From assembly GCA_021173225.1 (NCBI GenBank), contig JAJOLK010000006.1, positions 1 to 64,000 on the forward strand: DNA of 64,000 nucleotides. The letters run 5' to 3'. Below are positions 1 to 64,000 of this stretch, one piece after another. Under the pieces are notes generated by a model, which was not told the DNA's origin, did not search any database, and saw nothing but the letters and a program-made list of their open reading frames with translations. A program made the translations under genes and the position numbers. Positions within the stretch are counted from its first letter, which is position 1, and the number at the start of each line of letters is the position of its first letter. This DNA comes from Phycisphaerales bacterium PN19_bin_20 (GTDB lineage: Bacteria > Planctomycetota > Phycisphaerae > Phycisphaerales > UBA1924).

Positions 1-355
1 CTCCCTTCCCCGCGACGAACACGCCGCGTTCGTGCTTCTTGAAGCGGGCGGCGGTGCCCTTGGCGGCGATCTCACGGATGATGGCGGCGTAGAGCGTGGC
101 CTCGGGCGTCTTGCCGCCGGGGCTGGTCCAGAGTTTCTTGGCCTCCATCGCGGCGATCATCTCCTTGGCCCGCATCGGCACCTCGCTGGCGGCGAGCACC
201 TGTGCGGCGGCGTCGAGGGCGCTGAGGCGTTTCATCGGCGCGGGCGTCGCCTCCTTGGCGGGCGGCGCGGCCTTCGCCGCCTTTCGGGACTTCCGTGCAT
301 CGCTCATCTCGCGATGCACCTTGCCCATGTTCTTAATCGTGCCTTTGCGTGCCAT
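1..355 (-). CDS. HARE-HTH (winged helix) domain protein, partial at window edge
   Basis: This minus-strand frame runs open from an ATG at 355 off the left edge, so the ORF track, which needs a stop, missed it. It starts [12 protein letters not shown], continues with an Ala/Lys-rich linker, then reads [20 protein letters not shown] and [16 protein letters not shown], ending in a [10 protein letters not shown] strand. That order is the HARE-HTH fold (HB1/ASXL/restriction-endonuclease HTH), a DNA-binding winged helix common in planctomycetes. An AGAAGGAG ribosome site lies about 6 nt before the ATG. Its DNA target and partner are not visible. It is the last gene of the minus-strand series from 2454 downward. 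Confidence 0.75.
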
Positions 356-399
356 GTAGGACTCCTTCTGTCGGGTGCGGAACCCCGTCGCACATTGCG

Positions 400-430
400 G
401 CGGGGAAACGTGGCCGTCGCGGTTCCCCGC
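400..430 (-). terminator. GC-rich inverted repeat between two small genes
   Basis: GCGGGGAA (400-407) and TTCCCCGC (423-430) form a perfect 8-bp inverted repeat with a 15-nt spacer. It lies after the stop of the 446-700 gene and before the HARE-HTH start. It has no T-run, so it could be a leader structure or mRNA-processing hairpin instead of a terminator. Confidence 0.3.
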
Positions 431-445
431 GACGCCGCGTGGCGA

Positions 446-700
446 TCACTCGGCGTCGGCAAGAAAGGCTTCGACGTGCTCGGGGTCCATGTTGCTCATG
501 AACCCGGCGAGGTTGATCAGGTCCTCACGGACCTTCCCGAGGTCGCCCGCGTGGCCCCAGTTCCGCGGGTCGGCCTTCTGCTCCGTGTCGTGCTTGTCGA
601 GTTCCATCTGCAGCACGTCGAGCAGGCGGGCGATGTCGTTGCGGCGGGCGGCGTAGGTCTCGGCGGCGGTCGGTTCGGGCTTGGTCGTGCGCTTCGTCAT
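446..700 (-). CDS. small conserved-looking hypothetical protein (84 aa)
   Basis: I do not recognise a named family. The 84-residue acidic, helical protein begins MTKRTTKPEPTAAETYAARR, is rich in charged residues and has no signal peptide, membrane segment or cysteine pair. A good purine-rich site (AAGGAG, in CCCCAAGGAGCACGACC) precedes the ATG. It lies between the HARE-HTH gene and the 120-residue protein on the same strand, in a series of short genes separated by GC hairpins, typical of island cargo. It may be a small nucleic-acid-associated accessory protein, but nothing in the sequence shows that. Confidence 0.6.
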   Translation of the reverse strand: MTKRTTKPEPTAAETYAARRNDIARLLDVLQMELDKHDTEQKADPRNWGHAGDLGKVREDLINLAGFMSNMDPEHVEAFLADAE

Positions 701-739
701 GGTCGTGCTCCTTGGGGTTGGGGTTCTCTGGTAAACAGC

Positions 740-762
740 GAAGCCCGCATCACGCGGGCTTC
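740..762 (-). terminator. perfect 9-bp hairpin over the stop codon
   Basis: GAAGCCCGC (740-748) pairs perfectly with GCGGGCTTC (754-762) around a 5-nt loop. It overlaps the TGA of the 120-residue gene (761-763). No strong T-run follows, so termination is inferred from position and stem stability. Confidence 0.4.
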
Positions 763-1123
763 AGGTCGTCGGGTCGGTTGTGCGAGTCGTGCTCGGCCGG
801 GGCTTGGGTTGCCCGACCGCGTTCAGGTAGTCGATCAGGTCGCCCGCGTCCCAGGTGTCGTAATCCACCGGGTCGTGCTCGGTCGGTGCATCGTCGTGAT
901 CGCGGTCGATCTCGAACAGGCGGAACCCGCCCGGCGCTCCGGCCATCGGCCCCCAGTGCCCGTCGGCGTGGCGGCCGCGTCCGGCTGGGATCGTGTCGAT
1001 CGACCAGCAGCGGCCGTCGGGCGTCTGGACCTCGACGCTCCGCACCGCGAACCCGCGGCGTCCCAGCATCGTGGTCATCTCGATCGTGCTCTTCGTGGTG
1101 GCGTTCATGTTCGTGTTCTCCAT
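761..1123 (-). CDS. hypothetical protein (120 aa)
   Basis: The track gives a 158-residue ORF from 1237, but the ATG at 1123 (MENTNMNATTKSTIEM) is the likelier start: the 38 residues before it are unlike the rest and look like translated leader. The body has a compact core (RSVEVQTPDGRCW, IDTIPAG, GGFRLFEIDRD) followed by an acidic segment (DYDTWDAGDLIDYLN) and a Thr-rich tail. It has no signal peptide or membrane segment. I do not recognise the family. A perfect hairpin (CGCGGGG-TTTCG-CCCCGCG, 1124-1142) abuts the start codon and could limit ribosome access. It lies in the same minus-strand series as the neighbouring small genes. Confidence 0.5.
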   Translation of the reverse strand: MENTNMNATTKSTIEMTTMLGRRGFAVRSVEVQTPDGRCWSIDTIPAGRGRHADGHWGPMAGAPGGFRLFEIDRDHDDAPTEHDPVDYDTWDAGDLIDYLNAVGQPKPRPSTTRTTDPTT

Positions 1124-1142
1124 CGCGGGGTTTCGCCCCGCG
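1124..1142 (-). promoter_or_regulatory. hairpin immediately upstream of a start codon
   Basis: CGCGGGG and CCCCGCG form a perfect 7-bp stem with a 5-nt loop, ending one base before the ATG of the 120-residue gene. In the mRNA it would occupy the place of the ribosome-binding site. The regulatory role is inferred from position. Confidence 0.35.
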
Positions 1143-1369
1143 TTGTGACACATGAAGCCATGACATCCGGGAACAGGCAAGGCAAACCGGAGCGATTTCG
1201 CCGTCATTCCGCGACATGTGAGCAAGTTCGGCCCCATGTGGGCAAACGGGCGGATTCAGCCGAAAAGCACCCATCTCCGCGCGAAACAAACTCTGTTTAC
1301 CCGCGCGGCTGTTCCCGTAGGCGTGTCGGGACCGGTCCCCCCCGGCGGAGTACCTACGCGGCCCATAGG

Positions 1370-1433
1370 GCGTCTACGTCTACAGAATCCCCGCCCACGG
1401 CGGCATCGTCGCGGATTCTGTATGCGTAGACGC
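1370..1433. repeat. 21-bp imperfect inverted repeat with GTAGACGC iterations
   Basis: The arms GCGTCTACGTCTACAGAATCC (1370-1390) and its near-complement at 1413-1433 match at 19 of 21 positions across a 22-bp spacer. The right arm continues with a second GTAGACGC copy. The 449-bp gap between the cyclase-like gene and the 120-residue gene otherwise holds only GGGACCGGTCCC, a palindrome at 1328-1339. Such repeats in islands can be initiator, relaxase or recombinase sites; which applies here is unknown. Confidence 0.5.
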
Positions 1434-1572
1434 GTAGACGCCGCCCGCGCCGCGGATTCCGGCAGGTACGCCCACGTCCCGCCACGTTGCCCCGACGTGC
1501 GGCCATTGGGCGAAGCCTGGGTCTCGGGCCGCCGACCGTTCGGATTCGCTCGGTCGAGTGACTCTTGCACGG

Positions 1573-2454
1573 CTACCGAGTCTTGCTCATGCGCCCTTTG
1601 ATCCCCCAGCGCCCGAACGTGTGTTGAGCTCGCCGATGGGGTTGTACCAGGAGCGACTGAATGAACTTGGAAGTTGGAACATCTTCCTCGCTCTCGACTC
1701 GCCACGCCGTTCTGCAGAAGTGATTGTGGTAGTCCCGCATCCACACGAACTTTCGGCGTGCCCGCTCGTTGCGGGCGCTGTCCACCAACCCCTTCTGGAT
1801 CGCGTCCCTGTGCTTCTCCAGGACGGTCCAGTTGGTTCCCCCATCTTCCTCATTGGTCCATTCGAGGTAGTTGATGAACACAGCACCATCTCTCTTTGCG
1901 CGCCAGAAGTACGCCGTATGAGGGCAAAGGTCGGGCTTGGCGTAGTAGCGGACGTGTCGCGCGGCGTCGGATAGCACCTCATCTGAGACGACGATGCGCG
2001 GGTAAATCGCCCGCTTCGTTTCGAGTTCGTAGGCTTCGATCGCGCTCGGGCCGAACACCAGCCGCTCGCTAATATGCAAGTCGCCGAACGTCAATCCACC
2101 ACGAATCGGGAACCCGGCCAGCACGAGGCGAAGCTGGGCGTAGGCAATGTCCATCACCGGGAAGCCAAGATCGGCGTCGTCACCCCGATCGTCGGTAGGA
2201 GCACCAAGGAAGAGTCCATCAGAAATGAACTGGTACGACTGTGCGTTCTCGGCACTGTTGAACTGTTCCCCAAGGTCGTCCGAAACACCCTCGAAGAGGC
2301 CGTGAATCTGCTTGCACAGCGCGACCGTTGCCGCCTTGGTCTTGCAGGCTTGAATACGGTGGCGCAAGCCCAACAGGTCTGCGTAAACGCAGTACGAGGG
2401 GAGCACGAGGGGTTCGCCGGAACCGCTCATGTAGTGTTGTGGTGAGGTTGCCAT
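1573..2454 (-). CDS. class III nucleotide-cyclase-like protein (293 aa)
   Basis: The signature of the class III cyclase catalytic fold appears in order. VYADLLG (about 23-29) carries a candidate metal-binding Asp26. QFISDG (75-80) carries the second candidate, Asp79. FPIRGGLTFG (115-124) corresponds to the RIGI..G hairpin, and VFGPSAIEAYELE (133-145) to the ..G..VN.A.RLE helix, followed by YPRIVVSD. About 100 further residues, rich in aromatic and charged residues, follow. There is no transmembrane or HAMP segment, so it is probably cytosolic. Stand-alone cyclases of this fold occur in Pycsar antiphage systems, but no TIR or membrane effector gene is adjacent, so a defence role is only a hypothesis. 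A TGGAG motif lies just upstream of the ATG. Confidence 0.6.
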   Translation of the reverse strand: MATSPQHYMSGSGEPLVLPSYCVYADLLGLRHRIQACKTKAATVALCKQIHGLFEGVSDDLGEQFNSAENAQSYQFISDGLFLGAPTDDRGDDADLGFPVMDIAYAQLRLVLAGFPIRGGLTFGDLHISERLVFGPSAIEAYELETKRAIYPRIVVSDEVLSDAARHVRYYAKPDLCPHTAYFWRAKRDGAVFINYLEWTNEEDGGTNWTVLEKHRDAIQKGLVDSARNERARRKFVWMRDYHNHFCRTAWRVESEEDVPTSKFIQSLLVQPHRRAQHTFGRWGIKGRMSKTR

Positions 2455-2593
2455 CGCTCCAGTTTAGGGACAACAGGGCACCGCCTCGCCAATCCTCCGG
2501 ATGAAGGTGTCGTGGACGAAGGGCCCCCGGCCGCCCTCGGTGTAACGTGGCGGGGCTGGCGCGGAAGCGGGATTCCCGTACATTCGCACCCTT

Positions 2594-2617
2594 GTGCAAG
2601 CACGTGTGCAAGCGGTC
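2594..2617. repeat. two outlying copies of the 12-bp minisatellite unit
   Basis: GTGCAAGCACGT and GTGCAAGCGGTC lie back to back here, 260 bp before the main array of the same unit, so the repeat flanks the tRNA remnant on both sides. Confidence 0.55.
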
Positions 2618-2673
2618 GCGGCGCGCGTTGAAAGCGGCCAGATTCACGGGAGATTTGATCGCGATCCCGGCCG

Positions 2674-2715
2674 TTCCCAAGCTGAATGTCGCCAGTTCGA
2701 TCCTGGTCGCCCGCT
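2674..2715 (+). pseudogene. 3' half of tRNA-Gly(CCC), att-site remnant
   Basis: The stretch starts exactly with an anticodon loop TTCCCAA (anticodon CCC), then a 3' anticodon-stem strand, a 5-nt variable loop, a paired T arm (GCCAG-TTCGATC-CTGGT), the acceptor strand CGCCCGC and discriminator T. The matching 5' half (expected acceptor GCGGGCG, D arm) is absent: the preceding bases do not pair with the anticodon stem. A 3' tRNA half is the typical footprint of tyrosine-recombinase integration into a tRNA gene. Confidence 0.8.
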
Positions 2716-2732
2716 TTCTAGTTTGATACTGG

Positions 2733-2767
2733 GCCGCCGATGTCACACGATGACACCGGCGGCTTTT
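2733..2767 (+). terminator. strong rho-independent terminator after the tRNA remnant
   Basis: GCCGCCG and CGGCGGC enclose an inner TGTCA-CACGA-TGACA stem, followed by TTTT. Its orientation and 18-bp distance fit the native terminator of the tRNA-Gly gene, which suggests the right side of the remnant was once the chromosomal flank. Confidence 0.75.
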
Positions 2768-2876
2768 CGTTGACAAACCCCGTTAAAATCGCGAGTTCTG
2801 GCGACGCGGCGGTGGCGGGCGGATTGATTCCAACAGCCGGACGATGACAGGGAATGACCTGGCTGGACGCTGGCCT

Positions 2877-2991
2877 GTGCGAGCGCGTGTGCAAGCGGGT
2901 ATGCAAGCGCAGGTGCGAGCGCGGGAGCAAGCGGGTGTGCAAGCGCAGGTGCGAGCGCGTGTGCAAGCGCGTGTGCAAGCGGGTGTGCAAG
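2877..2991. repeat. 12-bp minisatellite, nine full units plus a partial
   Basis: Nine consecutive units of consensus GTGCAAGCGSGT (variants GTGCGAGCGCGT, ATGCAAGCGCAG, GAGCAAGCGGGT) are followed by GTGCAAG. It lies in the 732-bp gap between the cyclase-like and DUF4914-like genes. The ORFs across it (TRLHTRLHTRSH and similar) are simple repeat translations and are not taken as genes. Confidence 0.9.
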
Positions 2992-3186
2992 GTGTCGCGG
3001 GATCGCGGTGCCGATCAGAGGGCGGCCAAACCCCGATCACCGCGTCCTCAATGCCACTCCTAGCGGCGAGTAGAATGATCCTGACGTCAATCGTCGGTCC
3101 AAGACACCGGCCGCCCTGGCGAACAATCACTCAGCGGGATCAATTGAGCCATCAATTTGGGACCCTAGACGCTATGGAGGCAATCT

Positions 3187-5085
3187 GTGAAGCGATTCGA
3201 TCTGTTCAACGTCCCCGTCGAGCTTCGTGACGTGCTCGACTCGTGCCAAGGCTACACCGTAGCAACCACTATCGACGAGCTGCTCAATCTGTCGACGCGT
3301 GATGCGGACGCGACGGGGTGGCAAGAGATCGCCTTCGATGTGCCCGGCAAGGGCCGCGTCATTGAGGCACGTGCCTGCAGGGTGAGCAACGGGATCGCGG
3401 CCAACTACCTTGAGGTCTACATGCGTCGCCGCGACCCGGATTGCATGATCATTGGCGACACCAAGCCGACGAACAAACCGACGTACCGGGATCGCTATAA
3501 GGTCGACTTTGCCGAGGCGCGCCAGCAAACGTTCGCGTGGCTCAAGACGCAGAGGCTTGCGGTGTTTCCATTTGTTGCCGGCGGGTTTGAGAAGGGGATC
3601 GACGCGGTGGTCGTCGCGCCGGACAACTGCGGATTCTTTGCGCTCGGGCTAGCGCTACTGCAGGGAATCCGCGACCACACCAAGCTCGATCGTGAGTTCA
3701 ACCCAAAGGCCGTCGTGTACGTCGCGCCGCCGTTCCGGCACACCCACTTCGACGGCAAGCAGGTCGTTGTTCACAACCGACTAGATAATCTGCACGAGCT
3801 GTTCAGCTACAACCTCTATCCCGGTCCGAGTGCAAAGAAGGGCATCTACGGCGTGCTGCTGACGGCCGGAGAGAAGGAGCATTGGGTGACCGCACACTGC
3901 TCGACGGTCCGCGTCGTGACGCCCTATGGCAACCGCATCACCATTATGCACGAGGGCGCGTCTGGCGGCGGAAAGTCCGAGATGCTGGAGCACTCGCACC
4001 GCGAGCGCGATGGCCGATTGCTCTTGGGTACGCATGTCATCAGCAGTGATCAGAGATACATGACCCTGCCGCGCACGTGCGACCTCCATCCGGTCACCGA
4101 CGACATGGCGTTGTGCCATCCGAGCTTCCAGAAAGGTGATGGCCGGCTTCAGCTGCGCGATGCGGAAGAAGCGTGGTTCGTCCGCGTCAATCACATCGAG
4201 CGTTACGGCGTGGCCCCGCACCTGGAAGAAGTGACGATTCACCCGAAGGAGCCGCTCTTATTCCTGAACATAAAGGCAGCGCCCGGGGCGACGGCGCTGA
4301 TCTGGGAGCACATCGAAGACTCGCCCGGGAAGCGGTGCCCGAACCCGCGCGTGGTCATCCCCCGCAACAATGTCCCCAACATCGTCCACGGAGCGGTCAG
4401 CATCGATATCCGCAGCTTTGGCGTTCGCACGCCACCTTGCACGAAGGAAAACCCCAGCTACGGCATCATCGGAATGTTCCATGTCCTCCCACCGGCGCTG
4501 GCGTGGATCTGGCGGCTGGTCGCCCCGCGCGGGCACGCCAATCCGTCCATCGTCGCATCGGAAGGAATGTCCAGCGAAGGAGTGGGGAGCTATTGGCCGT
4601 TCGCGACGGGCCGACGCGTGGATCAGGCGAATCTGCTTCTGCGCCAGATCGTTGACACGCCGCGCGTACGTTACATCCTGTGCCCGAACCAGCACGTGGG
4701 CAGTTGGAATGTTGGATTTATGCCACAGTGGCTTGCCCGCGAATATCTTGCCCGGCGAGGTGGCGCGAAGTTCGGCCCCGCGGACCTGACCCCGGCGCGC
4801 TGTCATTTGCTGGGCTTTGCACTCCAGCAGTTGATCATCGAAGGGCAGCGCGTGCCGCTCTCGATGCTGCAGGTGGACAAATCGGCGGCGGTAGGCGAAG
4901 TCGCCTATGACGCTGGGGCGGCCGAGCTCGAGGCGTTTTTTCGGCAGCATCTGAGAGAGTTCATCGTGGAAGATCTTGACCCGCTGGGCAAGAAAGTGAT
5001 CGACTGCACCCTGAGCAGGGGCACAATGGCTGACTACGAATCGCTCATCAAGGGCGAGTCAGTGGTCGCGGCGCACGACGACTGA
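3187..5085 (+). CDS. DUF4914-family protein with PEPCK-like P-loop (632 aa)
   Basis: The GTG start is set by GGAGG at 3176-3180, 6 nt upstream. The diagnostic motif is HEGASGGGKSEM near residues 256-267, a Walker-A/kinase-1a P-loop like that of phosphoenolpyruvate carboxykinase-type ATPases. Later motifs include IIGMFHVLPPALAW and SEGMSSEGVGSYWPF. Length and order fit the DUF4914 family (about 620 residues), whose reaction is not established to my knowledge. It has no signal peptide or membrane span and is probably a cytosolic ATP- or GTP-dependent enzyme. It stands alone, with the recombinase remnant convergent right after its stop. Family assignment is from memory of motifs. Confidence 0.7.
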   Translation: MKRFDLFNVPVELRDVLDSCQGYTVATTIDELLNLSTRDADATGWQEIAFDVPGKGRVIEARACRVSNGIAANYLEVYMRRRDPDCMIIGDTKPTNKPTYRDRYKVDFAEARQQTFAWLKTQRLAVFPFVAGGFEKGIDAVVVAPDNCGFFALGLALLQGIRDHTKLDREFNPKAVVYVAPPFRHTHFDGKQVVVHNRLDNLHELFSYNLYPGPSAKKGIYGVLLTAGEKEHWVTAHCSTVRVVTPYGNRITIMHEGASGGGKSEMLEHSHRERDGRLLLGTHVISSDQRYMTLPRTCDLHPVTDDMALCHPSFQKGDGRLQLRDAEEAWFVRVNHIERYGVAPHLEEVTIHPKEPLLFLNIKAAPGATALIWEHIEDSPGKRCPNPRVVIPRNNVPNIVHGAVSIDIRSFGVRTPPCTKENPSYGIIGMFHVLPPALAWIWRLVAPRGHANPSIVASEGMSSEGVGSYWPFATGRRVDQANLLLRQIVDTPRVRYILCPNQHVGSWNVGFMPQWLAREYLARRGGAKFGPADLTPARCHLLGFALQQLIIEGQRVPLSMLQVDKSAAVGEVAYDAGAAELEAFFRQHLREFIVEDLDPLGKKVIDCTLSRGTMADYESLIKGESVVAAHDD

Positions 5086-5670
5086 TCAGGAGCGGGCGGC
5101 GATCAGCGCGAGCCGTTCGACCTTGCCCAACGGCAGGTCCGGCAGGCTCGCCACCGCCCCGGCCACGTCGAGGAGTTTCGGGTCGGTGTAGACGTTGGCC
5201 GTGAGGCTCGGGTCGCTGTGCCGCATCGCGGCCTGCGCCGTCCGGAGCGGCACGCCAGCCTTCGAGAGGTGCGTCCCGAAGGTATGCCGAAGGGCATGAA
5301 CGTCGATTGTGCGGCCACGCTCGTCGGTCTTGACGACGACCTCCTTGCCGCCGCGTTTCTCTATGCGGGCCAGACCGGCGAAGACCAGGTCGCGATCGAA
5401 GATGCGGATGAGCCCCTCGGGCACCTCGAAGAGCGGCTGATCGCTTCCGAGCGTCGCGGGGATCGGCTCGTCCGCCTGCGTGGCAGCGTTGGCAGCATTG
5501 CGCGCGGCCTGCTGCGGCGTGGGGGTGAGGGTGGGAGCGGGCTTGCGATTCGGCTCGTGCCAGCCCTGCGTGTTCGCGGGTTCGCCGCACTCAGCGGTTA
5601 CGGCCGCAACGGCGTCAGCAAACTCAATGCGCTCAAAGCCCTGCATCTCGATGCCGTGCGAGCGGTTCAC
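5086..5670 (-). pseudogene. truncated tyrosine recombinase (integrase), chimeric ORF
   Basis: Residues about 76-194 are the C-terminal catalytic half of a tyrosine recombinase: QPLFEVPEGLIRIFDRDL, then the H-x-x-R box HALRHTFGTHL (H125, R128), then MRHSDPSLTANVYTDP with H151 and the Tyr161 nucleophile. The N-terminal core-binding domain and the first catalytic Arg are missing, so it should be inactive. Residues 1-40 (GFERIEFADAVAAVTAECGE) appear to be the C-terminus of the decayed gene just upstream, joined in frame through a Pro/Ala-rich linker. A full integrase is usually about 350-450 residues. It probably mobilised an element of this island. Confidence 0.75.
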
Positions 5671-5955
5671 TGTGTGTGTGGGGGGAGGGGCGGGGGCGGA
5701 AGCGGTGCTTCTCGAAATGCGGCTTGAGCGCCTCGAAGCGTCGCGTCAGGAAGTCATCGAACACGATATTGTGCCGCCCCACAATCGCGTTGTCCGCCCG
5801 GTTCTCGGCGAAGACTTACTTGCGAAACTATAGGGGGGCGGCCATCTTGAACTCGCACTACAGCAGGTAGACGGTGCTGAAGCCGAGGTAGTGCAAGAGG
5901 CGGAGTGCCGGGGGTGCGAGCACGACCGAGCGATAGACGGTGATGCCCACCCGCG
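5550..5955 (-). pseudogene. decayed gene, possibly MptE-like/DUF115-type
   Basis: Reading the minus strand in shifting frames gives gene-like segments: VGITVYRSVVLAPPALRLLHYLGFSTVYLL, an in-frame TAG, CEFKM, further stops, then FAENRADNAIVGRHNIVFDDFLTRRF and EALKPHFEKH, with FERIEFADAVAAVTAECGE in the chimeric ORF. The order GFSTVYLL-x-CEFKM ... FEALKPHFE resembles 6-hydroxymethylpterin-diphosphokinase MptE-like proteins found in prophage-like islands. Internal stops and frame changes make it a pseudogene. The family assignment is tentative, from pattern memory only. Confidence 0.45.
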
Positions 5956-6048
5956 CGCGTGTTCGCAACCTTAGGGTCGTTGCCCAAATGCGGCATGTAA
6001 ATTGCAAGCGTTTCCAACGAGAATGGTTTCGCTTCGATGAAGCAGTAC

Positions 6049-6183
6049 CTATTTCTTTGCTTTAGGCCTGCAACTACCTTTTGCCCCCGCCGTTACACCC
6101 GGAGTCGGCTCATAGCCGGTCCAGCATCTCTTGGACTTGGCCTTGCCAACTCCTGCCTTTTTTGTTTTCTTTTTCGTAGCCAT
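6049..6183 (-). CDS. 44-residue Lys-rich small protein
   Basis: This gene is too short for the ORF track. From ATG at 6183 to TAG at 6049 it reads MATKKKTKKAGVGKAKSK, then RCWTGYEPTPGVTAGAKGSC, then RPKAKK. The basic N-terminus followed by RCW.GYEP.PG......GSC recurs, as far as I recall, in tiny bacterial and phage proteins of unknown function. The two cysteines might bind metal or crosslink. It is AT-richer than its surroundings (AAA/AAG runs) and lies in the island, consistent with phage-like origin. No clear Shine-Dalgarno is seen. Confidence 0.6.
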   Translation of the reverse strand: MATKKKTKKAGVGKAKSKRCWTGYEPTPGVTAGAKGSCRPKAKK

Positions 6184-6780
6184 ACCCGCGAGAATAGCGA
6201 TGAGCGGTCGGCTGAGAGCCGAATTTCTTGAAAAGCCGTGCGTAAGCAGGCTGAATTGACTTATTCTAAGATCTTGTTCCCGAGCAAATATGCTTTATAC
6301 TTACGGTTCGAATGCTCACCAATGCCTCGGTCGGACTATGCCGACCCACCAAAGGTACCGGGGGGGGGTTTCGGACAGCCGTGGGCACCGAAGGTCCTGA
6401 GCAGCTCACGGTCGGCTGCGGCAAACCGGCTTCCTTGGCCTCTCGGGTGACACTGCAGTAGTGAGCGGCTAGCTAGAAGTAGTAAAGATGATGGTGGTTC
6501 AGTGAGCGTGGCACGCTAAAGTTCGGCGGATCGTGGGCAGATAGTGCCTTTGGTCAACCAAGGCTATCGGCGACGGTCTGGCGAGGGCCTTTGGACTATG
6601 AACCGACGTGAACTCTCGCACACGTTGCACGTCGCTTCACCTGACCGCGGCGGGTAGGCCGCCGTGCTAACGGCGGGACCAAGGTATTACTTGGCGGAGC
6701 CAACGGAAAGTGCGTGATCGAGCGGCGTTGGTCGATGCCGGTCGCGGGGGTGATCGCGACGGTCCATACGTTTTCAAGGA
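6184..6780. other. 600-bp gap without recognisable gene
   Basis: Base composition is more mixed than in the core genes, with an unusual run of nine G residues near 6361. ORFs on both strands lack any recognisable pattern. I see no tRNA, array or clear promoter. It probably marks the right border of the island. Confidence 0.5.
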
Positions 6781-6789
6781 GTGGGTAGC

Positions 6790-9399
6790 ATGAGCAGTGC
6801 GCTCGTTGGGATAACAGGCCCGTCACACGCGGGTGCAGCCGCCGGAGGGCCTAGCGGGATGCATAAGGATTTTCTCGACAGACTCAACGCGATTGCTCGA
6901 TCTCCGCTGCTGCTAGTGGCCTCTGACTATGACGGGACTTTGGCGGAGATTGTCCTCGACCCCGCGGTTGCCTTGCCGAACGCGGACGCGCTCAAGGGCC
7001 TGCTGGCGATTGGTGAAGTGCCTTGGACGAGCACCGCGATTGTTTCAGGTCGATCGGCCGTCGATCTTGCCAGGTTTCTCGGTCCGTTTCGCCCTGATTA
7101 CACCGTCGGCTCGCACGGGGCGGAGTGGCAGGATGCCGGCGTGACACTCAACACCGACGAGCGGGATCGGCTGGTTCAAGTCACCTGCAAGATCGCCGCG
7201 GTCGTCAAGCGCTGGCCCGGGCTGAGGTATGAGCTCAAGCCCGCCGGTGTTGCGTTGCACGTCCGCGCGGCCGACCCCGCGGTGGCGACACAGGCGATCG
7301 AATCGGCGATGGAACTCTGCGGATCGATGCCGAGTGTCCACATCCGTCACGGCAGCCAAGTCGTCGAGTTTATGGTCGTCGCCGCGAACAAGGGTGACGC
7401 CGTCCGTCGTGCTCGGCACGCTTCCGGCGCGACGGGCGTGATCTTCATCGGCGATGACCTGACCGACGAGGATGTGTTCAAAGGTTTGATGGCCGAGGAC
7501 CTTGGGATCAAGGTTGGAGAGGGCGAGACCGCGGCGCGGCATCGTGTCAGCGGCGTTCCCGACGTGGCGGAGATCCTGCAGCTGGTCGCGTCAATCCGGG
7601 ATGATTGGGCAAAGTCGCGATGGCTGGTACGGCTCGACTCGTGCGCGGTGCTGTCCGATCAGCGGACGGCCGCGGTCGTCTCGCCAGGGGCGCGCATCTC
7701 GTGGCTGTGTCTGCCTCGATTGGACTCCGCCGCCTTGTTCGCTGAGCTTGTGGGCGATTCGACGGCGGGCATGTTTGAGATCGCCCCTGCCGAGGGCGGC
7801 GCGCCGAGTCGCTGCGGGTATGACGGTGATTCGTTCGTCCTCGTGACCGAGTGGCCGGGGCTGCGTGTGACGGACTATTTGGATGGCTCTGCCGGGAGAG
7901 CATTTCAGAAGGCGGGGAGGGCCGATCTGATCCGCGTGATCGAAGGCACGACACCCGCTCGCATCCGCTTTGCGCCACGGCTGGATTACGGCCGCATCGC
8001 GACGCAACTGCGAGCCCGAGAGGATGGGCTGGAAATCGAAGGATCCAACGATCCGGTCGTCCTTCGCTCCAGCGGCGTTACGTGGACTATTTCGAGCGAG
8101 GGCGTTCACCATACTGCCGAGGCGGTCATCCAGCCCGCGTTGGGAGCGGTGGTTCTCGAACTTCGATACGGCACCGCGAATCTCGCTGCGAATATCGAGG
8201 GCGAACCGGAGCGTCGCGACCAGAACCGACGGTTCTGGTCAGGCTGGGCGAGCTCTCTTAAGCTGCCGTCGAGATGCCCAGAGCTGGTCAAGCGCAGCGC
8301 CTTGGTGCTCAAGGCGCTTTGTTACGGGCCGACGGGCGTGATCGCCGCCGCCGCGACGACCAGTCTTCCCGAGCTGATCGGAGGTACTCGCAACTGGGAC
8401 TATCGATACTGCTGGCCGCGGGATGCGGCCAAGGCCGCGGCCTCGCTGGTTCGGTTGGGCAACACCGGGCACGCTATGAAGTTCCTCGACTGGATGCTCG
8501 AAGTCGTGGATGGCTGCGAGACTCCTGAGCGGCTCCACCCGATCTACACGCTCTCGGGCAGCCACTTGCCGCCAGAAGCCGAGCTGGGACACCTAAGCGG
8601 ATTCGGGCTGAGCCGACCCGTGCGGATTGGAAACGCGGCGGCGAACCAGGTGCAGCTCGATGTCTTCGGACCGATCGTACAACTGGTTGCGCTCCTGGCA
8701 GGGCGTGGTGCTCCGATAGCACCTGACCACTGGCGGCTGACGCGCGCCATGGTGCGAGCGGTTGCGGCCCGGTGGTCCGAGCCCGACCACGGCATTTGGG
8801 AGATGCGACTGGAACGACGGCATCACGTCCATTCCAAGGTCATGTGCTGGCACACCGTGGATCAGGCCCTTGTTGTAGAACAAGCGGTGTGTGGCACACA
8901 GAATGCTGACTGGATAGCACTTCGCGACACTATCCGAGAGGATGTCCTTGCTCACGGATGGAACTCGGCCGAGAGCGCATTCACCGGCGCCTATGGACAG
9001 TCTTATCCCGACGCGGCTGTGCTCAGCATTGGGCTTAGCGGGTTGCTGCACCCCAGTGATCCGCGATGGGCTTTGACCGTCGAGTTCATCGCCAAGCGAC
9101 TACGCGACGGGCCGACGGTGCGGCGCTATGACGTCGACGACGGTCTCGGTGGCGGCGAGGGCGGCATGCACATCTGTACGGGCTGGCTCATCGAGTCGTT
9201 CCTTACACTGGGACGCGTGGATGAGGCGGTTCAACTCTTCGACGACTTCGCTAGCCTGTTTCGAGGTCCCGGCATTCTCACCGAACAGTTTGACCCGCAG
9301 ACTGGACTCGCGGTCGGGAACCTCGCGCAGGCGTATTCCCACTTGGCCTTCATCGATGCGGCGGTCGCCCTTGATCGAGCCCGTTCGCAAACACCGTAG
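6790..9399 (+). CDS. trehalose-6-phosphate phosphatase / GH15 fusion (869 aa)
   Basis: Two enzymes are fused. Residues about 35-265 are an OtsB-type HAD phosphatase: DYDGTLAEI near residue 45 with the Asp nucleophile, IVSGRS, and IGDDLTDEDVF late in the domain. It removes phosphate from trehalose-6-phosphate. Residues about 280-869 are a GH15 family (glucoamylase/trehalase-like) domain with WLCLPRLDS, the GH15 hallmark RNWDYRYCWPRDA near 534, and GGGEGGMHICTGWL. GH15 members hydrolyse alpha-glucosides, some of them trehalose. I choose ATG 6790 over the track's GTG 6781 because AAGGAG (6776-6781) sits 8 nt before it. The gene is followed after 9 nt by the OtsA-type gene, so the pair is an operon. 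Confidence 0.85.
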   Translation: MSSALVGITGPSHAGAAAGGPSGMHKDFLDRLNAIARSPLLLVASDYDGTLAEIVLDPAVALPNADALKGLLAIGEVPWTSTAIVSGRSAVDLARFLGPFRPDYTVGSHGAEWQDAGVTLNTDERDRLVQVTCKIAAVVKRWPGLRYELKPAGVALHVRAADPAVATQAIESAMELCGSMPSVHIRHGSQVVEFMVVAANKGDAVRRARHASGATGVIFIGDDLTDEDVFKGLMAEDLGIKVGEGETAARHRVSGVPDVAEILQLVASIRDDWAKSRWLVRLDSCAVLSDQRTAAVVSPGARISWLCLPRLDSAALFAELVGDSTAGMFEIAPAEGGAPSRCGYDGDSFVLVTEWPGLRVTDYLDGSAGRAFQKAGRADLIRVIEGTTPARIRFAPRLDYGRIATQLRAREDGLEIEGSNDPVVLRSSGVTWTISSEGVHHTAEAVIQPALGAVVLELRYGTANLAANIEGEPERRDQNRRFWSGWASSLKLPSRCPELVKRSALVLKALCYGPTGVIAAAATTSLPELIGGTRNWDYRYCWPRDAAKAAASLVRLGNTGHAMKFLDWMLEVVDGCETPERLHPIYTLSGSHLPPEAELGHLSGFGLSRPVRIGNAAANQVQLDVFGPIVQLVALLAGRGAPIAPDHWRLTRAMVRAVAARWSEPDHGIWEMRLERRHHVHSKVMCWHTVDQALVVEQAVCGTQNADWIALRDTIREDVLAHGWNSAESAFTGAYGQSYPDAAVLSIGLSGLLHPSDPRWALTVEFIAKRLRDGPTVRRYDVDDGLGGGEGGMHICTGWLIESFLTLGRVDEAVQLFDDFASLFRGPGILTEQFDPQTGLAVGNLAQAYSHLAFIDAAVALDRARSQTP

Positions 9400-9408
9400 A
9401 AGGAAAAC

Positions 9409-11730
9409 ATGTCACAAAAACAGCACCCATTCTCGTCTAGGTCGCTCCGCTTCGGCGTGCTCATCGCCATGCTTTCCTGCATCGCCACTGGGCTGATCTT
9501 CTGGTTTCAGGTCAACGGCGAGCACAGGCAGGGTCTCGACGACTTGACCCGTCGGGCGCAGCTTCTTGGGCACCGCATCGCTCCAATGGCGCGACAGGCG
9601 CTCGAACGGGACGATACCAAGGTCGCCGAGGTTATCAGTGATCGGTTCGACGGGCACTCACGCTTGCTCGGGATGGCGCTTTACCGCGCGGACGGAACCA
9701 AGATCGCAAGCGGACAAGGACTCTCCGAGTCCGCTGAATCAGTTGAAGGGTCCGTGAAGCAGGGGCTCGCCAACAAGGCCGAATTTAGCGAACTGCGCCG
9801 TGACCGAAGCGGCAGCACGCACGTGCTCGTCCAGCCGATCGCCGACGAGAAAGGTGATCTGAAAGGGGCGGTCGTGGTGCTCCACGACGCGCTTTATCTT
9901 GAAGAGCGGATGACCCGTGGCATCCTCCGCGGCCTGCTCTGGTCACTAAGCATCGCGGCGGCCATGTTCTTCATCACTACCGGCATCGCGTGGACTTTCT
10001 TTGAACGACCTCTGCACCTACTTGCGGCGTGGATGCGGCGGCTGCGGTTCGGGAACACGCCCGAGTTGCCGCCGCGCGGCTTGCCCGTTGCCAAGCTAAC
10101 AGACGAAACCGTGCATCTGGCGGCGTCGTTCCGAGCCGCCCGCAGTAAAGAACGCGACGAGGCGCAGGAGATCGTTCGCTCTGACAAGGCCTGGACTCGA
10201 GATCGACTCCGCGCACACGCGATCGATGCGCTCGGCGGCGAGTCACTGGTTGTGGTCAGCAATCGCGAGCCGTACATGCACCAGCTTCGGGATGGCAAGC
10301 CAACACTGGTGCGTCCCGCCAGTGGCCTGGTGACCGGCTTGGACCCGGTACTTCGTGCGACCGGCGGGCTCTGGGTGGCTCACGGCGCGGGCGATGCCGA
10401 TCGGCAGACCGCCGACGCTTCGGGTTGCATCCCGGTCCCGCCCGAGGATGCTCGCTACACACTCAAGCGCGTCTGGATCACCAAGGAAGAAGAGCAGGGT
10501 TACTATTACGGCTTCTCGAACGAAGGACTGTGGCCGCTCTGCCACCTCACGCACGAGCGGCCCACCTTCCGGACCGGTGACTGGGAGAAATATGTTCGAG
10601 CCAACCAGCGGTTCGCCGATGCCGTTCTCGAGGAGATCGGGAGCGAGAAGGCCGTTATCATGGTCCAGGACTACCAGCTTGCTCTCGTTCCCGGCATGCT
10701 CAAGGCCAAGCGGCCCGACCTGCGCGTGGGCCTCTTCTGGCACATCCCGTGGCCTAACGCCGAAGCCTTCCGCATCTGCCCTTACCGCGTGGAACTCCTG
10801 CAGGGCATGCTCGGCGCTGACCTCCTTGGCTTCCACCTCCAGCAGCACTGTAATAATTTCCTCGAGACTGTCGACCGCATGGTCGAGGCCAAGCTCAACT
10901 GGGACCACTTCTCAGCGGAACGTAAGGGGCACACGTGCCTCGTTCGTCCATTCCCCATCAGCGTGCAACCTTGGTCCGAGCGCGGCGTCGCTGCGCCGGC
11001 CGATCTCGAGTCACAGATCGCGCTGCTCCGCCAGCAGCATCAGCTCAACGGCTGCATGGTCGGTGTCGGCGTTGATCGAATCGACTACACCAAAGGCATC
11101 GCCGAGCGTTTCCGCGCGATCGAGCGGCTCTTCGAGAAGCATCCTGAGCTCAAGGGCAAGTTCACGTTCGTTCAGCTCGGCGCCCCCAGCCGCGTTCACA
11201 TTCCTCGGTACCGCGACCTCGTCACAGACCTCGAGCAGTTGGCCGACTCGATCAATTGGAAGCTTCAAGCAGACGGGTGGAAGCCGATCCACTTCCTGGT
11301 GGATCACCACGAAGGACCGGCGGTCTACGCCTTTCTCAAGATGGCCTCAGTCTGTATCGTCAGCTCGCTTCACGATGGAATGAACCTGGTCGCCAAGGAG
11401 TTCGTCGCGGCCAAGTCTGAGGCGGCGAACGAGGGCGTAGACGCCCACGGCATTCCCGAGGGCGTACTGGTCCTCTCGGAGTTCGCCGGCGCGGCCCGCG
11501 ATCTACCCGAGGCGCTCATCATCAACCCCTACGACACTGAAGAGTTCGCGGCAGCGATCCATCAAGCCATCACGATGGAGGCCAAGGAACGCGTCCAACG
11601 TATGACGCGAATGCGCCTGCGTATCGAGGAGTTCAATATTTACCGATGGGCAGCGGACTTCCTTACGTCGCTCACGCAGTCCAAGGGACCAGTGGAAGAG
11701 GTGAAGACCAGCGCCACCGCTGCACCGTAA
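9409..11730 (+). CDS. otsA: membrane sensor domain / trehalose-6-phosphate synthase fusion (773 aa)
   Basis: The C-terminal 500 residues are a GT20 trehalose-6-phosphate synthase: VVVSNREPY near 281, ASGLVTGLDPVL, VQDYQLALVPGML, GLFWHIPWPN, GVDRIDYTKGIAERF, SLHDGMNLVAKEF. It joins UDP-glucose (or a related donor) to glucose-6-phosphate. Unusually it carries an N-terminal module: TM1 (about 14-34), an extracytoplasmic domain of about 135 residues resembling histidine-kinase sensor regions (LYRADGTKIAS, VQPIADEKGDLKGAVVVL), TM2 (about 171-193) and a HAMP-like juxtamembrane stretch. The synthase is therefore probably membrane-bound and may respond to an external signal. AAGGAAAAC precedes the ATG. 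The phosphatase fusion lies 9 nt upstream. Confidence 0.88.
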   Translation: MSQKQHPFSSRSLRFGVLIAMLSCIATGLIFWFQVNGEHRQGLDDLTRRAQLLGHRIAPMARQALERDDTKVAEVISDRFDGHSRLLGMALYRADGTKIASGQGLSESAESVEGSVKQGLANKAEFSELRRDRSGSTHVLVQPIADEKGDLKGAVVVLHDALYLEERMTRGILRGLLWSLSIAAAMFFITTGIAWTFFERPLHLLAAWMRRLRFGNTPELPPRGLPVAKLTDETVHLAASFRAARSKERDEAQEIVRSDKAWTRDRLRAHAIDALGGESLVVVSNREPYMHQLRDGKPTLVRPASGLVTGLDPVLRATGGLWVAHGAGDADRQTADASGCIPVPPEDARYTLKRVWITKEEEQGYYYGFSNEGLWPLCHLTHERPTFRTGDWEKYVRANQRFADAVLEEIGSEKAVIMVQDYQLALVPGMLKAKRPDLRVGLFWHIPWPNAEAFRICPYRVELLQGMLGADLLGFHLQQHCNNFLETVDRMVEAKLNWDHFSAERKGHTCLVRPFPISVQPWSERGVAAPADLESQIALLRQQHQLNGCMVGVGVDRIDYTKGIAERFRAIERLFEKHPELKGKFTFVQLGAPSRVHIPRYRDLVTDLEQLADSINWKLQADGWKPIHFLVDHHEGPAVYAFLKMASVCIVSSLHDGMNLVAKEFVAAKSEAANEGVDAHGIPEGVLVLSEFAGAARDLPEALIINPYDTEEFAAAIHQAITMEAKERVQRMTRMRLRIEEFNIYRWAADFLTSLTQSKGPVEEVKTSATAAP

Positions 11731-12371
11731 CTCGTCCTAATGAAGCGATTCGCGCCGAGGCGACACCCGCCCACGCCTATCGAGGCATGGTAAAGTTCGT
11801 ACAGACATCGAGGCAAAGGACAACGTCAGCGGCGCTCCGCGGCCCCAAGCGTTCCGAGACGGCCGGACGCGCGTCCGTAAGCTCTGCTCACTGCAACGCC
11901 CCGATGATCGCAAGCAGGCCTGAGATGCAAGCCGGTCTATGCGCGCTTCGCCGATGACCTCCGACCCTCGAAGCGACTTGGGCGGCGCGAAATCGTTCGT
12001 TTCCCGGCCGTCCCACCTTTCAACCGTCCCGTTGAAGACCGAGTGCGCACCGTCGACGACCTTATTCCACCCTTCGACCGAGGGCACCGCGAGGTCAACG
12101 CGGGCGGTCAGAGCGCCGCATGCTCCGAAACGAGAGCAAGCGTGCATGCTCGATAACGGCTACAAGCTTAAAGATGGACCTGATCAAAGCGATGTTCGTG
12201 TTCTGATAGCAGATAAAGCGTCCTTCATCTGCTATTAGTAACGCACTTAGGGCAACCGCTGCCGATCGCGATCAGGCAAATTCGCCGCGTTTGAGCGACT
12301 GCCGTCCGCAGTTGTGCGTGTCAGGGCAGATAGTCGGTAACTTGTATAGGAGAGAGTCAGAAGAGACGTTT
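11731..12371. other. 640-bp intergenic region
   Basis: No convincing gene is seen; the short ORFs on both strands are compositional. It holds the hairpin at 12206-12235 and presumably the promoter of the DUF3494 gene, which I cannot pin down. Confidence 0.5.
12206..12235 (+). promoter_or_regulatory. perfect 9-bp inverted repeat upstream of DUF3494 gene
   Basis: ATAGCAGAT (12206-12214) and ATCTGCTAT (12227-12235) form a perfect inverted repeat with a 12-nt spacer, extendable by one wobble pair. It lies 136 bp before the DUF3494 start. No T-run follows. It could be an operator or an RNA hairpin. Confidence 0.35.
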
Positions 12372-13118
12372 ATGAAGTGCAATACCCGTGCCGTTCTTCT
12401 ATCAGCCTTTGCCGCGGCGTTGAGCTGCCAATCACAGGCAGCCATTCTCGGCAGCGCCCAAAGCTTTGCGGTGCTGGGAGGCTCAACTGTCACGAACACC
12501 GGGCCGACGATCAGCAACGGTAGTCTGGGCGTCTGGCCTGGTGCTGCGGTCACCGGATTCCCGCCGGGAGTTGTCAATGGGACGATCCACTCCGGTGATG
12601 CTGTCGCGCAGCAGGCGCAACGTGACGCGGTCACGGCGTACAACATGCTCGCTGGCCTGGTTCCGACACAGAACCTGACCGGCACCAACCTCGGAGGTTT
12701 GACACTCACACCCGGCGTTTATTTCTTCTCATCCTCAGCGTTCCTTACGGGAACTTTGACCCTCGATGCGATGGGCGATCCGGGTGCCCGCTTTGTGTTC
12801 CAGACCGGCAGCACCCTCATCACCGCCACCAATGCGTCCGTCGTGATGATCAACGGAGCGAATGCATGCGATGTCTACTGGCAGGTGGGCAGTGCGGCCA
12901 CGCTTGGCACCAACACCTCGTTCCAAGGGAACATTCTGGCAATGACGAGCATCACGCTGAACACTGGTGCCTCCATCGTTGAGGGCCGCGCACTCGCTCA
13001 AAGCGGCGCGGTCACCATGGACTCAAATGTCATCACGGCGGCCTGCATTCCAACACCGGGTGCCTCGTTGCTGATCGGCGTCGCGGTAATTGGATTAGCC
13101 TGCCGCAGACGTCGTTGA
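12372..13118 (+). CDS. DUF3494 (ice-binding-like) exported protein with C-terminal sorting tail
   Basis: From ATG 12372 there is a signal peptide (MKCNTRAVLLSAFAAALSC...AAILG). Then the DUF3494 pattern follows: LGSAQSFAVLGGSTVTNTG, SLGVWPGAAVTGF, GDAVAQQAQRDAVTAY, LTPGVYFF, LTLDAMGDPGARFVFQ, GSAATLGTNTSFQGNILA. The family is a beta-solenoid fold; some members bind ice, many are adhesins. The end, IPTPGASLLIGVAVIGL then CRRRR, is a planctomycete PEP-CTERM-like sorting tail, so it is probably processed and kept at the surface. The 27 residues upstream in the track ORF precede the signal peptide and are excluded. It follows the trehalose operon, but no shared transcript is evident. Confidence 0.85.
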   Translation: MKCNTRAVLLSAFAAALSCQSQAAILGSAQSFAVLGGSTVTNTGPTISNGSLGVWPGAAVTGFPPGVVNGTIHSGDAVAQQAQRDAVTAYNMLAGLVPTQNLTGTNLGGLTLTPGVYFFSSSAFLTGTLTLDAMGDPGARFVFQTGSTLITATNASVVMINGANACDVYWQVGSAATLGTNTSFQGNILAMTSITLNTGASIVEGRALAQSGAVTMDSNVITAACIPTPGASLLIGVAVIGLACRRRR

Positions 13119-13465
13119 GTCGCAGTGTGTGTCAGGGACGGGACATAGCGCGTTCATCGCCAGCGCCGAGCTCCGTGTGCCTCGATGATCGTGGTTGCAG
13201 AGGCCGTCTTGATCGCATTGCGATTTGCGTCCTCTCATACATGTCGGTTTCGCATCGGCGGCCATAGGTTCGTGTCCGCTGGCGGACTACTCTCTGCTTG
13301 TTTCAGGCCGTCCACAGTTTTCGCTAAGTCCGAAGCCTTGTCGCACGATTATTGGCTTAAGCCCGCAACCCCAATCGGGCCAAGTCGCAGAGTCACGCAC
13401 CAATCGCACGCCATCGTTCACACGGACCCACTTCGCCGCCAAGCCGTGCGTCGGTCAGAGTGTGC
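13119..13465. other. 347-bp convergent intergenic region
   Basis: The gap lies between the plus-strand DUF3494 gene and the minus-strand VIT gene. ORFs here look like chance translations. No strong terminator hairpin was found. Confidence 0.4.
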
Positions 13466-14155
13466 TCACACCTTCGCCCCGAAGATCGCTCCGACGCCCG
13501 CCGTCAGGCCCATGGCTAGAGCGCCCCAGAAGGTGACCCGGGCGGTGGCTTTGAGCACTGGTGAGCCGCCGGCGCGGGCCGCGATCGCGCCAAGCGCCGC
13601 CAAGAACACCAGCGAAGCGCCGCTCACGCCCCACACAAGATACCCCTGGGGCAAAGTGAGCACCAGCAAGAGCGGCAGTGCGGCACCGACAGTGAACGTC
13701 GCCGCCGAGGCAAACGCCGCTTGTACCGGTCGGGCCGCGAGCTCTTCGGTGATGCCCAGTTCGTCGCGCGCGTGCGCGGTCAGGGCGTCCTTAGCCATCA
13801 GCTGCGAGGCGACCTCGCCCGCGAGCTTTTCGTCTAGGCCGCGCGTGACGTAGATCGCCGCCAGCTCAGCGTGCTCGCTCTCGGGCTGCGTAGCGAGTTC
13901 ACTTCGTTCGCGGGCCAAATCGGCAGACTCGGTATCGGCCTGCGAACTCACTGACACGTACTCGCCTGCGGCCATCGACATCGCGCCGGCCACAAGACCG
14001 GCAAGCCCAGCAACCAGGATGCCGCTGCGCGCCGTGTCGGCCGCGGCGACGCCGACAATAAGGCTCGCGGTCGAGACAATACCGTCGTTGGCTCCCAGCA
14101 CCGCGGCTCGGAGCCAGCCGATGCGATGAGAACGGTGAGATTCGGTGTGACGCAC
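13466..14155 (-). CDS. VIT1/CCC1-family Fe(II)/Mn(II) transporter (229 aa)
   Basis: The start region WLRAAVLGANDGIVSTASLIVGV is the family hallmark (first transmembrane helix, G-x-N-D-G). It is followed by AGAMSMAAGEYVSVSSQ in helix 2, an acidic metal-binding loop (ESADLARERSEL, SEHAELAAIYVTRGLD) and three more hydrophobic helices. The length is normal. Members move iron or manganese out of the cytoplasm as H+ antiporters, so a role in metal homeostasis or detoxification is likely. It is divergent from the arsenate reductase gene, with about 215 bp between the starts, where shared regulation is possible. Confidence 0.9.
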   Translation of the reverse strand: MRHTESHRSHRIGWLRAAVLGANDGIVSTASLIVGVAAADTARSGILVAGLAGLVAGAMSMAAGEYVSVSSQADTESADLARERSELATQPESEHAELAAIYVTRGLDEKLAGEVASQLMAKDALTAHARDELGITEELAARPVQAAFASAATFTVGAALPLLLVLTLPQGYLVWGVSGASLVFLAALGAIAARAGGSPVLKATARVTFWGALAMGLTAGVGAIFGAKV

Positions 14156-14370
14156 GGGCGGGCCCCTCTCAGTCTACTTTGGAGCCGGAACACTCTGTGA
14201 GCGTAGGGGCCGCGTGAATAGCCTGCGTTCACCGCGAACCGCACGCGGTTGTGGTATCGTCGCGCCGGGCGTGGCCTATTTGACGCGCGGGTGCGGCGAA
14301 GGCGGGGCACTCGGCGTCAGTGACGGCGCCGGGTTGTTAGGTGTCGGCCGTACGTAGAGCGGAGGCTCAG

Positions 14371-14823
14371 GTGACCGGAAAACGTAATGTACTCAAGGTG
14401 CTGTTCTTGTGTACGGGTAACTCATGCCGGAGCCAGATGGCCGAGGGTTGGGCCCGCGCACTGAAGGCCGGTGAGATCACGGCGTACTCGGCCGGGACCG
14501 ATCCGCAAGGGCTGAACGCGTTGGCGGTGCGGGCCATGCGTGAGGTGGGGGTCGACATCTCGGGGCACACGTCCAAGCGGCCAGCGGACCTTGAGGTGAC
14601 GTTCGATGTTGTCGTGACCGTCTGCGACGCCGCGCACGAGTCGTGCCCTGTGCTGCCGGGCGCACGCGTGATGCACGTTGGGTTTGACGACCCGCCGCGT
14701 TTGGCACGCGGATCCGCCAGCGATGAGGAGGCGATGCCACATTACCGGCGTGTGCGCGACGAGATCAAAGCGTTCGTACTTTCGCTGCCCGGTTCACTGA
14801 GCGCGGCGGGCCAGCCAAGGTGA
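14371..14823 (+). CDS. arsC: arsenate reductase, thioredoxin-coupled ArsC (LMW-PTP fold)
   Basis: KVLFLCTGNSCRSQMAEGW near the N-terminus carries the CX5R phosphatase loop, and VTVCDAAHESCPVLPGA supplies the two further redox cysteines (CxxxxxxCP) of the thioredoxin-dependent arsenate reductases. FDDPP and a closing alpha-helix (YRRVRDEIKAFVLSLP) complete the fold. It reduces arsenate to arsenite in the cytosol. GTG 14371 is chosen because GGAGG (14361-14365) lies 5 nt before it; the track start at 14341 would put that site inside the gene. No arsR, arsB or acr3 gene is adjacent. Confidence 0.85.
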   Translation: MTGKRNVLKVLFLCTGNSCRSQMAEGWARALKAGEITAYSAGTDPQGLNALAVRAMREVGVDISGHTSKRPADLEVTFDVVVTVCDAAHESCPVLPGARVMHVGFDDPPRLARGSASDEEAMPHYRRVRDEIKAFVLSLPGSLSAAGQPR

Positions 14824-15079
14824 GTCGCGACTACCCGAGTTTAAAGAGCATTAGTCGCAATCGCTAGCGGCGCTGGTCTTCTGACCCGCGCAGGGCGTGC
14901 TCTGCCCAGGGGCGTGTCTGTTCCATGGCTCCCGGCGAGCATCGTCCTGCCCGCCACACGGCCTGCCCGCCCTGCGCACCTATGCTCGGCCCGGCATGAC
15001 CCCTTCGACCCCAACATCATCGCCCTCGGCTCCCTCGACCTTCACCACGCCCACGACCAGCACGACCAAGGAGACGGCC

Positions 15080-16057
15080 TTGCCCAAGTCGATCAAGCGC
15101 GTCCTCGTCACCGGCGGCGCGGGGTTTCTCGGCTCGCACCTCTGTGAGCGGCTGGTCATGGCCGGGCAAGACGTGATCTGCCTGGACAACTTCTTTACCA
15201 GCCAAAAGAGCAACGTGGCCCACCTGCTGGCCCGGCCAAACTTCGAGCTCATCCGCCACGACATCACGCGCGACATCTGGCTGGAGGTGGACGAGGTCTA
15301 CAACCTCGCGTGCCCGGCCGCCCCGGGGCACTACCAGTACAACCCGATCAAGACGATGAAGACCAGCGTGCTGGGCGCGATCCATGTGCTCGGCATGGCC
15401 AAGCGCTGCCGAGCCAAGGTGCTACAGGCCAGCACCAGTGAGGTCTACGGCGACCCTGAGATCCACCCGCAACCAGAGAGCTACGTCGGGCACGTCAACC
15501 CCATCGGCCCGCGCGCGTGCTATGACGAGGGTAAGCGCGCCGCCGAGACGCTGTTCTTTGACTACCACCGCCACAACAAAGTCAACATCCGCGTGGTGCG
15601 GATCTTCAACACCTACGGCCCGCGGATGCACCCCTTCGACGGTCGCGTGGTCTCAAACTTCATCCGCCAGGCCCTGCGCGGAGAGGACATCACGCTCTTT
15701 GGTGACGGCTCGGCGACTCGCAGCTTCTGCTACGTTGACGATCTCATCGAGGCGATGGTCCGCATGATGAACGGCCCCGACTCGTTCATCGGCCCGGTCA
15801 ACATCGGCAACCCGGCTGAGTTCACGATGCGCCAGCTTGCTGAGCTGGTGCTGGAGCTGACGGGCGGCAACAGCAAGATCGTGGTCAAGCCCCCGGTGCC
15901 GGACGATCCGCGGAAGCGGCAGCCGGACATTCGGCTTGCGCGTGAGAAGCTGGGCTGGGAGCCGAAGGTCGGCTTGCGTCAGGGCCTTGAGCGGACCATC
16001 GCGTATTTCAAGAGCATCGATATGGAGAGCTTCAGGGCGCCGACGCCGAACTACTGA
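15080..16057 (+). CDS. UDP-glucuronate decarboxylase-like (UXS) NAD-dependent epimerase/dehydratase (325 aa)
   Basis: This is an extended short-chain dehydrogenase. [18 protein letters not shown] binds [15 protein letters not shown] and IRHDITRD follow, [10 protein letters not shown] holds the catalytic Thr/Ser, and YDEGKRAAE the YxxxK pair. [35 protein letters not shown] and [15 protein letters not shown] match UXS, which converts UDP-glucuronate to UDP-xylose for exopolysaccharide or cell-surface glycans. The start is TTG 15080: AAGGAG (15068-15073) lies 6 nt before it and the length matches the family. The ATG starts at 14996 and 14897 would add a low-complexity Pro/Ser/Thr tail. dTDP-glucose 4,6-dehydratase is the nearest alternative. 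Confidence 0.85.
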
Positions 16058-16232
16058 GGCGTCACTCCGGCTGCGGTCGGGGGCGGCTGGTGGTAGCTCA
16101 GGCGGTGGGGGGCGCAGTGTCTGAAAGTCGGGAGCGACGGGGACTCCAGCGGGCGGCCTGTGGTGGCTGCCGGAAGATCTCTCAAGGCGCGGGGGTTCGA
16201 GCGTCGATCTGCCCAGTATCGATCGAGGGCGA

Positions 16233-16248
16233 GCCTCGATATCGAGGC
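16233..16248 (+). promoter_or_regulatory. perfect 16-bp palindrome overlapping the ribosome site of the GH20 gene
   Basis: GCCTCGATATCGAGGC is a perfect palindrome ending 8 nt before the ATG at 16257. Its right half contains GAGG, the only Shine-Dalgarno-like sequence, which can also pair with CCTC at 16253-16256. It could be an operator or a hairpin that hides the ribosome site. Confidence 0.5.
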
Positions 16249-16256
16249 GGAACCTC

Positions 16257-18113
16257 ATGGCCGACGCGGATACCGACCTGCTGCTGCTGCCACAACCCCG
16301 GCGCGTGACGCGCCTGGGGCAAAGCGTCATGCTGCCCGAGCGGCTGAGCGTTGATGGCCTTGATCCGCGTGTTGCGAGCCTGGCGAGCGGGCACGCCTTT
16401 GCAGGGCCAACCGGCGATGTGCCATCGTGCGTTCGGGTCACCGTTGACACGCCGGCCGACGCGCCGCGCCTCTCATGCGGCGAGCAGCGCTACGCGATCC
16501 GGGTAGCTCCGATGGAGGTCCCCGGCAACTGGCCGGTGCGGATCACTGCGGCGAGCGTCACTGCCGCCCGGCACGCGATGGCGACGCTCGGTCAACTCCT
16601 CACGCGGTTCGGGCGCACGCTGCCGTCGATACTTATCGAGGACGAACCGTCGCTGGCTACGCGCGGGGTCATGCTTGACATCTCGCGCTCCCGCGTGCCG
16701 ACGATGCAGCACATGCTGGACGTAGCGGCGACGCTCGCGCGGCTAAAGATCAACCACCTGCAGCTTTATACCGAGCACACCTTCGCGTACTCGGGTCACG
16801 ATGACGTCTGGGGCGGGTGCTCGCCGATGACCAGCAGCGAGATCGGCCGGCTGGACGAGCGTTGCCGCGAGCTGGGCATCGAGCTGTCGGCGAACCAGAA
16901 CTGCTTTGGGCACTTGCACCGGTGGCTCAAGTTGCCGGCATACACGCACCTGGCCGAGACGCACGGCGACTGGATGTTCGACACCTCGCCGCGCTCGGGA
17001 CCATTTAGCCTGTGCCCGACGGACCCGCGGAGCCTTGAGTTTATCGCCGGGTTGCTTGATGAGCTGCTGCCGTGCTTTCACTCGGGGCTTGTCAACATCG
17101 GCTGTGATGAGACGTACGACATCGCGTACGGGCGGAGTAAAGAGGCAGTCGAGCAGCACGGGCGTGCGGCGGTCTACCTTCAGTTTGTCCGCGCCGTCGC
17201 CGGCCTTTGCAAGGTACGCGGCAAGCGCGCCATGTTCTGGGCCGACATCGCGCTGCACCAGCCCGAAAGTCTGCCCGCGGTGCCTAAGGACATGCTGGCG
17301 TTGTGCTGGGGCTACGAGCCCGACGCGCCATTTGCGCAGTGGCTCAACCAGACCCGCAGCGCGGGGCTGGAGGCATGGGTCTGTCCGGGCACCAGCTCTT
17401 GGCGGACGTTCTTTGGCCGGCCCAGTGAGCGCAGCGCCAACATCGCGGCGGCCATGAGCGCGGCGACCGAGCAGGGGGCCAGCGGCCTGCTCGCGTGCGA
17501 CTGGGGTGACGAGGGGCACCGCCAAGCGTGGCCGATCTCGGCGATCGGGCTCGGGCACGCCGCGGGCGCCGCGTGGAACCCGCACAACGCGATCAGGCCC
17601 AACCTGCGGGCGATCAGCCTGCACGCCCTGAAAGACCCGAGCCTGAAGGCCGCGGAGTTTTGCGAGCAGGCCGGCGAGGCTGACGTGGTGGTTCGGCGCG
17701 TGGGTGCGGGGTACGCGCACAGCGGCAAGACCGGCCCGCTGCGAAACGCGAGCGCGACCTTTGCCGACCTTTCGCACGGGCTGTTCAGCGCCGCTGAGGT
17801 TGGCGCGCCGAGCACATGGCGGACGGTCGCGGACACGCTCTCAACTCTGCGCGTTCCGGTCGGGCTGCCAGCACTGCTCGCAGACGAGCTTCAGCACGCC
17901 CTTGATGGCTCGCGCCTCGCGGCCGCCCGCGCTGTGGCGCGGCGGTACAAGGGCGGCCTGAGCGCTGAGAACCGCGCTCAGCTCGCGATACTGGCCGACC
18001 ACGTTCTGAACGATCACAAGCGGCTGTGGATGATCCGCAGCCGTCCGGGCGGGCTTGATGAGTCCGCGGCACACTACCGGCGAGTCATCGACGAGCTGCG
18101 GGGGCACGCGTGA
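16257..18113 (+). CDS. GH20 beta-N-acetylhexosaminidase-like (618 aa)
   Basis: Residues about 10-130 form the GH20b-like lead domain (LLPQPRRVTRLG ... ITAASVTAARHAMATLGQLL), followed by a TIM barrel: RGVMLDISRSRVPT, INHLQLYTEHTF, and the catalytic Asp-Glu pair in NIGCDETYD near 279-287. MFWADIALHQP, ACDWGDEGH and other barrel strands follow. It removes terminal GlcNAc/GalNAc from glycans or cell-wall fragments. No clear signal peptide is seen, so it is probably cytosolic. It overlaps anmK by 4 nt (GTGA), so the two are translationally coupled and probably both act in amino-sugar recycling. The palindrome before its start may control it. Confidence 0.85.
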   Translation: MADADTDLLLLPQPRRVTRLGQSVMLPERLSVDGLDPRVASLASGHAFAGPTGDVPSCVRVTVDTPADAPRLSCGEQRYAIRVAPMEVPGNWPVRITAASVTAARHAMATLGQLLTRFGRTLPSILIEDEPSLATRGVMLDISRSRVPTMQHMLDVAATLARLKINHLQLYTEHTFAYSGHDDVWGGCSPMTSSEIGRLDERCRELGIELSANQNCFGHLHRWLKLPAYTHLAETHGDWMFDTSPRSGPFSLCPTDPRSLEFIAGLLDELLPCFHSGLVNIGCDETYDIAYGRSKEAVEQHGRAAVYLQFVRAVAGLCKVRGKRAMFWADIALHQPESLPAVPKDMLALCWGYEPDAPFAQWLNQTRSAGLEAWVCPGTSSWRTFFGRPSERSANIAAAMSAATEQGASGLLACDWGDEGHRQAWPISAIGLGHAAGAAWNPHNAIRPNLRAISLHALKDPSLKAAEFCEQAGEADVVVRRVGAGYAHSGKTGPLRNASATFADLSHGLFSAAEVGAPSTWRTVADTLSTLRVPVGLPALLADELQHALDGSRLAAARAVARRYKGGLSAENRAQLAILADHVLNDHKRLWMIRSRPGGLDESAAHYRRVIDELRGHA

Positions 18114-19390
18114 GCCGGGGCGAGGGCGAGATCCAACCTCAGCCGCTGCGCCATGACCCTCGCCCGCGCCTGGCAGTCGGGTGCATGACGGGTACCTCAA
18201 TTGATGCGCTCGACTGCACCCTCGTGGAGGTCGCGGGGCGCGGCCTGGGCCTTTGTGCGCGGCATCTCTCCAGCCACAGTGTCGAGCTCGGCAATCTCCG
18301 CTCCGCGCTCAAAGACCTGGCCGAGCAGCGGGCGATGACGGCTGCGCAGATCGCAACGCTGAGCCATGACTTTGCGCTCTTGCACGCGCGGGCCGTCAAA
18401 GAGTTGCTCGATCGCGCGGGCGTGAGCGCGCGCGAGCTTGCGCTGGTTTGCCCGCACGGGCAGACGGTCTATCACAAGCCGCCGGTGAGCTGGCAGTTGC
18501 TGAACCTCCCGGTGCTCGCTGCAGAGCTGGGCGTGACGGTCGTCGGCGATGTCCGGGCGGCGGACCTGGCCCTGGGCGGTCAAGGCGCGCCCGTCACCCC
18601 AATTACAGACTGGCTCACACTGCGCGACCACCGCAGGCCCAATGACGGCGGCGAGCTCCGCGTCGTGGTCAACCTCGGCGGCTTTTGTAACGCCACAATG
18701 CTCGCGCCCGGCGAAGTTACGCCCCAGCGTGTCAGGGGCTTTGACCTCTGCGCGTGCAATCTCCTGCTTGATGCCGTGGCGTGGCGCGTGATGGGCGTAC
18801 GTTTTGACGACGGTGGCAGCGCGGCCCTCAGTGCCGAGCCTGATCAGGAAGCTCTCGACGATCTGCTGGGCGTGCTGGCGAGTCAGGTCGGACCTTCGGG
18901 CCGCTCGCTTGGCACCGGCGATGAAGCCACGGCGTGGATCGGGCGGCACTGGCGCGGCGGGGCTGGTTGCTCAGGTGCCACACTGGCTGCCACCGCGTGC
19001 GAGGCGATCGGCCAGACGCTCGCCGCCCGCCTGATCGCTGAGCTGTCACTCGCTGATCCTGCTGGCTCCGAGTCGCTGCCACGCGTGCTGCTCGCTGGCG
19101 GCGGGGTTCACAACGCGGCGCTGGTTCACGCAATCGCGTCGGCGTGCACCGCGCGCGTTGACCGCACCGACGCACTCGGCGTCCCGGCCGGAGCTCGTGA
19201 AGCGATGGCGTTTGCGATCCTCGGCCTGCTGTGCGCTGATGGGGTGCCTATCACGCTGCCCGTGGTAACGGGCGTGCGGATGACGGACGGGCGGGCCCCA
19301 ATCTCAGGCGTTTGGGCCTACCCGCATGGAGGCCCTGGCCTAGTGCCTTGGGGCCACGGCCTTGTGCCCGCGTCCGGCCCGCGCGCTTAG
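18110..19390 (+). CDS. anmK: anhydro-N-acetylmuramic acid kinase
   Basis: GCMTGTSIDALDCTLVEV at the N-terminus is the ATP/sugar-binding signature (family form GxMSGTSxDGxD). CPHGQTVYHKP, VVGDVRAADLALGGQGAPVTP, VVNLGGFCNAT, GFDLCACNLLLD and VLLAGGGVHN then follow in family order. The enzyme opens the 1,6-anhydro ring and phosphorylates, giving MurNAc-6-phosphate, the substrate of MurQ (gene at 28967). It starts with GTG overlapping the GH20 stop. A Gly/Pro-rich C-terminal tail extends beyond the usual end (426 versus about 370 residues). Its presence argues for peptidoglycan turnover in this planctomycete. Confidence 0.9.
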   Translation: MSRGEGEIQPQPLRHDPRPRLAVGCMTGTSIDALDCTLVEVAGRGLGLCARHLSSHSVELGNLRSALKDLAEQRAMTAAQIATLSHDFALLHARAVKELLDRAGVSARELALVCPHGQTVYHKPPVSWQLLNLPVLAAELGVTVVGDVRAADLALGGQGAPVTPITDWLTLRDHRRPNDGGELRVVVNLGGFCNATMLAPGEVTPQRVRGFDLCACNLLLDAVAWRVMGVRFDDGGSAALSAEPDQEALDDLLGVLASQVGPSGRSLGTGDEATAWIGRHWRGGAGCSGATLAATACEAIGQTLAARLIAELSLADPAGSESLPRVLLAGGGVHNAALVHAIASACTARVDRTDALGVPAGAREAMAFAILGLLCADGVPITLPVVTGVRMTDGRAPISGVWAYPHGGPGLVPWGHGLVPASGPRA

Positions 19391-19399
19391 GCTTCGCTC

Positions 19400-21622
19400 A
19401 TGAAGACTCGCCTGACGATTGGTTGCACGCTGGTGGCCGCCATGATCACAAGCTCTGTTCAGGCCGCCGGTGCCCCGCCCAAGACCGAGGTTCGCCCAGC
19501 GACCGAAACGCTCCACGGCGTCACACTCACTGACAACTACCGCTGGCTTGAGGGCGACAACTCAGACCCCAAAACCATGGGCAAGGTCAATGACGAAGTT
19601 TCAGCGTGGACCGACGCGCAGAACGCTCACACCCGCTCGGTGCTCGACAACCTCCCCGGTCGCAAGGCCGTCGAAGACAAGTTCCGCCCGCTGATGCAGA
19701 TCGGCAGCGTCTCGGCCCCGGCCATGGCCGGCGATCGCTACTTCTATACCAAGCGTGAGGGCACAGAGAACCAGCCCCGCGTGCTGATGCGCGTGAAGGC
19801 CGCGGACGGGACCGTCAGCGAGCCGCGCGTGATCCTGGACCCGGCGAAGATCGACCCCTCGGGCCTGACCGCCCTGGGCGGGTTGCTGCCGAGCCAGGAC
19901 GGCAAGCTGCTGGCCTTCAGCCTCTACCGCCGCGGCGACGAGAACACAACGATCTACTTCATGGACGTAGACAGCGGCCGCTGGCTGCCCGACACGCTTG
20001 ACAGCAAGGCCTATCCAGTGCAGTGGCTGCCCGACAACTCTGGGCTGTTCTACAGGCGTCTCGCCGACGTGAACGACCCCTACTCGGCGCGGATCATGTT
20101 CCACACTCTCGGCCAGCACCCGCGCTTCAACCCCGTGCTCTTCAAGCAGTTCACCAAAGAGGAAAACGAGAAGCTCGCGACGACCTGGGGCCCCGGCGCG
20201 ACCGTCAGCCGTGACGGCAAGTGGCTGGTGCTTAGCTACTGGACGGGCACCAGCAGCAACGACCTCTGGGCGGTTGACCTGCGTAAGTGGTGGAAGGGTG
20301 GCGTCGTCGGGCAGGTCGCCGAGGGTGCCAAGATCGAACTCGCCGAAATCAAGGTCGGCTCGCCCAACACGTTTTTCGGCAGCATTGAGGGCGACACGCT
20401 TTACATGCTCACCGACTACAAGGCCCCCAACAAGCAGGTCTTCGCGGTCGATCTAAACAACCCGGCGGAGGCGAACTGGAAGAGCATCATCCCCGGGCGC
20501 GGCGACGCCGTGCTTACCGGCTTTGGCGTTGCCAAAGGTCTGCTTGCCGCAGACTACGAAGAGAAAGCCACCAGCCGTATCCGCCTGTTCAGCATGGACG
20601 GCAAGCCCTACGGCGACCTGGCCGGCGACCTGAACCTCCCGGGCATCGGCAGCGCGGGCCTGAGCGTCGAGCACGACCGCACCGAGGCATACCTCAGCTT
20701 CACTAGCTTCAACTACCCCAGCACGATCTTCAAGGTTGACCTCGCCAAGGCCAGCGCCGAGCCCGCGGTTTGGGAGCGTCCGCAGGTCCCGGTTGATCCG
20801 ACGACCGTCGAGGTCAAGCAGGTCAGCTTCAGCAGCAAGGACGGCACGCCCGTGACCATGTTCATCGTCCACAAGAAGGGCCTCGCCCTGGACGGGAACA
20901 ACCCAACGATCCTCAACGGTTACGGCGGTTTCAACATCTCTGAGACGCCCTTCTTCTCGCCCACGCTCTTCCCGTGTTTCGAGGCTGGTGGAGTCTTCGC
21001 GCTGCCCAACCTGCGCGGCGGCGGCGAATACGGCAAGCCCTGGCACGAGGGCGGGATGCTCGCCAATAAGCAGAACACGTTTGACGACATGATCGCCGCG
21101 GCGCAGTGGCTCATCGACAACAAGTACACCAGTCCCGCCAAGCTCGGCGCCTCGGGTGGCAGCAACGGCGGGCTGCTGATGGGCGCACTGATGACCCAGC
21201 GCCCCGAGCTGTTTAGGGCCATCATTTGTGCGGTGCCACTGCTAGACATGCTCCGCTACCAACAGTTCCTCATGGCCCGGTACTGGGTGCCCGAGTACGG
21301 CGACCCCGCCAACCCCGAGCACTTCGCATTCCTCCGGCAGTACTCGCCCTACCAGAACATCAAGCCCGGCACTCAGTATCCGGCCGTCTTCTTCACCGCC
21401 GGCGAGAACGACACGCGCGTCCACGCTCTGCACGCCCGCAAGATGGCGGCGGCCATGCAGGCCGCAACTACTAGCAACCCGCAGGACAAGCCCGTCCTGC
21501 TGTGGGTTGATCGCGACGCCGGGCACGGCGCGGGCAAGCCGCTGAACCTACGGATCCGCGACGCCGTGGACACGCGCATGTTCTTCATGTGGCAGCTCGG
21601 ATTGTTACCGCAGGCCCAATGA
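19400..21622 (+). CDS. prolyl oligopeptidase-family serine peptidase (S9A), exported
   Basis: The 740-residue protein has an N-terminal signal peptide (TIGCTLVAAMITSSVQAAG), a beta-propeller domain beginning YRWLEGDNSD and running to about residue 450, and a C-terminal alpha/beta-hydrolase. GASGGSNGG near 583 contains the nucleophilic Ser, GENDTRV near 668 the Asp and AGHGAG near 708 the His. It should cleave short peptides after proline, probably in the periplasm or at the surface. It starts 9 nt after the anmK stop, so co-transcription with the GH20-anmK pair is possible though the functions differ. Confidence 0.92.
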   Translation: MKTRLTIGCTLVAAMITSSVQAAGAPPKTEVRPATETLHGVTLTDNYRWLEGDNSDPKTMGKVNDEVSAWTDAQNAHTRSVLDNLPGRKAVEDKFRPLMQIGSVSAPAMAGDRYFYTKREGTENQPRVLMRVKAADGTVSEPRVILDPAKIDPSGLTALGGLLPSQDGKLLAFSLYRRGDENTTIYFMDVDSGRWLPDTLDSKAYPVQWLPDNSGLFYRRLADVNDPYSARIMFHTLGQHPRFNPVLFKQFTKEENEKLATTWGPGATVSRDGKWLVLSYWTGTSSNDLWAVDLRKWWKGGVVGQVAEGAKIELAEIKVGSPNTFFGSIEGDTLYMLTDYKAPNKQVFAVDLNNPAEANWKSIIPGRGDAVLTGFGVAKGLLAADYEEKATSRIRLFSMDGKPYGDLAGDLNLPGIGSAGLSVEHDRTEAYLSFTSFNYPSTIFKVDLAKASAEPAVWERPQVPVDPTTVEVKQVSFSSKDGTPVTMFIVHKKGLALDGNNPTILNGYGGFNISETPFFSPTLFPCFEAGGVFALPNLRGGGEYGKPWHEGGMLANKQNTFDDMIAAAQWLIDNKYTSPAKLGASGGSNGGLLMGALMTQRPELFRAIICAVPLLDMLRYQQFLMARYWVPEYGDPANPEHFAFLRQYSPYQNIKPGTQYPAVFFTAGENDTRVHALHARKMAAAMQAATTSNPQDKPVLLWVDRDAGHGAGKPLNLRIRDAVDTRMFFMWQLGLLPQAQ

Positions 21623-21877
21623 GTAAAGGATCGCGGGGGCCAGGATTTCATCCTACCTCTTTGCCTTTCGGAGGGCCAGATTCCTACCGGCCATCGCGCT
21701 GAGAAAGGGGCGGCCGAGGGCCCGCCATGCGACGCTCTCCGCTACCCCCGCCAACTTCGTGGGTGGGCAGTTCATCGAGCGCAAACGTCCACCCGCCCAG
21801 CTTGACCTACGCTCGAACTCACGGGCCTTCGCCCGCATCCGCCGTGCAAAAACCGACCAACCCCCCTGCCATAAAAG

Positions 21878-24800
21878 ATGCCCCCCAACAACACCGGTCA
21901 CGCAGGCAGCTTCCCCAACTCGCACTGGAGTGCAGCGCGGGTGCGCAGCGCGTTCATCGAGTTCTTCGTGTCTCGCGGGCACGAGTTTGTGCCCAGCTCG
22001 CCGAGTGTGCCGGTTGACGACCCGACCCTGCTGTTCACCAACGCGGGCATGAACCAGTTCAAACCCTTGTTCCTCGGGCAGGCCGACCCGGGCACCTCGA
22101 TGGGCCGGCTCAAGCGGGCCGTCAACAGCCAAAAGTGCATCCGCGCCGGCGGCAAGCACAACGACCTCGAGGACGTCGGCAAAGACACCTACCACCACAC
22201 CTTCTTTGAGATGCTCGGCAACTGGAGCTTCGGTGACTACTTCAAGCAAGAGGCCGTCGAGTGGTCGTGGGAGCTGCTGACCAAGGTCTACGGCATCCCG
22301 CCCGACCGCCTCTACGCCACGTACTTTGGCGGGAACCCCGCCACCGGGCTCAAGCCCGACGATGAGACACGCGAGCTGTGGCTCAAGCACCTTCCGCCCG
22401 CGCGCGTGCTGCCCGGGAACATGAAGGACAACTTCTGGGAGATGGGCGACACCGGCCCCTGCGGCCCGTGCACCGAGATCCACATCGACCGCGTCGGCGG
22501 GCGTGACGCCGCCAAGCTCGTCAACGCCTCAGACCCCAGCGTCATCGAGGTCTGGAACAACGTCTTTATCCAGTTCAACCGCGAGGCCGACGGCTCGCTC
22601 CGCCCGCTGCCGGCCCGCCACGTCGACACCGGCATGGGCTTTGAACGCCTTGTCAGCGTGCTCAAAAACGTCCCGAGCAACTACGACACCGACGTATTCA
22701 TGCCGCTGTTCGCCGCCATCGAGCGCATCACCGGCGCGACGGCCTACACCGGTCGGCTCGGGACCGCCGACGTCGGCCACAAAGACATGGCCTATCGCGT
22801 CATCGCCGACCACGCGCGGACGCTGACAATTGCCATCACCGACGGCGCCGTGCCCAGCAACGAGGGCCGCGGCTACGTGCTGCGCCGAATCCTGCGCCGC
22901 GCCGTCCGCTACGGCCGCCAAACCCTCGGCGCCAAGACCGGCTTCTTCGCCCAGCTCGTCCCGGTGGTCTGCGATCAGATGGCCCCGGCATTCCCTGAGC
23001 TTGCGCGTGACCCCGCCCGCGTCGCCGCGATGGTCCGCGACGAAGAAGAGAGCTTCGCCCGCACGCTTGACCGCGGCATCGTGCTCTTTGACGAGGCCTG
23101 CGGACGCGCGCTGGCCAAGAGCCGCCTCGCACCGCACCACCAGATGGCCGGGCACACCGCCAGCGTCGCCAAGGACGAGCACGGCCTGGGCGTCTCTATT
23201 GTCGACAAGGCCGGCAAGCCCGTCGCGCACACGCGACTCGCGGGCATGACCCCCGCATGGGCAGACGCGCACTTCGCGCCCGCCGGGATGAACGGCGCCC
23301 GCGGCATCGCCGCCGAGGACGCCTTCAAGCTCTACGACACCTTCGGCTTCCCGATCGACCTGACAGACCTCATGGCCGCCGAGCGCGGCATGACCGTTGA
23401 CATGACCGGCTTCACCCGCCTGATGGAAGAAGCCAAAGACCGCGCCCGCGCCGGCGGCAAGTTCGCCGCGCACGCCGCAGACCTGGCCCTGACCGGCGAC
23501 GCGATCGCCAAGCTCCGCGCCATGGGCGTGCACGCTACTGAGGACAGCGACAAGTTCCACGGGCGCGAGGTCCGCGCCACCGTCAAGGCGATCTGGAACG
23601 GCGCAAGCTTTGACCAGGTCGCCCGCTGTGGCGAGGCCAGCCTTACCCCCGTTGCCGTCGTGCTTGATCGCACATGTCTTTACGCCGAGATGGGCGGCCA
23701 GAGCGCCGACCACGGCGAGATCGACGTGATGGGCCGCTCAGGCTCGGCCGGGGCCGATGCGCCAACCACCGGCGGCGTCGAGGCCCGCGTTGAAGACACC
23801 CGCGCCTACGGCGGGTTCGTCGCCCACGTCTGCCGCGTGGTCAAGGGCGAGCTGCACGTGGGTGACAGCGTGCTGGTCAAGCTTGACCAGTCGCGCCGCG
23901 CGATGATCGCCTCCAACCACACCGGCACGCACCTGCTCAACCTGGCCCTGCGTGAAGCGCTGGGCGCCGGCGTAGAGCAAAAGGGCTCGCTGGTTGCCCC
24001 CGACCGCCTGCGGTTTGACTTCAGCCACGCAAAGCCCGTCAGCCTTGAAGAACTGCTCAAGATCGAGCAGATTGTTGAGGGCGAGATCCAGGCCCAGCAC
24101 GAGGTCTACACCTCGTTGCTGCCGCTCGCACAGGCCAAGACCATCGCCGGCATCCGCGCCGTCTTTGGTGAGGCCTACCCCGACCCCGTCCGCGTGGTCA
24201 GCGTCGGACGGCCTATTGAAGAGCTTACTAACCCCGCCGGCGCCAGCAAGGTCTCTGCCGAATTCTGCGGCGGGACGCACGTCGCCAACACGCGCAGCAT
24301 CGGCAGCTTTGCCCTGATGGGTGAAGAGGCCGTCGCCAAGGGCATCCGGCGTCTAGTCGCCGTCACCGGCGTTGCCGCCAAAGCCGCCGACGAAGCCGCC
24401 CACGGGCTGCGTAACCGCATCGATGCGGCCAGCGCTCTGCCCGCGAGCCCCGAGCTCGCCGAAGAGGTCAAGGCGATCTCGGGTCAGCTTGACTCCATGC
24501 CGCTGCCGCTGATCGCCCGCAACAAGCTGCGAACAACCCTCACCGAGCTTCAAGAGAAGCTCAAGGCCGCCAGCAAGGCCGCCTCGGGCGTTCGTGCGGC
24601 AGAGGTCGCGTCGCTCGCGCGCTCTATGGCCGCCAGCAGCGAGTGGGAATTGATGCCCTTTATCGCCACGACCATCGACGCCGGCAGCGATAAAGACGCG
24701 CTGGCCGCGGCCATCAACGCCTCGCGTGAGGCCCGCCCTAGGCACGCCGTGCTGCTCATCAGCGCCGATGCCGAGGGCGGCAAGCTCTCGATCGTCGCCG

Positions 24801-24988
24801 CCGTGCCCGACGCGCTGGTCAAGCGCGGGCTCAAGGCCGGTGACTGGGTCCGTGACACCGCCGCGGCATGCGGCGGCAAGGGCGGCGGCAAGCCCGACAT
24901 GGCCCAGGGCGGCGGAACTGACCTGACCAAGGTCAAAGACGCGCTCAACGCCGCGCGGGCCCACGCCCTCAGGGCCATCGGGGCCTGA
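21878..24988 (+). CDS. alaS: alanine--tRNA ligase, long form (1036 aa)
   Basis: Motifs are complete. FFVSRGHEFVPSSPSVPVDDPTLLFTNAGM and FLG open the class II catalytic core, HHTFFEMLGNWSFGDYFK follows, GYVLRRILRRAVRYG closes the tRNA-recognition part. The editing domain has NHTGTHLLNLALREAL and CGGTHVANT, and a C-Ala domain ends the protein. It charges tRNA-Ala and edits Ser/Gly errors. It is about 160 residues longer than the usual 875: an extra segment of roughly 70 residues (SRLAPHHQMAGHTASVAKDE to AGMNGARGIAAED, about 410-480) sits inside the catalytic-editing linker, before FKLYDTFGFPIDLT. Confidence 0.97.
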   Translation: MPPNNTGHAGSFPNSHWSAARVRSAFIEFFVSRGHEFVPSSPSVPVDDPTLLFTNAGMNQFKPLFLGQADPGTSMGRLKRAVNSQKCIRAGGKHNDLEDVGKDTYHHTFFEMLGNWSFGDYFKQEAVEWSWELLTKVYGIPPDRLYATYFGGNPATGLKPDDETRELWLKHLPPARVLPGNMKDNFWEMGDTGPCGPCTEIHIDRVGGRDAAKLVNASDPSVIEVWNNVFIQFNREADGSLRPLPARHVDTGMGFERLVSVLKNVPSNYDTDVFMPLFAAIERITGATAYTGRLGTADVGHKDMAYRVIADHARTLTIAITDGAVPSNEGRGYVLRRILRRAVRYGRQTLGAKTGFFAQLVPVVCDQMAPAFPELARDPARVAAMVRDEEESFARTLDRGIVLFDEACGRALAKSRLAPHHQMAGHTASVAKDEHGLGVSIVDKAGKPVAHTRLAGMTPAWADAHFAPAGMNGARGIAAEDAFKLYDTFGFPIDLTDLMAAERGMTVDMTGFTRLMEEAKDRARAGGKFAAHAADLALTGDAIAKLRAMGVHATEDSDKFHGREVRATVKAIWNGASFDQVARCGEASLTPVAVVLDRTCLYAEMGGQSADHGEIDVMGRSGSAGADAPTTGGVEARVEDTRAYGGFVAHVCRVVKGELHVGDSVLVKLDQSRRAMIASNHTGTHLLNLALREALGAGVEQKGSLVAPDRLRFDFSHAKPVSLEELLKIEQIVEGEIQAQHEVYTSLLPLAQAKTIAGIRAVFGEAYPDPVRVVSVGRPIEELTNPAGASKVSAEFCGGTHVANTRSIGSFALMGEEAVAKGIRRLVAVTGVAAKAADEAAHGLRNRIDAASALPASPELAEEVKAISGQLDSMPLPLIARNKLRTTLTELQEKLKAASKAASGVRAAEVASLARSMAASSEWELMPFIATTIDAGSDKDALAAAINASREARPRHAVLLISADAEGGKLSIVAAVPDALVKRGLKAGDWVRDTAAACGGKGGGKPDMAQGGGTDLTKVKDALNAARAHALRAIGA

Positions 24989-25056
24989 GCAAGCCGCCGC
25001 CGGCCTCCCTCGTCGCGAGCCCCGCCGCAGCCGCTACCACGTGCGAACAATCCGCC

Positions 25057-25845
25057 ATGGCCGAGTTGCACCCGCGCGACACCAACACGCCCGCAGATGC
25101 TCTCGCACACCCGGGCCCGCCCGAGATCTCTCGCGCCTCGCAGGTTTACTTATGGCTCACTGCCACCAGCGTCATGTGCCTGCTCATCGCCGACATCCTG
25201 GGCGTCAAGCTCTTCCAGTTCCACCTGCCAGTCTCGCTGCCGTTCTTCGGCACGACCATCGAGCACACCGCCGGGATGCTCACCTTCCCGATCACCTTCC
25301 TGATCACCGACTGGCTCAACGACTACTACGGCAAGCGCGCCGCCCGGCGCGCCGTGCTCGTCAGCTTCACAATGGCCCTGCTGGCGTTCATCGTCATCCA
25401 GGCCGCCCGCGCGCTGCCCTATTGGACCGCGCCGTTCAACGTCACCCCGCAAGCCTTCGAGGCGATCTTCGGCAGCGCCAGCGTCATGTACCTCGCCTCC
25501 ATCACCGCCTATCTGGTCAACAACTTTCTGGACATCTTCCTCTTCGGCGTCTTCAAACGCGCCACCGGCGGACGCATGATCTGGCTCCGCGCCACCGGCT
25601 CGACGCTCATCAGCCAGCTGGTTGACTCCTTGGTCGTCACCTTCCTGGCCCTCTATATTGGCCGCAAGCTCATCGCTGGCTCGGGCGAGCCGATGAGCCT
25701 GCACGAGGTCCTTAAGACCGCTATGACCGGCTACACACTCAAGTTCGTCCTGGCCCTCGTCGCCACCTCGGTGCTCTACCTCGGCCACGGCCTGATCCAC
25801 CGCGTCACCGGCCTGCGACCACTCCCCAGCGACCGCCAGCAGTGA
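25057..25845 (+). CDS. yhhQ: queuosine-precursor transporter (YhhQ/VUT family)
   Basis: The 262-residue inner-membrane protein has about six hydrophobic helices: LWLTATSVMCLLIADILGVKLF, TAGMLTFPITFLITDWLNDYYGKRAARR (family hallmark), LVSFTMALLAFIVIQAA, SITAYLVNNFLDIFLFGVFKR, RATGSTLISQLVDSLVVTFLALYIG and LKFVLALVATSVLYLGHG. The family takes up preQ0/preQ1 for tRNA queuosine modification. No riboswitch is recognisable in the 68 bp upstream. It follows alaS closely, which may be incidental. Confidence 0.88.
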   Translation: MAELHPRDTNTPADALAHPGPPEISRASQVYLWLTATSVMCLLIADILGVKLFQFHLPVSLPFFGTTIEHTAGMLTFPITFLITDWLNDYYGKRAARRAVLVSFTMALLAFIVIQAARALPYWTAPFNVTPQAFEAIFGSASVMYLASITAYLVNNFLDIFLFGVFKRATGGRMIWLRATGSTLISQLVDSLVVTFLALYIGRKLIAGSGEPMSLHEVLKTAMTGYTLKFVLALVATSVLYLGHGLIHRVTGLRPLPSDRQQ

Positions 25846-25922
25846 AGGCCGCGGCGAATACCGGGCCGTCTCTCGCGCTCGAGTTGACGCGCCCAACCCA
25901 CTTCGGCAGTGTGCAACGCCGC

Positions 25923-26369
25923 CTAGCGCCGGGGCTGATTCAAGATCCAAGGCAAAGCGGCCCACGTCCCTTGGACGTTGCCGGGGCCGATGAGCGTCTT
26001 AACGCGGTCGCCGACGCCGTTGGTCAGATTGGCCGCCAGGCGGCTGCGCGTCAGCAGGTCGCCGGTCACGGTGAGGGCCTTGATGGTGCTGGCGCCGAAG
26101 GTGAAGCTAGCAAGCCCGATAGAAAAGTCTGTTGGAAAACGCGGATCCTCGAAGATTCCCGTCTCACCCACCATCACATGCAGCAGCCCACCTGTATCGG
26201 TCGTCGCCGTCCCGCGCAAACCGCCCCGGCCACACGCCACCAAGATACTGGTCACCCCACCACACGCGCGCACAGAAACACTCACGGGAGCCTCCCCGAC
26301 CCTTTCGGCTCGAATATCACGCACTAAAACCCAGTCACACCCACTGGAACCCGCGGAGGTGGAACACAC
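25923..26369 (-). CDS. hypothetical surface-protein-like fragment (148 aa)
   Basis: The frame is supported by coding-like patterns (STIKALTVTGDLLTRSRLAANLTNGVGD, IGPGNVQGTWAALP), which resemble the repetitive beta-strand units of large planctomycete surface proteins. The N-terminal third is less convincing and there is no signal peptide, so this may be the tail of a decayed larger gene. It lies downstream of the prepilin-like genes on the same strand. I do not recognise a function. Confidence 0.4.
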   Translation of the reverse strand: MCSTSAGSSGCDWVLVRDIRAERVGEAPVSVSVRACGGVTSILVACGRGGLRGTATTDTGGLLHVMVGETGIFEDPRFPTDFSIGLASFTFGASTIKALTVTGDLLTRSRLAANLTNGVGDRVKTLIGPGNVQGTWAALPWILNQPRR

Positions 26370-26495
26370 CTTGACCCGCAGACAACGCCACTTCCACGCA
26401 CGACAACCCGCGCGGCACGCACATGAGCCCGCGCGCCAGCGACCCGCACCAGCCCGCTACGCCGGCCCGCCACAACACGCAGCTGTCACCTTCGA

Positions 26496-27545
26496 TCACG
26501 GCACCGAGTACGGCTCGGTCCCGCCGAAGTCCACGCCCTTGAGGCCAAAGAGCGTCGCAAGGATCCGCACCGGTACCTGCGTGCCGTTGGCGTGGTAGCT
26601 GCCGCGCCACACCGGGTCCTCCTGCGCGATGTACCGCCCGTACGCGTAGGTGTCCCGCTCGATCTGCCCATTCAAAAGCACGTATCCACCGGGGTTGATC
26701 GCCGTGGTCGCAACATGACGCACCGCGCCGTCGGCGGTCACCAGCAGATTGTCCGCCTCAGGGTGGTTGAAGTACACCGGGTAACGCTGGTGACGAGCGA
26801 TCCGCTCGTAGAACATCACCTTCTGCGCCGGGAACATGATCTCATCAAACCGCCGGCGGCCAAGGTCAGCGTTCCCGCCGATGTTCAGCAGCGTGCTGTT
26901 GGTAAACCGAACGTTCGTCCCCCCCGCGCCGTCGCGGTCACGGCTCCAGAACGGCGCCGGGAACTGGTAGCTCGACCGCGCGAACATCACGCTGTCGCTC
27001 CCGGCATTGCCCGGCAGCCCCTGCGCATACTCGGGCATGCTCAGGTAGCCGGTCCGGTTCTCGAGCGCATCGCGCTGCGCACGGAGCTGGCGAAGGTCCT
27101 CCGGGCACGCGGCGATCGGCTCCGGCAGCCGCCCGGTCAAATAGTCCACCAGCACCGCCGCAGAGAGGTTGATGTACGGGATCAAGCTCAGCGGCCGCTG
27201 CGCCGTAGTGAGGTTCGTCACCGGCGAGCTGGCCCGAATGATGCTGATCAACTGGTGCGTTGCCGCCCCGTAGTCGGTCGTGGCCACGCCCGTCTGGCTC
27301 CCGTCGGCATAGCGGTACGTCCGGTTGCGGACCCAGCTAAACGTCGCGATCCGGTCCTTGTAGTCCGTCCCGTACTGGATGAACGGGCGCGTGTAGTTGT
27401 TCATCTGCGCCTGGCACTTGGTCTCGCGCGCGGCCTTGCGCGCCCCGGCCAGCGCAGGCAGCAACAGAGCCACCAGGATCGCGATAATCGCGATGACCAC
27501 CAGCAGTTCGATGAGCGTAAAGCCAAGCCGCGCCACGCTGGTCAT
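26496..27545 (-). CDS. prepilin-type N-terminal cleavage/methylation protein (paralogue 2)
   Basis: [26 protein letters not shown] at the N-terminus is a type IV prepilin/type II pseudopilin signal: prepilin peptidase cleaves after the Gly, and the helix drives assembly into a pilus or secretion filament. The remaining 310 residues are a large C-terminal head, much longer than classical pilins, as is usual in planctomycetes. It ends [15 protein letters not shown], nearly the same as its upstream neighbour, with which it shares [18 protein letters not shown] and a Leu-Gly-Arg-Arg box (DLGRRRF). The two are tandem duplicates separated by 39 bp. AAGAAGGG precedes the ATG. Confidence 0.88.
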
Positions 27546-27584
27546 CGCGTACCCTTCTTCAGCAGCCCGGGGTTCGCCGGCATC

Positions 27585-28601
27585 TCAGCGGATCGGCTCA
27601 GAACCGCCGAAGTCCACGCCCTTGAGCCCGTACAGCGTCGACAGCCACTGCAGCGGGATCGCGCCACCGGTGCTGTAATAAGTTCCGCGCCAGCGCGGCA
27701 CGTCCTGAGCGGGGATCTCGGCGTAGTTGATCGTCGCGCGGTTGATCGCGCCGTTGATCTCGATGTATCCGCCGCGGTTTAGAGATCGCCCCAGCATCTT
27801 CCGCACAGAGCCGTCCGCCGCCGTGAACAGGTTGTCAGACTCCGGGTGCAGGTGGTACTGCGGGAACGTCGCGTGCCTCGAGATCTGCTCGTAGAACAGC
27901 ACCTTGTTGGCCGGGAAGACGATGTCCACCACCTTGCGACGGCCGAGGTCGGGCGTGCCGGTGATGATCAGAGAGCCGTTAGTCTGATAGCGGATCGCCC
28001 CGCTGTTGGTGATCCTGTCGACCGCCCAGAACGCGTAGGGCACCTGGTAGCTCGACCGCATGAACATCACTCGGTTGATGCCCGTGTACCGCGGATCGCT
28101 CATGTACGCCGGACCGAGCCGCCGCGCGTCTTCCTGCGCGGTCTGGAACCTAAAGTCGTCCGGGCAGACCGCCACCGGCTCGGGCAGCTTCTGGCTGAGG
28201 TACTCGGTAAAGATCCCGGCCGAGGCGTTCACATAAGGCACAAAGTTGAGCTGGAAGTCAAAGTTCGGCACCGGCGAGAACTGCCGAGTGATGCTGATCA
28301 TCTGCCGAGTCGCGGCCTCGCTGTCCTGCGCCTGCTGGCCAGACCAGCCCCCGTCGGCGTAGCGGAACGTGCGCCCTCGGATCCAGCTATACGTTGCGAA
28401 GCGGTCCCTATTGTCCGCCGCGTACTGCGAGACCACCTTGGCGTACTGCGACTGCTGCGTCTGGCACTTGGTCTCCCGCGCGGCCTTGCGGGCCTTTGCC
28501 AGCGCGGGGAGCAGAATGCCCACCAGCAGCGCGATGATCGCGATGACCACCAGCAACTCGATCAGCGTAAAGCCGTTAACGCGAAGCACAGAACGCTTCA
28601 T
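27585..28601 (-). CDS. prepilin-type N-terminal cleavage/methylation protein (paralogue 1)
   Basis: [34 protein letters not shown] is the prepilin peptidase site and filament helix. The 338-residue protein shares with its downstream partner [31 protein letters not shown], a Tyr-rich [11 protein letters not shown] box, [16 protein letters not shown] and the C-terminus [20 protein letters not shown] lies just before the ATG, and a sigma70-like promoter about 75 bp upstream should drive both genes. It is probably a surface filament component; no pilus assembly genes are in the window. Confidence 0.88.
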
Positions 28602-28677
28602 GCGACTCCCCTTCTAGACAAAGTTCCTTTGAACGCCCAAGCCCAGGGCAAAGCCTCAGAACGAGGCCGCTGAGTAG

Positions 28678-28706
28678 AGTATAACGGAGAGTTGGCCAAA
28701 GTGCAA
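28678..28706 (-). promoter_or_regulatory. sigma70-type promoter for the prepilin-like operon
   Basis: On the minus strand, TTGCAC (28701-28706) is followed after exactly 17 nt by TATACT (28678-28683), 4 of 6 and 5 of 6 matches to the consensus. It lies about 77 nt before the start codon at 28601. It is the clearest promoter in the window. Confidence 0.7.
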
Positions 28707-28966
28707 CGACTTTTTGATCGCTTTGAGCCCATGGTCATTGCCGACCCCCTGCCCGCTCAGCCCCACCCCTCCAAGAGTCTCGACGCCCGGAGGGCCCGAC
28801 TCGATATACTCGGCCAGCACGCGTCACGCCTCACGCCTCTCACCCACGCCCCAAGCGGGAAATCGGCCAGCCCCGCAGGCGTAAGGGCCTCAAGGGTTAC
28901 GGGTGCCGTCTCATAGACCCCCCCCCTAAGGTTCGGATTCTGGTCCCTTAGGACCCTACGTCTCAG
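28707..28966. other. intergenic region with a small inverted repeat
   Basis: No gene is recognisable. CCTAAGG (28925-28931) and CCTTAGG (28946-28952) form a perfect 7-bp inverted repeat, and GGTCC/GGACC nests around the second arm, 15-40 bp before murQ. It may be a murQ operator. Confidence 0.35.
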
Positions 28967-29941
28967 ATGCCAGGCCCCCCCAAACCCGCAGAACACATGG
29001 CCACCGATCCCCCCAACCGCGCGAGACTCGACACCGAGCTCGACAACCCCCGCTCAAGGGCCCTGCACCAATTGGATGTCGGCGCGTGCGTCGAGCTACT
29101 TCAGACCGAAGACCAGGCCGCCTTTGACGCCGCCGTCCAAGCCCGCGCGGCACTCGTCGCGTTCATCCAGGCCGTTGCCAGCCGTTTCGGCCCCTGCGAT
29201 TCCCCATCGCCCGGCCGCCTGATCTACATCGGCGCTGGCACCTCAGGGCGGCTGGGCGTGCTCGACGCCAGCGAAGCGCCGCCAACCTTTTGCGTGCCGC
29301 CGGGGCTGATTGTCGGGATCATCGCCGGGGGCGAGGGGGCCCTGCGCCGCTCCAGCGAGGGTCGAGAAGATGAGCCCGACGGCGCCCGCACTGATCTTGA
29401 AGCCCTGGCGTTGACTAGCCGCGACACGGTGCTGGGCATTGCCGCTGGCGGCACCACGCCGTACGTCTTGGGCGGGCTGCAACTGGCCAAGGCCCTTGCC
29501 CCCGGCTGCCTGACGGGGCTGCTGACGTGCGCGCGAGTACCCAAGCCGCCCGCGTGCGACCACTTGATCCTGCTGGCGACCGGGCCCGAGGTGCTCACCG
29601 GCAGTACGCGCCTCAAGGCTGGCACCGCCACCAAGCTGGCCCTCAACACCATCAGCACCACGCTGATGGTCCAGTCCGGCCGGGTCTACGGCAACCTGAT
29701 GGTCGACGTCCGCGCCACCAACGACAAGCTGCGCGACCGGGCCGCCCGGGTGGTCTCAACGCTCACAGGCCTTGACCGCGCCGCCGCGCTCGCGCTGCTC
29801 GACCGCGCCGACGGGCACGCCAAGGTCGCCGTCGTCATGGCCCGGCTCACCATCGACGCGGCAACCGCGCGGGCCAAGCTGGCTGAAGTGGGGGTGGGGG
29901 GCCGTCTCAGCGCGGTCATCGATCAGCACCCGGCGGCGTAA
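28967..29941 (+). CDS. murQ: N-acetylmuramic acid 6-phosphate etherase
   Basis: IYIGAGTSGRLGVLDASEAPPTF is the SIS-domain signature with the catalytic Glu, GGEGALRRSSEGREDEP the sugar-phosphate loop, GIAAGGTTPYVLGGL the second binding loop and KAGTATKLALNTISTTLMV the family helix. The enzyme splits the lactyl ether of MurNAc-6-P to give GlcNAc-6-P and lactate, the step after AnmK. ATG 28997 (MATDPPNRARLDTEL) is an equally good start that matches the family length better; neither has a clear ribosome site. It is not in an operon with anmK. Confidence 0.93.
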   Translation: MPGPPKPAEHMATDPPNRARLDTELDNPRSRALHQLDVGACVELLQTEDQAAFDAAVQARAALVAFIQAVASRFGPCDSPSPGRLIYIGAGTSGRLGVLDASEAPPTFCVPPGLIVGIIAGGEGALRRSSEGREDEPDGARTDLEALALTSRDTVLGIAAGGTTPYVLGGLQLAKALAPGCLTGLLTCARVPKPPACDHLILLATGPEVLTGSTRLKAGTATKLALNTISTTLMVQSGRVYGNLMVDVRATNDKLRDRAARVVSTLTGLDRAAALALLDRADGHAKVAVVMARLTIDAATARAKLAEVGVGGRLSAVIDQHPAA

Positions 29942-29972
29942 CTCGCGATGAAGATCGGCAACGCTCGAAGGT

Positions 29973-30404
29973 TTATATGCCCTTGCCGGCGCGGCTCTGG
30001 GCCATGCGCAGCTTCAGTCGGGCCCGGTCGCGGTCGCGCGTCAACTTGACTGACTGCTCGACGCTCGAAGCCTTCTGGCCCTCGGCAGCTGCCAGCTCTT
30101 TGCTTGCCGCGCCTTGCTCAAGCTCCTCGGCGGGGATGGCCCGTGAGGTCAGAACCGTGAGCTTGTTGTTGACCATCTGGGCGAAGCCGTCTTCAACCAA
30201 GTAGCTGCGTGTACCGCCGCCGCCTTTGGCGGTAGTCGGGAACGAGACGGTCATTGGGCCCAGGCCCAGCTTGAGCACAATCGGCGCGCGCCCGGGTGCG
30301 AAGCCCATCTGCCCGTCGTGGGCGGGGATGCTCGCGTAGGTCGCCGGCTCGTCAAGGAGCTTGCCCTGCGGGGTGACAAGGCGGATCAGGAAGCTGGTGG
30401 CCAA
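29973..30404 (-). CDS. atpC: ATP synthase epsilon subunit, isolated gene
   Basis: The N-terminal beta-sandwich is recognisable: FLIRLVTPQGKLLDEPATYASIPAHDGQMGFAPGRAPIVLKLGLGPM, with VEDGFAQMVNNKLTVLTSRAIPAEEL. The C-terminal two-helix arm is rich in Lys/Arg/Glu. Epsilon couples rotation to the F1 catalytic hexamer and can inhibit ATP hydrolysis. It normally follows atpD, but the gene before it here is dus on the opposite strand, so it is transcribed alone, apart from the rest of the complex. Confidence 0.85.
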   Translation of the reverse strand: MATSFLIRLVTPQGKLLDEPATYASIPAHDGQMGFAPGRAPIVLKLGLGPMTVSFPTTAKGGGGTRSYLVEDGFAQMVNNKLTVLTSRAIPAEELEQGAASKELAAAEGQKASSVEQSVKLTRDRDRARLKLRMAQSRAGKGI

Positions 30405-30560
30405 GGGGAGTGTCTCCGTGCAAGCCGCGCGCTCAACTGCCCGCGGCGAGGGCGAGTTTAGGCCTGCGGCGGGCGATCAACCGCCGACCACGAGGGCCCG
30501 CGTGACACCCGCGCGACACCCGCGCCCCACCCGCGCCACACCCACCCCTATCCTAATCTC

Positions 30561-31682
30561 GTGCTGCAGATCGGCCCGGTCAAACTCGCCACCAACTTGC
30601 TCTTGGCACCGATTGCCGGGTATTGCGACCTGGCCTTTCGTCTAATTTGTCGCCACGCCAGCTTCATGCCAGAGGCTGACCCCCGCTCAACCTTCACACC
30701 CACCGGCGGCGTCGGGCTCGCGTGCACAGACCTGCTCAGCCCGCAGGGCCTGCTCCGCGGCAGCGCCAGCAGCCTAGACCTTGCACGCACCAGCGACGAG
30801 GACAAGCCCGTGGGTATGCAGCTCTACGGCAGCGACCCTGACATCATGGCCGAGGGCGCGCTGTGGGCCGTTCGGCACGGCGCGACCGTCGTTGACATCA
30901 ACATGGGCTGCCCGGTTGACAAGGTGACCAAGAAGGACGGCGGCTCGCGGCTCTTGTGCATCCCGGACACCGCCGTAGAGATCGCGCGCCGCTGCGCCCG
31001 CGTGCTCGAGCCCCACGGCGTGCCGCTAACGTGCAAGATGCGGCTGGGGTGGTTTGATGACGCGCCGGTGGCGCTCTGGCTGGCCCCGCGATTGATCGAT
31101 GCCGGCGCGCAGGCGATCACGGTGCACGGGCGCACGACACAGCAGAAGTTCATGGGCGTGGTCAGTCACGAGGGCATCGCGCGCGTCGTTGAGGCTGTCG
31201 GGCGGGCCAGCCAGCGCACGCCGGCGATCCCGGTAATCGGCAACGGCGACGTCCGCGATGCGCACGATGTGGTGGCGATGATCGCCAAGACTGGGTGCGC
31301 GGGCGTAATGATCGGGCGCGGCGCGCTGAGTACGCCGTGGCTCTTCCGCGACGCGTGGACGCTGCAGACGAAGGGCTTTGTTCCAAGCGAGCCAACCACG
31401 CGCCAGAAGCTCGACTTGATCCGCATGTATCTGGATTGGATGATCGAATTCCGCGGCGAGCACTACGCGATGGTGCAGATGCGACGGCGGATCAGCTGGT
31501 TTGGCAAACGCCTGGGGCGTGAGCTTGACTATCGCGGCACCCCCACGGGTTGCAAACCGCTGCGCGAAGCGATGCGCGGCACAGCAACCCCCGATGACTG
31601 CCGTGTGCTGCTGGACCGCTTCGAGGCCGGAGAGCTGCGCGGCGGAGGCTACGACGCGCCGGTGGAAGAGGCGGCGGTATAG
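30561..31682 (+). CDS. dus: tRNA-dihydrouridine synthase
   Basis: LLAPIAGYCDLAFRLICR (FMN-binding strand 1), GMQLYGSDPDIMAEGA, DINMGCPVDKVTKKDGGSRLL (the Dus signature with the catalytic Cys), CKMRLGW, ITVHGRTTQQKFMG, VIGNGDVRDAHD and GVMIGRGALSTPWLF follow the TIM-barrel order. The enzyme reduces specific uridines of tRNA D-loops. It starts with GTG 30561. The subtype (DusA, B or C) is not decided here. It is convergent with nth. Confidence 0.93.
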   Translation: MLQIGPVKLATNLLLAPIAGYCDLAFRLICRHASFMPEADPRSTFTPTGGVGLACTDLLSPQGLLRGSASSLDLARTSDEDKPVGMQLYGSDPDIMAEGALWAVRHGATVVDINMGCPVDKVTKKDGGSRLLCIPDTAVEIARRCARVLEPHGVPLTCKMRLGWFDDAPVALWLAPRLIDAGAQAITVHGRTTQQKFMGVVSHEGIARVVEAVGRASQRTPAIPVIGNGDVRDAHDVVAMIAKTGCAGVMIGRGALSTPWLFRDAWTLQTKGFVPSEPTTRQKLDLIRMYLDWMIEFRGEHYAMVQMRRRISWFGKRLGRELDYRGTPTGCKPLREAMRGTATPDDCRVLLDRFEAGELRGGGYDAPVEEAAV

Positions 31683-31689
31683 CGGCGGT

Positions 31690-32556
31690 TTAACGACGCT
31701 TCGGGGCCGCGGTCTTGCGAGCGTCGCTCGCGCCCGTTTGGCCAATGACAGTTGAGCTCTTGCGTCCAGCATCCTCGCTCATACGTGCGCTTTTGGCAGA
31801 CACCCGCAACTCGCAGCGCTGGCCAAGCTCGGCGCAGATCGGGTGCTGCCCGCACGCGACGCCACGGGCCTTGCAGGCGTACCGCCCGTGGAAGATCAGC
31901 CTGTGCGAGAGGTCGCACCAGCTCTCGCGCGGGAAGCTGGCCATCAGGGCCCGCTCGGTCTGCTGGACGTTCGCGCCGAGCTTCACGAGCCCGAGCCGCT
32001 GGCTCAGGCGGTGCACATGCGTGTCCACCACCACGTTCATGTTGATGCCAAAGGCGTTGCCCAGAACGACGCCGGCGGTCTTGCGAGCCACCCCGCGCAG
32101 AGTCAGCAGCTCGTCCATCGTCGGTGGCACCTGCCCGCCGAATCGCTCGACCACGTCACGCATCGCCGATTGGACCGCCTTGGCCTTTGACCGGAACAGC
32201 CCGATTGACTTGATGTACGGCTCGATGGCCTCGGGCGTGCTGGCCGCGAAGTCCGTCGGCGTCTTGAAGGCCGCGAACAGCGCGGGCGTCGCTTTGTTCA
32301 CGCTCACGTCGGTCGCCTGCGCCGAGAGGATCGTCGCCACCAGCAGCTCGTGCGGGCGGCTGTGGACCAGCTCGCAGTGCGCGTGCGGGTAGTGCGTAGC
32401 CAGCAACGCCAATGCCCGCGTGGCACGGTCGCGCTGGGCCCGCGTGGCGCGCGGCAGCGTGACGCCGACAGCAGGCAACGCCGGGTTAGGCTTGGCTGCG
32501 TCCGCGTCGATTCGCTCGCGCGTGCCGCCTTCAGCCTTTGCCGCCGGCTTGCTCAT
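31690..32556 (-). CDS. nth: endonuclease III (DNA glycosylase/AP lyase)
   Basis: LVATILSAQATDVSVNKATPALF, the helix-hairpin-helix LLTLRGVARKTAGVVLGNAF with the catalytic Lys, and VVDTHVHRLSQRLGL with the catalytic Asp are all present. The iron-sulfur motif ACKARGVACGQHPICAELGQRC matches C-x6-C-x2-C-x5-C. It removes oxidised pyrimidines and cuts the abasic site. It has an N-terminal extension of about 35 residues and a Lys/Ser-rich basic tail of about 40. The 3-methyladenine glycosylase at 35238 is a second base-excision gene nearby. Confidence 0.94.
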   Translation of the reverse strand: MSKPAAKAEGGTRERIDADAAKPNPALPAVGVTLPRATRAQRDRATRALALLATHYPHAHCELVHSRPHELLVATILSAQATDVSVNKATPALFAAFKTPTDFAASTPEAIEPYIKSIGLFRSKAKAVQSAMRDVVERFGGQVPPTMDELLTLRGVARKTAGVVLGNAFGINMNVVVDTHVHRLSQRLGLVKLGANVQQTERALMASFPRESWCDLSHRLIFHGRYACKARGVACGQHPICAELGQRCELRVSAKSARMSEDAGRKSSTVIGQTGASDARKTAAPKRR

Positions 32557-32612
32557 GGCACGGGCAGCATATGAGCTGAGAAACCCGCTGGCCCCGCGCC
32601 CGCCGACGGCGA

Positions 32613-33206
32613 ATGATCAGTGCCCACCCGCGGAGCCGCCGAGCGCCGGCCACCGTGCACCTCAACCCGCCCCCGGCACCGCCGACGGGGCGATCAAAGC
32701 GCCCACGGTGTCCCGCTCCCGCGTTGATTTTGGCCGCGATCTATCCCGTGATTGTCTGGTTCCTGATCTACCGCCTTCGGCGGACCTGGCCCGGCTTTGT
32801 GCTGGCCATCGTCGCCGGTTCGGTGGTCTGGGCGCTGGCGCCAACGATTAAGAGCTTTGTGCCCAAGGGTGGCGAGGTCATCAGCGTGCTGATCTACGCC
32901 GAAGCCGCGCTTGTCTCGATCATCGGCCTGTGGATCGCCACGCTCCGCCGTCCGCCCAACCTCCACGTCTATTGCCCGAGCTGCCACTATGACCTTGAAG
33001 GGCTCACCCCCGAGGCGATGGGCACCCGCTGCCCGGAGTGTGGCGAGCTGCTCCCGCCTCGCGAACGCCCAAAGGTTTTGGCCAACTGCCCCACTTGTGA
33101 TCAAGCCTTGACCGCGGCCGACCTGCGCGGGCGCGGCCCGCGCTGCCCGACGTGCGCCACGGTGTTGCCCACTGAGCCCGCCGCGCGCTTCAAGCCCACA
33201 CGCTGA
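32613..33206 (+). CDS. membrane protein with C-terminal zinc ribbons
   Basis: The 197-residue protein has hydrophobic helices (ALILAAIYPVIVWFLIYRL, WPGFVLAIVAGSVVWALAP, VISVLIYAEAALVSIIGLWIATL), then two zinc-ribbon modules: YCPSCHYDLEGL...TRCPECGELLP and NCPTCDQALTA...RCPTCATVLP. Four CxxC pairs should bind two zinc ions on the cytosolic face. No named family is recognised. A similar layout (hydrophobic stretch plus CPDC/CPRC) appears in the gene at 54592. The start at 32613 leaves a Pro-rich N-terminus, so a later start is possible. Confidence 0.65.
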   Translation: MISAHPRSRRAPATVHLNPPPAPPTGRSKRPRCPAPALILAAIYPVIVWFLIYRLRRTWPGFVLAIVAGSVVWALAPTIKSFVPKGGEVISVLIYAEAALVSIIGLWIATLRRPPNLHVYCPSCHYDLEGLTPEAMGTRCPECGELLPPRERPKVLANCPTCDQALTAADLRGRGPRCPTCATVLPTEPAARFKPTR

Positions 33207-33215
33207 CTGCCGGCT

Positions 33216-34604
33216 TTACCGCGAGACCGGAAGTGGGTCTTTGGCGCGGCCCTCGGCCCACGCCTTAAAACGCGGCCAGACCACCTCGCGCAGCACGATC
33301 TTCAGGCACGCCGCCACGGGGATCGCCAGCAGCAACCCGTAAAAGCCGGCCAAGATGCCGCCCGCCACGCTCGCGAACAAGATGCTCGGCGTGCCCATCC
33401 CCGTGCGATCGCCCTGGATGCGCGGCGTCAGTATGTAGTCGTCCACCACCTGCGCAAGCCCGTGCACAATTAGAGGGCCCACCACCGCCCACCACATCGC
33501 CGCCCGAATCCCTTCCTCGGGCGGGCTCAGCAACATCAGCGCGATGGCGATGGGCATCCCGATGGCCGCCACATATGGCAGCAGCGCCAGCACCCCGATG
33601 ATCGGCCCGAGCACCAGCGGCGCGGGCACGCCCACGAGCCAGTACCCCAGCGTGTAGTGCACCACCAGCACCGCGCAAATCGTCAGCCGACCGCGGACGA
33701 AGCCGGCGATCACGAAGTCCATCTTCGACAGCAGGTCAATCACCCAGCCCTTGCGCCGCTCGGGGATCAGGCTCTCCCAGAAGCCCATGACACGCCCCCA
33801 GCCCGTGCAAAAGAAGTAGAAAAAGAACGCCGTAAGGAACGCGCCAAAGCCCACGGCCGTGAGCGAGCCCGCGACACTGGTGAGCGCCCCGAGCACGCCC
33901 GCGCCCGTCGAGAGCGCCCGTCCGCCCACGTCCTGCGCGTTCTCACGAAGCCAGACAATCGACCTCTGCCCAACGTTGTACATCGCGGCCGCGAGCCGAT
34001 CGGGCTGATCGCGGAGCGTTGCCTCCGGCCCCGCCGGCACGCTCCCCGGTGGCGGCGTCAGCGGGATCTCGCCGCGGTCCATTGCCGCGACACGCTCGTG
34101 CTCAACCTGCAGCGCCACCAGCCGCGTGCGGATCTTGTTCCACGCCGGGCCCAGCGCATCGACCTTGCCGGCCAGCTCTGCGTCCTGCGGCTTCTCGATG
34201 CTCGTCAGCAGCGCGCCGACTTTGCGGCTGAGGTTCTGCGCGTACGACGCGGCCTGAACGCCGCCGACGCTCAGGCCGACGCTCGCTGGCACCACAATCA
34301 CCAGCAGCGCACCGAAGATGAGCCCCAGCGCCGCGCCGGGACGCCCCACGATCCGCCACTTCGTCAGCCACTTTACAAACGGCTCTACCAAGTACGCCAG
34401 CAGCATCGCCAGCAGGATCGGCACCGTCACCACGCTGAGCCGATACCCCAGCCACAGCACCCCGAACACTGACATGATCAGCAGCACGTCGCGCAGCGGC
34501 TGAATCTGCCACAGGTGCAGGCTTGACCACGCGCCCTGCGCGGGCACGGGGGGTGCGGTCGGCGACTGCGTTTCGCCGTCGTTTTGAGAGGTGTTTGGGG
34601 CCAC
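33216..34604 (-). CDS. AI-2E family transporter (462 aa)
   Basis: LLIMSVFGVLWLGYRLSVVTVPILLAMLLAYLVEPFVKWL is the typical opening helix pair, followed by GAALGLIFGALLVIVVPASVGL, a cytoplasmic/periplasmic middle region (about 130-240, with ALGPAWNKIRTRL), FGAFLTAFFFYFFCTGWGRV, IIGVLALLPYVAAIGMPIAIALML and the family motif DDYILTPRIQGDRTGM. Members export small molecules or exchange Na+/H+; the substrate cannot be deduced. The middle loop is longer than in the E. coli homologues. Confidence 0.9.
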   Translation of the reverse strand: MAPNTSQNDGETQSPTAPPVPAQGAWSSLHLWQIQPLRDVLLIMSVFGVLWLGYRLSVVTVPILLAMLLAYLVEPFVKWLTKWRIVGRPGAALGLIFGALLVIVVPASVGLSVGGVQAASYAQNLSRKVGALLTSIEKPQDAELAGKVDALGPAWNKIRTRLVALQVEHERVAAMDRGEIPLTPPPGSVPAGPEATLRDQPDRLAAAMYNVGQRSIVWLRENAQDVGGRALSTGAGVLGALTSVAGSLTAVGFGAFLTAFFFYFFCTGWGRVMGFWESLIPERRKGWVIDLLSKMDFVIAGFVRGRLTICAVLVVHYTLGYWLVGVPAPLVLGPIIGVLALLPYVAAIGMPIAIALMLLSPPEEGIRAAMWWAVVGPLIVHGLAQVVDDYILTPRIQGDRTGMGTPSILFASVAGGILAGFYGLLLAIPVAACLKIVLREVVWPRFKAWAEGRAKDPLPVSR

Positions 34605-34802
34605 AGCGTCTTATCGGTACCGCGGCCCGCACGGCGTGAGACGTCGAGCCCCCGCCAACTGACGCACGTTGAAAGAGACGCGGGGCTCAATCGCGTGCAA
34701 GCTTGATGCTCAGCGCCGGACACACCCCGGCACACAAGCCGCTGCCCCCTAAAGCTGCAACCACACTTCGCTCGGCCCTCGCTTCGCCCGGTGCGCGAAT
34801 CG

Positions 34803-35228
34803 CTAAGCCCGCGCGCCCTCAGCGCCCAACGCAAAGACCTCGTCAAAGTCATAGACCCCCACAAAGTCTTCGAAGCGATCGTCATCGCTGCGGCGCATGT
34901 CGCCCCGGTCGATCATCGCGTAGACGATCGCGCCAAAGTCCGCCGTGCCGCGCAGGCCCCAGTGCCGCAGCACCGTCCCGGCCATCATCCCGTACCGGGT
35001 TTGGGCCAAGACCTTCAGCGCTACCGAGAGCTGCTGGCCCGTGACGTGCCGGGATTCTTCGATCACAAAGCCGCGCTGCTCGGAGACATCACCGCCGCGG
35101 GCCCGAGCCTTGTAGACCTGCTCAACCGCGAACCGCAGCCCCTCGACCACGAACGCGAACGCCCCGGGCGAGAGCGCCGCCGCCCGCGCCCGAATCATGG
35201 TCCAGTCTGGCTCGCGTTCAAAAGACAT
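34803..35228 (-). CDS. Minf_1886-family protein (141 aa)
   Basis: The sequence YKARARGGDVSEQRGFVIEESRHVTGQQLSVALKVLAQTRYGMMAGTVL and WGLRGTADFGAIVYAMIDRGDMRRSDDDRFEDF matches the conserved planctomycete/verrucomicrobial family named after Minf_1886. It is a cytosolic protein of unknown function. It has no signal peptide. It lies close to the 3-methyladenine glycosylase gene (10-bp gap, same strand), probably as one transcript. Confidence 0.8.
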   Translation of the reverse strand: MSFEREPDWTMIRARAAALSPGAFAFVVEGLRFAVEQVYKARARGGDVSEQRGFVIEESRHVTGQQLSVALKVLAQTRYGMMAGTVLRHWGLRGTADFGAIVYAMIDRGDMRRSDDDRFEDFVGVYDFDEVFALGAEGARA

Positions 35229-35237
35229 ATTCCTACT

Positions 35238-35930
35238 CTACGCGGGCTTCACAGGCATTGCACGGGGTCCGCTTACCCAAGACGATGCGCCGTCAAAGTA
35301 CCGCAGCTTGCGCTCCAGCCAAGGGCTGGGCGTATTGCCAAGGCCAACCCGCGCGGAAGTCGCCACCTTCACGCGCGAAACCTCCCCCGGCAAGCCCAAC
35401 CAGAGAACCTGACCCACGGTCAGATCCAGACCATCAAGGCCGCGGTCCATTTCTAGGTGCTTGCACAGCCGGCCCGGCCCGCGGCACAAATCGCGGAACT
35501 TAGACCTGTTTTCGGCGTCGATGAGCACGCTGTCAACCACAATCGGCTCAACTGCCCGAATCAGTACCGCCATGCCGATCCCGCCGCCCCCCGGATTGGT
35601 CACCGTCGCTGGCCCGCACACCACATTGAGCATGTGGTGCATCCCATAGGTGAAGTAGATGTAGCCCGTGCCAGCCTGCTTCCACATGCTCGCAACCCGC
35701 GGCGTGCGCCGGCCCCCAAAGGTGTGACACCCCGCGTCCCTAGGCCCCAGATACGCCTCGGTCTCGACGACACGCCCCGCAAACCGCCGCCCGTCGGGCC
35801 AGGCCCGGACAAGCATCGTCCCGATCAACCCCTGGGCCACTGCCCGTGCCTCGCGCGCGAACCAAGCCCGCGGCAGTGGAGCAGAAAGTGGGGGGGCGGG
35901 AGGCGGTCGATCTTGAACTCGCGTCCGCAT
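35238..35930 (-). CDS. 3-methyladenine DNA glycosylase (AAG/MPG type)
   Basis: AVAQGLIGTMLVR, RFAGRVVETEAYLGPRDAGCHTFGGRRTPR (with the catalytic Glu in VETEAY), GTGYIYFTYGMHHMLNVVCGP and LCRGPGRLCKHLEMDRGLDGLDL are the AAG fold motifs in order. It excises alkylated purines. The ORF starts with a Pro-rich 20-residue stretch, so the true start may be a little later. It pairs with the Minf_1886-type gene downstream. Confidence 0.92.
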   Translation of the reverse strand: MRTRVQDRPPPAPPLSAPLPRAWFAREARAVAQGLIGTMLVRAWPDGRRFAGRVVETEAYLGPRDAGCHTFGGRRTPRVASMWKQAGTGYIYFTYGMHHMLNVVCGPATVTNPGGGGIGMAVLIRAVEPIVVDSVLIDAENRSKFRDLCRGPGRLCKHLEMDRGLDGLDLTVGQVLWLGLPGEVSRVKVATSARVGLGNTPSPWLERKLRYFDGASSWVSGPRAMPVKPA

Positions 35931-36037
35931 AGGCCCAACTATTGGCCCGAGAACCAGCCGCCCCGGCGGTCGCTTAGTCCCGCTAAACCGCCTTTGCGAT
36001 TTGCAACCCCTGTACGGTTTGGGTTGTACACTTGTGC

Positions 36038-36640
36038 ATGCTCAGCGCCCGGGAAGAACGCGCCTTGATCCGCCGCGTGGTCGCGGGCGATCGTGACGCC
36101 GCCGAGGCGTTGGTGCGGGCTTATCAGGGGCCGCTGTTCAGCTACATGCTGCGGATGACCGGGCGGCCGGAGGTCGCCGAAGACGTCACGCAGGAGGCCT
36201 TTGTCCGGGCCCTCACCCACCTGGCCCGCTACGACGAGCAGTACCGCTTCAGCACTTGGCTGTTCACCATCGCCAAGCGCCTGCACGTCAACGCCCGCGC
36301 CAAGCTCGCGCCCACGTTCGACTCCGGCGTAGTCGGCGCGGCTTCAAGCACAGGGCACATTGGGTCGTCGCCGAGTCCGTCTGATGAAGGCACGCCCGCC
36401 GAGTTGATCGACGGCGCCTCTGGCGCGCTGCAGCGGGCCCTCGGACGGCTCAGCGCCGAGCAGCGCGAGGTCATCGTGCTCTTCTATCAGCTCCGCTGGC
36501 CCGTCGAGCAGATCGGCCAGTACATGGACCTGCCGGTAGGCACGGTCAAGAGCCACCTATTCCGCGCGCGGGCTCGCCTGCGCAGCGCGCTGGCCGAAGA
36601 CGTCAGCATCGTCGCCTGGCTGGCGGAGGTGCCCGCGTGA
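36038..36640 (+). CDS. RNA polymerase sigma factor, ECF type
   Basis: Region 2 reads ALVRAYQGPLFSYMLRMTGRPEVAEDVTQEAFVRAL (core binding and -10 recognition) and region 4 reads ALGRLSAEQREVIVLFYQLRWPVEQIGQYMDLPVGTVKSHLFRARARLRSAL (HTH). A linker rich in Ser/Pro joins them. It starts at ATG 36038 (GTG 36032 also possible). It overlaps the next gene by 4 nt (GTGA), forming a translationally coupled operon with a single-pass membrane protein and a secreted protein, the arrangement of a sigma factor with its regulator. Confidence 0.92.
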   Translation: MLSAREERALIRRVVAGDRDAAEALVRAYQGPLFSYMLRMTGRPEVAEDVTQEAFVRALTHLARYDEQYRFSTWLFTIAKRLHVNARAKLAPTFDSGVVGAASSTGHIGSSPSPSDEGTPAELIDGASGALQRALGRLSAEQREVIVLFYQLRWPVEQIGQYMDLPVGTVKSHLFRARARLRSALAEDVSIVAWLAEVPA

Positions 36641-37446
36641 GCACGCCCGATCATGAGTCCGCCAGTCTCGGCTTTCGCCCTTCTGAGCCCTCTGATGGCC
36701 TGCCGCTTTTCGATAGCGCCGGGCAGCCCACGCCTGAAGAGCAGCTTCGCTCGCTGGGCCAGGCGTTATCGCCCGACTTTTCAGCCGCGATACTCTCGCG
36801 CGTCAACCGCGCCACGCCGTTTGCTGATGCGCATCGCCGCCGGACGCGCCGGTGGGCAAGGCTCGTTGGCGGCGCGGCGCTGGTCGGCATGAGCACCGCT
36901 GTGGCCATCGGCGCGATGTGGGCCCCTGAGGCAATGCCCTGGGCAAACCCCGGCGCACGGCCCCTCTCGCGCGCCTTCAGCGAGACCTCAAGCCGCGCGG
37001 CAATGACACTCCGCGCCATCGAACGCACGCCGCAGGCCTTTGAGGCCGCCGTGCTTCTGGGCAGTCCCGGTGGTGACGCCGACGCCTTCATCGATTCACG
37101 CGCCCCGCTGGCCCGCTGGGCCGGGCCGATGCTGCCGATGGCCACAAGCCTTCGTGTTGTGCCCAGTCTCGGCTGGCAAACGCGCGGCTCCCTGATCAAC
37201 GACGACGCAATGTTTGAGCAGGGCGTCGCTGAGCAGACCGTCCGCGTGATCGTGCGCCGGGCCCGCAGCTTGGCTGAGCCGGTCGGTGCCGCCGTCGGCT
37301 CTCGCGTCGGTTCACGTGGTGGACCGCTTGGCGGCTTCGAGCCCGTCGCCTCGCCTGACGCCCATTGCCTGCAGGGTGGCGGGTGCCCGCTGCTTGATGA
37401 GCTGACCGGCGGGGTGCTGGGCGCGCCGCTGAGCGGGCCTCGGTGA
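36637..37446 (+). CDS. membrane-anchored putative anti-sigma/regulatory protein (269 aa)
   Basis: The N-terminal 65 residues are cytosolic and acidic/hydrophilic (LFDSAGQPTPEEQLRSLGQAL), followed by basic residues and one transmembrane helix (LVGGAALVGMSTAVAIGAMW, about 77-96), then 170 residues outside, Arg- and Ala-rich. No zinc-binding HxxxCxxC motif is visible, so this is not a classical ZAS anti-sigma, but its place directly after, and overlapping, the sigma gene suggests that role. Function is inferred from context only. Confidence 0.65.
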   Translation: MSTPDHESASLGFRPSEPSDGLPLFDSAGQPTPEEQLRSLGQALSPDFSAAILSRVNRATPFADAHRRRTRRWARLVGGAALVGMSTAVAIGAMWAPEAMPWANPGARPLSRAFSETSSRAAMTLRAIERTPQAFEAAVLLGSPGGDADAFIDSRAPLARWAGPMLPMATSLRVVPSLGWQTRGSLINDDAMFEQGVAEQTVRVIVRRARSLAEPVGAAVGSRVGSRGGPLGGFEPVASPDAHCLQGGGCPLLDELTGGVLGAPLSGPR

Positions 37447-37517
37447 TCATCACCGGGTGCGTGCGTCCCCTACAAAACTTTCGCGCCTGCGCTGGCCCGC
37501 GGCTGACGGCGCGGCCG

Positions 37518-39503
37518 ATGTCGCTCGCACTACCCCGTTGGCCCACTCTGGCCGCGTGGTTCACGCTCGCGGCGTCGCTGATCCTCGCAGGCCCCGCCGT
37601 GGCAGCGGCCACCGCCCACCAGCCCGCACCCGCAGAGAGCGGGCCCACGATCATGTCACTGGCCGAGGGCCTGAGCCTTGACGCCGAGGGCGGCGCGGAG
37701 GTCGAGATCTTGCTGGTAAGTGCCGACCCACTTGCGCTGCGCGCCCAGCTGATCGGCAGTGAGCCCTCGCGCGTGCTGGTCCGCTCCGGATTATTGCGGA
37801 CGTTGGACGCGCCTTGGCAAGACCTGTGCACGGCCATGGGCCGCACGAGCGATGAGCTGCTTGATGAGCTTTTCGCCGGTGGCCTCTGCGTCGTGGGCGT
37901 TCGCGCGACCGCGGCTGAGTCAGCCGGTGAGCGCTGGTGGTGCGCGGTGACGCTGGTCTCGAAAGCCACGGTTGATCGCCTGACCGCGCGCCTTGAGGCT
38001 GCGCCGCGCGGCGTCATTGAGGGCGTCGCAGGCGCGCAGGCCGTGCTCAGCATCGACCGCGGCTCGATGGCCCTGATGGTCCGCCGGCTCGAGCGACCCG
38101 CCGGTGAGCCCGCTGCTGTTGACGGCGGCGACGCCCCGCGCGCAACCCAGCGCAATCACGCGGCGGTGCTTATGTCGGCTCAGACGCCGCCAGCGATCAT
38201 GGCCAAGCTCACCGGCCTGCTAAGCAACCGACCTGCTCAACCATCGCTCCGCCATTCTCCCCCCGTCCTCGTCGGCGCAGATGCGCCTGCCCCGCCCGCC
38301 CCGCCCGCCACTCTTCGCCCAGCAGGATCACTCGGCGCGCTGGCACTCTGGCAGCGGGCCAGGGCGTGGAACGGTCTGGCTGGCCCGCATGGCCGCGTGC
38401 ACGGCTGGTTCAGGGGCGGTCAGCCCGACCACTCGCTGGCGGGTGGGCTGATGGTTCAGGGCGACCGATGGACGCTCCGGAGCATTTCGAGCCACACTTC
38501 TGGGCCGGCAGAGCTCGCGGCCGTCGCGCGCGGGGGTGAGCCGGCCCGCAAACTCTTAGACCCCGGGCTGATCAATCGGCTGATGCCCGAGACGCAACAG
38601 CTCTTCGCGCAGCCAGCTGGCGGCGGCGTGCTGCTGGCCGCTCACGCCGCGTGGCAAGAGCTGCTCTGGCTTGACGCCGGTCGCCGCGAGCTGACGCTCG
38701 GCCCAGTCCCAAGCCGGCCAGTTCCAGGCGGCCCAATCGCTGGCAAAGCGGTCGCTGCTGGCGCGTCGCAGGCCCCGCTTGTGGGCCCGGTGGTCGCGGT
38801 CGTTCGTGCGCCGGCCAGCGGCGGGCACATGAGCGTGCAGCTCGCGGTCCGGTGCGATCAATCGCAGAGCGCCGGCACGCTCGACGCCGTCGGTCTTGCG
38901 CTGCTAAAGGTGCTGCGTGATCGCGCCACGCCTCCGAGCGCTGAGCTGCTCGCGCTCGCCGGCAGTAACGGGCGGCGGGCGGTCCGCGCGCAGCTTCCAC
39001 CGGGCACGACGGGCTTCCCGTGGGTCGGTGATGGGGCCGAGCTGGCCTGGTGGGGCTGGACGGAAGCTGCGGCCCAGGCGGACATTCCACCTGGCGTGCA
39101 ATCGAGCAATGCCTGGTGCGTCTGGCAGGCCACACCCGCGCAGCCGCGAGAGGCACCAGACGGCGGCGGCGTTTGGCCGGGGCCCGAGACGGCCGAAGCC
39201 GCGCTGCGCGGCGCGATCATGCCCGATCCGGCGGGGCTGGCAAACGTGGGGGCAAACGTGGGGGCAAACGTGGGGGCAGAAGTGGGGGCAGAAGTGGGGG
39301 CGGATGTTGCCACCGCGCGGCGATACACCGTTCGGGTGCGCTCAAGCCCGCGCGGGCTGCTCGCGCAGCTACCCCCGGCGCTGGCGCTGATCGGCGCGCA
39401 GGTCTCATCGCTGCACCGGCTCGATCTTGATGCGTGGCTGACTGAAGCTGGGCCCGAGCAGATCCTGCAGCACGTCGAGGTCCGCGTGCTATGGGGCCCA
39501 TAG
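37518..39503 (+). CDS. secreted hypothetical protein with VGAN/VGAE repeat (661 aa)
   Basis: I prefer ATG 37518, giving a signal peptide (PTLAAWFTLAASLILAGPAVAA); the track's GTG 37443 overlaps the previous stop by 4 nt and would add 25 residues. The body is Ala/Gly/Pro-rich without a recognised domain. It contains ALRAQLIGSEPSRVLVRSG, DLCTAMGRTSDELLDELFAG and a repeated, proline-rich linker. Near residues 575-597 it has five repeats of (G/N)-V-G-A encoded by a 12-bp tandem repeat. It is the third gene of the sigma-factor operon and may be an exported target or sensor; no function is deduced. Confidence 0.6.
   Translation: MSLALPRWPTLAAWFTLAASLILAGPAVAAATAHQPAPAESGPTIMSLAEGLSLDAEGGAEVEILLVSADPLALRAQLIGSEPSRVLVRSGLLRTLDAPWQDLCTAMGRTSDELLDELFAGGLCVVGVRATAAESAGERWWCAVTLVSKATVDRLTARLEAAPRGVIEGVAGAQAVLSIDRGSMALMVRRLERPAGEPAAVDGGDAPRATQRNHAAVLMSAQTPPAIMAKLTGLLSNRPAQPSLRHSPPVLVGADAPAPPAPPATLRPAGSLGALALWQRARAWNGLAGPHGRVHGWFRGGQPDHSLAGGLMVQGDRWTLRSISSHTSGPAELAAVARGGEPARKLLDPGLINRLMPETQQLFAQPAGGGVLLAAHAAWQELLWLDAGRRELTLGPVPSRPVPGGPIAGKAVAAGASQAPLVGPVVAVVRAPASGGHMSVQLAVRCDQSQSAGTLDAVGLALLKVLRDRATPPSAELLALAGSNGRRAVRAQLPPGTTGFPWVGDGAELAWWGWTEAAAQADIPPGVQSSNAWCVWQATPAQPREAPDGGGVWPGPETAEAALRGAIMPDPAGLANVGANVGANVGAEVGAEVGADVATARRYTVRVRSSPRGLLAQLPPALALIGAQVSSLHRLDLDAWLTEAGPEQILQHVEVRVLWGP
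39240..39311 (+). repeat. 12-bp in-frame coding repeat
   Basis: GCAAACGTGGGG is repeated three times, then GCAGAAGTGGGG twice, then GCGGATGTTGCC, each encoding Ala-x-Val-Gly (ANVG, AEVG). The repeat stays in frame and lies in the secreted protein of the sigma operon, so copy-number change would add or drop four residues. Confidence 0.9.
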
Positions 39504-39782
39504 CCGCGGCGGTGGTGGCCCGCGGCCCCTGTTTGGGCCGGCTAAGCACCACAGAACCCCTTGCTTTGCACGCGGAAGCGACAATCGCGCCGTGCGACCC
39601 TAACCTTGGCGTCCTTACGGCGGTCAGGGGCGTGCGTTGAGCCCCCGCGCCGAAGGAGCGGGCCCGGGTTGCCTGCGCACGATGGGGCCGTGAGCCCCGG
39701 TGCGTGGGTTCCAGTCGGGCGGTCTGAGCGTTGATTGCACATTGCGTGCGCGCCCCCGGGGCGGGCACGATCGGGGCCAAGA

Positions 39783-41705
39783 ATGCCGAGTTTTCCTCCA
39801 GAGCGGATCCGCAACGTCGCCATCATCGCCCACGTTGACCACGGCAAAACCAGCCTTGTCGACAAGCTGCTGTTTCAGAGCGGGCAGTTCCGCTCAGGCG
39901 AGCTCGAGAAGCTCCAGGGCGGCCAGCACGGGCTGATCATGGACTCCAACCCCCTCGAGCGCGAGCGCGGGATCACGATCTTCTCCAAGAACTGCGCGGT
40001 CCAGTACGTCCCCGACGGGCAGACCGAGCCGATGCTCATCAACATCATCGACACCCCGGGCCACGCCGACTTCGGCGGCGAGGTTGAGCGCGTTCTCCGC
40101 ATGGCCGACGGCTGCCTGCTGGTGGTTGACGCCTTCGACGGGCCGATGCCGCAGACGCGCTTCGTGCTGGGCAAGGCCCTCGCCGCAGGCCTGCGCCCGG
40201 TGGTGGTGGTCAACAAGTGCGACCGCCAGGGCGCGCGCCCCTCGGCGGTACAAAACGAGGTCTTTGACTTGATGGTCGAGCTGGGTGCCGAAGAGCTGGC
40301 GATGGACTTCCCGATCATCTACGCATCCGCCCGCGAGGGCTGGGCTTACGAAACCGCCGAGCACGCCCTTGAGGCCGCCGACGGGACCCGCAAGGACGGC
40401 GACCTTCGCCCCGTGTTCGAGGCCATCTGCAAGCAGGTACCCGCGCCGCAGGACGACCCCAACAAGCCGCTGGCCATGCTCATTACCACGCTTGACTACT
40501 CCGAGTACGTCGGGCGCATCGGCATCGGGCGCGTCTACTCGGGCAGCATCCGCACCGGCCAGCAGGTCACCAGCGTCAAGCGCGATACCGGCAGCGGGAA
40601 CAAGCAGGTCAACAACCGCGTCGGCAAGCTCTACCGCTTCCAAGGCCTCGGCCGCGTCGAGGCAGACGAGGTCCACGCCGGCGACCTCTGCGCCGTCGTC
40701 GGGCTCGATAGCTGCGACATCGGCGACACCGTGTGCCACCCCGAGCACCCCTCGGCGCTCCCGCCGGTCACCATCGACGAGCCGACCATCACCATGGTCT
40801 TCCGCGTCAACGACTCGCCCTTTGGCGGTCAAGACGGCGACAAAGTCACCAGCCGCCAGATCCGCGAGCGGATCTACCGCGAGGCCGAGACCAACGTCGC
40901 CATGCGCATCGCCCCGGGCCGCTCGGGCGATGAGTTTGCCGTCAGCGGGCGCGGGCTGCTGCACCTGGGCATCCTGCTTGAGACCATGCGCCGCGAGGGC
41001 TTTGAGCTCTCCGTCGGTAAGCCCGAAGTCATCATCAAGGAGATCGACGGCGTCCCGCACGAGCCCATCGAGCAGCTCGTCATCGACGTGCCCCCGCACG
41101 CCGTCGGCTCGGTCATGGAGCTCATCGGCGCGCGACGGGGCGAGCTGAAGAACATGGACAACCGCACCGACACGCTCACGCACCTGTCGTTTGAGATCCC
41201 AGCCAAAGGCATGATCGGCCTGCGCAGCAAGGTCCTGACCGCCACGCAGGGCGAGGGCATCATGCACAGCTCGTTCCTCCGCTTTGCCCCCGCCACGGGC
41301 GAGACGCCCCACCGTCTCCAGGGCGTGCTCATCGCTACCGATCCCGGCGAGGTCACCGGCTACGCGTGCGAACTTGCCTCAGAACGCGGCGTGCTCTTTG
41401 TCGCGCCGGGTGAGAAGGTTTACGTTGGGATGATCGTCGGCGAGCACAACCGCGACAACGACCTGCCCTTCCACATCACGCGCCTCAAGCAGCTTACCAA
41501 CTTTCGTGTCTCGGCCAAGGAAGCCACCGTCGTGCTCAAGGGCCACCGAAAGCTCAGCCTCGAGGCCGCCCTTGAGTACATCGAGGACGATGAGCTCGTC
41601 GAGATCACGCCCAAGACCGTCCGCCTCCGCAAGCGCATCCTTGACGAGAGCATGCGAAAGCGCACCGAGCGGCAAGGGCGCGACAAGGCTACCGCCGGCG
41701 CTTGA
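39783..41705 (+). CDS. typA: translational GTPase TypA/BipA
   Basis: From ATG 39783 the protein starts RIRNVAIIAHVDHGKTSLVDKLL (P-loop), followed by ERERGITIFSKN (switch I), DTPGHADFGGEVERVL (switch II) and VNKCDRQGARPSAV (NKxD). EF-G-like domains and the C-terminal TypA-specific part (QLTNFRVSAKEATVVL, ALEYIEDDELVEITPKTVRLRKRIL) follow. It binds ribosomes and helps 50S assembly and stress adaptation. The length (640) is slightly over the usual 605-615. The 16 residues upstream in the track ORF look spurious. Confidence 0.96.
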   Translation: MPSFPPERIRNVAIIAHVDHGKTSLVDKLLFQSGQFRSGELEKLQGGQHGLIMDSNPLERERGITIFSKNCAVQYVPDGQTEPMLINIIDTPGHADFGGEVERVLRMADGCLLVVDAFDGPMPQTRFVLGKALAAGLRPVVVVNKCDRQGARPSAVQNEVFDLMVELGAEELAMDFPIIYASAREGWAYETAEHALEAADGTRKDGDLRPVFEAICKQVPAPQDDPNKPLAMLITTLDYSEYVGRIGIGRVYSGSIRTGQQVTSVKRDTGSGNKQVNNRVGKLYRFQGLGRVEADEVHAGDLCAVVGLDSCDIGDTVCHPEHPSALPPVTIDEPTITMVFRVNDSPFGGQDGDKVTSRQIRERIYREAETNVAMRIAPGRSGDEFAVSGRGLLHLGILLETMRREGFELSVGKPEVIIKEIDGVPHEPIEQLVIDVPPHAVGSVMELIGARRGELKNMDNRTDTLTHLSFEIPAKGMIGLRSKVLTATQGEGIMHSSFLRFAPATGETPHRLQGVLIATDPGEVTGYACELASERGVLFVAPGEKVYVGMIVGEHNRDNDLPFHITRLKQLTNFRVSAKEATVVLKGHRKLSLEAALEYIEDDELVEITPKTVRLRKRILDESMRKRTERQGRDKATAGA

Positions 41706-41776
41706 GCGCCAGGCGCGCGGTTTTGGCCCCCCGGCTTGGCCGCCATCTGTTTCAAGGGAGCTGAAAACCCCAACGC

Positions 41777-42214
41777 TTACGCGCCGCTCGGTCCGGCCTT
41801 TGCGGCACGCGCACTCGGCACGGCCGCTTCGCGCGTAGTCGTCTCTCGCTTGGCCGCAGCACTGCCAGCGGAAGCAGCGGTAGCCGCTTCGCTCGAAGTC
41901 TTGGCCTCTGCCGATCCAGCCTTAGGCTGCGCCCCACCGCCCCACAACCGCGCCAGCCCTTGGGTCAGGCGTGGCCCCAGCAGCGGCAGCGCAATCGGCA
42001 AGAAGCGCGCCAGCACCGCTACCGACGCCAACATCCCAACCCCACCACCTCGGGGACGCCGCAGCAACCCGCCAGCGACCACACCCGCGCCTATCGCGCC
42101 CAGCGGCGCCCAGCGCCGCCACTTGCGCCGCGCCTCGCTCGCCGCTTGCTCTCGCTGAGCGTCCTGCTCAACGGCCCAGACCAGCAGGTTGGCCTTCGCT
42201 TGCTCGACATTCAT
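41777..42214 (-). CDS. small basic membrane protein of the envelope cassette (145 aa)
   Basis: An N-terminal helix (MNVEQAKANLLVWAVEQDAQREQAASEARR), two short Gly-rich hydrophobic stretches (PLGAIGAGVVAGGLL, GVGMLASVAVLARFLPIALPLL) and an Ala/Ser/Thr-rich hydrophilic tail are visible. It overlaps the holin-like gene by 4 nt (ATGA), so they are coupled. It is a member of the YqjD/YqjE-like stress cassette with no recognised family of its own. Confidence 0.6.
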   Translation of the reverse strand: MNVEQAKANLLVWAVEQDAQREQAASEARRKWRRWAPLGAIGAGVVAGGLLRRPRGGGVGMLASVAVLARFLPIALPLLGPRLTQGLARLWGGGAQPKAGSAEAKTSSEAATAASAGSAAAKRETTTREAAVPSARAAKAGPSGA

Positions 42215-42522
42215 CGCCCAAGCCTTTCATAAAACCGCCAGAGCGCCACGGCTGCCAGCGCCAGCAGCGCAAACCCGAGCAGGCCCGAGGCCGCCGTCGC
42301 GCCCCAAGCCCCTTGGATCACCCTGAATGCGCCGACGCCCGCGAGGCCCAGCCCGCCAAGCATCAGCACGACGGCCCCAAACAGCAGAAACGCCGCCACC
42401 CCTAGTTTTGCCAACCCCCTCTGTGCCGAGGCGGCCTCCTCGCGAACTACTCCGCGCAGAGACCGCCCCTCAGCCTCGGCCAAGTTCGCCGCATGTACCA
42501 TCAGCTCCGCAATGCGCTTCAA
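42211..42522 (-). CDS. YqjE/phage-holin-like (DUF1469) membrane protein (103 aa)
   Basis: An amphipathic N-terminal helix (KRIAELMVHAANLAEAEGRSLRGVVREEAASAQ) is followed by two transmembrane helices (GVAAFLLFGAVVLMLGGLGLAGVGAF and ATAASGLLGFALLALAAVAL). This is the layout of the Holin-X/DUF1469 family (YqjE of E. coli). Such proteins sit beside DUF883 YqjD-like genes; the gene immediately upstream is one. It is not a lysis holin, judging from context. Confidence 0.8.
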   Translation of the reverse strand: MKRIAELMVHAANLAEAEGRSLRGVVREEAASAQRGLAKLGVAAFLLFGAVVLMLGGLGLAGVGAFRVIQGAWGATAASGLLGFALLALAAVALWRFYERLGR

Positions 42523-42538
42523 GATTCAACTCCTAACC

Positions 42539-42862
42539 TCAGCTCCGACGACGGAAGATCAGCAGACCAACCAGCAGGCCCACGCCCGCGGCAACCCCAA
42601 GGCTGACCATCGGATTGTCACTGACCTTCTTCGAGACCGCGCTCATGGCCTCCTGCCCCTGACGCTTGGCCGAATCCATTGACCGGCAAGCCGCCTGCTG
42701 CGCCGCAGTCAAACCGCTGCGGGCTGCGTTCGCCGCATCTTGCCCGGCCGCGCTCAGATGCTCCTTGAAATGGTCAACGTGCTCGCCCAAACGAGAGGGC
42801 TCGTCCGCCGACTGCTGGCCGTCATTCCACGTGCCCGCCACGGGGCTTTTGCTCTGCGACAT
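42539..42862 (-). CDS. YqjD/ElaB-like (DUF883) membrane-anchored protein (107 aa)
   Basis: The start is ATG 42862 because AGGAG lies about 7 nt upstream; the track start at 42952 adds an unlikely Arg-rich segment. SRLGEHVDHFKEHLSAAGQDAANAARSGL and MDSAKRQGQEAMSAVSKKVSDNPMVSLGVAAGVGLLVGLLIFRRRS give a long helix and a C-terminal membrane anchor. YqjD-like proteins bind stationary-phase ribosomes at the membrane in E. coli; here the role is inferred by homology of layout. Confidence 0.8.
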   Translation of the reverse strand: MSQSKSPVAGTWNDGQQSADEPSRLGEHVDHFKEHLSAAGQDAANAARSGLTAAQQAACRSMDSAKRQGQEAMSAVSKKVSDNPMVSLGVAAGVGLLVGLLIFRRRS

Positions 42863-42977
42863 TCTAAACTCCTGCTTGTCAGAAGGGTGTTGACTTCGTC
42901 CGCAGCAGGGCCCTTCAAGCACCCGCCGCCGACCCGATACATCCCGTCTCAATCCCGATCCGATCGCTTGCTGCGCT

Positions 42978-43340
42978 TCAGCTCACGGGCTTTACGCGAA
43001 CCTCTACCATGTCGCTCTGCACCTCGCGCCCGTCGATCGAGAGCGCGGCTTTGACGCTGTACGTCCCTGGCTCGTTGAACCGAACCCGAGCGACCCGCCC
43101 GTCCTGCTCAGTTGTCAAGCTGCCAGCGGATGAAGTCCACCGCACCGTCGGGCTGCGCCCGTAGGTGTCACGCGTCCGCGCCGTGAGTGTAACCGTTTCG
43201 CCCGAGACAATGTCGCGTGAGGAGGCCTCGATCCGCACCGAGGCCGGGTTGCGCTGCTCAGCGTCCGTTGACAGTCCGCTGCAACCCGCCAAGAGGCCCA
43301 TCGAGCCGAACCAAACAAACGTCTTAATAGCAATGTTCAT
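42978..43340 (-). CDS. lipoprotein with Ig-like fold (120 aa)
   Basis: AGGAGG (43349-43354) sits 8 nt before ATG 43340. The first 19 residues are a lipoprotein signal (FVWFGSMGLLAGC) with the lipobox LLAGC. The rest is a single PKD/Ig-like beta-sandwich: VRIEASSRDIVSGETVTLTARTRD, TVRWTSSAGSLTTEQDGRVARVRFNEPGTYSVKAALS. It is probably anchored to the membrane and adhesive or structural. It belongs to the minus-strand cassette. Confidence 0.8.
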   Translation of the reverse strand: MNIAIKTFVWFGSMGLLAGCSGLSTDAEQRNPASVRIEASSRDIVSGETVTLTARTRDTYGRSPTVRWTSSAGSLTTEQDGRVARVRFNEPGTYSVKAALSIDGREVQSDMVEVRVKPVS

Positions 43341-43386
43341 CTTCACACCCTCCTTTTAGACCGCCGTTGATCTTCCACGGCGTGGA

Positions 43387-43408
43387 GGCGGTGGACCCGG
43401 CCACCGCC
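43387..43408 (-). terminator. 8-bp GC-rich hairpin
   Basis: GGCGGTGG (43387-43394) and CCACCGCC (43401-43408) pair perfectly around a 6-nt loop between the HMA-like gene and the lipoprotein gene. There is no T-run; it may attenuate or separate the two transcripts. Confidence 0.35.
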
Positions 43409-43445
43409 ACACCACGGTTTGCTTCTCACTCAACCCGGACCGCTC

Positions 43446-43928
43446 TTACTTGTTGTCGCGGTTCTTCTGGCCGGCAGTGTTGGCGGCGTCGGACTCGCGA
43501 GCCTTGTTCCCCGAGCTGTGATCAGCGTTGCCCTGATGCGCGTTGGGCTTGTTCATCCCGGACTGCGACCCGGACGACCCGTAGCCGGAGTTCCCGCTGC
43601 TTGACGAGCCCGACATGCCCGAGTCAGACATGCCCGAGTTCGACTTGCTGGACCCCGAAGTGCTAGAGCCCGTGGCCGCTGCCGACCCGATCCCGGCCTT
43701 GTCAGAGTCGCCGTTTGCCTCGCTGGCGCGGTAGCCAGCGTCGCTCACCGCTGAGCAGGCCTTCGCGCACAGCGCGTCGTCCTTGCAGTGAATCTCGGCC
43801 GAACCGACCTTCACCGAGTCGACGGTCACGCCCGCGACGCCAGCAAGCGCGCCGCGAACCTTCTGCACACACGCCTCGCCCTTCATGCCCTCGACCTGGA
43901 TGTGATGCGCGGTTGTCATTGAGCTCAT
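43446..43928 (-). CDS. HMA-like (heavy-metal-associated) protein lacking one Cys, Ser/Gly-rich tail
   Basis: Residues about 8-70 match an HMA/copper-chaperone fold (HHIQVEGMKGEACVQKVRGALAGVAGVTVDSVKVGSAEI). The metal motif GMxCxxC is here GMKGEAC, so the first Cys is replaced by Gly and copper binding in the standard way is doubtful. Two more cysteines follow (CKDDALCAKAC). The remaining 90 residues are Ser/Gly/Asn low complexity (SSTSGSSKSNSGMSDSGMSGSSSSG). It is the first gene of the minus-strand cassette, with AAGGAA upstream. There is no signal peptide. Confidence 0.75.
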   Translation of the reverse strand: MSSMTTAHHIQVEGMKGEACVQKVRGALAGVAGVTVDSVKVGSAEIHCKDDALCAKACSAVSDAGYRASEANGDSDKAGIGSAAATGSSTSGSSKSNSGMSDSGMSGSSSSGNSGYGSSGSQSGMNKPNAHQGNADHSSGNKARESDAANTAGQKNRDNK

Positions 43929-44830
43929 GGTCTATTCCTTCGTGTTGCTTTGCCCTGCCGCGGCCTTGATGCCACGGAACATGATGACGATACGACGGAC
44001 GGGAGCTATGTCCACCGGCCGACCATCGCCCGCGGGTTTTTCGCGGAACGGTCCCTACGTTCAGGCTTCAAATTATCCTCGTGGATGTGCCGTCTCTTGG
44101 GTGTTGGGGTATTCGATCAGGCGTCCGTGCGTTTGGAAAGCCAGTTTCTAACTGAACTCTTCCCGCTTCCGACTCCATGCGCGCCCTCGCCGCGCCTCAC
44201 CTTCGCCCGTCTTGAAGTCGATCCCCTCGCAATTTCGAAGCTGCCGCTCCAGCGCGGCGCGTTCATCCGGGCCCACCGTCCATGACCGTCGAGGACCTTG
44301 GCGGTGCTCTGCCGCCAGTAGTCTTCCTCGACCTTCACCGTGCACTCGCCCGTCACTGCAGCGCTGCAGCGCACCGACAGCCCCAAATCAGCACGCCGGA
44401 TCCACTATGCAAGCTCCGCCGTTGACCGCGCGTAATAGAACAGCGACGCCTTGCTCGTGCCCAAAGAGAACTCAGGATCGCGCCGAACCACCTGCTCGCC
44501 CGTCTCGTTCACGCGTCGGCTCGGGCTCCGGTCGGGCCGACCCCCCGACTCTTCCAAGCTCGTGAGCGCAGTCAATTCCGCACCGGTCGAGGGGGGGCTC
44601 AACCCCGCACTGGGTCGAACGCCATCCGCCCTGAGCGTCAAGTCCAGGCCCGATCAGCGCCTCGACAGCGCGACCATTGCCCCCCAGCACACCCTATCCA
44701 ATGAGCCAAAGACCCCAATCCCTTCCACTCGCGGCAAACCGAGCGCATTCTTCCTCAATTCACTGGCATTTGCCCCGGACCATCGGCACAATGTTCCTGT
44801 GGCGGACTGTCCAAAGCTGGCCAGCCTAGA
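43929..44830. other. 900-bp intergenic region, possible decayed gene
   Basis: No intact gene is recognised. On the minus strand around 44148-44380 two frames look coding-like in turn: GECTVKVEEDYWRQSTAKVLDGH and DERAALERQLRNCEGIDFKTGE. That pattern suggests a frameshifted small gene, but the family is not recognised. Confidence 0.35.
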
Positions 44831-45556
44831 TTGATCCGCCCGAGCAATCGCGCCGCCCACCTGGCGTTGTTCCGTAACCCGGCACGCACGAACCCAAGGA
44901 TCAAACGCTTGAAGAACGCCACCAGAGCCATTCGCTACGCCTTGCCCGCGCAAACTCCCGACCGAACGCCACCCGGAGCCGTGCTCTCGGCTCTTCTGCT
45001 CGCCGGGCTGGTTGTTACCAGCGCCCACGCCGGCGTCGTCTACAACGAGCCGGTCAACGGCGACGTCTCCGATAACCGTCTCGCGCCCACCGCCATCGCT
45101 CTTGCCCTGGGCAATAACTCCTTCTTCGGCGTCATCAGCGGCATCCGACTCGACGACACCATCGACCGCGACTACTTCACCATCACCATCCCCGCAGGCC
45201 AACGCCTCGAGTCCATCACCCTTGACAATTACATCTCCTCCGATCAGGCCGCCTTCATCGGCGTCGCCCCCGGGTCCACTTTCCCCTTCGCCCCCGATGA
45301 CGTCGGCCCCGAAGACCTTCTCGGCTTTGCGCTCTTCGGCGGAGACCTCGTCGGGCAGGACCTCCTGGCCGTCATAGGCATCAACGGCACGGGCTTCACC
45401 GGCGGCCTCGGCGCAGGCACCTATACCTTCTGGGTCCAGCAAATTGGCCCTCCCACTGAGTATTCCCTAAACTTCACGGTCGTTCCCACGCCCGCCGCCG
45501 CCGGATTGCTCGCCCTCGGCGCAATCACCTCGATGAGCCGCCGCCGCCGCCGCTGA
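44831..45556 (+). CDS. exported protein with PEP-CTERM-like tail (241 aa)
   Basis: An N-terminal region is followed by a signal sequence (GAVLSALLLAGLVVTSAHAGVVYNEPVNGD), then a beta-rich domain (DDTIDRDYFTITIPAGQRLESITLDNYISSDQAAF, GAGTYTFWVQQIGPPTEYSLNFTVV) resembling the DUF/PPC-type extracellular domains, and the C-terminal VPTPAAAGLLALGAITS then RRRRR sorting tail. The 35 residues before the signal sequence suggest a later start, possibly TTG near 44909. It is probably anchored at the surface or exported. Confidence 0.75.
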   Translation: MIRPSNRAAHLALFRNPARTNPRIKRLKNATRAIRYALPAQTPDRTPPGAVLSALLLAGLVVTSAHAGVVYNEPVNGDVSDNRLAPTAIALALGNNSFFGVISGIRLDDTIDRDYFTITIPAGQRLESITLDNYISSDQAAFIGVAPGSTFPFAPDDVGPEDLLGFALFGGDLVGQDLLAVIGINGTGFTGGLGAGTYTFWVQQIGPPTEYSLNFTVVPTPAAAGLLALGAITSMSRRRRR

Positions 45557-45927
45557 TGAGCGCTCAACCGGCCCCGACGGCGTTTGGCCAAGAATCAGTC
45601 AACACTGCGCAAGGACTTAACCAAGACGGTTCGCCCACTTCGGGCGCGCCGTCGTTCGCGTTCCGCCGCGGGCTAATCGTTCTGTGAAGATGGGCGAGAT
45701 GAGGGTCCGAAGATCTGCAAAAACCTCTCGATCAAGCCCGATTTTTCATCAGATTTCTTGAAACATGGGGTCTAATGACTCATGCTCACGCCTGTGTGGG
45801 GGGTGGGTCCATTCGACCGCTCCGATCACCGGCTCGATCCCTTAGGGGTCAGTCGTCGGGCAGTCCGCGTGGGGCCGCCCGGATCGGTGAGATCGTCGAA
45901 TAACAGCCTTGTTGAAGGAGTGTTTCA
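45557..45927. other. 371-bp intergenic region
   Basis: No gene, tRNA or strong hairpin is recognised; the promoter of the next gene presumably lies here. Confidence 0.4.
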
Positions 45928-46683
45928 ATGCGTATCGCTCTAACTACCGTCCTCGTGATCGCTGCCGCCGCGGCCCCGGCCATGGCCAGCAACCGCATCT
46001 TCAACTTCACCCGTGGGATGGCCGGCGACTACGGCATCAACGATGGTGGCGGCCGCGTCGACACCTTCACCAACACCTACAACACGGCGACCAGGCAGTT
46101 CAGCTTCTCGGTCACCTACCAGAACCAGATCACCGAAGGGTTCTGGCTGGCCGTCAGCCCCGGGCCGAACCCCAAGGGCCACTCCGGCGAGCTCGCCATG
46201 ATCTACTTCAACGCTTCCAACCCCGCCAACATCACCGCCAGCATCTACGCCTACAACGGCCTCAACGGCCCTAGCAGCTGGCAGGACGGCACCGCCCGCG
46301 CCGGCGTCCAGACCCCCGACTTCATCGGCGCTCTGGTCAACGGCGTCAACGCCAACATGGCCCGCACCGACGCCGCCGGCAGGCGCACCCTGAGCGTCTC
46401 CTTCAACGCCTCCAGCATCCAAAGCCACCTGCCCCTCGATCCCATCGATCGCGCCCGGAACGAGTGGACCGGCGTCTCCTTCAACACCAGCTACGGCATC
46501 TGGTTCCACAGCGTTGCTGGCCTCCAGAGCACCACCGACGGCTCGGGCCGCCTCACCAGCTGGTCCTTCAACAAGGAAGGCTGGATCGACGGCCAGAACT
46601 TCACCACCATCCCCACCCCCGGCGCTGCCGCGCTGCTGGGCCTGGGCGCTCTCGCCGCCGGGCGTCGTCGCCGCGCTGCCTGA
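45928..46683 (+). CDS. exported protein with PEP-CTERM-like tail (251 aa)
   Basis: AAGGAG precedes the ATG by 7 nt. A clear signal peptide (ALTTVLVIAAAAAPAMA) is followed by a beta-rich domain (YNTATRQFSFSVTYQNQITEGFWLAVSPGPNPKGHSGELAMIYF) and the end IPTPGAAALLGLGALAAGRRRR, the planctomycete PEP-CTERM-like signal. The protein should be processed and surface-retained. The central domain has no recognised family. A terminator hairpin follows at 46742. Confidence 0.85.
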   Translation: MRIALTTVLVIAAAAAPAMASNRIFNFTRGMAGDYGINDGGGRVDTFTNTYNTATRQFSFSVTYQNQITEGFWLAVSPGPNPKGHSGELAMIYFNASNPANITASIYAYNGLNGPSSWQDGTARAGVQTPDFIGALVNGVNANMARTDAAGRRTLSVSFNASSIQSHLPLDPIDRARNEWTGVSFNTSYGIWFHSVAGLQSTTDGSGRLTSWSFNKEGWIDGQNFTTIPTPGAAALLGLGALAAGRRRRAA

Positions 46684-46741
46684 GACTGACCTGACTTCCG
46701 CCGGAGCGGGCCCTTCGCCGCACCGGTCTTGATCCATCGCG

Positions 46742-46782
46742 ACCGCCCGTCGGCTCACCCCGGCGGGCGGTTGTCGTTTTGT
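46742..46782 (+). terminator. rho-independent-like terminator
   Basis: ACCGCCCG (46742-46749) pairs with CGGGCGGT (46764-46771) and is followed by TGTCGTTTTGT. It lies 58 bp after the sorting-tail gene. Confidence 0.6.
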
Positions 46783-46927
46783 CCCTTTGCACTCGCGCGT
46801 GTGGGGCAGGAATTGATCCTGCCATCAGTTCAACGCCCCAGCCCTCATCGCTTGTCTCTCATCGCTCCTCGCCCATCTCCGCCCCCTCCAATCTCGCCCT
46901 AAACCAACTCCGCCACTAAACTCGCCC

Positions 46928-48034
46928 ATGCACCACGCGCACTCGACCAACGGCACCCACGCCAGCACGCCCACCGTGCCCCCTTTCGTTGACCTCCGCT
47001 CCGACACCGTTACGCGCCCAACCCCCGCCATGCGTCAGGCCATCGCCACCGCCGAGGTCGGCGATGATGTCCTGGGCGACGACCCCACCGTCATCGCCCT
47101 TCAGCAGCGCATCGCCCACCTGCTGGGCAAGCCCGCGGCGTGCTTTGTGCCCAGCGGCACCATGGCCAACCAGACCGCCATCCGCGCGCAGACCGAGCCC
47201 GGCGACGAGATCATCTGCCACAAAGACTCGCACATCATCCACTACGAAACCGGCTCGCCCGCTGCACTCTCAGGCGTCATGATCGCCCCGCTCGACACAC
47301 CCCCAGGCGTCGAGCCGGGCCAATTCACGCCTGAGCAGATCGCCCCGCTGGTCCGCGCCCGCTCACACCACTTCGCCAACTCAAAGATGCTCCTGATCGA
47401 GAACACCCACAACCGCGGCGGCGGCTCTGTCTGGCCACTAGACCGCCTCGCCGCTTGCGCAAACGAAGCGCGCGGCAACGGGCTCATCGTCCACATCGAC
47501 GGCGCACGCCTCTGGAACGCCTGCGCTGCCAGCGGCCTCGCGCCCAGCGACTTCGCCCAGCACGCCGACACCATCAGCATCTGCTTTAGCAAGGGCCTTG
47601 GCGCGCCGGCGGGCTCCGCTGTAGTCGGCAGTGAGAAGACCATCGCCCGCGTCCACCGCTTCCGCAAAATGTTCGGCGGCAACATGCGCCAGGCCGGCAT
47701 CCTCGCCGCCGCCGCCATGCACGCGATGGATCACCACGTCACGCGCCTTACTGACGACCACGACCACGCACGCCAGCTCGGCGCGGCCCTCGCCGCCATC
47801 CCCGGCGTCACGCTCGCCTTCCCCGTCTACACCAACATGGTCTTCATCGATCTAGCAGCGAGCCTCGGAACCGCCGCCGCGCTGTGCGAGCGCCTTCGCG
47901 TCCACGGCGTGATCACCATGCCCGGCGGCCCGCAGCGCATGCGCCTGGTCTGCCACCTCGATGTCACCCCACAACGCCTCGCGCACGCCATCGAGGCCTT
48001 CCGCGCCTGCCTGATGCAGCCCGCGCGTGCGTGA
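46928..48034 (+). CDS. ltaE: low-specificity threonine aldolase family PLP enzyme
   Basis: VDLRSDTVTRPTPAMRQAIATAEVGDDVLGDDPTV is the family opening. FVPSGTMANQTAI, ENTHNRGGGSVWP, VHIDGARLWNA and the PLP-lysine box SICFSKGLGAPAGS follow. The enzyme splits L-threonine or L-allo-threonine to glycine and acetaldehyde. It is a soluble, normal-length protein transcribed alone; the start may be a few codons later because the first 15 residues are Thr/His-rich. Confidence 0.92.
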   Translation: MHHAHSTNGTHASTPTVPPFVDLRSDTVTRPTPAMRQAIATAEVGDDVLGDDPTVIALQQRIAHLLGKPAACFVPSGTMANQTAIRAQTEPGDEIICHKDSHIIHYETGSPAALSGVMIAPLDTPPGVEPGQFTPEQIAPLVRARSHHFANSKMLLIENTHNRGGGSVWPLDRLAACANEARGNGLIVHIDGARLWNACAASGLAPSDFAQHADTISICFSKGLGAPAGSAVVGSEKTIARVHRFRKMFGGNMRQAGILAAAAMHAMDHHVTRLTDDHDHARQLGAALAAIPGVTLAFPVYTNMVFIDLAASLGTAAALCERLRVHGVITMPGGPQRMRLVCHLDVTPQRLAHAIEAFRACLMQPARA

Positions 48035-48123
48035 TGCCCACGTCTGGAATCTCCGACCTTCCGCGTAAGTCTGAGGTCCCTTGCCTCTATCGCGCTTCGC
48101 GCACGCGCTCAGGAAAAACCGCC

Positions 48124-49869
48124 TCAGCGTTCACCGGCCTCGCGCAGCTTGACCACGCGCCGATAGTGCTCGCGAAACGCCAGCGTGTACGCCACCTTGG
48201 CCCGCGCGCCCTTGACCGGGTCGCGCCAGCGCCCAGTCGCATCGCTGAGCCGCTTGTAGTTCGCCTCGGTCATCGCCAGCCGCTCTGTCTGGCCCGTGGG
48301 CTTGCCCGATTGGTCAAGCACCTCGACCTCAGTTTCTGGCAGCGCGTAGAACAGCGCCTCCATCTCGTCTAAGGCCGTGGTGCCAAACTTGCCGGCACTC
48401 GCCATGGCCCGCGCCTCGACAAGCGCGTCCCACGCCGCCCGCTGCTGATGGCGGTTGTCGATCGCAAAGGCGCCCATCAGCGGGCCCAGCAGGTCGCGCC
48501 ACCCGCGCACCTTGGTGTCCATCGCGATGGCGAACGGGTCGGTCTTGTCAGCGAAGTGGGGGAGATACGCCGCGTAGAAACTCCGCTTGACCGGCATCCG
48601 GCGCAGGCGATATTCCAGCGGCCCGAGCACCACTTCCTGCGCGTTGCCCGCGTGGTCTTTGACCCTCACCGTCGGGTTCGCCCCGCCTGACGCCCCAGCT
48701 ATTACCCCGCCCTTCACTTGCTCGCGCGGCGCAAACTGCCAGAGCGCCTGCGCCTCATCGCTCAGGCAAAACTCCACAAACCTCCGCGCAAGCTCGGGGC
48801 TCCGCGCGCCGTTGACGATCGAGACCGGGTCCGCGTCGATATACGTCGCGCCGGGCGGATCAACGTAGCCAACCCGCCCCGTGCTTGGGTCTTGCCCCAC
48901 CAGCACCACGGCCTGCGCCTGACCGCGACCGTAAAAATCAATCGCCACGCCCGCCGCCGCCTCACCCTGGCTCACGTCCATCGGCGGCTGCGTGCTGCTG
49001 GCGGTGAAGTACCGCGCATTAGCGCTCATCTCTTGCAGCACGCGCCACCCGCGGATCCAGCCCTGGTTGTTCAGGATCGAGTCGTACAGCGTCGCCACAC
49101 TCCCGCTCTGACGGGGGTCAGAGAGCGCCAGCCGACCGGCCAGCTTAGGGTTGCCCAGCTCGGCAAAGCTCGTCGGCTCAGGCAGGCCAAGCTCTTGAAG
49201 CTGATCGCGATTGAAGACGATTCCGAAGCCCGAGAGCGCCGTCCCGAGCCAGAACTGATCCGGGTCGTACAGCCGCTCGATCCCCACTTTGTTCTCGCCG
49301 AAAGTTGTGTCCAAAAACGCTTGGCTAAAGCCCTCGCTGTTCGGCGTGTCACCCACCGGCGGGGCCGTCAGCCGAACGCGAACGTCCGTCGGCGTGCCAT
49401 TGACGCTCACGCGCATCACCAGCCCGCTCCGCACGGCGTTGTGCTCAAAGCTGCCCCCGCCCATGAACACATCAGGCAAGTCGGCACGCTTGGGGTCGAT
49501 GACCGCCTCAATGAGCGGGGCGGTCTCACCGCGCGCCGGGGCCTTGAGCTTCCGCGCCTCGCGCAAAGAGAACGCCCCCGCTGAGACCGCCGCCGACGCC
49601 TGGCTCTCAAGCTGCTTGCGGATGTCGCTGGTCCCGCCCGGGCTCCGCCAGTCGATCCGCGCAGCCGTGCCTTGCGTCCGCATGTGCCAGGCCTCGAATG
49701 CCCGCCCAAACTCAAAGCGGATCTGCTCGATGTGCGGGGTGATGACCACCAGCGTGGGCGTGCCGTCGGCGATCGCGGCCCGCTCGCGCCCGGCCTTCAG
49801 GCGCGCGCCAATCGGCACCGCCAACAGCACCAGCATGCACAACCCAAGCACGATCGGCGCAACACGCAT
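48124..49869 (-). CDS. extracellular solute-binding protein (iron(III)-type), long form (581 aa)
   Basis: An N-terminal hydrophobic segment (VAPIVLGLCMLVLLAVPIGARL) acts as signal or anchor. TLVVITPHIEQIRFEFGRAFEAWHMRTQG, DVFMGGGSFEHN, ALSGFGIVFNRDQLQELGLPEPTSFAELGNPKLAGRLALSDPRQSGSVATLYDSI and GVAIDFYGRGQAQAVV match ABC-importer binding proteins of the Fe3+/polyamine class. The length (581) is well over the usual 340-400; the C-terminal 180 residues are an added helical region. No permease or ATPase gene is in the neighbourhood, so the partner is elsewhere. Confidence 0.85.
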   Translation of the reverse strand: MRVAPIVLGLCMLVLLAVPIGARLKAGRERAAIADGTPTLVVITPHIEQIRFEFGRAFEAWHMRTQGTAARIDWRSPGGTSDIRKQLESQASAAVSAGAFSLREARKLKAPARGETAPLIEAVIDPKRADLPDVFMGGGSFEHNAVRSGLVMRVSVNGTPTDVRVRLTAPPVGDTPNSEGFSQAFLDTTFGENKVGIERLYDPDQFWLGTALSGFGIVFNRDQLQELGLPEPTSFAELGNPKLAGRLALSDPRQSGSVATLYDSILNNQGWIRGWRVLQEMSANARYFTASSTQPPMDVSQGEAAAGVAIDFYGRGQAQAVVLVGQDPSTGRVGYVDPPGATYIDADPVSIVNGARSPELARRFVEFCLSDEAQALWQFAPREQVKGGVIAGASGGANPTVRVKDHAGNAQEVVLGPLEYRLRRMPVKRSFYAAYLPHFADKTDPFAIAMDTKVRGWRDLLGPLMGAFAIDNRHQQRAAWDALVEARAMASAGKFGTTALDEMEALFYALPETEVEVLDQSGKPTGQTERLAMTEANYKRLSDATGRWRDPVKGARAKVAYTLAFREHYRRVVKLREAGER

Positions 49870-50040
49870 AAGGGAATCGTACAGGCCCTGCAGCGTAAAG
49901 ACTCATGCCAACCAAACTCATCCGCAAGTGTGCCCGAACCCCGTCCCGGCGCACGTCCCGACGCACGTCCAGTCGCCGTCCAACGCCCGATCTCGCCCCG
50001 CAACCCTGCGACCCAACGCCCCGCGCTAAGCTCCCCGCCT

Positions 50041-51951
50041 ATGCCCAGCGCCACCTTCGCCAAGCCTCACACCGGCACCGTCACCCTCTGGTCCGGCACG
50101 CTCATCCCGACCGCCCGCGAGGCCCCTAGCGATGCCGAGAGCCCCTCGCACATCCTGCTCTCGCGCGCCGGTTACATCCGCAAGCTCGGCGCAGGCATCT
50201 ATGACTACCTGCCCCTGGGCTGGCGCGTCCTCCGCAAAGTCAGCCAGATCGTCCGCGAGGAAATGGACGCCGCCGGTGCCACCGAGCTGCTCCTGCCCGC
50301 CCTGATCCCCACCGAGCTCTACGCCGGCACACGCCGTGACGTTGACTATGGCGACCTGCTCTTCAAGCTGACCGACCGCAAGGGCGGCACCTACGCCCTG
50401 GGCCCCACCCACGAAGAGCCCATCACCGAGCTGGTCAAGGGCTCGGTCACCAGCTACAAGCAGCTTCCCATCAACCTTTACCAGATCCAGACCAAGTACC
50501 GTGACGAAGCCCGCCCGCGCTCAGGCCTGCTCCGCGGACGCGAGTTCATCATGAAGGACGCCTACTCCTTCCACACCGCCGTTGACGGGCCCGGCGGCCT
50601 GGGCGAAACCTACGACAAAATGCACCAGGCCTACTCCAACGTCTTCAAACGCTGCGGGCTCGACTTCACCCCCGTCGAAGCCGAGGCCGGGCCCATCGGC
50701 GGCTCAGCGTCGCACGAGTTCATGGTCAACGCCGAATCCGGCGAAGACACCATCCTAAAGTGCCCCGCCACCGGCTACGCCGCCAACGTTGAAAAATGCG
50801 AGATCGGCCCACGCAACGCCCCCAGCAAGGGCTACTTCGCGGGCGACCCATCCGGCGCGCTCGATGAAGTCCACACCCCCGGCTGCCCGGGCATTGAAGA
50901 CGTCGCCAAGTTCACCAAGGTCAAGCCGCAGAACATGCTCAAGAGCGTGCTCTTCCACGTCAAGAGCACACCCGAGCAGCTCGAGAAGTTCGGCGAGGAG
51001 TACATCCTTGCCGTCGTCCGTGGCGACCATGACGTCAACGAAGGCAAGGTCCGCGACGCCGCAGGAGTGGGGGGCATAGAGCTGGCCGACCCCGCCAAGG
51101 CCGCCGCCGTCGGCTTCGCCATCGGATTCATCTCGCCCCGCGCCGCACGCAACGCCGATGGCTCCGCCAAGAAGGGCGTCCTGCTCCTGGTTGATCGTGA
51201 CGTCGCCCTCAGCTACGACGACGCCGCCAACAAGCCACGCTTCTGGATGACCGGCGGCAACAAAAAAGACTATCATGTCAAGCACTTCAACTGGCAGCGC
51301 GACCTCGGCACAGACCCGCTCAACGCCACGCCCCACAAGCCCGACACACACCCCGCCGCCGGCCTTCGCAGCACAGATAACTTCATCATCGTCGCTGACG
51401 TTCGCAACGCCCTCGCCGGCGACCCCTCGCCCCGCGCCGCAGGCACGGCCCTCGTCACCGGCCGCGGCATCGAGGTCGGCCACATCTTCAAGCTCGGCAC
51501 CAAATACTCCGACGCCATGGGCTTCAAGATTCTCAACGCACAGCAGCAGAGTCAGAGCGTGATCATGGGCTGCTACGGCATCGGCGTCTCACGCGCCATG
51601 GCCGCCAGTGTTGAACAGAACCACGACGCCGACGGCATCATCTGGCCCGTGGGCATCGCGCCCTACCACGTCATCATCCAAACCCTCAAGCCCGAGCACA
51701 TCCCCACCGCCAAAGACCTCGCCGCCCGCCTCGGCGCCGCAGGAATCGACGTGCTCATCGACGATCGCGACGAGCGCCCCGGCGTGAAGTTCAAAGACGC
51801 CGACCTCCTTGGCATCCCCGTCCGCCTGGTGCTCGGCGACAAGGCCCTGGCTGAGAACGCCGTGGAGTTCAAGGCCCGTAACAGCAAGGACAAACCAGTC
51901 AACATCCCGACCGAGCAGATCGTCGACCACGTCGTCACCGCCCTGACGTGA
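50041..51951 (+). CDS. proS: proline--tRNA ligase
   Basis: From ATG 50041: SHILLSRAGYIRKLGAGIYDYLPLGWRVLRKVSQIVREEMDAAGATELLLPALIPTELY is class II motif 1 and surroundings; LGPTHEEPITELVKG, YQIQTKYRDEARPRSGLLRGREFIMKDAYSFH (motif 2), an inserted editing-like domain, then GCYGIGVSRAMAA (motif 3) and the anticodon-binding domain. The bacterial-type ProRS is about 570-640 residues, fitting 636. The track start at 49672 lies in the coding strand of the previous gene and is rejected. Confidence 0.96.
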   Translation: MPSATFAKPHTGTVTLWSGTLIPTAREAPSDAESPSHILLSRAGYIRKLGAGIYDYLPLGWRVLRKVSQIVREEMDAAGATELLLPALIPTELYAGTRRDVDYGDLLFKLTDRKGGTYALGPTHEEPITELVKGSVTSYKQLPINLYQIQTKYRDEARPRSGLLRGREFIMKDAYSFHTAVDGPGGLGETYDKMHQAYSNVFKRCGLDFTPVEAEAGPIGGSASHEFMVNAESGEDTILKCPATGYAANVEKCEIGPRNAPSKGYFAGDPSGALDEVHTPGCPGIEDVAKFTKVKPQNMLKSVLFHVKSTPEQLEKFGEEYILAVVRGDHDVNEGKVRDAAGVGGIELADPAKAAAVGFAIGFISPRAARNADGSAKKGVLLLVDRDVALSYDDAANKPRFWMTGGNKKDYHVKHFNWQRDLGTDPLNATPHKPDTHPAAGLRSTDNFIIVADVRNALAGDPSPRAAGTALVTGRGIEVGHIFKLGTKYSDAMGFKILNAQQQSQSVIMGCYGIGVSRAMAASVEQNHDADGIIWPVGIAPYHVIIQTLKPEHIPTAKDLAARLGAAGIDVLIDDRDERPGVKFKDADLLGIPVRLVLGDKALAENAVEFKARNSKDKPVNIPTEQIVDHVVTALT

Positions 51952-52046
51952 CCCTTCGCCTGCGTCTAACGGGGGGCGGGTTTTAAACCCACCGTACCTC
52001 TTAATCCCTTGCTCGCTCAATCCCTGGCTCCCCGCATCCTTCCCAT

Positions 52047-52568
52047 TTGTCCCCTCCCGGTTATGTAATCTTGGACGCCACCGCGCCACCGCTCATTGAG
52101 TCGGCCCGCGCGCTCTTCATTGAATACGCGATGAGCATCGCCCACCTCGCCTCGGGCTCGCTCGACCAGCAGCGCTTCACGCACGAGCTCGCCAACCTCC
52201 CCGGCTATTACGCACCGCCCCGTGGCATCATCCTCATCGCCGCTCACATCCCTGGCCCACCTCACCCCTTCGCCTGCGCCGCGCTCCGCCCGCTTGACGC
52301 CGTCGATCGCAACGCGCCGCCAACCGTCGCCGAGGTTAAGCGGATGTACGTTCGCCCGGGCCACCGTGGCCGCGGCATCGGCGCCTCGCTGCTCTCGATC
52401 TTGACGTACCACGCCCGCACCGCCGGCTACAGCACCCTCAAGCTCAATACCTCAGCGGAGATGACCCAGGCCATCAAGCTCTACCGCGCCGCCGGCTTCA
52501 CCCCCTGCGACCGCTACAACCAAGACCCAGACCCAACCACGCTCTACTTCGAACGCTCACTGACCTGA
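52047..52568 (+). CDS. GNAT family N-acetyltransferase (173 aa)
   Basis: The acetyl-CoA signature VKRMYVRPGHRGRGIGASLLSILTYHARTAGY (R-x-x-G-x-G/A) and the closing KLYRAAGFTPCDRYNQDPDPTTLYFERSL define a GNAT. An upstream segment (FACAALRPLDA) is the beta-strand pair of the fold. The acceptor is unknown. The only start upstream of the fold is a TTG at 52047, with no Shine-Dalgarno, so the N-terminus is uncertain. A terminator hairpin follows the stop. Confidence 0.85.
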   Translation: MSPPGYVILDATAPPLIESARALFIEYAMSIAHLASGSLDQQRFTHELANLPGYYAPPRGIILIAAHIPGPPHPFACAALRPLDAVDRNAPPTVAEVKRMYVRPGHRGRGIGASLLSILTYHARTAGYSTLKLNTSAEMTQAIKLYRAAGFTPCDRYNQDPDPTTLYFERSLT

Positions 52569-52597
52569 CCGCCTCTGACTCGCGTGAGGCCGGTTTT
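52569..52597 (+). terminator. rho-independent terminator after GNAT gene
   Basis: GCCTC (52571-52575) and GAGGC (52586-52590), extended by CC/GG pairs, are followed directly by TTTT. It starts immediately after the stop codon. Confidence 0.55.
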
Positions 52598-52849
52598 CAT
52601 CCTGCCATCGGGCCGCAGGCCAAACCCTCATCACCCTTGACTTCGCGCTCCTCACCCCTCTCCGACACTCTGATTTACATAACGTTGATTATAGGACCTT
52701 TCGCAGCGCGCCCAATCACACCATAATTCAACCTCAAACCACCGTCCCACCAACACCAACTCGCCCCCCTCCCACATCGGCCAGACCGCTCGCCGCGCTC
52801 CATCAGCATCGCGCGCCAGCACGCCTCCAACCGGCAACACTTCCCGACT

Positions 52850-54523
52850 ATGCCCAGCCGCCGTAACAGCTCCGCATCCCGCGCAACCGTCAAACCTTTA
52901 AAGCCCTCGACCGCCCACCCCGTCACGCTCGGGCCAGACCTCGCGCTGACCACCCAGGAGGTCGCCCTCGTCGCCCGCAGCGCCCAGCGCGTCCGCCTCT
53001 CCTCAACCGCTGGCCCCGCCATGCGAGCCTCCAGACGCGTCGTGGATGCCTGCCTGACCGACGGCAAGCCGCACTACGGCATCAACACCGGCTTCGGAAG
53101 CCTCGCCAAAAAACGCATCAACCTCAGCGACCTCGCCACCCTGCAGCGCAATCTCATCCGCTCGCACGCCGCCGGCATTGGCGAGCCGCTCCCCACCGAC
53201 GTCACCCGCGCCATGATGCTCTGCCTCGCCGGCTCGCTCTCCCGCGGGCTCTCGGGCGTGCGTCCCGCCGTAGTTGATCTGCTCGTCGCCATGCTCAACG
53301 CGGGCATCACCCCCGTGGTCCCGTCTCTCGGCTCCGTCGGCGCATCAGGTGACCTTGCGCCCCTCGCCCACGTCGCGCTGGCGATAATCGGCGAGGGCGA
53401 GTCCCGCGACAAGTCCGGCCGCGTTATGTCAAGCTCGCGCGCCCTCGGCGCCGCTGGCCTGCTCCCGCTCACCCTCGCCGCCAAAGAGGGTCTGGCCCTC
53501 ATCAACGGCACGCACCTGATGTGCGGGCACGGCGCGCTGCTTGTCGAAGACTCCCATCAACTCCTCGACGCCGCCACACTCGCGCTGGCCATGAGCATCG
53601 ACGCTTGCCGCGCCACCAGCGCGTTTCTTGACCCGCGCCTCTACCTCGCGCGCCGCCACCTCATGGCCGGCATGGTCGCCGCACGAACCACCGAGCTGCT
53701 CGACCGCAGCACGATCCTTACCAGCCACGTCGAGAACGACCCCCGCGTGCAGGACCCCTACTCACTCCGCGCCGCGCCCACCATCCTCGGCGCAGTCGCC
53801 TCGCTGATGACCGACGTCGAGATGGCCCTCGGCTACGAGCTTGGCGCCGTCACCGACAACCCGCTGGTCATCCCCGACGCTCGCCACCTCCCCGGCCCAT
53901 TCGCCGACGCGCCCAGCACGCCGCACACACTCGCCGACGGCGACACTTTCCTCACCGGCACCGTCAGCCAGGGCGCCGCCATCCTCTCCGGTGCCAACTT
54001 CCACGGCATGCCCCTGGCCATCCCGCTTGACTGCCTGGCCATTGGCCTCGCTCACCTCGCGGGCGTCAGCGAGCGCCGCAGCTATTTGATGACCGGCGCT
54101 TTCGAGCCTGAGAGCCACCTCAAGCCCTTCCTCGCGCCGCAGCCGGGCCTGCAGAGCGGGCTGATGATCGCCCAGTACACCGCCGCCGCGTGCGTCAACG
54201 AGCTCATCGGCCTGGCCAACCCCGCCAGCGTCGCCAACGTCCCGACCTGCGCGGGCGTTGAAGATTACAACAGCTTCGGCCCACGAAGCGCCGCCAAGGC
54301 CGCCCGCGGCATAGAGCTCGCCACCAACGTCGTCGCCATCGAGCTGCTCATCGCCGCCGCCGGTATCGACACCCACCGCCCGCTCCGCAGCGGCCGCGGG
54401 GTCGAGGCCGCACACGCGATCATCCGCGGGCGCGTAAAGCCCGTTGGTGATGACCGCCCGCTGACCGCTGACATCCACGCGATCGCCGAGCTGATCACCT
54501 CGGGTGCGCTTCGAGGGCTCTGA
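52850..54523 (+). CDS. hutH: histidine ammonia-lyase
   Basis: YGINTGFGSLAKKRI, LQRNLIRSHAAGIGEPL and the MIO-forming triad in GSVGASGDLAPLAHVAL (Ala-Ser-Gly) are present, followed by INGTHLMCGHGAL, SQGAAILSGANFHGMPLAI and SAAKAARGIELATNV. It deaminates L-histidine to urocanate, the first step of the Hut pathway; the next enzyme, HutU, is encoded at 56380. An N-terminal extension of about 45 residues makes it longer than the usual 510. The parS-like palindrome lies 50 bp after the stop. Confidence 0.95.
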   Translation: MPSRRNSSASRATVKPLKPSTAHPVTLGPDLALTTQEVALVARSAQRVRLSSTAGPAMRASRRVVDACLTDGKPHYGINTGFGSLAKKRINLSDLATLQRNLIRSHAAGIGEPLPTDVTRAMMLCLAGSLSRGLSGVRPAVVDLLVAMLNAGITPVVPSLGSVGASGDLAPLAHVALAIIGEGESRDKSGRVMSSSRALGAAGLLPLTLAAKEGLALINGTHLMCGHGALLVEDSHQLLDAATLALAMSIDACRATSAFLDPRLYLARRHLMAGMVAARTTELLDRSTILTSHVENDPRVQDPYSLRAAPTILGAVASLMTDVEMALGYELGAVTDNPLVIPDARHLPGPFADAPSTPHTLADGDTFLTGTVSQGAAILSGANFHGMPLAIPLDCLAIGLAHLAGVSERRSYLMTGAFEPESHLKPFLAPQPGLQSGLMIAQYTAAACVNELIGLANPASVANVPTCAGVEDYNSFGPRSAAKAARGIELATNVVAIELLIAAAGIDTHRPLRSGRGVEAAHAIIRGRVKPVGDDRPLTADIHAIAELITSGALRGL

Positions 54524-54572
54524 ACACCGCGCCCCTGCGCTGCGGCCCGAAGTTACGGCGAACTGGGTCGCC

Positions 54573-54592
54573 AATGTTCCACGTGGAACATT
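54573..54592. promoter_or_regulatory. parS-like ParB binding palindrome
   Basis: AATGTTCCACGTGGAACATT is a perfect 20-bp palindrome. Its 16-bp core TGTTCCACGTGGAACA matches the bacterial parS consensus TGTTYCACGTGRAACA used by ParB in chromosome segregation. It lies in a convergent gap and touches the stop codon of the minus-strand gene. parS sites usually cluster near the origin. No parA/parB genes are in the window. Confidence 0.85.
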
Positions 54593-55251
54593 CAGGCCGC
54601 CTCGTGCGCCAGCGCGTCGGTCTGACGCTCGCGCAGGCCCGCGGGCGGCGGCAGCACGGGCCACGGGCAGTCGCAGCGCGGGCAGCGCCGCGGGCCGACA
54701 TCAACCCCGCCGATCAGCTCGGCCCGCACCGCGGGTGCCTGACCCTCAAGGCGCATGCCGCAGTCGGGGCAGAGGCGCGCGTCGAGCGCTTCATCAAGGC
54801 TGGTTGAGCCGCGCAGCCCGCGCAAGATCGACCGCAGTAGCAGCCAGCCAGAGGGCAGCGCTAGCGGCGCAGTGAGCATCGCCGTCGGCCACCAGCGCAG
54901 GGGCGCAAGGCGGTCATCGGCACCAACCGCCGCCACCAGCGCCAGCGGGCCGATAAAGCCCACGGCGGCGATAAACACGCCCAGCGCCGGCGGGTGGTCC
55001 TCACCAGTCCGGCGGGTTGACCAGTGGCGGATGCGTTTGACGTAGTCCTCGGCCAGCTCTTGAAGCTGGGCCTGCACGAACGGGTCTGCCGCGCCACGGT
55101 CTTCGAGCGATCTGGCGGCGCGCTCGTAGCGTTCGCATCGCGCGCTGGCGCGTATGGCCGCGGCGGCGGACGATTGCCCGCGCACGGTCGCGTGCAGTTC
55201 GTCATAGACCAGATCAAGCCGGTCCCAGGATGACAGGTGCGGTTGGGCCAT
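54592..55251 (-). CDS. membrane protein with C-terminal zinc ribbon (219 aa)
   Basis: The start is ATG 55251 (MAQPHLSSWDRLDL); the 20 Arg-rich residues before it in the track are rejected. The N-terminal half is helical (DELHATVRGQSSAAAAIRAS); two or three transmembrane helices follow (ALGVFIAAVGFIGPLALVAAV, WWPTAMLTAPLALPSGWLLL), then LCPDCGMRLEG...RRCPRCDCPW, a four-Cys zinc ribbon. Its layout recalls the zinc-ribbon membrane gene at 32613. The function is unknown. Confidence 0.65.
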   Translation of the reverse strand: MAQPHLSSWDRLDLVYDELHATVRGQSSAAAAIRASARCERYERAARSLEDRGAADPFVQAQLQELAEDYVKRIRHWSTRRTGEDHPPALGVFIAAVGFIGPLALVAAVGADDRLAPLRWWPTAMLTAPLALPSGWLLLRSILRGLRGSTSLDEALDARLCPDCGMRLEGQAPAVRAELIGGVDVGPRRCPRCDCPWPVLPPPAGLRERQTDALAHEAA

Positions 55252-55329
55252 AGCCACGAGCCTTGATCGCTGGCGGGCACGGACGCCGCGCGTCCGCCGG
55301 GAACCCGACAATGAATCTACACTGCAAAC

Positions 55330-56268
55330 ATGACCGATGCACGCCCGGCGCTGGCAAGCCCTGACGCCCAGGCATGGACGACACGAAGGTTATTGGCCTG
55401 GACGGGCCAAGCGCTGGCCGCAAAGGGCGTCCAAGAAGCCCGGCTGGCCAGCGAGATCCTACTGACGCACGTGATCGGCGGCAAGCGGCTCGACCTGTTT
55501 ACCGACCCGGACCGGCCCGCCTCCGCGAGCGAGCTGGCGACGCTGCGCGGGCTGATGGCCCGGGCGCTCAAGCACGAGCCGGTGCAGTACCTCACGGCCC
55601 AGGCGTTCTTCTTTGGCCTGACGCTGCGGTGCGACAAGCGCGCGCTGATCCCGCGGCCCTGCACCGAGCTGATTGTCGAGCGCGTGCTGCAGCACGCCCG
55701 GGCCCGGCGGCGCGCGCTGGCCGAGGCAGGGCCGACGCAGCAAGCGGGCGCGGTGGTGGTTGACCTGTGCACCGGCAGCGGGTGTGTGGCCCTGGCGCTG
55801 GCCAAGCACCTGCCCGGGGCGGCGGTGCACGCAACGGACATTTCACGGGACGCGCTGGCGCTGGCAGGTGAGAACGCTTTGGCACTGGGCCTCGCCGACC
55901 GCGTGAGCTTGCACGCGGGCGACTTGCTAAGCGCGTTGCCGGAAGGTTTACGCGGGGGCGTTGACTATTTGGTGGCGAACCCGCCGTACATTCCGGACCA
56001 TGAGTGGGAGGCGGTGCCGACGAACGTGCGTGAGCATGAGCCATCGCTGGCGCTGCGCGGCGGCGTTGACGGGCTAGCGCTGGTTGGGCCGATCGTGCGT
56101 GAAGCCCCCCACTATCTCGGGCCCGGCGGGTTGCTGCTGGTCGAGATCGCGGCATGTACCAGCGCGGCGGTGCTCAAACTTGCCCGGTCGACGCAGGGGC
56201 TTGCGGAGGCCGCGGTGGTCAAGGACCTTGATGGGCTTGACCGCGTGCTGGTAGCGCATCGCGCGTGA
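55330..56268 (+). CDS. prmC: peptide chain release factor N5-glutamine methyltransferase
   Basis: VDLCTGSGCVALALAKHLP is the SAM-binding motif I (E/DLGTGSG form), and VDYLVANPPYIPDHEW is the catalytic NPPY motif. The N-terminal helical domain (GVQEARLASEILLTHVIGGKRLDLFTDPD, EPVQYLTAQAFFFGLTLRC) recognises release factors. The enzyme methylates the GGQ glutamine of RF1/RF2 for efficient translation termination. Its length is normal. It lies between the two hut genes without any functional link. Confidence 0.94.
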   Translation: MTDARPALASPDAQAWTTRRLLAWTGQALAAKGVQEARLASEILLTHVIGGKRLDLFTDPDRPASASELATLRGLMARALKHEPVQYLTAQAFFFGLTLRCDKRALIPRPCTELIVERVLQHARARRRALAEAGPTQQAGAVVVDLCTGSGCVALALAKHLPGAAVHATDISRDALALAGENALALGLADRVSLHAGDLLSALPEGLRGGVDYLVANPPYIPDHEWEAVPTNVREHEPSLALRGGVDGLALVGPIVREAPHYLGPGGLLLVEIAACTSAAVLKLARSTQGLAEAAVVKDLDGLDRVLVAHRA

Positions 56269-56379
56269 AGGCGGATGAGCTGAGGAGCAACCCCGAGGGC
56301 GCGAAGTGGGGTGAAGCGAGACAGTCAGGAAGGAGGCGGGTTGGAAAACTCGCCCTCTGCAAGGACTAGGCGAGGCCAG

Positions 56380-58176
<1,797 letters not shown>

Positions 58177-58302
58177 GGCCGGATGTTACGGTGCGTGGAC
58201 GGGTAATGGGCGGTGCTGTGCGCGTCCGGAAGCAAGATCAAGGGTGCGTGTGGGGCGTCTATTCGGGTGGCACGTTGGCGGGCCTGTGATAGACTGGAGT
58301 TC

Positions 58303-58902
58303 ATGGCCGGTGATGACAGGCCCATGCTGAACTCGGATGTGACGCAGATGCTCGACGCGGCGGCAGCTGGTGACCTGCGCGCCACCGAGCGGCTGTTCCC
58401 GCTGGTTTATGACGAGCTGCGCCGCCTCGCAGGTGGGCTGATGGCCCGTGAGCAGCCCGGGCAGACGCTGCAGCCCACGGCCCTGGTAAACGAGGCGTAT
58501 TTGCGGCTGGTTGGGCCCGGGCAGGTCAGGTGGCAGAACCGAGCCCATTTCTTTGGCGCGGCGGCGACGGCGATGCGGCGGATCTTGATCGACCGGGCCA
58601 GGCAGGTGCAGGCGCGGCGCAAACGCGAGGCTGAAGTCGCCAGCGAGCTGCCATCGATGGACTCGCGGACGGCCTGCTCAACGCCCGAGGACCTGCTCGA
58701 GCTGGACGGGGCGCTCGACGAGCTGGCTCAACGCGACAAGCGGCAGCATGATGTCGTCATGCTCAGGTTCTTTGCGGGGCTGACGGTTGAGCAGACCGGT
58801 GAGGTGCTGGACGTGTCGCCCGCGACAATCAAGAACGACTGGGCGTTTGCGCGCGCGTGGCTGACAAGCGAGGTGCGGCGGCGGACCGCGGCCCGCGCGT
58901 GA
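58303..58902 (+). CDS. ECF-type sigma factor paired with the downstream kinase
   Basis: The start is ATG 58303, with TGGAG about 3 nt upstream; the longer track start is not supported. The protein is 199 residues: VTQMLDAAAAGDLRATERLFPLVYDELRRLAGGLMARE and LQPTALVNEAYLRLV identify the planctomycete ECF subfamily often linked to Ser/Thr kinases, followed by HFFGAAATAMRRILIDRARQ and the region 4 HTH (MLRFFAGLTVEQTGEVLDVSPATIKNDWAFARAWL). The kinase gene starts 135 bp on, with a 10-bp tandem repeat in the gap. Confidence 0.93.
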   Translation: MAGDDRPMLNSDVTQMLDAAAAGDLRATERLFPLVYDELRRLAGGLMAREQPGQTLQPTALVNEAYLRLVGPGQVRWQNRAHFFGAAATAMRRILIDRARQVQARRKREAEVASELPSMDSRTACSTPEDLLELDGALDELAQRDKRQHDVVMLRFFAGLTVEQTGEVLDVSPATIKNDWAFARAWLTSEVRRRTAARA

Positions 58903-58978
58903 CGTGGGCTGACGTGGCTCATATGGGCCGACATTGGCAGACATGGACTGACGTGGGGTGACGTGGGGTGACATGGGA
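58900..58978. repeat. 10-bp tandem repeat between sigma factor and kinase
   Basis: Eight units with near-exact 10-bp spacing: TGACGTGGGC, TGACGTGGCT, CATATGGGC (9 bp), CGACATTGGC, AGACATGGAC, TGACGTGGGG twice, TGACATGGGA. The first TGA is the sigma-factor stop codon. The spacing equals about one helical turn. Confidence 0.85.
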
Positions 58979-59037
58979 TTGCGGCGTTGGTGGCGTGGAT
59001 GTTTGGCGGTGCGTGCGCCTGAGGCGTGGAGCGGGCC

Positions 59038-61545
59038 ATGAGCGTTGATCGGCACAGCAAGCTGAAGCAGTTCTACGAGGAGGCGATGCCGCTGGACGGA
59101 GCGGGGCGCAGTGCCGTGGTGCGCGAGGTGTACCGGCACGATGAGTCGCTCGGTGATGAGCTGTCGGCGCTGTTGGCGGTCAGCGAGCCGGGGCACGTAG
59201 AGCTGCTCGATGCGCCGCTTGGCGAGGTGGCCTCGCGGCTGGGCGTGCCCGCTGGCGGCGATGGTGCTGAGGCGGAGCCTGCGCTGGCACTACCGGCAAC
59301 GCTGGGGCGGTACACGCTCACGGGCGTGCTTGGGCGCGGCGGGCAGGGCGTGGTCTATCGCGCGCAGCAGGCGACCCCGCGGCGCGAGGTGGCGGTGAAG
59401 GTGCTGGGATCGGGGGTGGTCACGCCGGGGCTTGCGCGGCGGTTTGCGCACGAGGCCGAGGCGCTTGGCATGCTGACGCACCCGGGTATTGCGCAGGTCT
59501 TTGACGCGGGGACCGAGAAGCTCTTGGGGGTCGCGTGCCCGTACATCGCGATGGAACTTGTCGAGGGCCAGCGGCTGGACCGGTTCGTGCAGGAGCAGCG
59601 CCCTTCTATGCGGCGCGTGCTGGAGCTGGTGGCGGAGATTGCGCGAACGGTGGACTACGCGCACAAGCGCGGGGTGATTCATCGTGACCTCAAGCCCGGG
59701 AACATCATCGTGAGCCGTGAGGGACAAGCGAAGGTGCTGGACTTTGGCGTTGCGCGGCTGGTGCGGTTTGGGGCTGGCGGCGCTGGCGTTAGCGCCACGT
59801 TGAGCGCTACAGGGCACCAGATCGTCGGGACGCTGGCGTATATGAGCCCCGAGCAGGCCGGCGGGAACCCCGCGATGGTCGATGTCCGCAGCGATGTGTT
59901 CGCGCTGGGCGCTATCGGCTTTGAGCTGCTATGCGGGCGCCCGCCGCGGCAGACCGACAGCATGAGCCTTCCGGCGGCGCTGCGGTCGATCGCGGAGACC
60001 GACGCGCCGACGCCGCGCACGGTGGTGCGTGACTTGCCGGTGGAGGTCGAGGCGATCGTGGTCAAGGCTCTGGCGCGCCGGCCTGAGGACCGTTACGAGC
60101 ACGCGTCGGCGCTGGCGGATGACATCGAGCGTTACCTGGCGGGCGAGCCGGTGACCGCGCGGCGCTACACGCGCGTTGAGCGGCTGCGCAGAGTGGTGCG
60201 GCGCAACCGCCTGCCGGTGGCGGCCGGCGCGGTGCTGGTGCTGGCGCTCGCGGGCGGGACCGTCGCGACAAGCTGGCAGGCGGCGGTGGCGCGGCGAGAG
60301 CGTCAGGCAGCACAGCAAGAGGCCTTTAGCGCTCGGGCGGCGACGGACATGATGCGGCGGATTCTGACGGCGGCGAGCCCGGCGGAAACGCGCGGGCAGG
60401 ACATCACGGTGCGTCAGATGCTCTCGGCGGCGGAGGCCGAGCTCTCGCCGGATGCAAAGCAGCTGGGCGACGCGGGCAAGGACGCGTACGGGCTGGCGAC
60501 GACGCTGGCGACGATCGCCGAAACCCGGCTGGCCTTGGGCGACTACGCGCTGGCCGAGAAGCACGCGCGGCGGGCGATGGACCTGCTGGACTCAACCCCG
60601 CGCGGCGCAAGCGTGGCGGCGATCGAGAACCGCTGCACGCTCGTGCGGGCGCAGATCGCGATGGGGCAGGCCGGGGCGGCGCAGGCCATGGCCCGGCAGA
60701 CGTTGGAGCTGGCGGGCCAACTTGGCGCCCAGAGCCCTGCGCATTTCAATGCGCGGCTGGCGACAATCGCGGCGGGCAAGCCGGGGGTGGTGCTCGCGAG
60801 CAAGGAGCATCGGGTCGCGGCGGTGGAGGGCTATCGCGCGCTGCTGGCGGACATGCGTCCGGCGCTGCCCGAGAACGACCCGCGGATCGACTTGGTCCGG
60901 TCTGAACTGGCAGTAGATCTTGAAGAGCTTGGCGAGCGCAAGGAAGCCTTTCGCATCATCTGCGAGATCTACGTCTCGCGTAAGAACCGCTTGGGCGACG
61001 ACCACCCCGACACCCTGCTGACTCTGCACAACATTGCCACGTACACAGGCGAGCTGGGCCGCCTGCCACCGGCGATTGTGAGTATGACGCAGGTGATTGA
61101 GCGGCGCGGCAGGGTGCTGGGCCTCACGCATCCCAGCACGCTGTTCTCGATCGCCATGCGCGCGAAGTTTCTGATGCGCATGAGCAGCTTCGATCAGGCA
61201 TTGCCCGACATCAAGGCCGTGCTCGACGCGCGGACGCAGCGCTTTGGGCCCGAGCATCGCGAGACGCTCACAGCCCTGGGCCTGTACGGGACGTGTCTGC
61301 TTCAGCTCAAGCGGCTTGACGAAGCGGGGGTGGCGATCGAGACGCTGGTGACGCGGGCCCGGGCGGTCTATGGCCCGAGAGACCCCGCAACGCTGCTGGC
61401 GCTCACGCTCGCATGGAACCTTGCCGAGGCCAAGGGTGACCAGCCCGAGATGATCGCGATAGCCCGAGACCTGGTTGGTTCCGAGCACGAGGCGCCGGTG
61501 CGGGCCCAGATGGTGACCAAGGGCTTGAACTTCGACAAGCCGTGA
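59038..61545 (+). CDS. serine/threonine protein kinase with TPR-like domain (835 aa)
   Basis: The start is ATG 59038, with GGAG about 7 nt before; GTG 59026 is less likely. A short helical N-terminus precedes the kinase (about 89-365): GVLGRGGQGVVYRAQ (Gly loop), VAVKVLGSG (Lys), IHRDLKPGNIIV (catalytic loop), KVLDFGVARL (DFG) and YMSPEQAGG. A transmembrane helix (LPVAAGAVLVLALAGGTVATSW, about 395-415) follows, then about 420 extracytoplasmic residues of TPR-like helical repeats (ALGDYALAEKHARRAMDLL, LLTLHNIATYTGELGRLPPAI). This is the planctomycete sigma/kinase signalling pair; the kinase may modulate the adjacent sigma factor. Confidence 0.93.
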   Translation: MSVDRHSKLKQFYEEAMPLDGAGRSAVVREVYRHDESLGDELSALLAVSEPGHVELLDAPLGEVASRLGVPAGGDGAEAEPALALPATLGRYTLTGVLGRGGQGVVYRAQQATPRREVAVKVLGSGVVTPGLARRFAHEAEALGMLTHPGIAQVFDAGTEKLLGVACPYIAMELVEGQRLDRFVQEQRPSMRRVLELVAEIARTVDYAHKRGVIHRDLKPGNIIVSREGQAKVLDFGVARLVRFGAGGAGVSATLSATGHQIVGTLAYMSPEQAGGNPAMVDVRSDVFALGAIGFELLCGRPPRQTDSMSLPAALRSIAETDAPTPRTVVRDLPVEVEAIVVKALARRPEDRYEHASALADDIERYLAGEPVTARRYTRVERLRRVVRRNRLPVAAGAVLVLALAGGTVATSWQAAVARRERQAAQQEAFSARAATDMMRRILTAASPAETRGQDITVRQMLSAAEAELSPDAKQLGDAGKDAYGLATTLATIAETRLALGDYALAEKHARRAMDLLDSTPRGASVAAIENRCTLVRAQIAMGQAGAAQAMARQTLELAGQLGAQSPAHFNARLATIAAGKPGVVLASKEHRVAAVEGYRALLADMRPALPENDPRIDLVRSELAVDLEELGERKEAFRIICEIYVSRKNRLGDDHPDTLLTLHNIATYTGELGRLPPAIVSMTQVIERRGRVLGLTHPSTLFSIAMRAKFLMRMSSFDQALPDIKAVLDARTQRFGPEHRETLTALGLYGTCLLQLKRLDEAGVAIETLVTRARAVYGPRDPATLLALTLAWNLAEAKGDQPEMIAIARDLVGSEHEAPVRAQMVTKGLNFDKP

Positions 61546-61598
61546 GCGTGCTGCTCGGAACTTGCGTGGCGTACGGCTCAACATGCGCAATGAAAAGC

Positions 61599-61635
61599 GG
61601 GGGCGGGCCAGACGCGTGCGTCTTGACCCACCCCC
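61599..61635 (-). terminator. terminator between convergent kinase and dockerin genes
   Basis: GGGGGCGGGCC and GACCCACCCCC (two mismatches) surround a perfect AGACGC-GT-GCGTCT stem. On the minus strand the hairpin is followed by GCTTTTC, so it fits termination of the dockerin gene; it could serve both directions. Confidence 0.6.
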
Positions 61636-61682
61636 GACTCACCGTGCGTGCTTTAGCTGTGGCGGGCGAGGTGCCCCGCGGC

Positions 61683-63626
61683 TTAGCAACCCTGGAAGAA
61701 GCTGTTGATGAAGAAGATGATGTCGTCGGCAGTGAACTCGCCGTCAGGACCGGCGACCGGGCCTGAGCTGGCGACGTCGGCGCGCTCGTCGCGGGTGGTG
61801 AACCAGCGGATGAACAGGATGATGTCGTCTGAGGTCAGCTCGCCGTCGGGGTCGGTGATAACACCGGCGCTGGCGATGTCAGCAACACAGTCGGGGACGG
61901 AGGGGAAGTCCTCGGGGTTGGGGCCGATCTCATCGTCGGGCCCGTCGAGCGCGATGTCGTAGTTGTCGGCGTTGCTGCTGAAGCTAATGATGCCGACGCT
62001 CGGGCGGCCGTCGAAGGGGTTGGTCGGGTCGGCGGCCCAGCGGCCGTTGGCGTCGGGCTTCATGGCGCGGAGCTGGAAGCTGGGCGTGCCGACGATCGGC
62101 CGGTTGTAGACCATGCCCGCCTCATGGAAGTTGAAGTCCTGGAGGGTGTCGGTGCCGGGGAGGTCGATGATCGGCCCGGCGGTGAAGCTGCCGCCGACGG
62201 CCGCGGGCGGGATGATCCGCTTGATCGAGCCATCACCGACGCGTGCGAGGTACCAGTGCCCGGGCTGGGGGCCCGGCTTGATCTTCAGTGCGCCGTTGCC
62301 GGGGACGCTGGGGTAGAACCCGCCGCCGAGCGGCACAAGGTTTTTGGTGAAGCGCTGAACCCGTGGCCCGGCCGCGCCAGCGGGGATGAACGCCACGACC
62401 TCGTCGGTGCGGGGGTCAACTCCGATGGCCTCGGGCGTAGTGCCCAGGTTGAAGCGGGCAAGCTCGACTGGAGGCAGCGGGGGCAGCGGGTTGCTGTCGA
62501 TGGCAACAAGGTTGCCGGTGTCAACCACGTACACCTGCCCGCGGCGGCCGATGGCCAGGTGCGTGGTGCTGACGTCGCCGAGAGTGCGGCGGGAGTTGTC
62601 ACCTGGGAAGACCTGCGTCACGGCCGAGGGGGTGCCCAGACGGTTGGGGTGGATCACCGCCAGCGAGGCAAGGTCCGAGAGGAGCGAGTGGTTAAGAACG
62701 GTGCCGCCGGTCGGGACCGAGGGCGGCGGCGTAAAGCTATTCGAGGGGAAGGAAAAGACGAAGTTGACGACGCTGCCGGTGGCCTGAATCGAAACGTGGG
62801 GGACGATGATGTAGAGCCCGTCGAGGGCGCGCTTGACCCCGTCGCTGGCGCCCGTGTTCATGCGCCAGAGGCTCTTGTTGGTGCCTTCATAGCGGGCGGT
62901 ATCTTTGGACAAGGTGAAGCTCGTGCCGCCGCCGATTGACTGCCTAGTCAGGCGGTTGGCAACGTTGCCCTCATCGGCGGCGGGGTCACGGTAGTGGAAG
63001 GTCGGGTTGTTAGCACACCAGTTTTCGAGTTGGAACAGGGTGACGCAGTGCCCGCCGTTGCGATTCCAGCCGGTGTTTCCGCCGACGAACGTGTATCGGC
63101 CGTAGCAGGGGGACAAATAGCCGCCGTAGACGACGCGGTAGATGAAGAAGTTGACGGGGTTGACTTGGGCCCCACCCAAGCGGTAGACGCTGAACTGTCC
63201 CGGCGCGAACAGCTGCGTCCACGCCACGAGCCCGTTGTAGCCGTTGGTCCCGGTGGTGCCGCCGGTGCCGCTGGTGTTCATGAAGGCGCCAAGGAGGTTG
63301 ATGTTGGCGGTGATCTGGTTGTAGTCTTCCTGGCCGTAGGTCTTGTCAACCCCGGGGAAGGCACCGGGAGCGCCGCGAGTGGCGAAGTAGCCCAGGACGT
63401 TGGCGTTGCTGGTGGGGACGCAGTGGTTGGAACCGTTGTTGGCCAGGCCTTGGCGGCGCTGGTCAAAGTCGGGCATACCGAACTGGTTGATGTTGCAGCC
63501 CGCGCCGCCGGCGAGCGCAACGCCTGTGGCAAAGGGCGAGGCGAGGGCGAGCCCGGCCAGGGTGGTCAGGGCCAGCGTGCGTGTGCTCGCGGTGAGAAGG
63601 AAAGGTCGATCGGAGGACAGATTCAT
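61683..63626 (-). CDS. secreted C39-like peptidase-domain protein with GC-type dockerin tail (647 aa)
   Basis: A signal peptide (LALTTLAGLALASPFATGVALAG) precedes a domain with a papain/C39-like cysteine signature: GSNHCVPTSNANVLGYFA (Cys near 69), then GGHCVTLFQL (His) and FHYRDPAADEGN (Asp). The middle 250 residues look like beta-propeller repeats (LAIGRRGQVYVVDTGNLVAIDSNP). The C-terminal 70 residues hold two calcium-binding dockerin-like motifs (GVITDPDGELTSDDIILFIRWF and GPDGEFTADDIIFFINSFFQGC), ending in the typical Gly-Cys. Whether the Cys/His/Asp triad is truly active is not shown. It is probably displayed on the cell surface. Confidence 0.85.
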   Translation of the reverse strand: MNLSSDRPFLLTASTRTLALTTLAGLALASPFATGVALAGGAGCNINQFGMPDFDQRRQGLANNGSNHCVPTSNANVLGYFATRGAPGAFPGVDKTYGQEDYNQITANINLLGAFMNTSGTGGTTGTNGYNGLVAWTQLFAPGQFSVYRLGGAQVNPVNFFIYRVVYGGYLSPCYGRYTFVGGNTGWNRNGGHCVTLFQLENWCANNPTFHYRDPAADEGNVANRLTRQSIGGGTSFTLSKDTARYEGTNKSLWRMNTGASDGVKRALDGLYIIVPHVSIQATGSVVNFVFSFPSNSFTPPPSVPTGGTVLNHSLLSDLASLAVIHPNRLGTPSAVTQVFPGDNSRRTLGDVSTTHLAIGRRGQVYVVDTGNLVAIDSNPLPPLPPVELARFNLGTTPEAIGVDPRTDEVVAFIPAGAAGPRVQRFTKNLVPLGGGFYPSVPGNGALKIKPGPQPGHWYLARVGDGSIKRIIPPAAVGGSFTAGPIIDLPGTDTLQDFNFHEAGMVYNRPIVGTPSFQLRAMKPDANGRWAADPTNPFDGRPSVGIISFSSNADNYDIALDGPDDEIGPNPEDFPSVPDCVADIASAGVITDPDGELTSDDIILFIRWFTTRDERADVASSGPVAGPDGEFTADDIIFFINSFFQGC

Positions 63627-63704
63627 GATGAGGCTCCCGGGGTGGCTGGCCGTGATTGGCCTGCGACCCGTCAGAACCTCATGCGGAGCCGATCGATTGG
63701 GAAG

Positions 63705-63995
63705 CTAGGGAATCTCTGCCGGCTGTGCCGGCTGTGCGGGCTGTGCGGGCCGTGCCGGCTGGGCTTGGGGCTGCCACGGCGCGCGACCCGGGTTTGCGCC
63801 GTGCGGTGTTTGTAAGTTGTTTGGGGCGTCCTCCAAGAGCGCCGGGGCCGGCTCGGCCATCGCCACGCGCGGGGGCTTGGTCACCAGCAGCAGACGCGAC
63901 CATAGCAAGATGCCAAAGGCGCAGACCACCGCACCGAACATGGTGAAGCTCAGACGCCCGCCACAGAGGGTCCGCCCACATCGCTTAGAGGCCAT
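63705..63995 (-). CDS. hypothetical single-pass membrane protein (96 aa)
   Basis: MASKRCGRTLCGGRLSFTM is followed by one membrane helix (FGAVVCAFGILLWSRLLLV) and a Pro/Ala/Gln-rich hydrophilic tail (PARPAQPAQPAQPAEIP). It has an N-in topology by the positive-inside rule. No family is recognised. It begins 5 bp from the window edge, so its operon partner may lie just outside. Confidence 0.55.
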   Translation of the reverse strand: MASKRCGRTLCGGRLSFTMFGAVVCAFGILLWSRLLLVTKPPRVAMAEPAPALLEDAPNNLQTPHGANPGRAPWQPQAQPARPAQPAQPAQPAEIP

Positions 63996-64000
63996 CGCAG

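Follow-up and report, generated by a model that had tools for sequence, protein, structure and literature searches.

We found that the only GT20 protein encoded in the genome of the planctomycete Phycisphaerales bacterium PN19_bin_20 is a trehalose-6-phosphate (T6P) synthase-like enzyme with a 275-residue N-terminal module in front of its catalytic domain, and that this module is predicted to be a membrane receptor of histidine-kinase-like build. The window, a 64,000-nucleotide stretch of contig JAJOLK010000006.1, holds the gene in a two-gene operon, behind a gene for an OtsB phosphatase fused to a GH15 hydrolase. On balance, we favor the view that the synthase is a receptor-enzyme, in which T6P synthesis would be gated by an extracytoplasmic signal. 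The receptor-synthase fusion occurs across many bacterial phyla and is apparently undescribed: an open-access literature search found no description of a sensor-GT20 fusion or of an OtsB-GH15 fusion, and domain-architecture databases may list the fusion without comment.

Results

A two-gene trehalose operon

The operon consists of two genes on the + strand, at 6790-9399 and 9409-11730. As previously noted, they lie 9 nt apart, with the stop codon of the first ending at 9399 and the ATG of the second at 9409. The longest open reading frame of the first gene covers 6781-9399 and opens at a GTG at 6781; because a ribosome-binding-like AAGGAG (6776..6781, +) stands 8 nt upstream of the ATG at 6790, this ATG appears to be the better start, yielding an OtsB-GH15 fusion of 869 amino acids (6790..9399, +; supported by the ORF listing, Pfam, and the start-site sequence). 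A second ribosome-binding-like site, AAGGA, lies inside the 9-nt gap (9400..9404, +) and precedes the coding sequence of the receptor-type synthase of 773 amino acids (9409..11730, +; ORF listing, Pfam, and relatives). At the operon, an Rfam search returned no riboswitch or structured RNA at E values up to 1, and a scan for promoters and terminators found no more than in shuffled sequences. With respect to a second trehalose route, the genome was searched for TreS, TreT, and GH37 trehalase; no TreS scored above cut-off, and neither TreT nor GH37 was found.

Upstream of the operon, the window encodes a DUF4914 protein (3187-5085; 1010 bits) and a C-terminal fragment of a tyrosine recombinase (5086-5670, −). 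Just downstream, at 12291-13118, lies a gene for an ice-binding-like protein (PF11999) with a PEP-CTERM-like tail, the true start of which is probably internal to the listed ORF. This gene fits a freezing or desiccation setting, and we do not count it as evidence.

The first protein unites Trehalose_PPase, TREH_N, and Glyco_hydro_15 domains, all far above their Pfam cut-offs, which bears out the proposed fusion of OtsB with GH15. The OtsB domain (6925..7515, +) scored 109.8 bits against TIGR00685 (cut-off 68.05) and 89.5 bits against PF02358 (cut-off 27), and it contains the HAD motifs DYDGTL, SGRS, NKGDA, and GDDLTDED. It is followed by TREH_N, the N-terminal domain of trehalase-like GH15 enzymes (7597..8238, +; PF19291, 212.7 bits), and by the GH15 catalytic domain (8281..9363, +; PF00723, 165.8 bits), in which a published motif rule (PMC10232917) places the candidate catalytic glutamates at codons 8800-8802 (GIWEMR) and 9283-9285 (TEQF). 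With both candidate glutamates kept, the domain appears catalytically complete. A structure search with the GH15 half as query gave just spurious repeat-protein matches.

The earlier note had pointed out that GH15 enzymes include bacterial trehalases, and the profile searches place this GH15 in the trehalase-like branch: in addition to the TREH_N match, the best NCBIfam models were the archaeal trehalases TreH1 (332.5 bits) and TreH2 (262 bits), with other GH15 models far lower (oligosaccharide amylase, 31 bits; glucan glucosidase, 15 bits). Although it is the best model, TreH1 was matched below the trehalase equivalog cut-off (NF041084, 820 bits). The catalytic-region triplets WEM and TEQ likewise depart from the patterns published for GH15 trehalases, WE[FDEV] and [SGA]E[EH], while glucoamylases are described by [SPN]EQ (PMC10232917). 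These two observations favor a glucoamylase- or dextrinase-type hydrolase, or another alpha-glucoside enzyme, that would feed glucose into trehalose synthesis rather than degrade trehalose, a reading that we consider doubtful but worth keeping in view. Against it stand the wide lead of the trehalase models, the presence of TREH_N, the lack of a GH37 trehalase in the genome search, and the orthologues of the family, among which EQ and EE alternate at the second catalytic site, so that the letter at this position does not separate functions here. Because the best models are trehalases while the score stays below cut-off and the triplets differ, we refer to the domain as a trehalase-like GH15 of unproven specificity. 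Judged from its sequence, it is likely to act as a trehalase, with trehalose as the presumed substrate.

Hydropathy predicted no membrane segment in the OtsB-GH15 protein. The proposal that trehalose is both made and degraded at the membrane therefore holds for T6P synthesis only.

A divergent GT20 domain with conserved substrate contacts

The GT20 domain of the synthase spans aa 279-756 (10243..11676, +; Pfam Glyco_transf_20 and alignment) and scored 394 bits against PF00982, well over the gathering score of 32.5. Against the OtsA equivalog model TIGR02400 it reached 414 bits, below the cut-off of 564.85 bits, and we therefore file it as a divergent GT20 T6P-synthase-like enzyme and not as a TIGR02400 member. 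We checked eleven contact residues by alignment, using the conserved contacts of mycobacterial OtsA (PMC6879718) as the residue list. The glucose-6-phosphate contacts R286, Y366, D421, and Q423 are kept, together with R595 from the C-terminal half, as are the nucleotide-sugar contacts R557, K562, D656, N659, L660, and E664; nearly all are invariant in 24 diverse members. Assignment as a glucosylglycerol-phosphate synthase was rejected, given a score of 282 bits compared to 414 bits for OtsA and the retained glucose-6-phosphate contacts. From the alignment, we infer that the domain is active as a T6P synthase.

A predicted receptor module in front of the synthase domain

Two hydrophobic segments, at aa 15-33 and 171-189, both precede the GT20 domain. 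Hydropathy, predicted structure, and fold matching concur in supporting the suggestion that this OtsA carries a two-helix membrane sensor with an extracytoplasmic domain. The window sequence alone matched no sensor or HAMP model in Pfam above gathering score (SMP_2, PAS_10, and HAMP appeared only at E values of 0.02-0.08), so a profile and a fold search built on more sequences were needed, for which we aligned 79 such N-terminal modules from many phyla. Individual members matched sCache_3_2 (25/79), HAMP (18), and CHASE8 (16), as well as models of WalK, CreC, and YfiN. AlphaFold2, run on this alignment, gave a mean pLDDT of 90.8, with a helix at 11-65, a sheet within 86-160, and helices at 162-214 and 228-258. 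The module is thus modeled as a TM-Cache-TM-HAMP receptor, in which two long helices flank a mixed alpha/beta sensor domain and a HAMP domain follows the second helix. In a Foldseek search of the PDB, the first match was full-length WalK (9a5d; E 7e-10, TM score 0.68 over 268 columns), followed by the sensor domains of KinD, CitA, DcuS, and WalK.

Along the gene (all +), transmembrane helix 1 (aa 11-34; 9439..9510; hydropathy and AlphaFold) extends to aa 65 in extracytoplasmic helical form and leads to the predicted Cache-like sensor domain (aa 78-161; 9640..9891; profile matches, AlphaFold, and Foldseek). Transmembrane helix 2 follows (aa 162-190; 9892..9978; hydropathy and AlphaFold), then the HAMP domain (aa 191-245; 9979..10143; profile matches, AlphaFold, and conservation) and a signalling helix with linker (aa 246-278; 10144..10242; AlphaFold and conservation). 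Across the 79 sequences, the HAMP hallmarks P201 in the first helix and E233 at the start of the second each show 97% conservation, and the linker residue W262 is invariant (100%). A model of the full-length synthase reached a pLDDT of 82 and a pTM of 0.62, but the stretch between the HAMP connector and aa 260 was modeled with low confidence, and we therefore claim no geometry between the domains.

The module is under purifying selection, the Cache domain included, with dN/dS values of 0.07-0.27 for the module and 0.06-0.32 for the Cache domain; these values are rough, as dS was high. The Cache domain is among the least conserved parts of the synthase. Selection and recurrence across phyla together defeat one of the refutations named in the earlier note, in which the N-terminal domain would be an artefact of annotation. 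The fusion might still have arisen as an assembly or frame error of one metagenome-assembled genome, given that the window comes from a 59-contig draft and that the copy in one relative (G067) is broken by two in-frame TGA codons. However, the open frame and its architecture are shared by nine relatives at 64-78% identity and by members from other phyla at about 40-58%; such a continuous frame in independent assemblies from many phyla virtually rules out this explanation. The broken G067 gene (locus L028) resembles a pseudogene, with no OtsB-GH15 found adjacent to it.

In Acidobacteriota (e.g., G535:C79 and G644:C25), the sensor module also matched open frames of ~480-620 amino acids without GT20, at E values down to 1e-28. 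These frames are probably histidine kinases and a likely source of the sensor module.

Distribution across phyla

Within the family and order of the window, 60/150 genomes had a GT20 match. Receptor-type synthases occurred in ten of them besides the window's own genome, counting the broken G067 copy, and the remaining GT20-bearing genomes encoded plain synthases that matched only the GT20 part. Scanning a single genome for each species yielded at least 574 relatives of the synthase, of which the best 80 came from Phycisphaerales, Gammaproteobacteria, Acidobacteriota, Nitrospirota, Omnitrophota, Elusimicrobiota, Gemmatimonadota, Patescibacteria, and others. Among these best 80 loci, 72 had at least 245 residues ahead of GT20, and 74 had two or more predicted transmembrane segments. 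The search for the sensor-GT20 architecture across planctomycetes, suggested at the outset, gave full-length matches in 3/392 Planctomycetota genomes, the window included; the corresponding counts, with the centre genome counted, were 22/247 in Acidobacteriota and 3/399 in Pseudomonadota. At one locus (L068), the contig is named Phycisphaerales and the synthase groups within Competibacteraceae, reflecting either transfer or mis-binning. Another contig named Phycisphaerales encodes a GT20 identical to the one in G003, a genome from the same genus as the window.

The same GT20 subfamily also exists in other settings, namely on a single transmembrane helix in Aminobacter (L022), on a transmembrane hairpin with HAMP and no Cache domain (L129 and L135), and with no sensor at all, in the Planctomycetota families f50/f78 and at L146-L153.

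Apparent exchange of synthases and of their modules

An OtsB-GH15 fusion adjoining otsA is common in the Phycisphaerales family of the window, mostly with a plain OtsA. The operon had initially been singled out as a make-and-break unit of two fusion enzymes; both fusions are real, yet such an operon is not the unusual part, being common in the family and having otsB-GH15-otsA counterparts elsewhere. The unusual part is the fusion of receptor and synthase. In the GT20 tree, a long branch with 100% support separated the receptor-type clade from the plain OtsAs of the family, so the two kinds of synthase do not represent variants of a single local gene. In the OtsB-GH15 tree, which was midpoint-rooted and included two partial sequences, the kind of partner switched three or more times along supported branches. 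Gene order differs as well: the plain otsA precedes otsB-GH15 (e.g., in G045), while the receptor-type otsA usually follows it. These trees indicate that a receptor-type synthase displaced a plain OtsA in the same operon, of which the OtsB-GH15 fusion is the older member.

Several such operons have genes for site-specific recombinases nearby, including serine recombinases at L027 and L031. In another genome (G060; L138 3751-6659), a second OtsB-GH15 copy is followed by a remnant of the sensor N-terminus only and then by an unrelated gene; this copy is a decayed duplicate.

One synthase (G021; L026 4925-7267) combines two lineages. Its residues 1-240 are 83% identical to the G023 lineage versus 48% to the window, while its residues 241-773 are 88% identical to the window lineage versus 74% to G023. 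The best breakpoint fell at aa 234-247, with 0/2000 permutations as extreme. This protein is a natural chimera of two receptor-synthase lineages, in which the sensor was swapped at the HAMP exit, at the HAMP/GT20 junction. Sensor and catalytic parts thus exchange as modules, in register.

Neighboring genes in other phyla

In other phyla, the receptor-type synthase typically occurs with otsB. DUF5752 (PF19027) was present in 42/80 of the best loci and a TreT-type GT4 in 41 of them. At L069 (2272-3648), DUF5752 is fused behind an MscS-type channel domain, within a cassette of receptor-type synthase, otsB, TreT-like GT4, and DUF5752; ORFs of similar length occur at L070, L082, and L102, and DUF5752 stands alone in about 38 other loci. 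An open-access search found no paper on DUF5752, which may be an osmotic regulator. Indirectly, its association with MscS points to turgor or osmotic stress as the signal. Neither DUF5752 nor TreT was found in the window genome, where GH15 presumably takes the breakdown role.

Discussion

How stress outside the cell is coupled after translation to the rate of compatible-solute synthesis is poorly known in bacteria. Our analysis suggests that in a cell carrying the receptor-type synthase, an outside signal probably switches trehalose synthesis directly. The TM-Cache-TM-HAMP module, histidine-kinase-like and presumably dimeric, would receive an extracytoplasmic signal, probably of an osmotic or desiccation type. 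A conformational change would then travel through HAMP and the short helix to the GT20 domain and raise or lower its output of T6P from NDP-glucose and glucose-6-phosphate, with no phosphorelay and no new transcription. The soluble bifunctional OtsB-GH15 would complete the pathway, with OtsB dephosphorylating T6P to trehalose and GH15 hydrolysing trehalose to glucose once it is unwanted.

Several observations count against this reading: the Cache domain is among the least conserved parts, the window protein matches no single Pfam sensor family above cut-off, the synthase scores below the TIGR02400 cut-off, and the window genome lacks the DUF5752/MscS link. In addition, since the same GT20 subfamily exists without the sensor, catalysis does not require the sensor, which might serve solely as an anchor. 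The N-terminal module would then merely place T6P synthesis at the membrane, as a scaffold without signal transfer, in keeping with the members on one transmembrane helix, the hairpins that lack Cache, and the members without any module. We regard this as rather unlikely. Anchoring alone would call neither for a Cache domain that is under purifying selection and retains its length and fold in many phyla, nor for 97% conservation of both HAMP hallmarks; moreover, the hairpin variants retain HAMP, and the G021 chimera is joined in register at the HAMP exit. We accordingly continue to favor receptor gating. A broader proposal, to which we give about even weight for and against, is that these proteins form a widespread, undescribed receptor class with a biosynthetic enzyme as output, in which trehalose synthesis is switched directly by an outside signal (probably water or osmotic stress), with no kinase, second messenger, or transcription in between, and which here, together with the fused phosphatase-trehalase, would form a switchable make-and-break cycle.

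A synthase bearing its own histidine-kinase-type receptor makes the coupling of stress to synthesis directly testable in one protein. The G021 chimera marks where the parts exchange, which makes sensor swaps practical and perhaps a tool, and with the fusion present in so many phyla, the answer would reach beyond one planctomycete.

Compared to known systems, the window synthase resembles OtsA (GT20) of Escherichia coli and Mycobacterium thermoresistibile (5jij) in its GT20 domain and in all checked contact residues, and it differs by its fusion to a transmembrane receptor, its separate GT20 clade, and its score below the TIGR02400 cut-off. Mycobacterial OtsA is regulated by soluble allosteric ligands (PMC6879718). 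The N-terminal module shares topology, predicted fold, and HAMP hallmarks with receptors of the WalK/YycG, CitA, DcuS, KinD, and YfiN type, the outputs of which are kinase, cyclase, or methyl-accepting domains, whereas here the output is a sugar-nucleotide glycosyltransferase. GH15 trehalases such as TreH of Sulfolobus/Thermoplasma and the mycobacterial trehalase have the same TREH_N and GH15 domains and two candidate catalytic glutamates; in contrast, the window GH15 is fused behind OtsB and has different catalytic-region triplets. The same OtsB-GH15 fusion occurs in Nocardia farcinica at 46% identity, and the otsB-GH15-otsA operons of Paracoccus and Sulfitobacter hold the same activities side by side, with a plain soluble GT20 as the otsA product in Paracoccus. 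Lastly, the otsB/DUF5752/GT4 cassettes of other phyla recall the tpsp-gt-msc operon of Thermoproteus tenax, where a trehalose synthase is controlled post-translationally and a membrane protein is encoded in the operon; there, a TPS-TPP fusion is activated by its GT4 partner, with the channel as a protein of its own (PMC3634074), whereas in the window the predicted sensor is part of the synthase itself.
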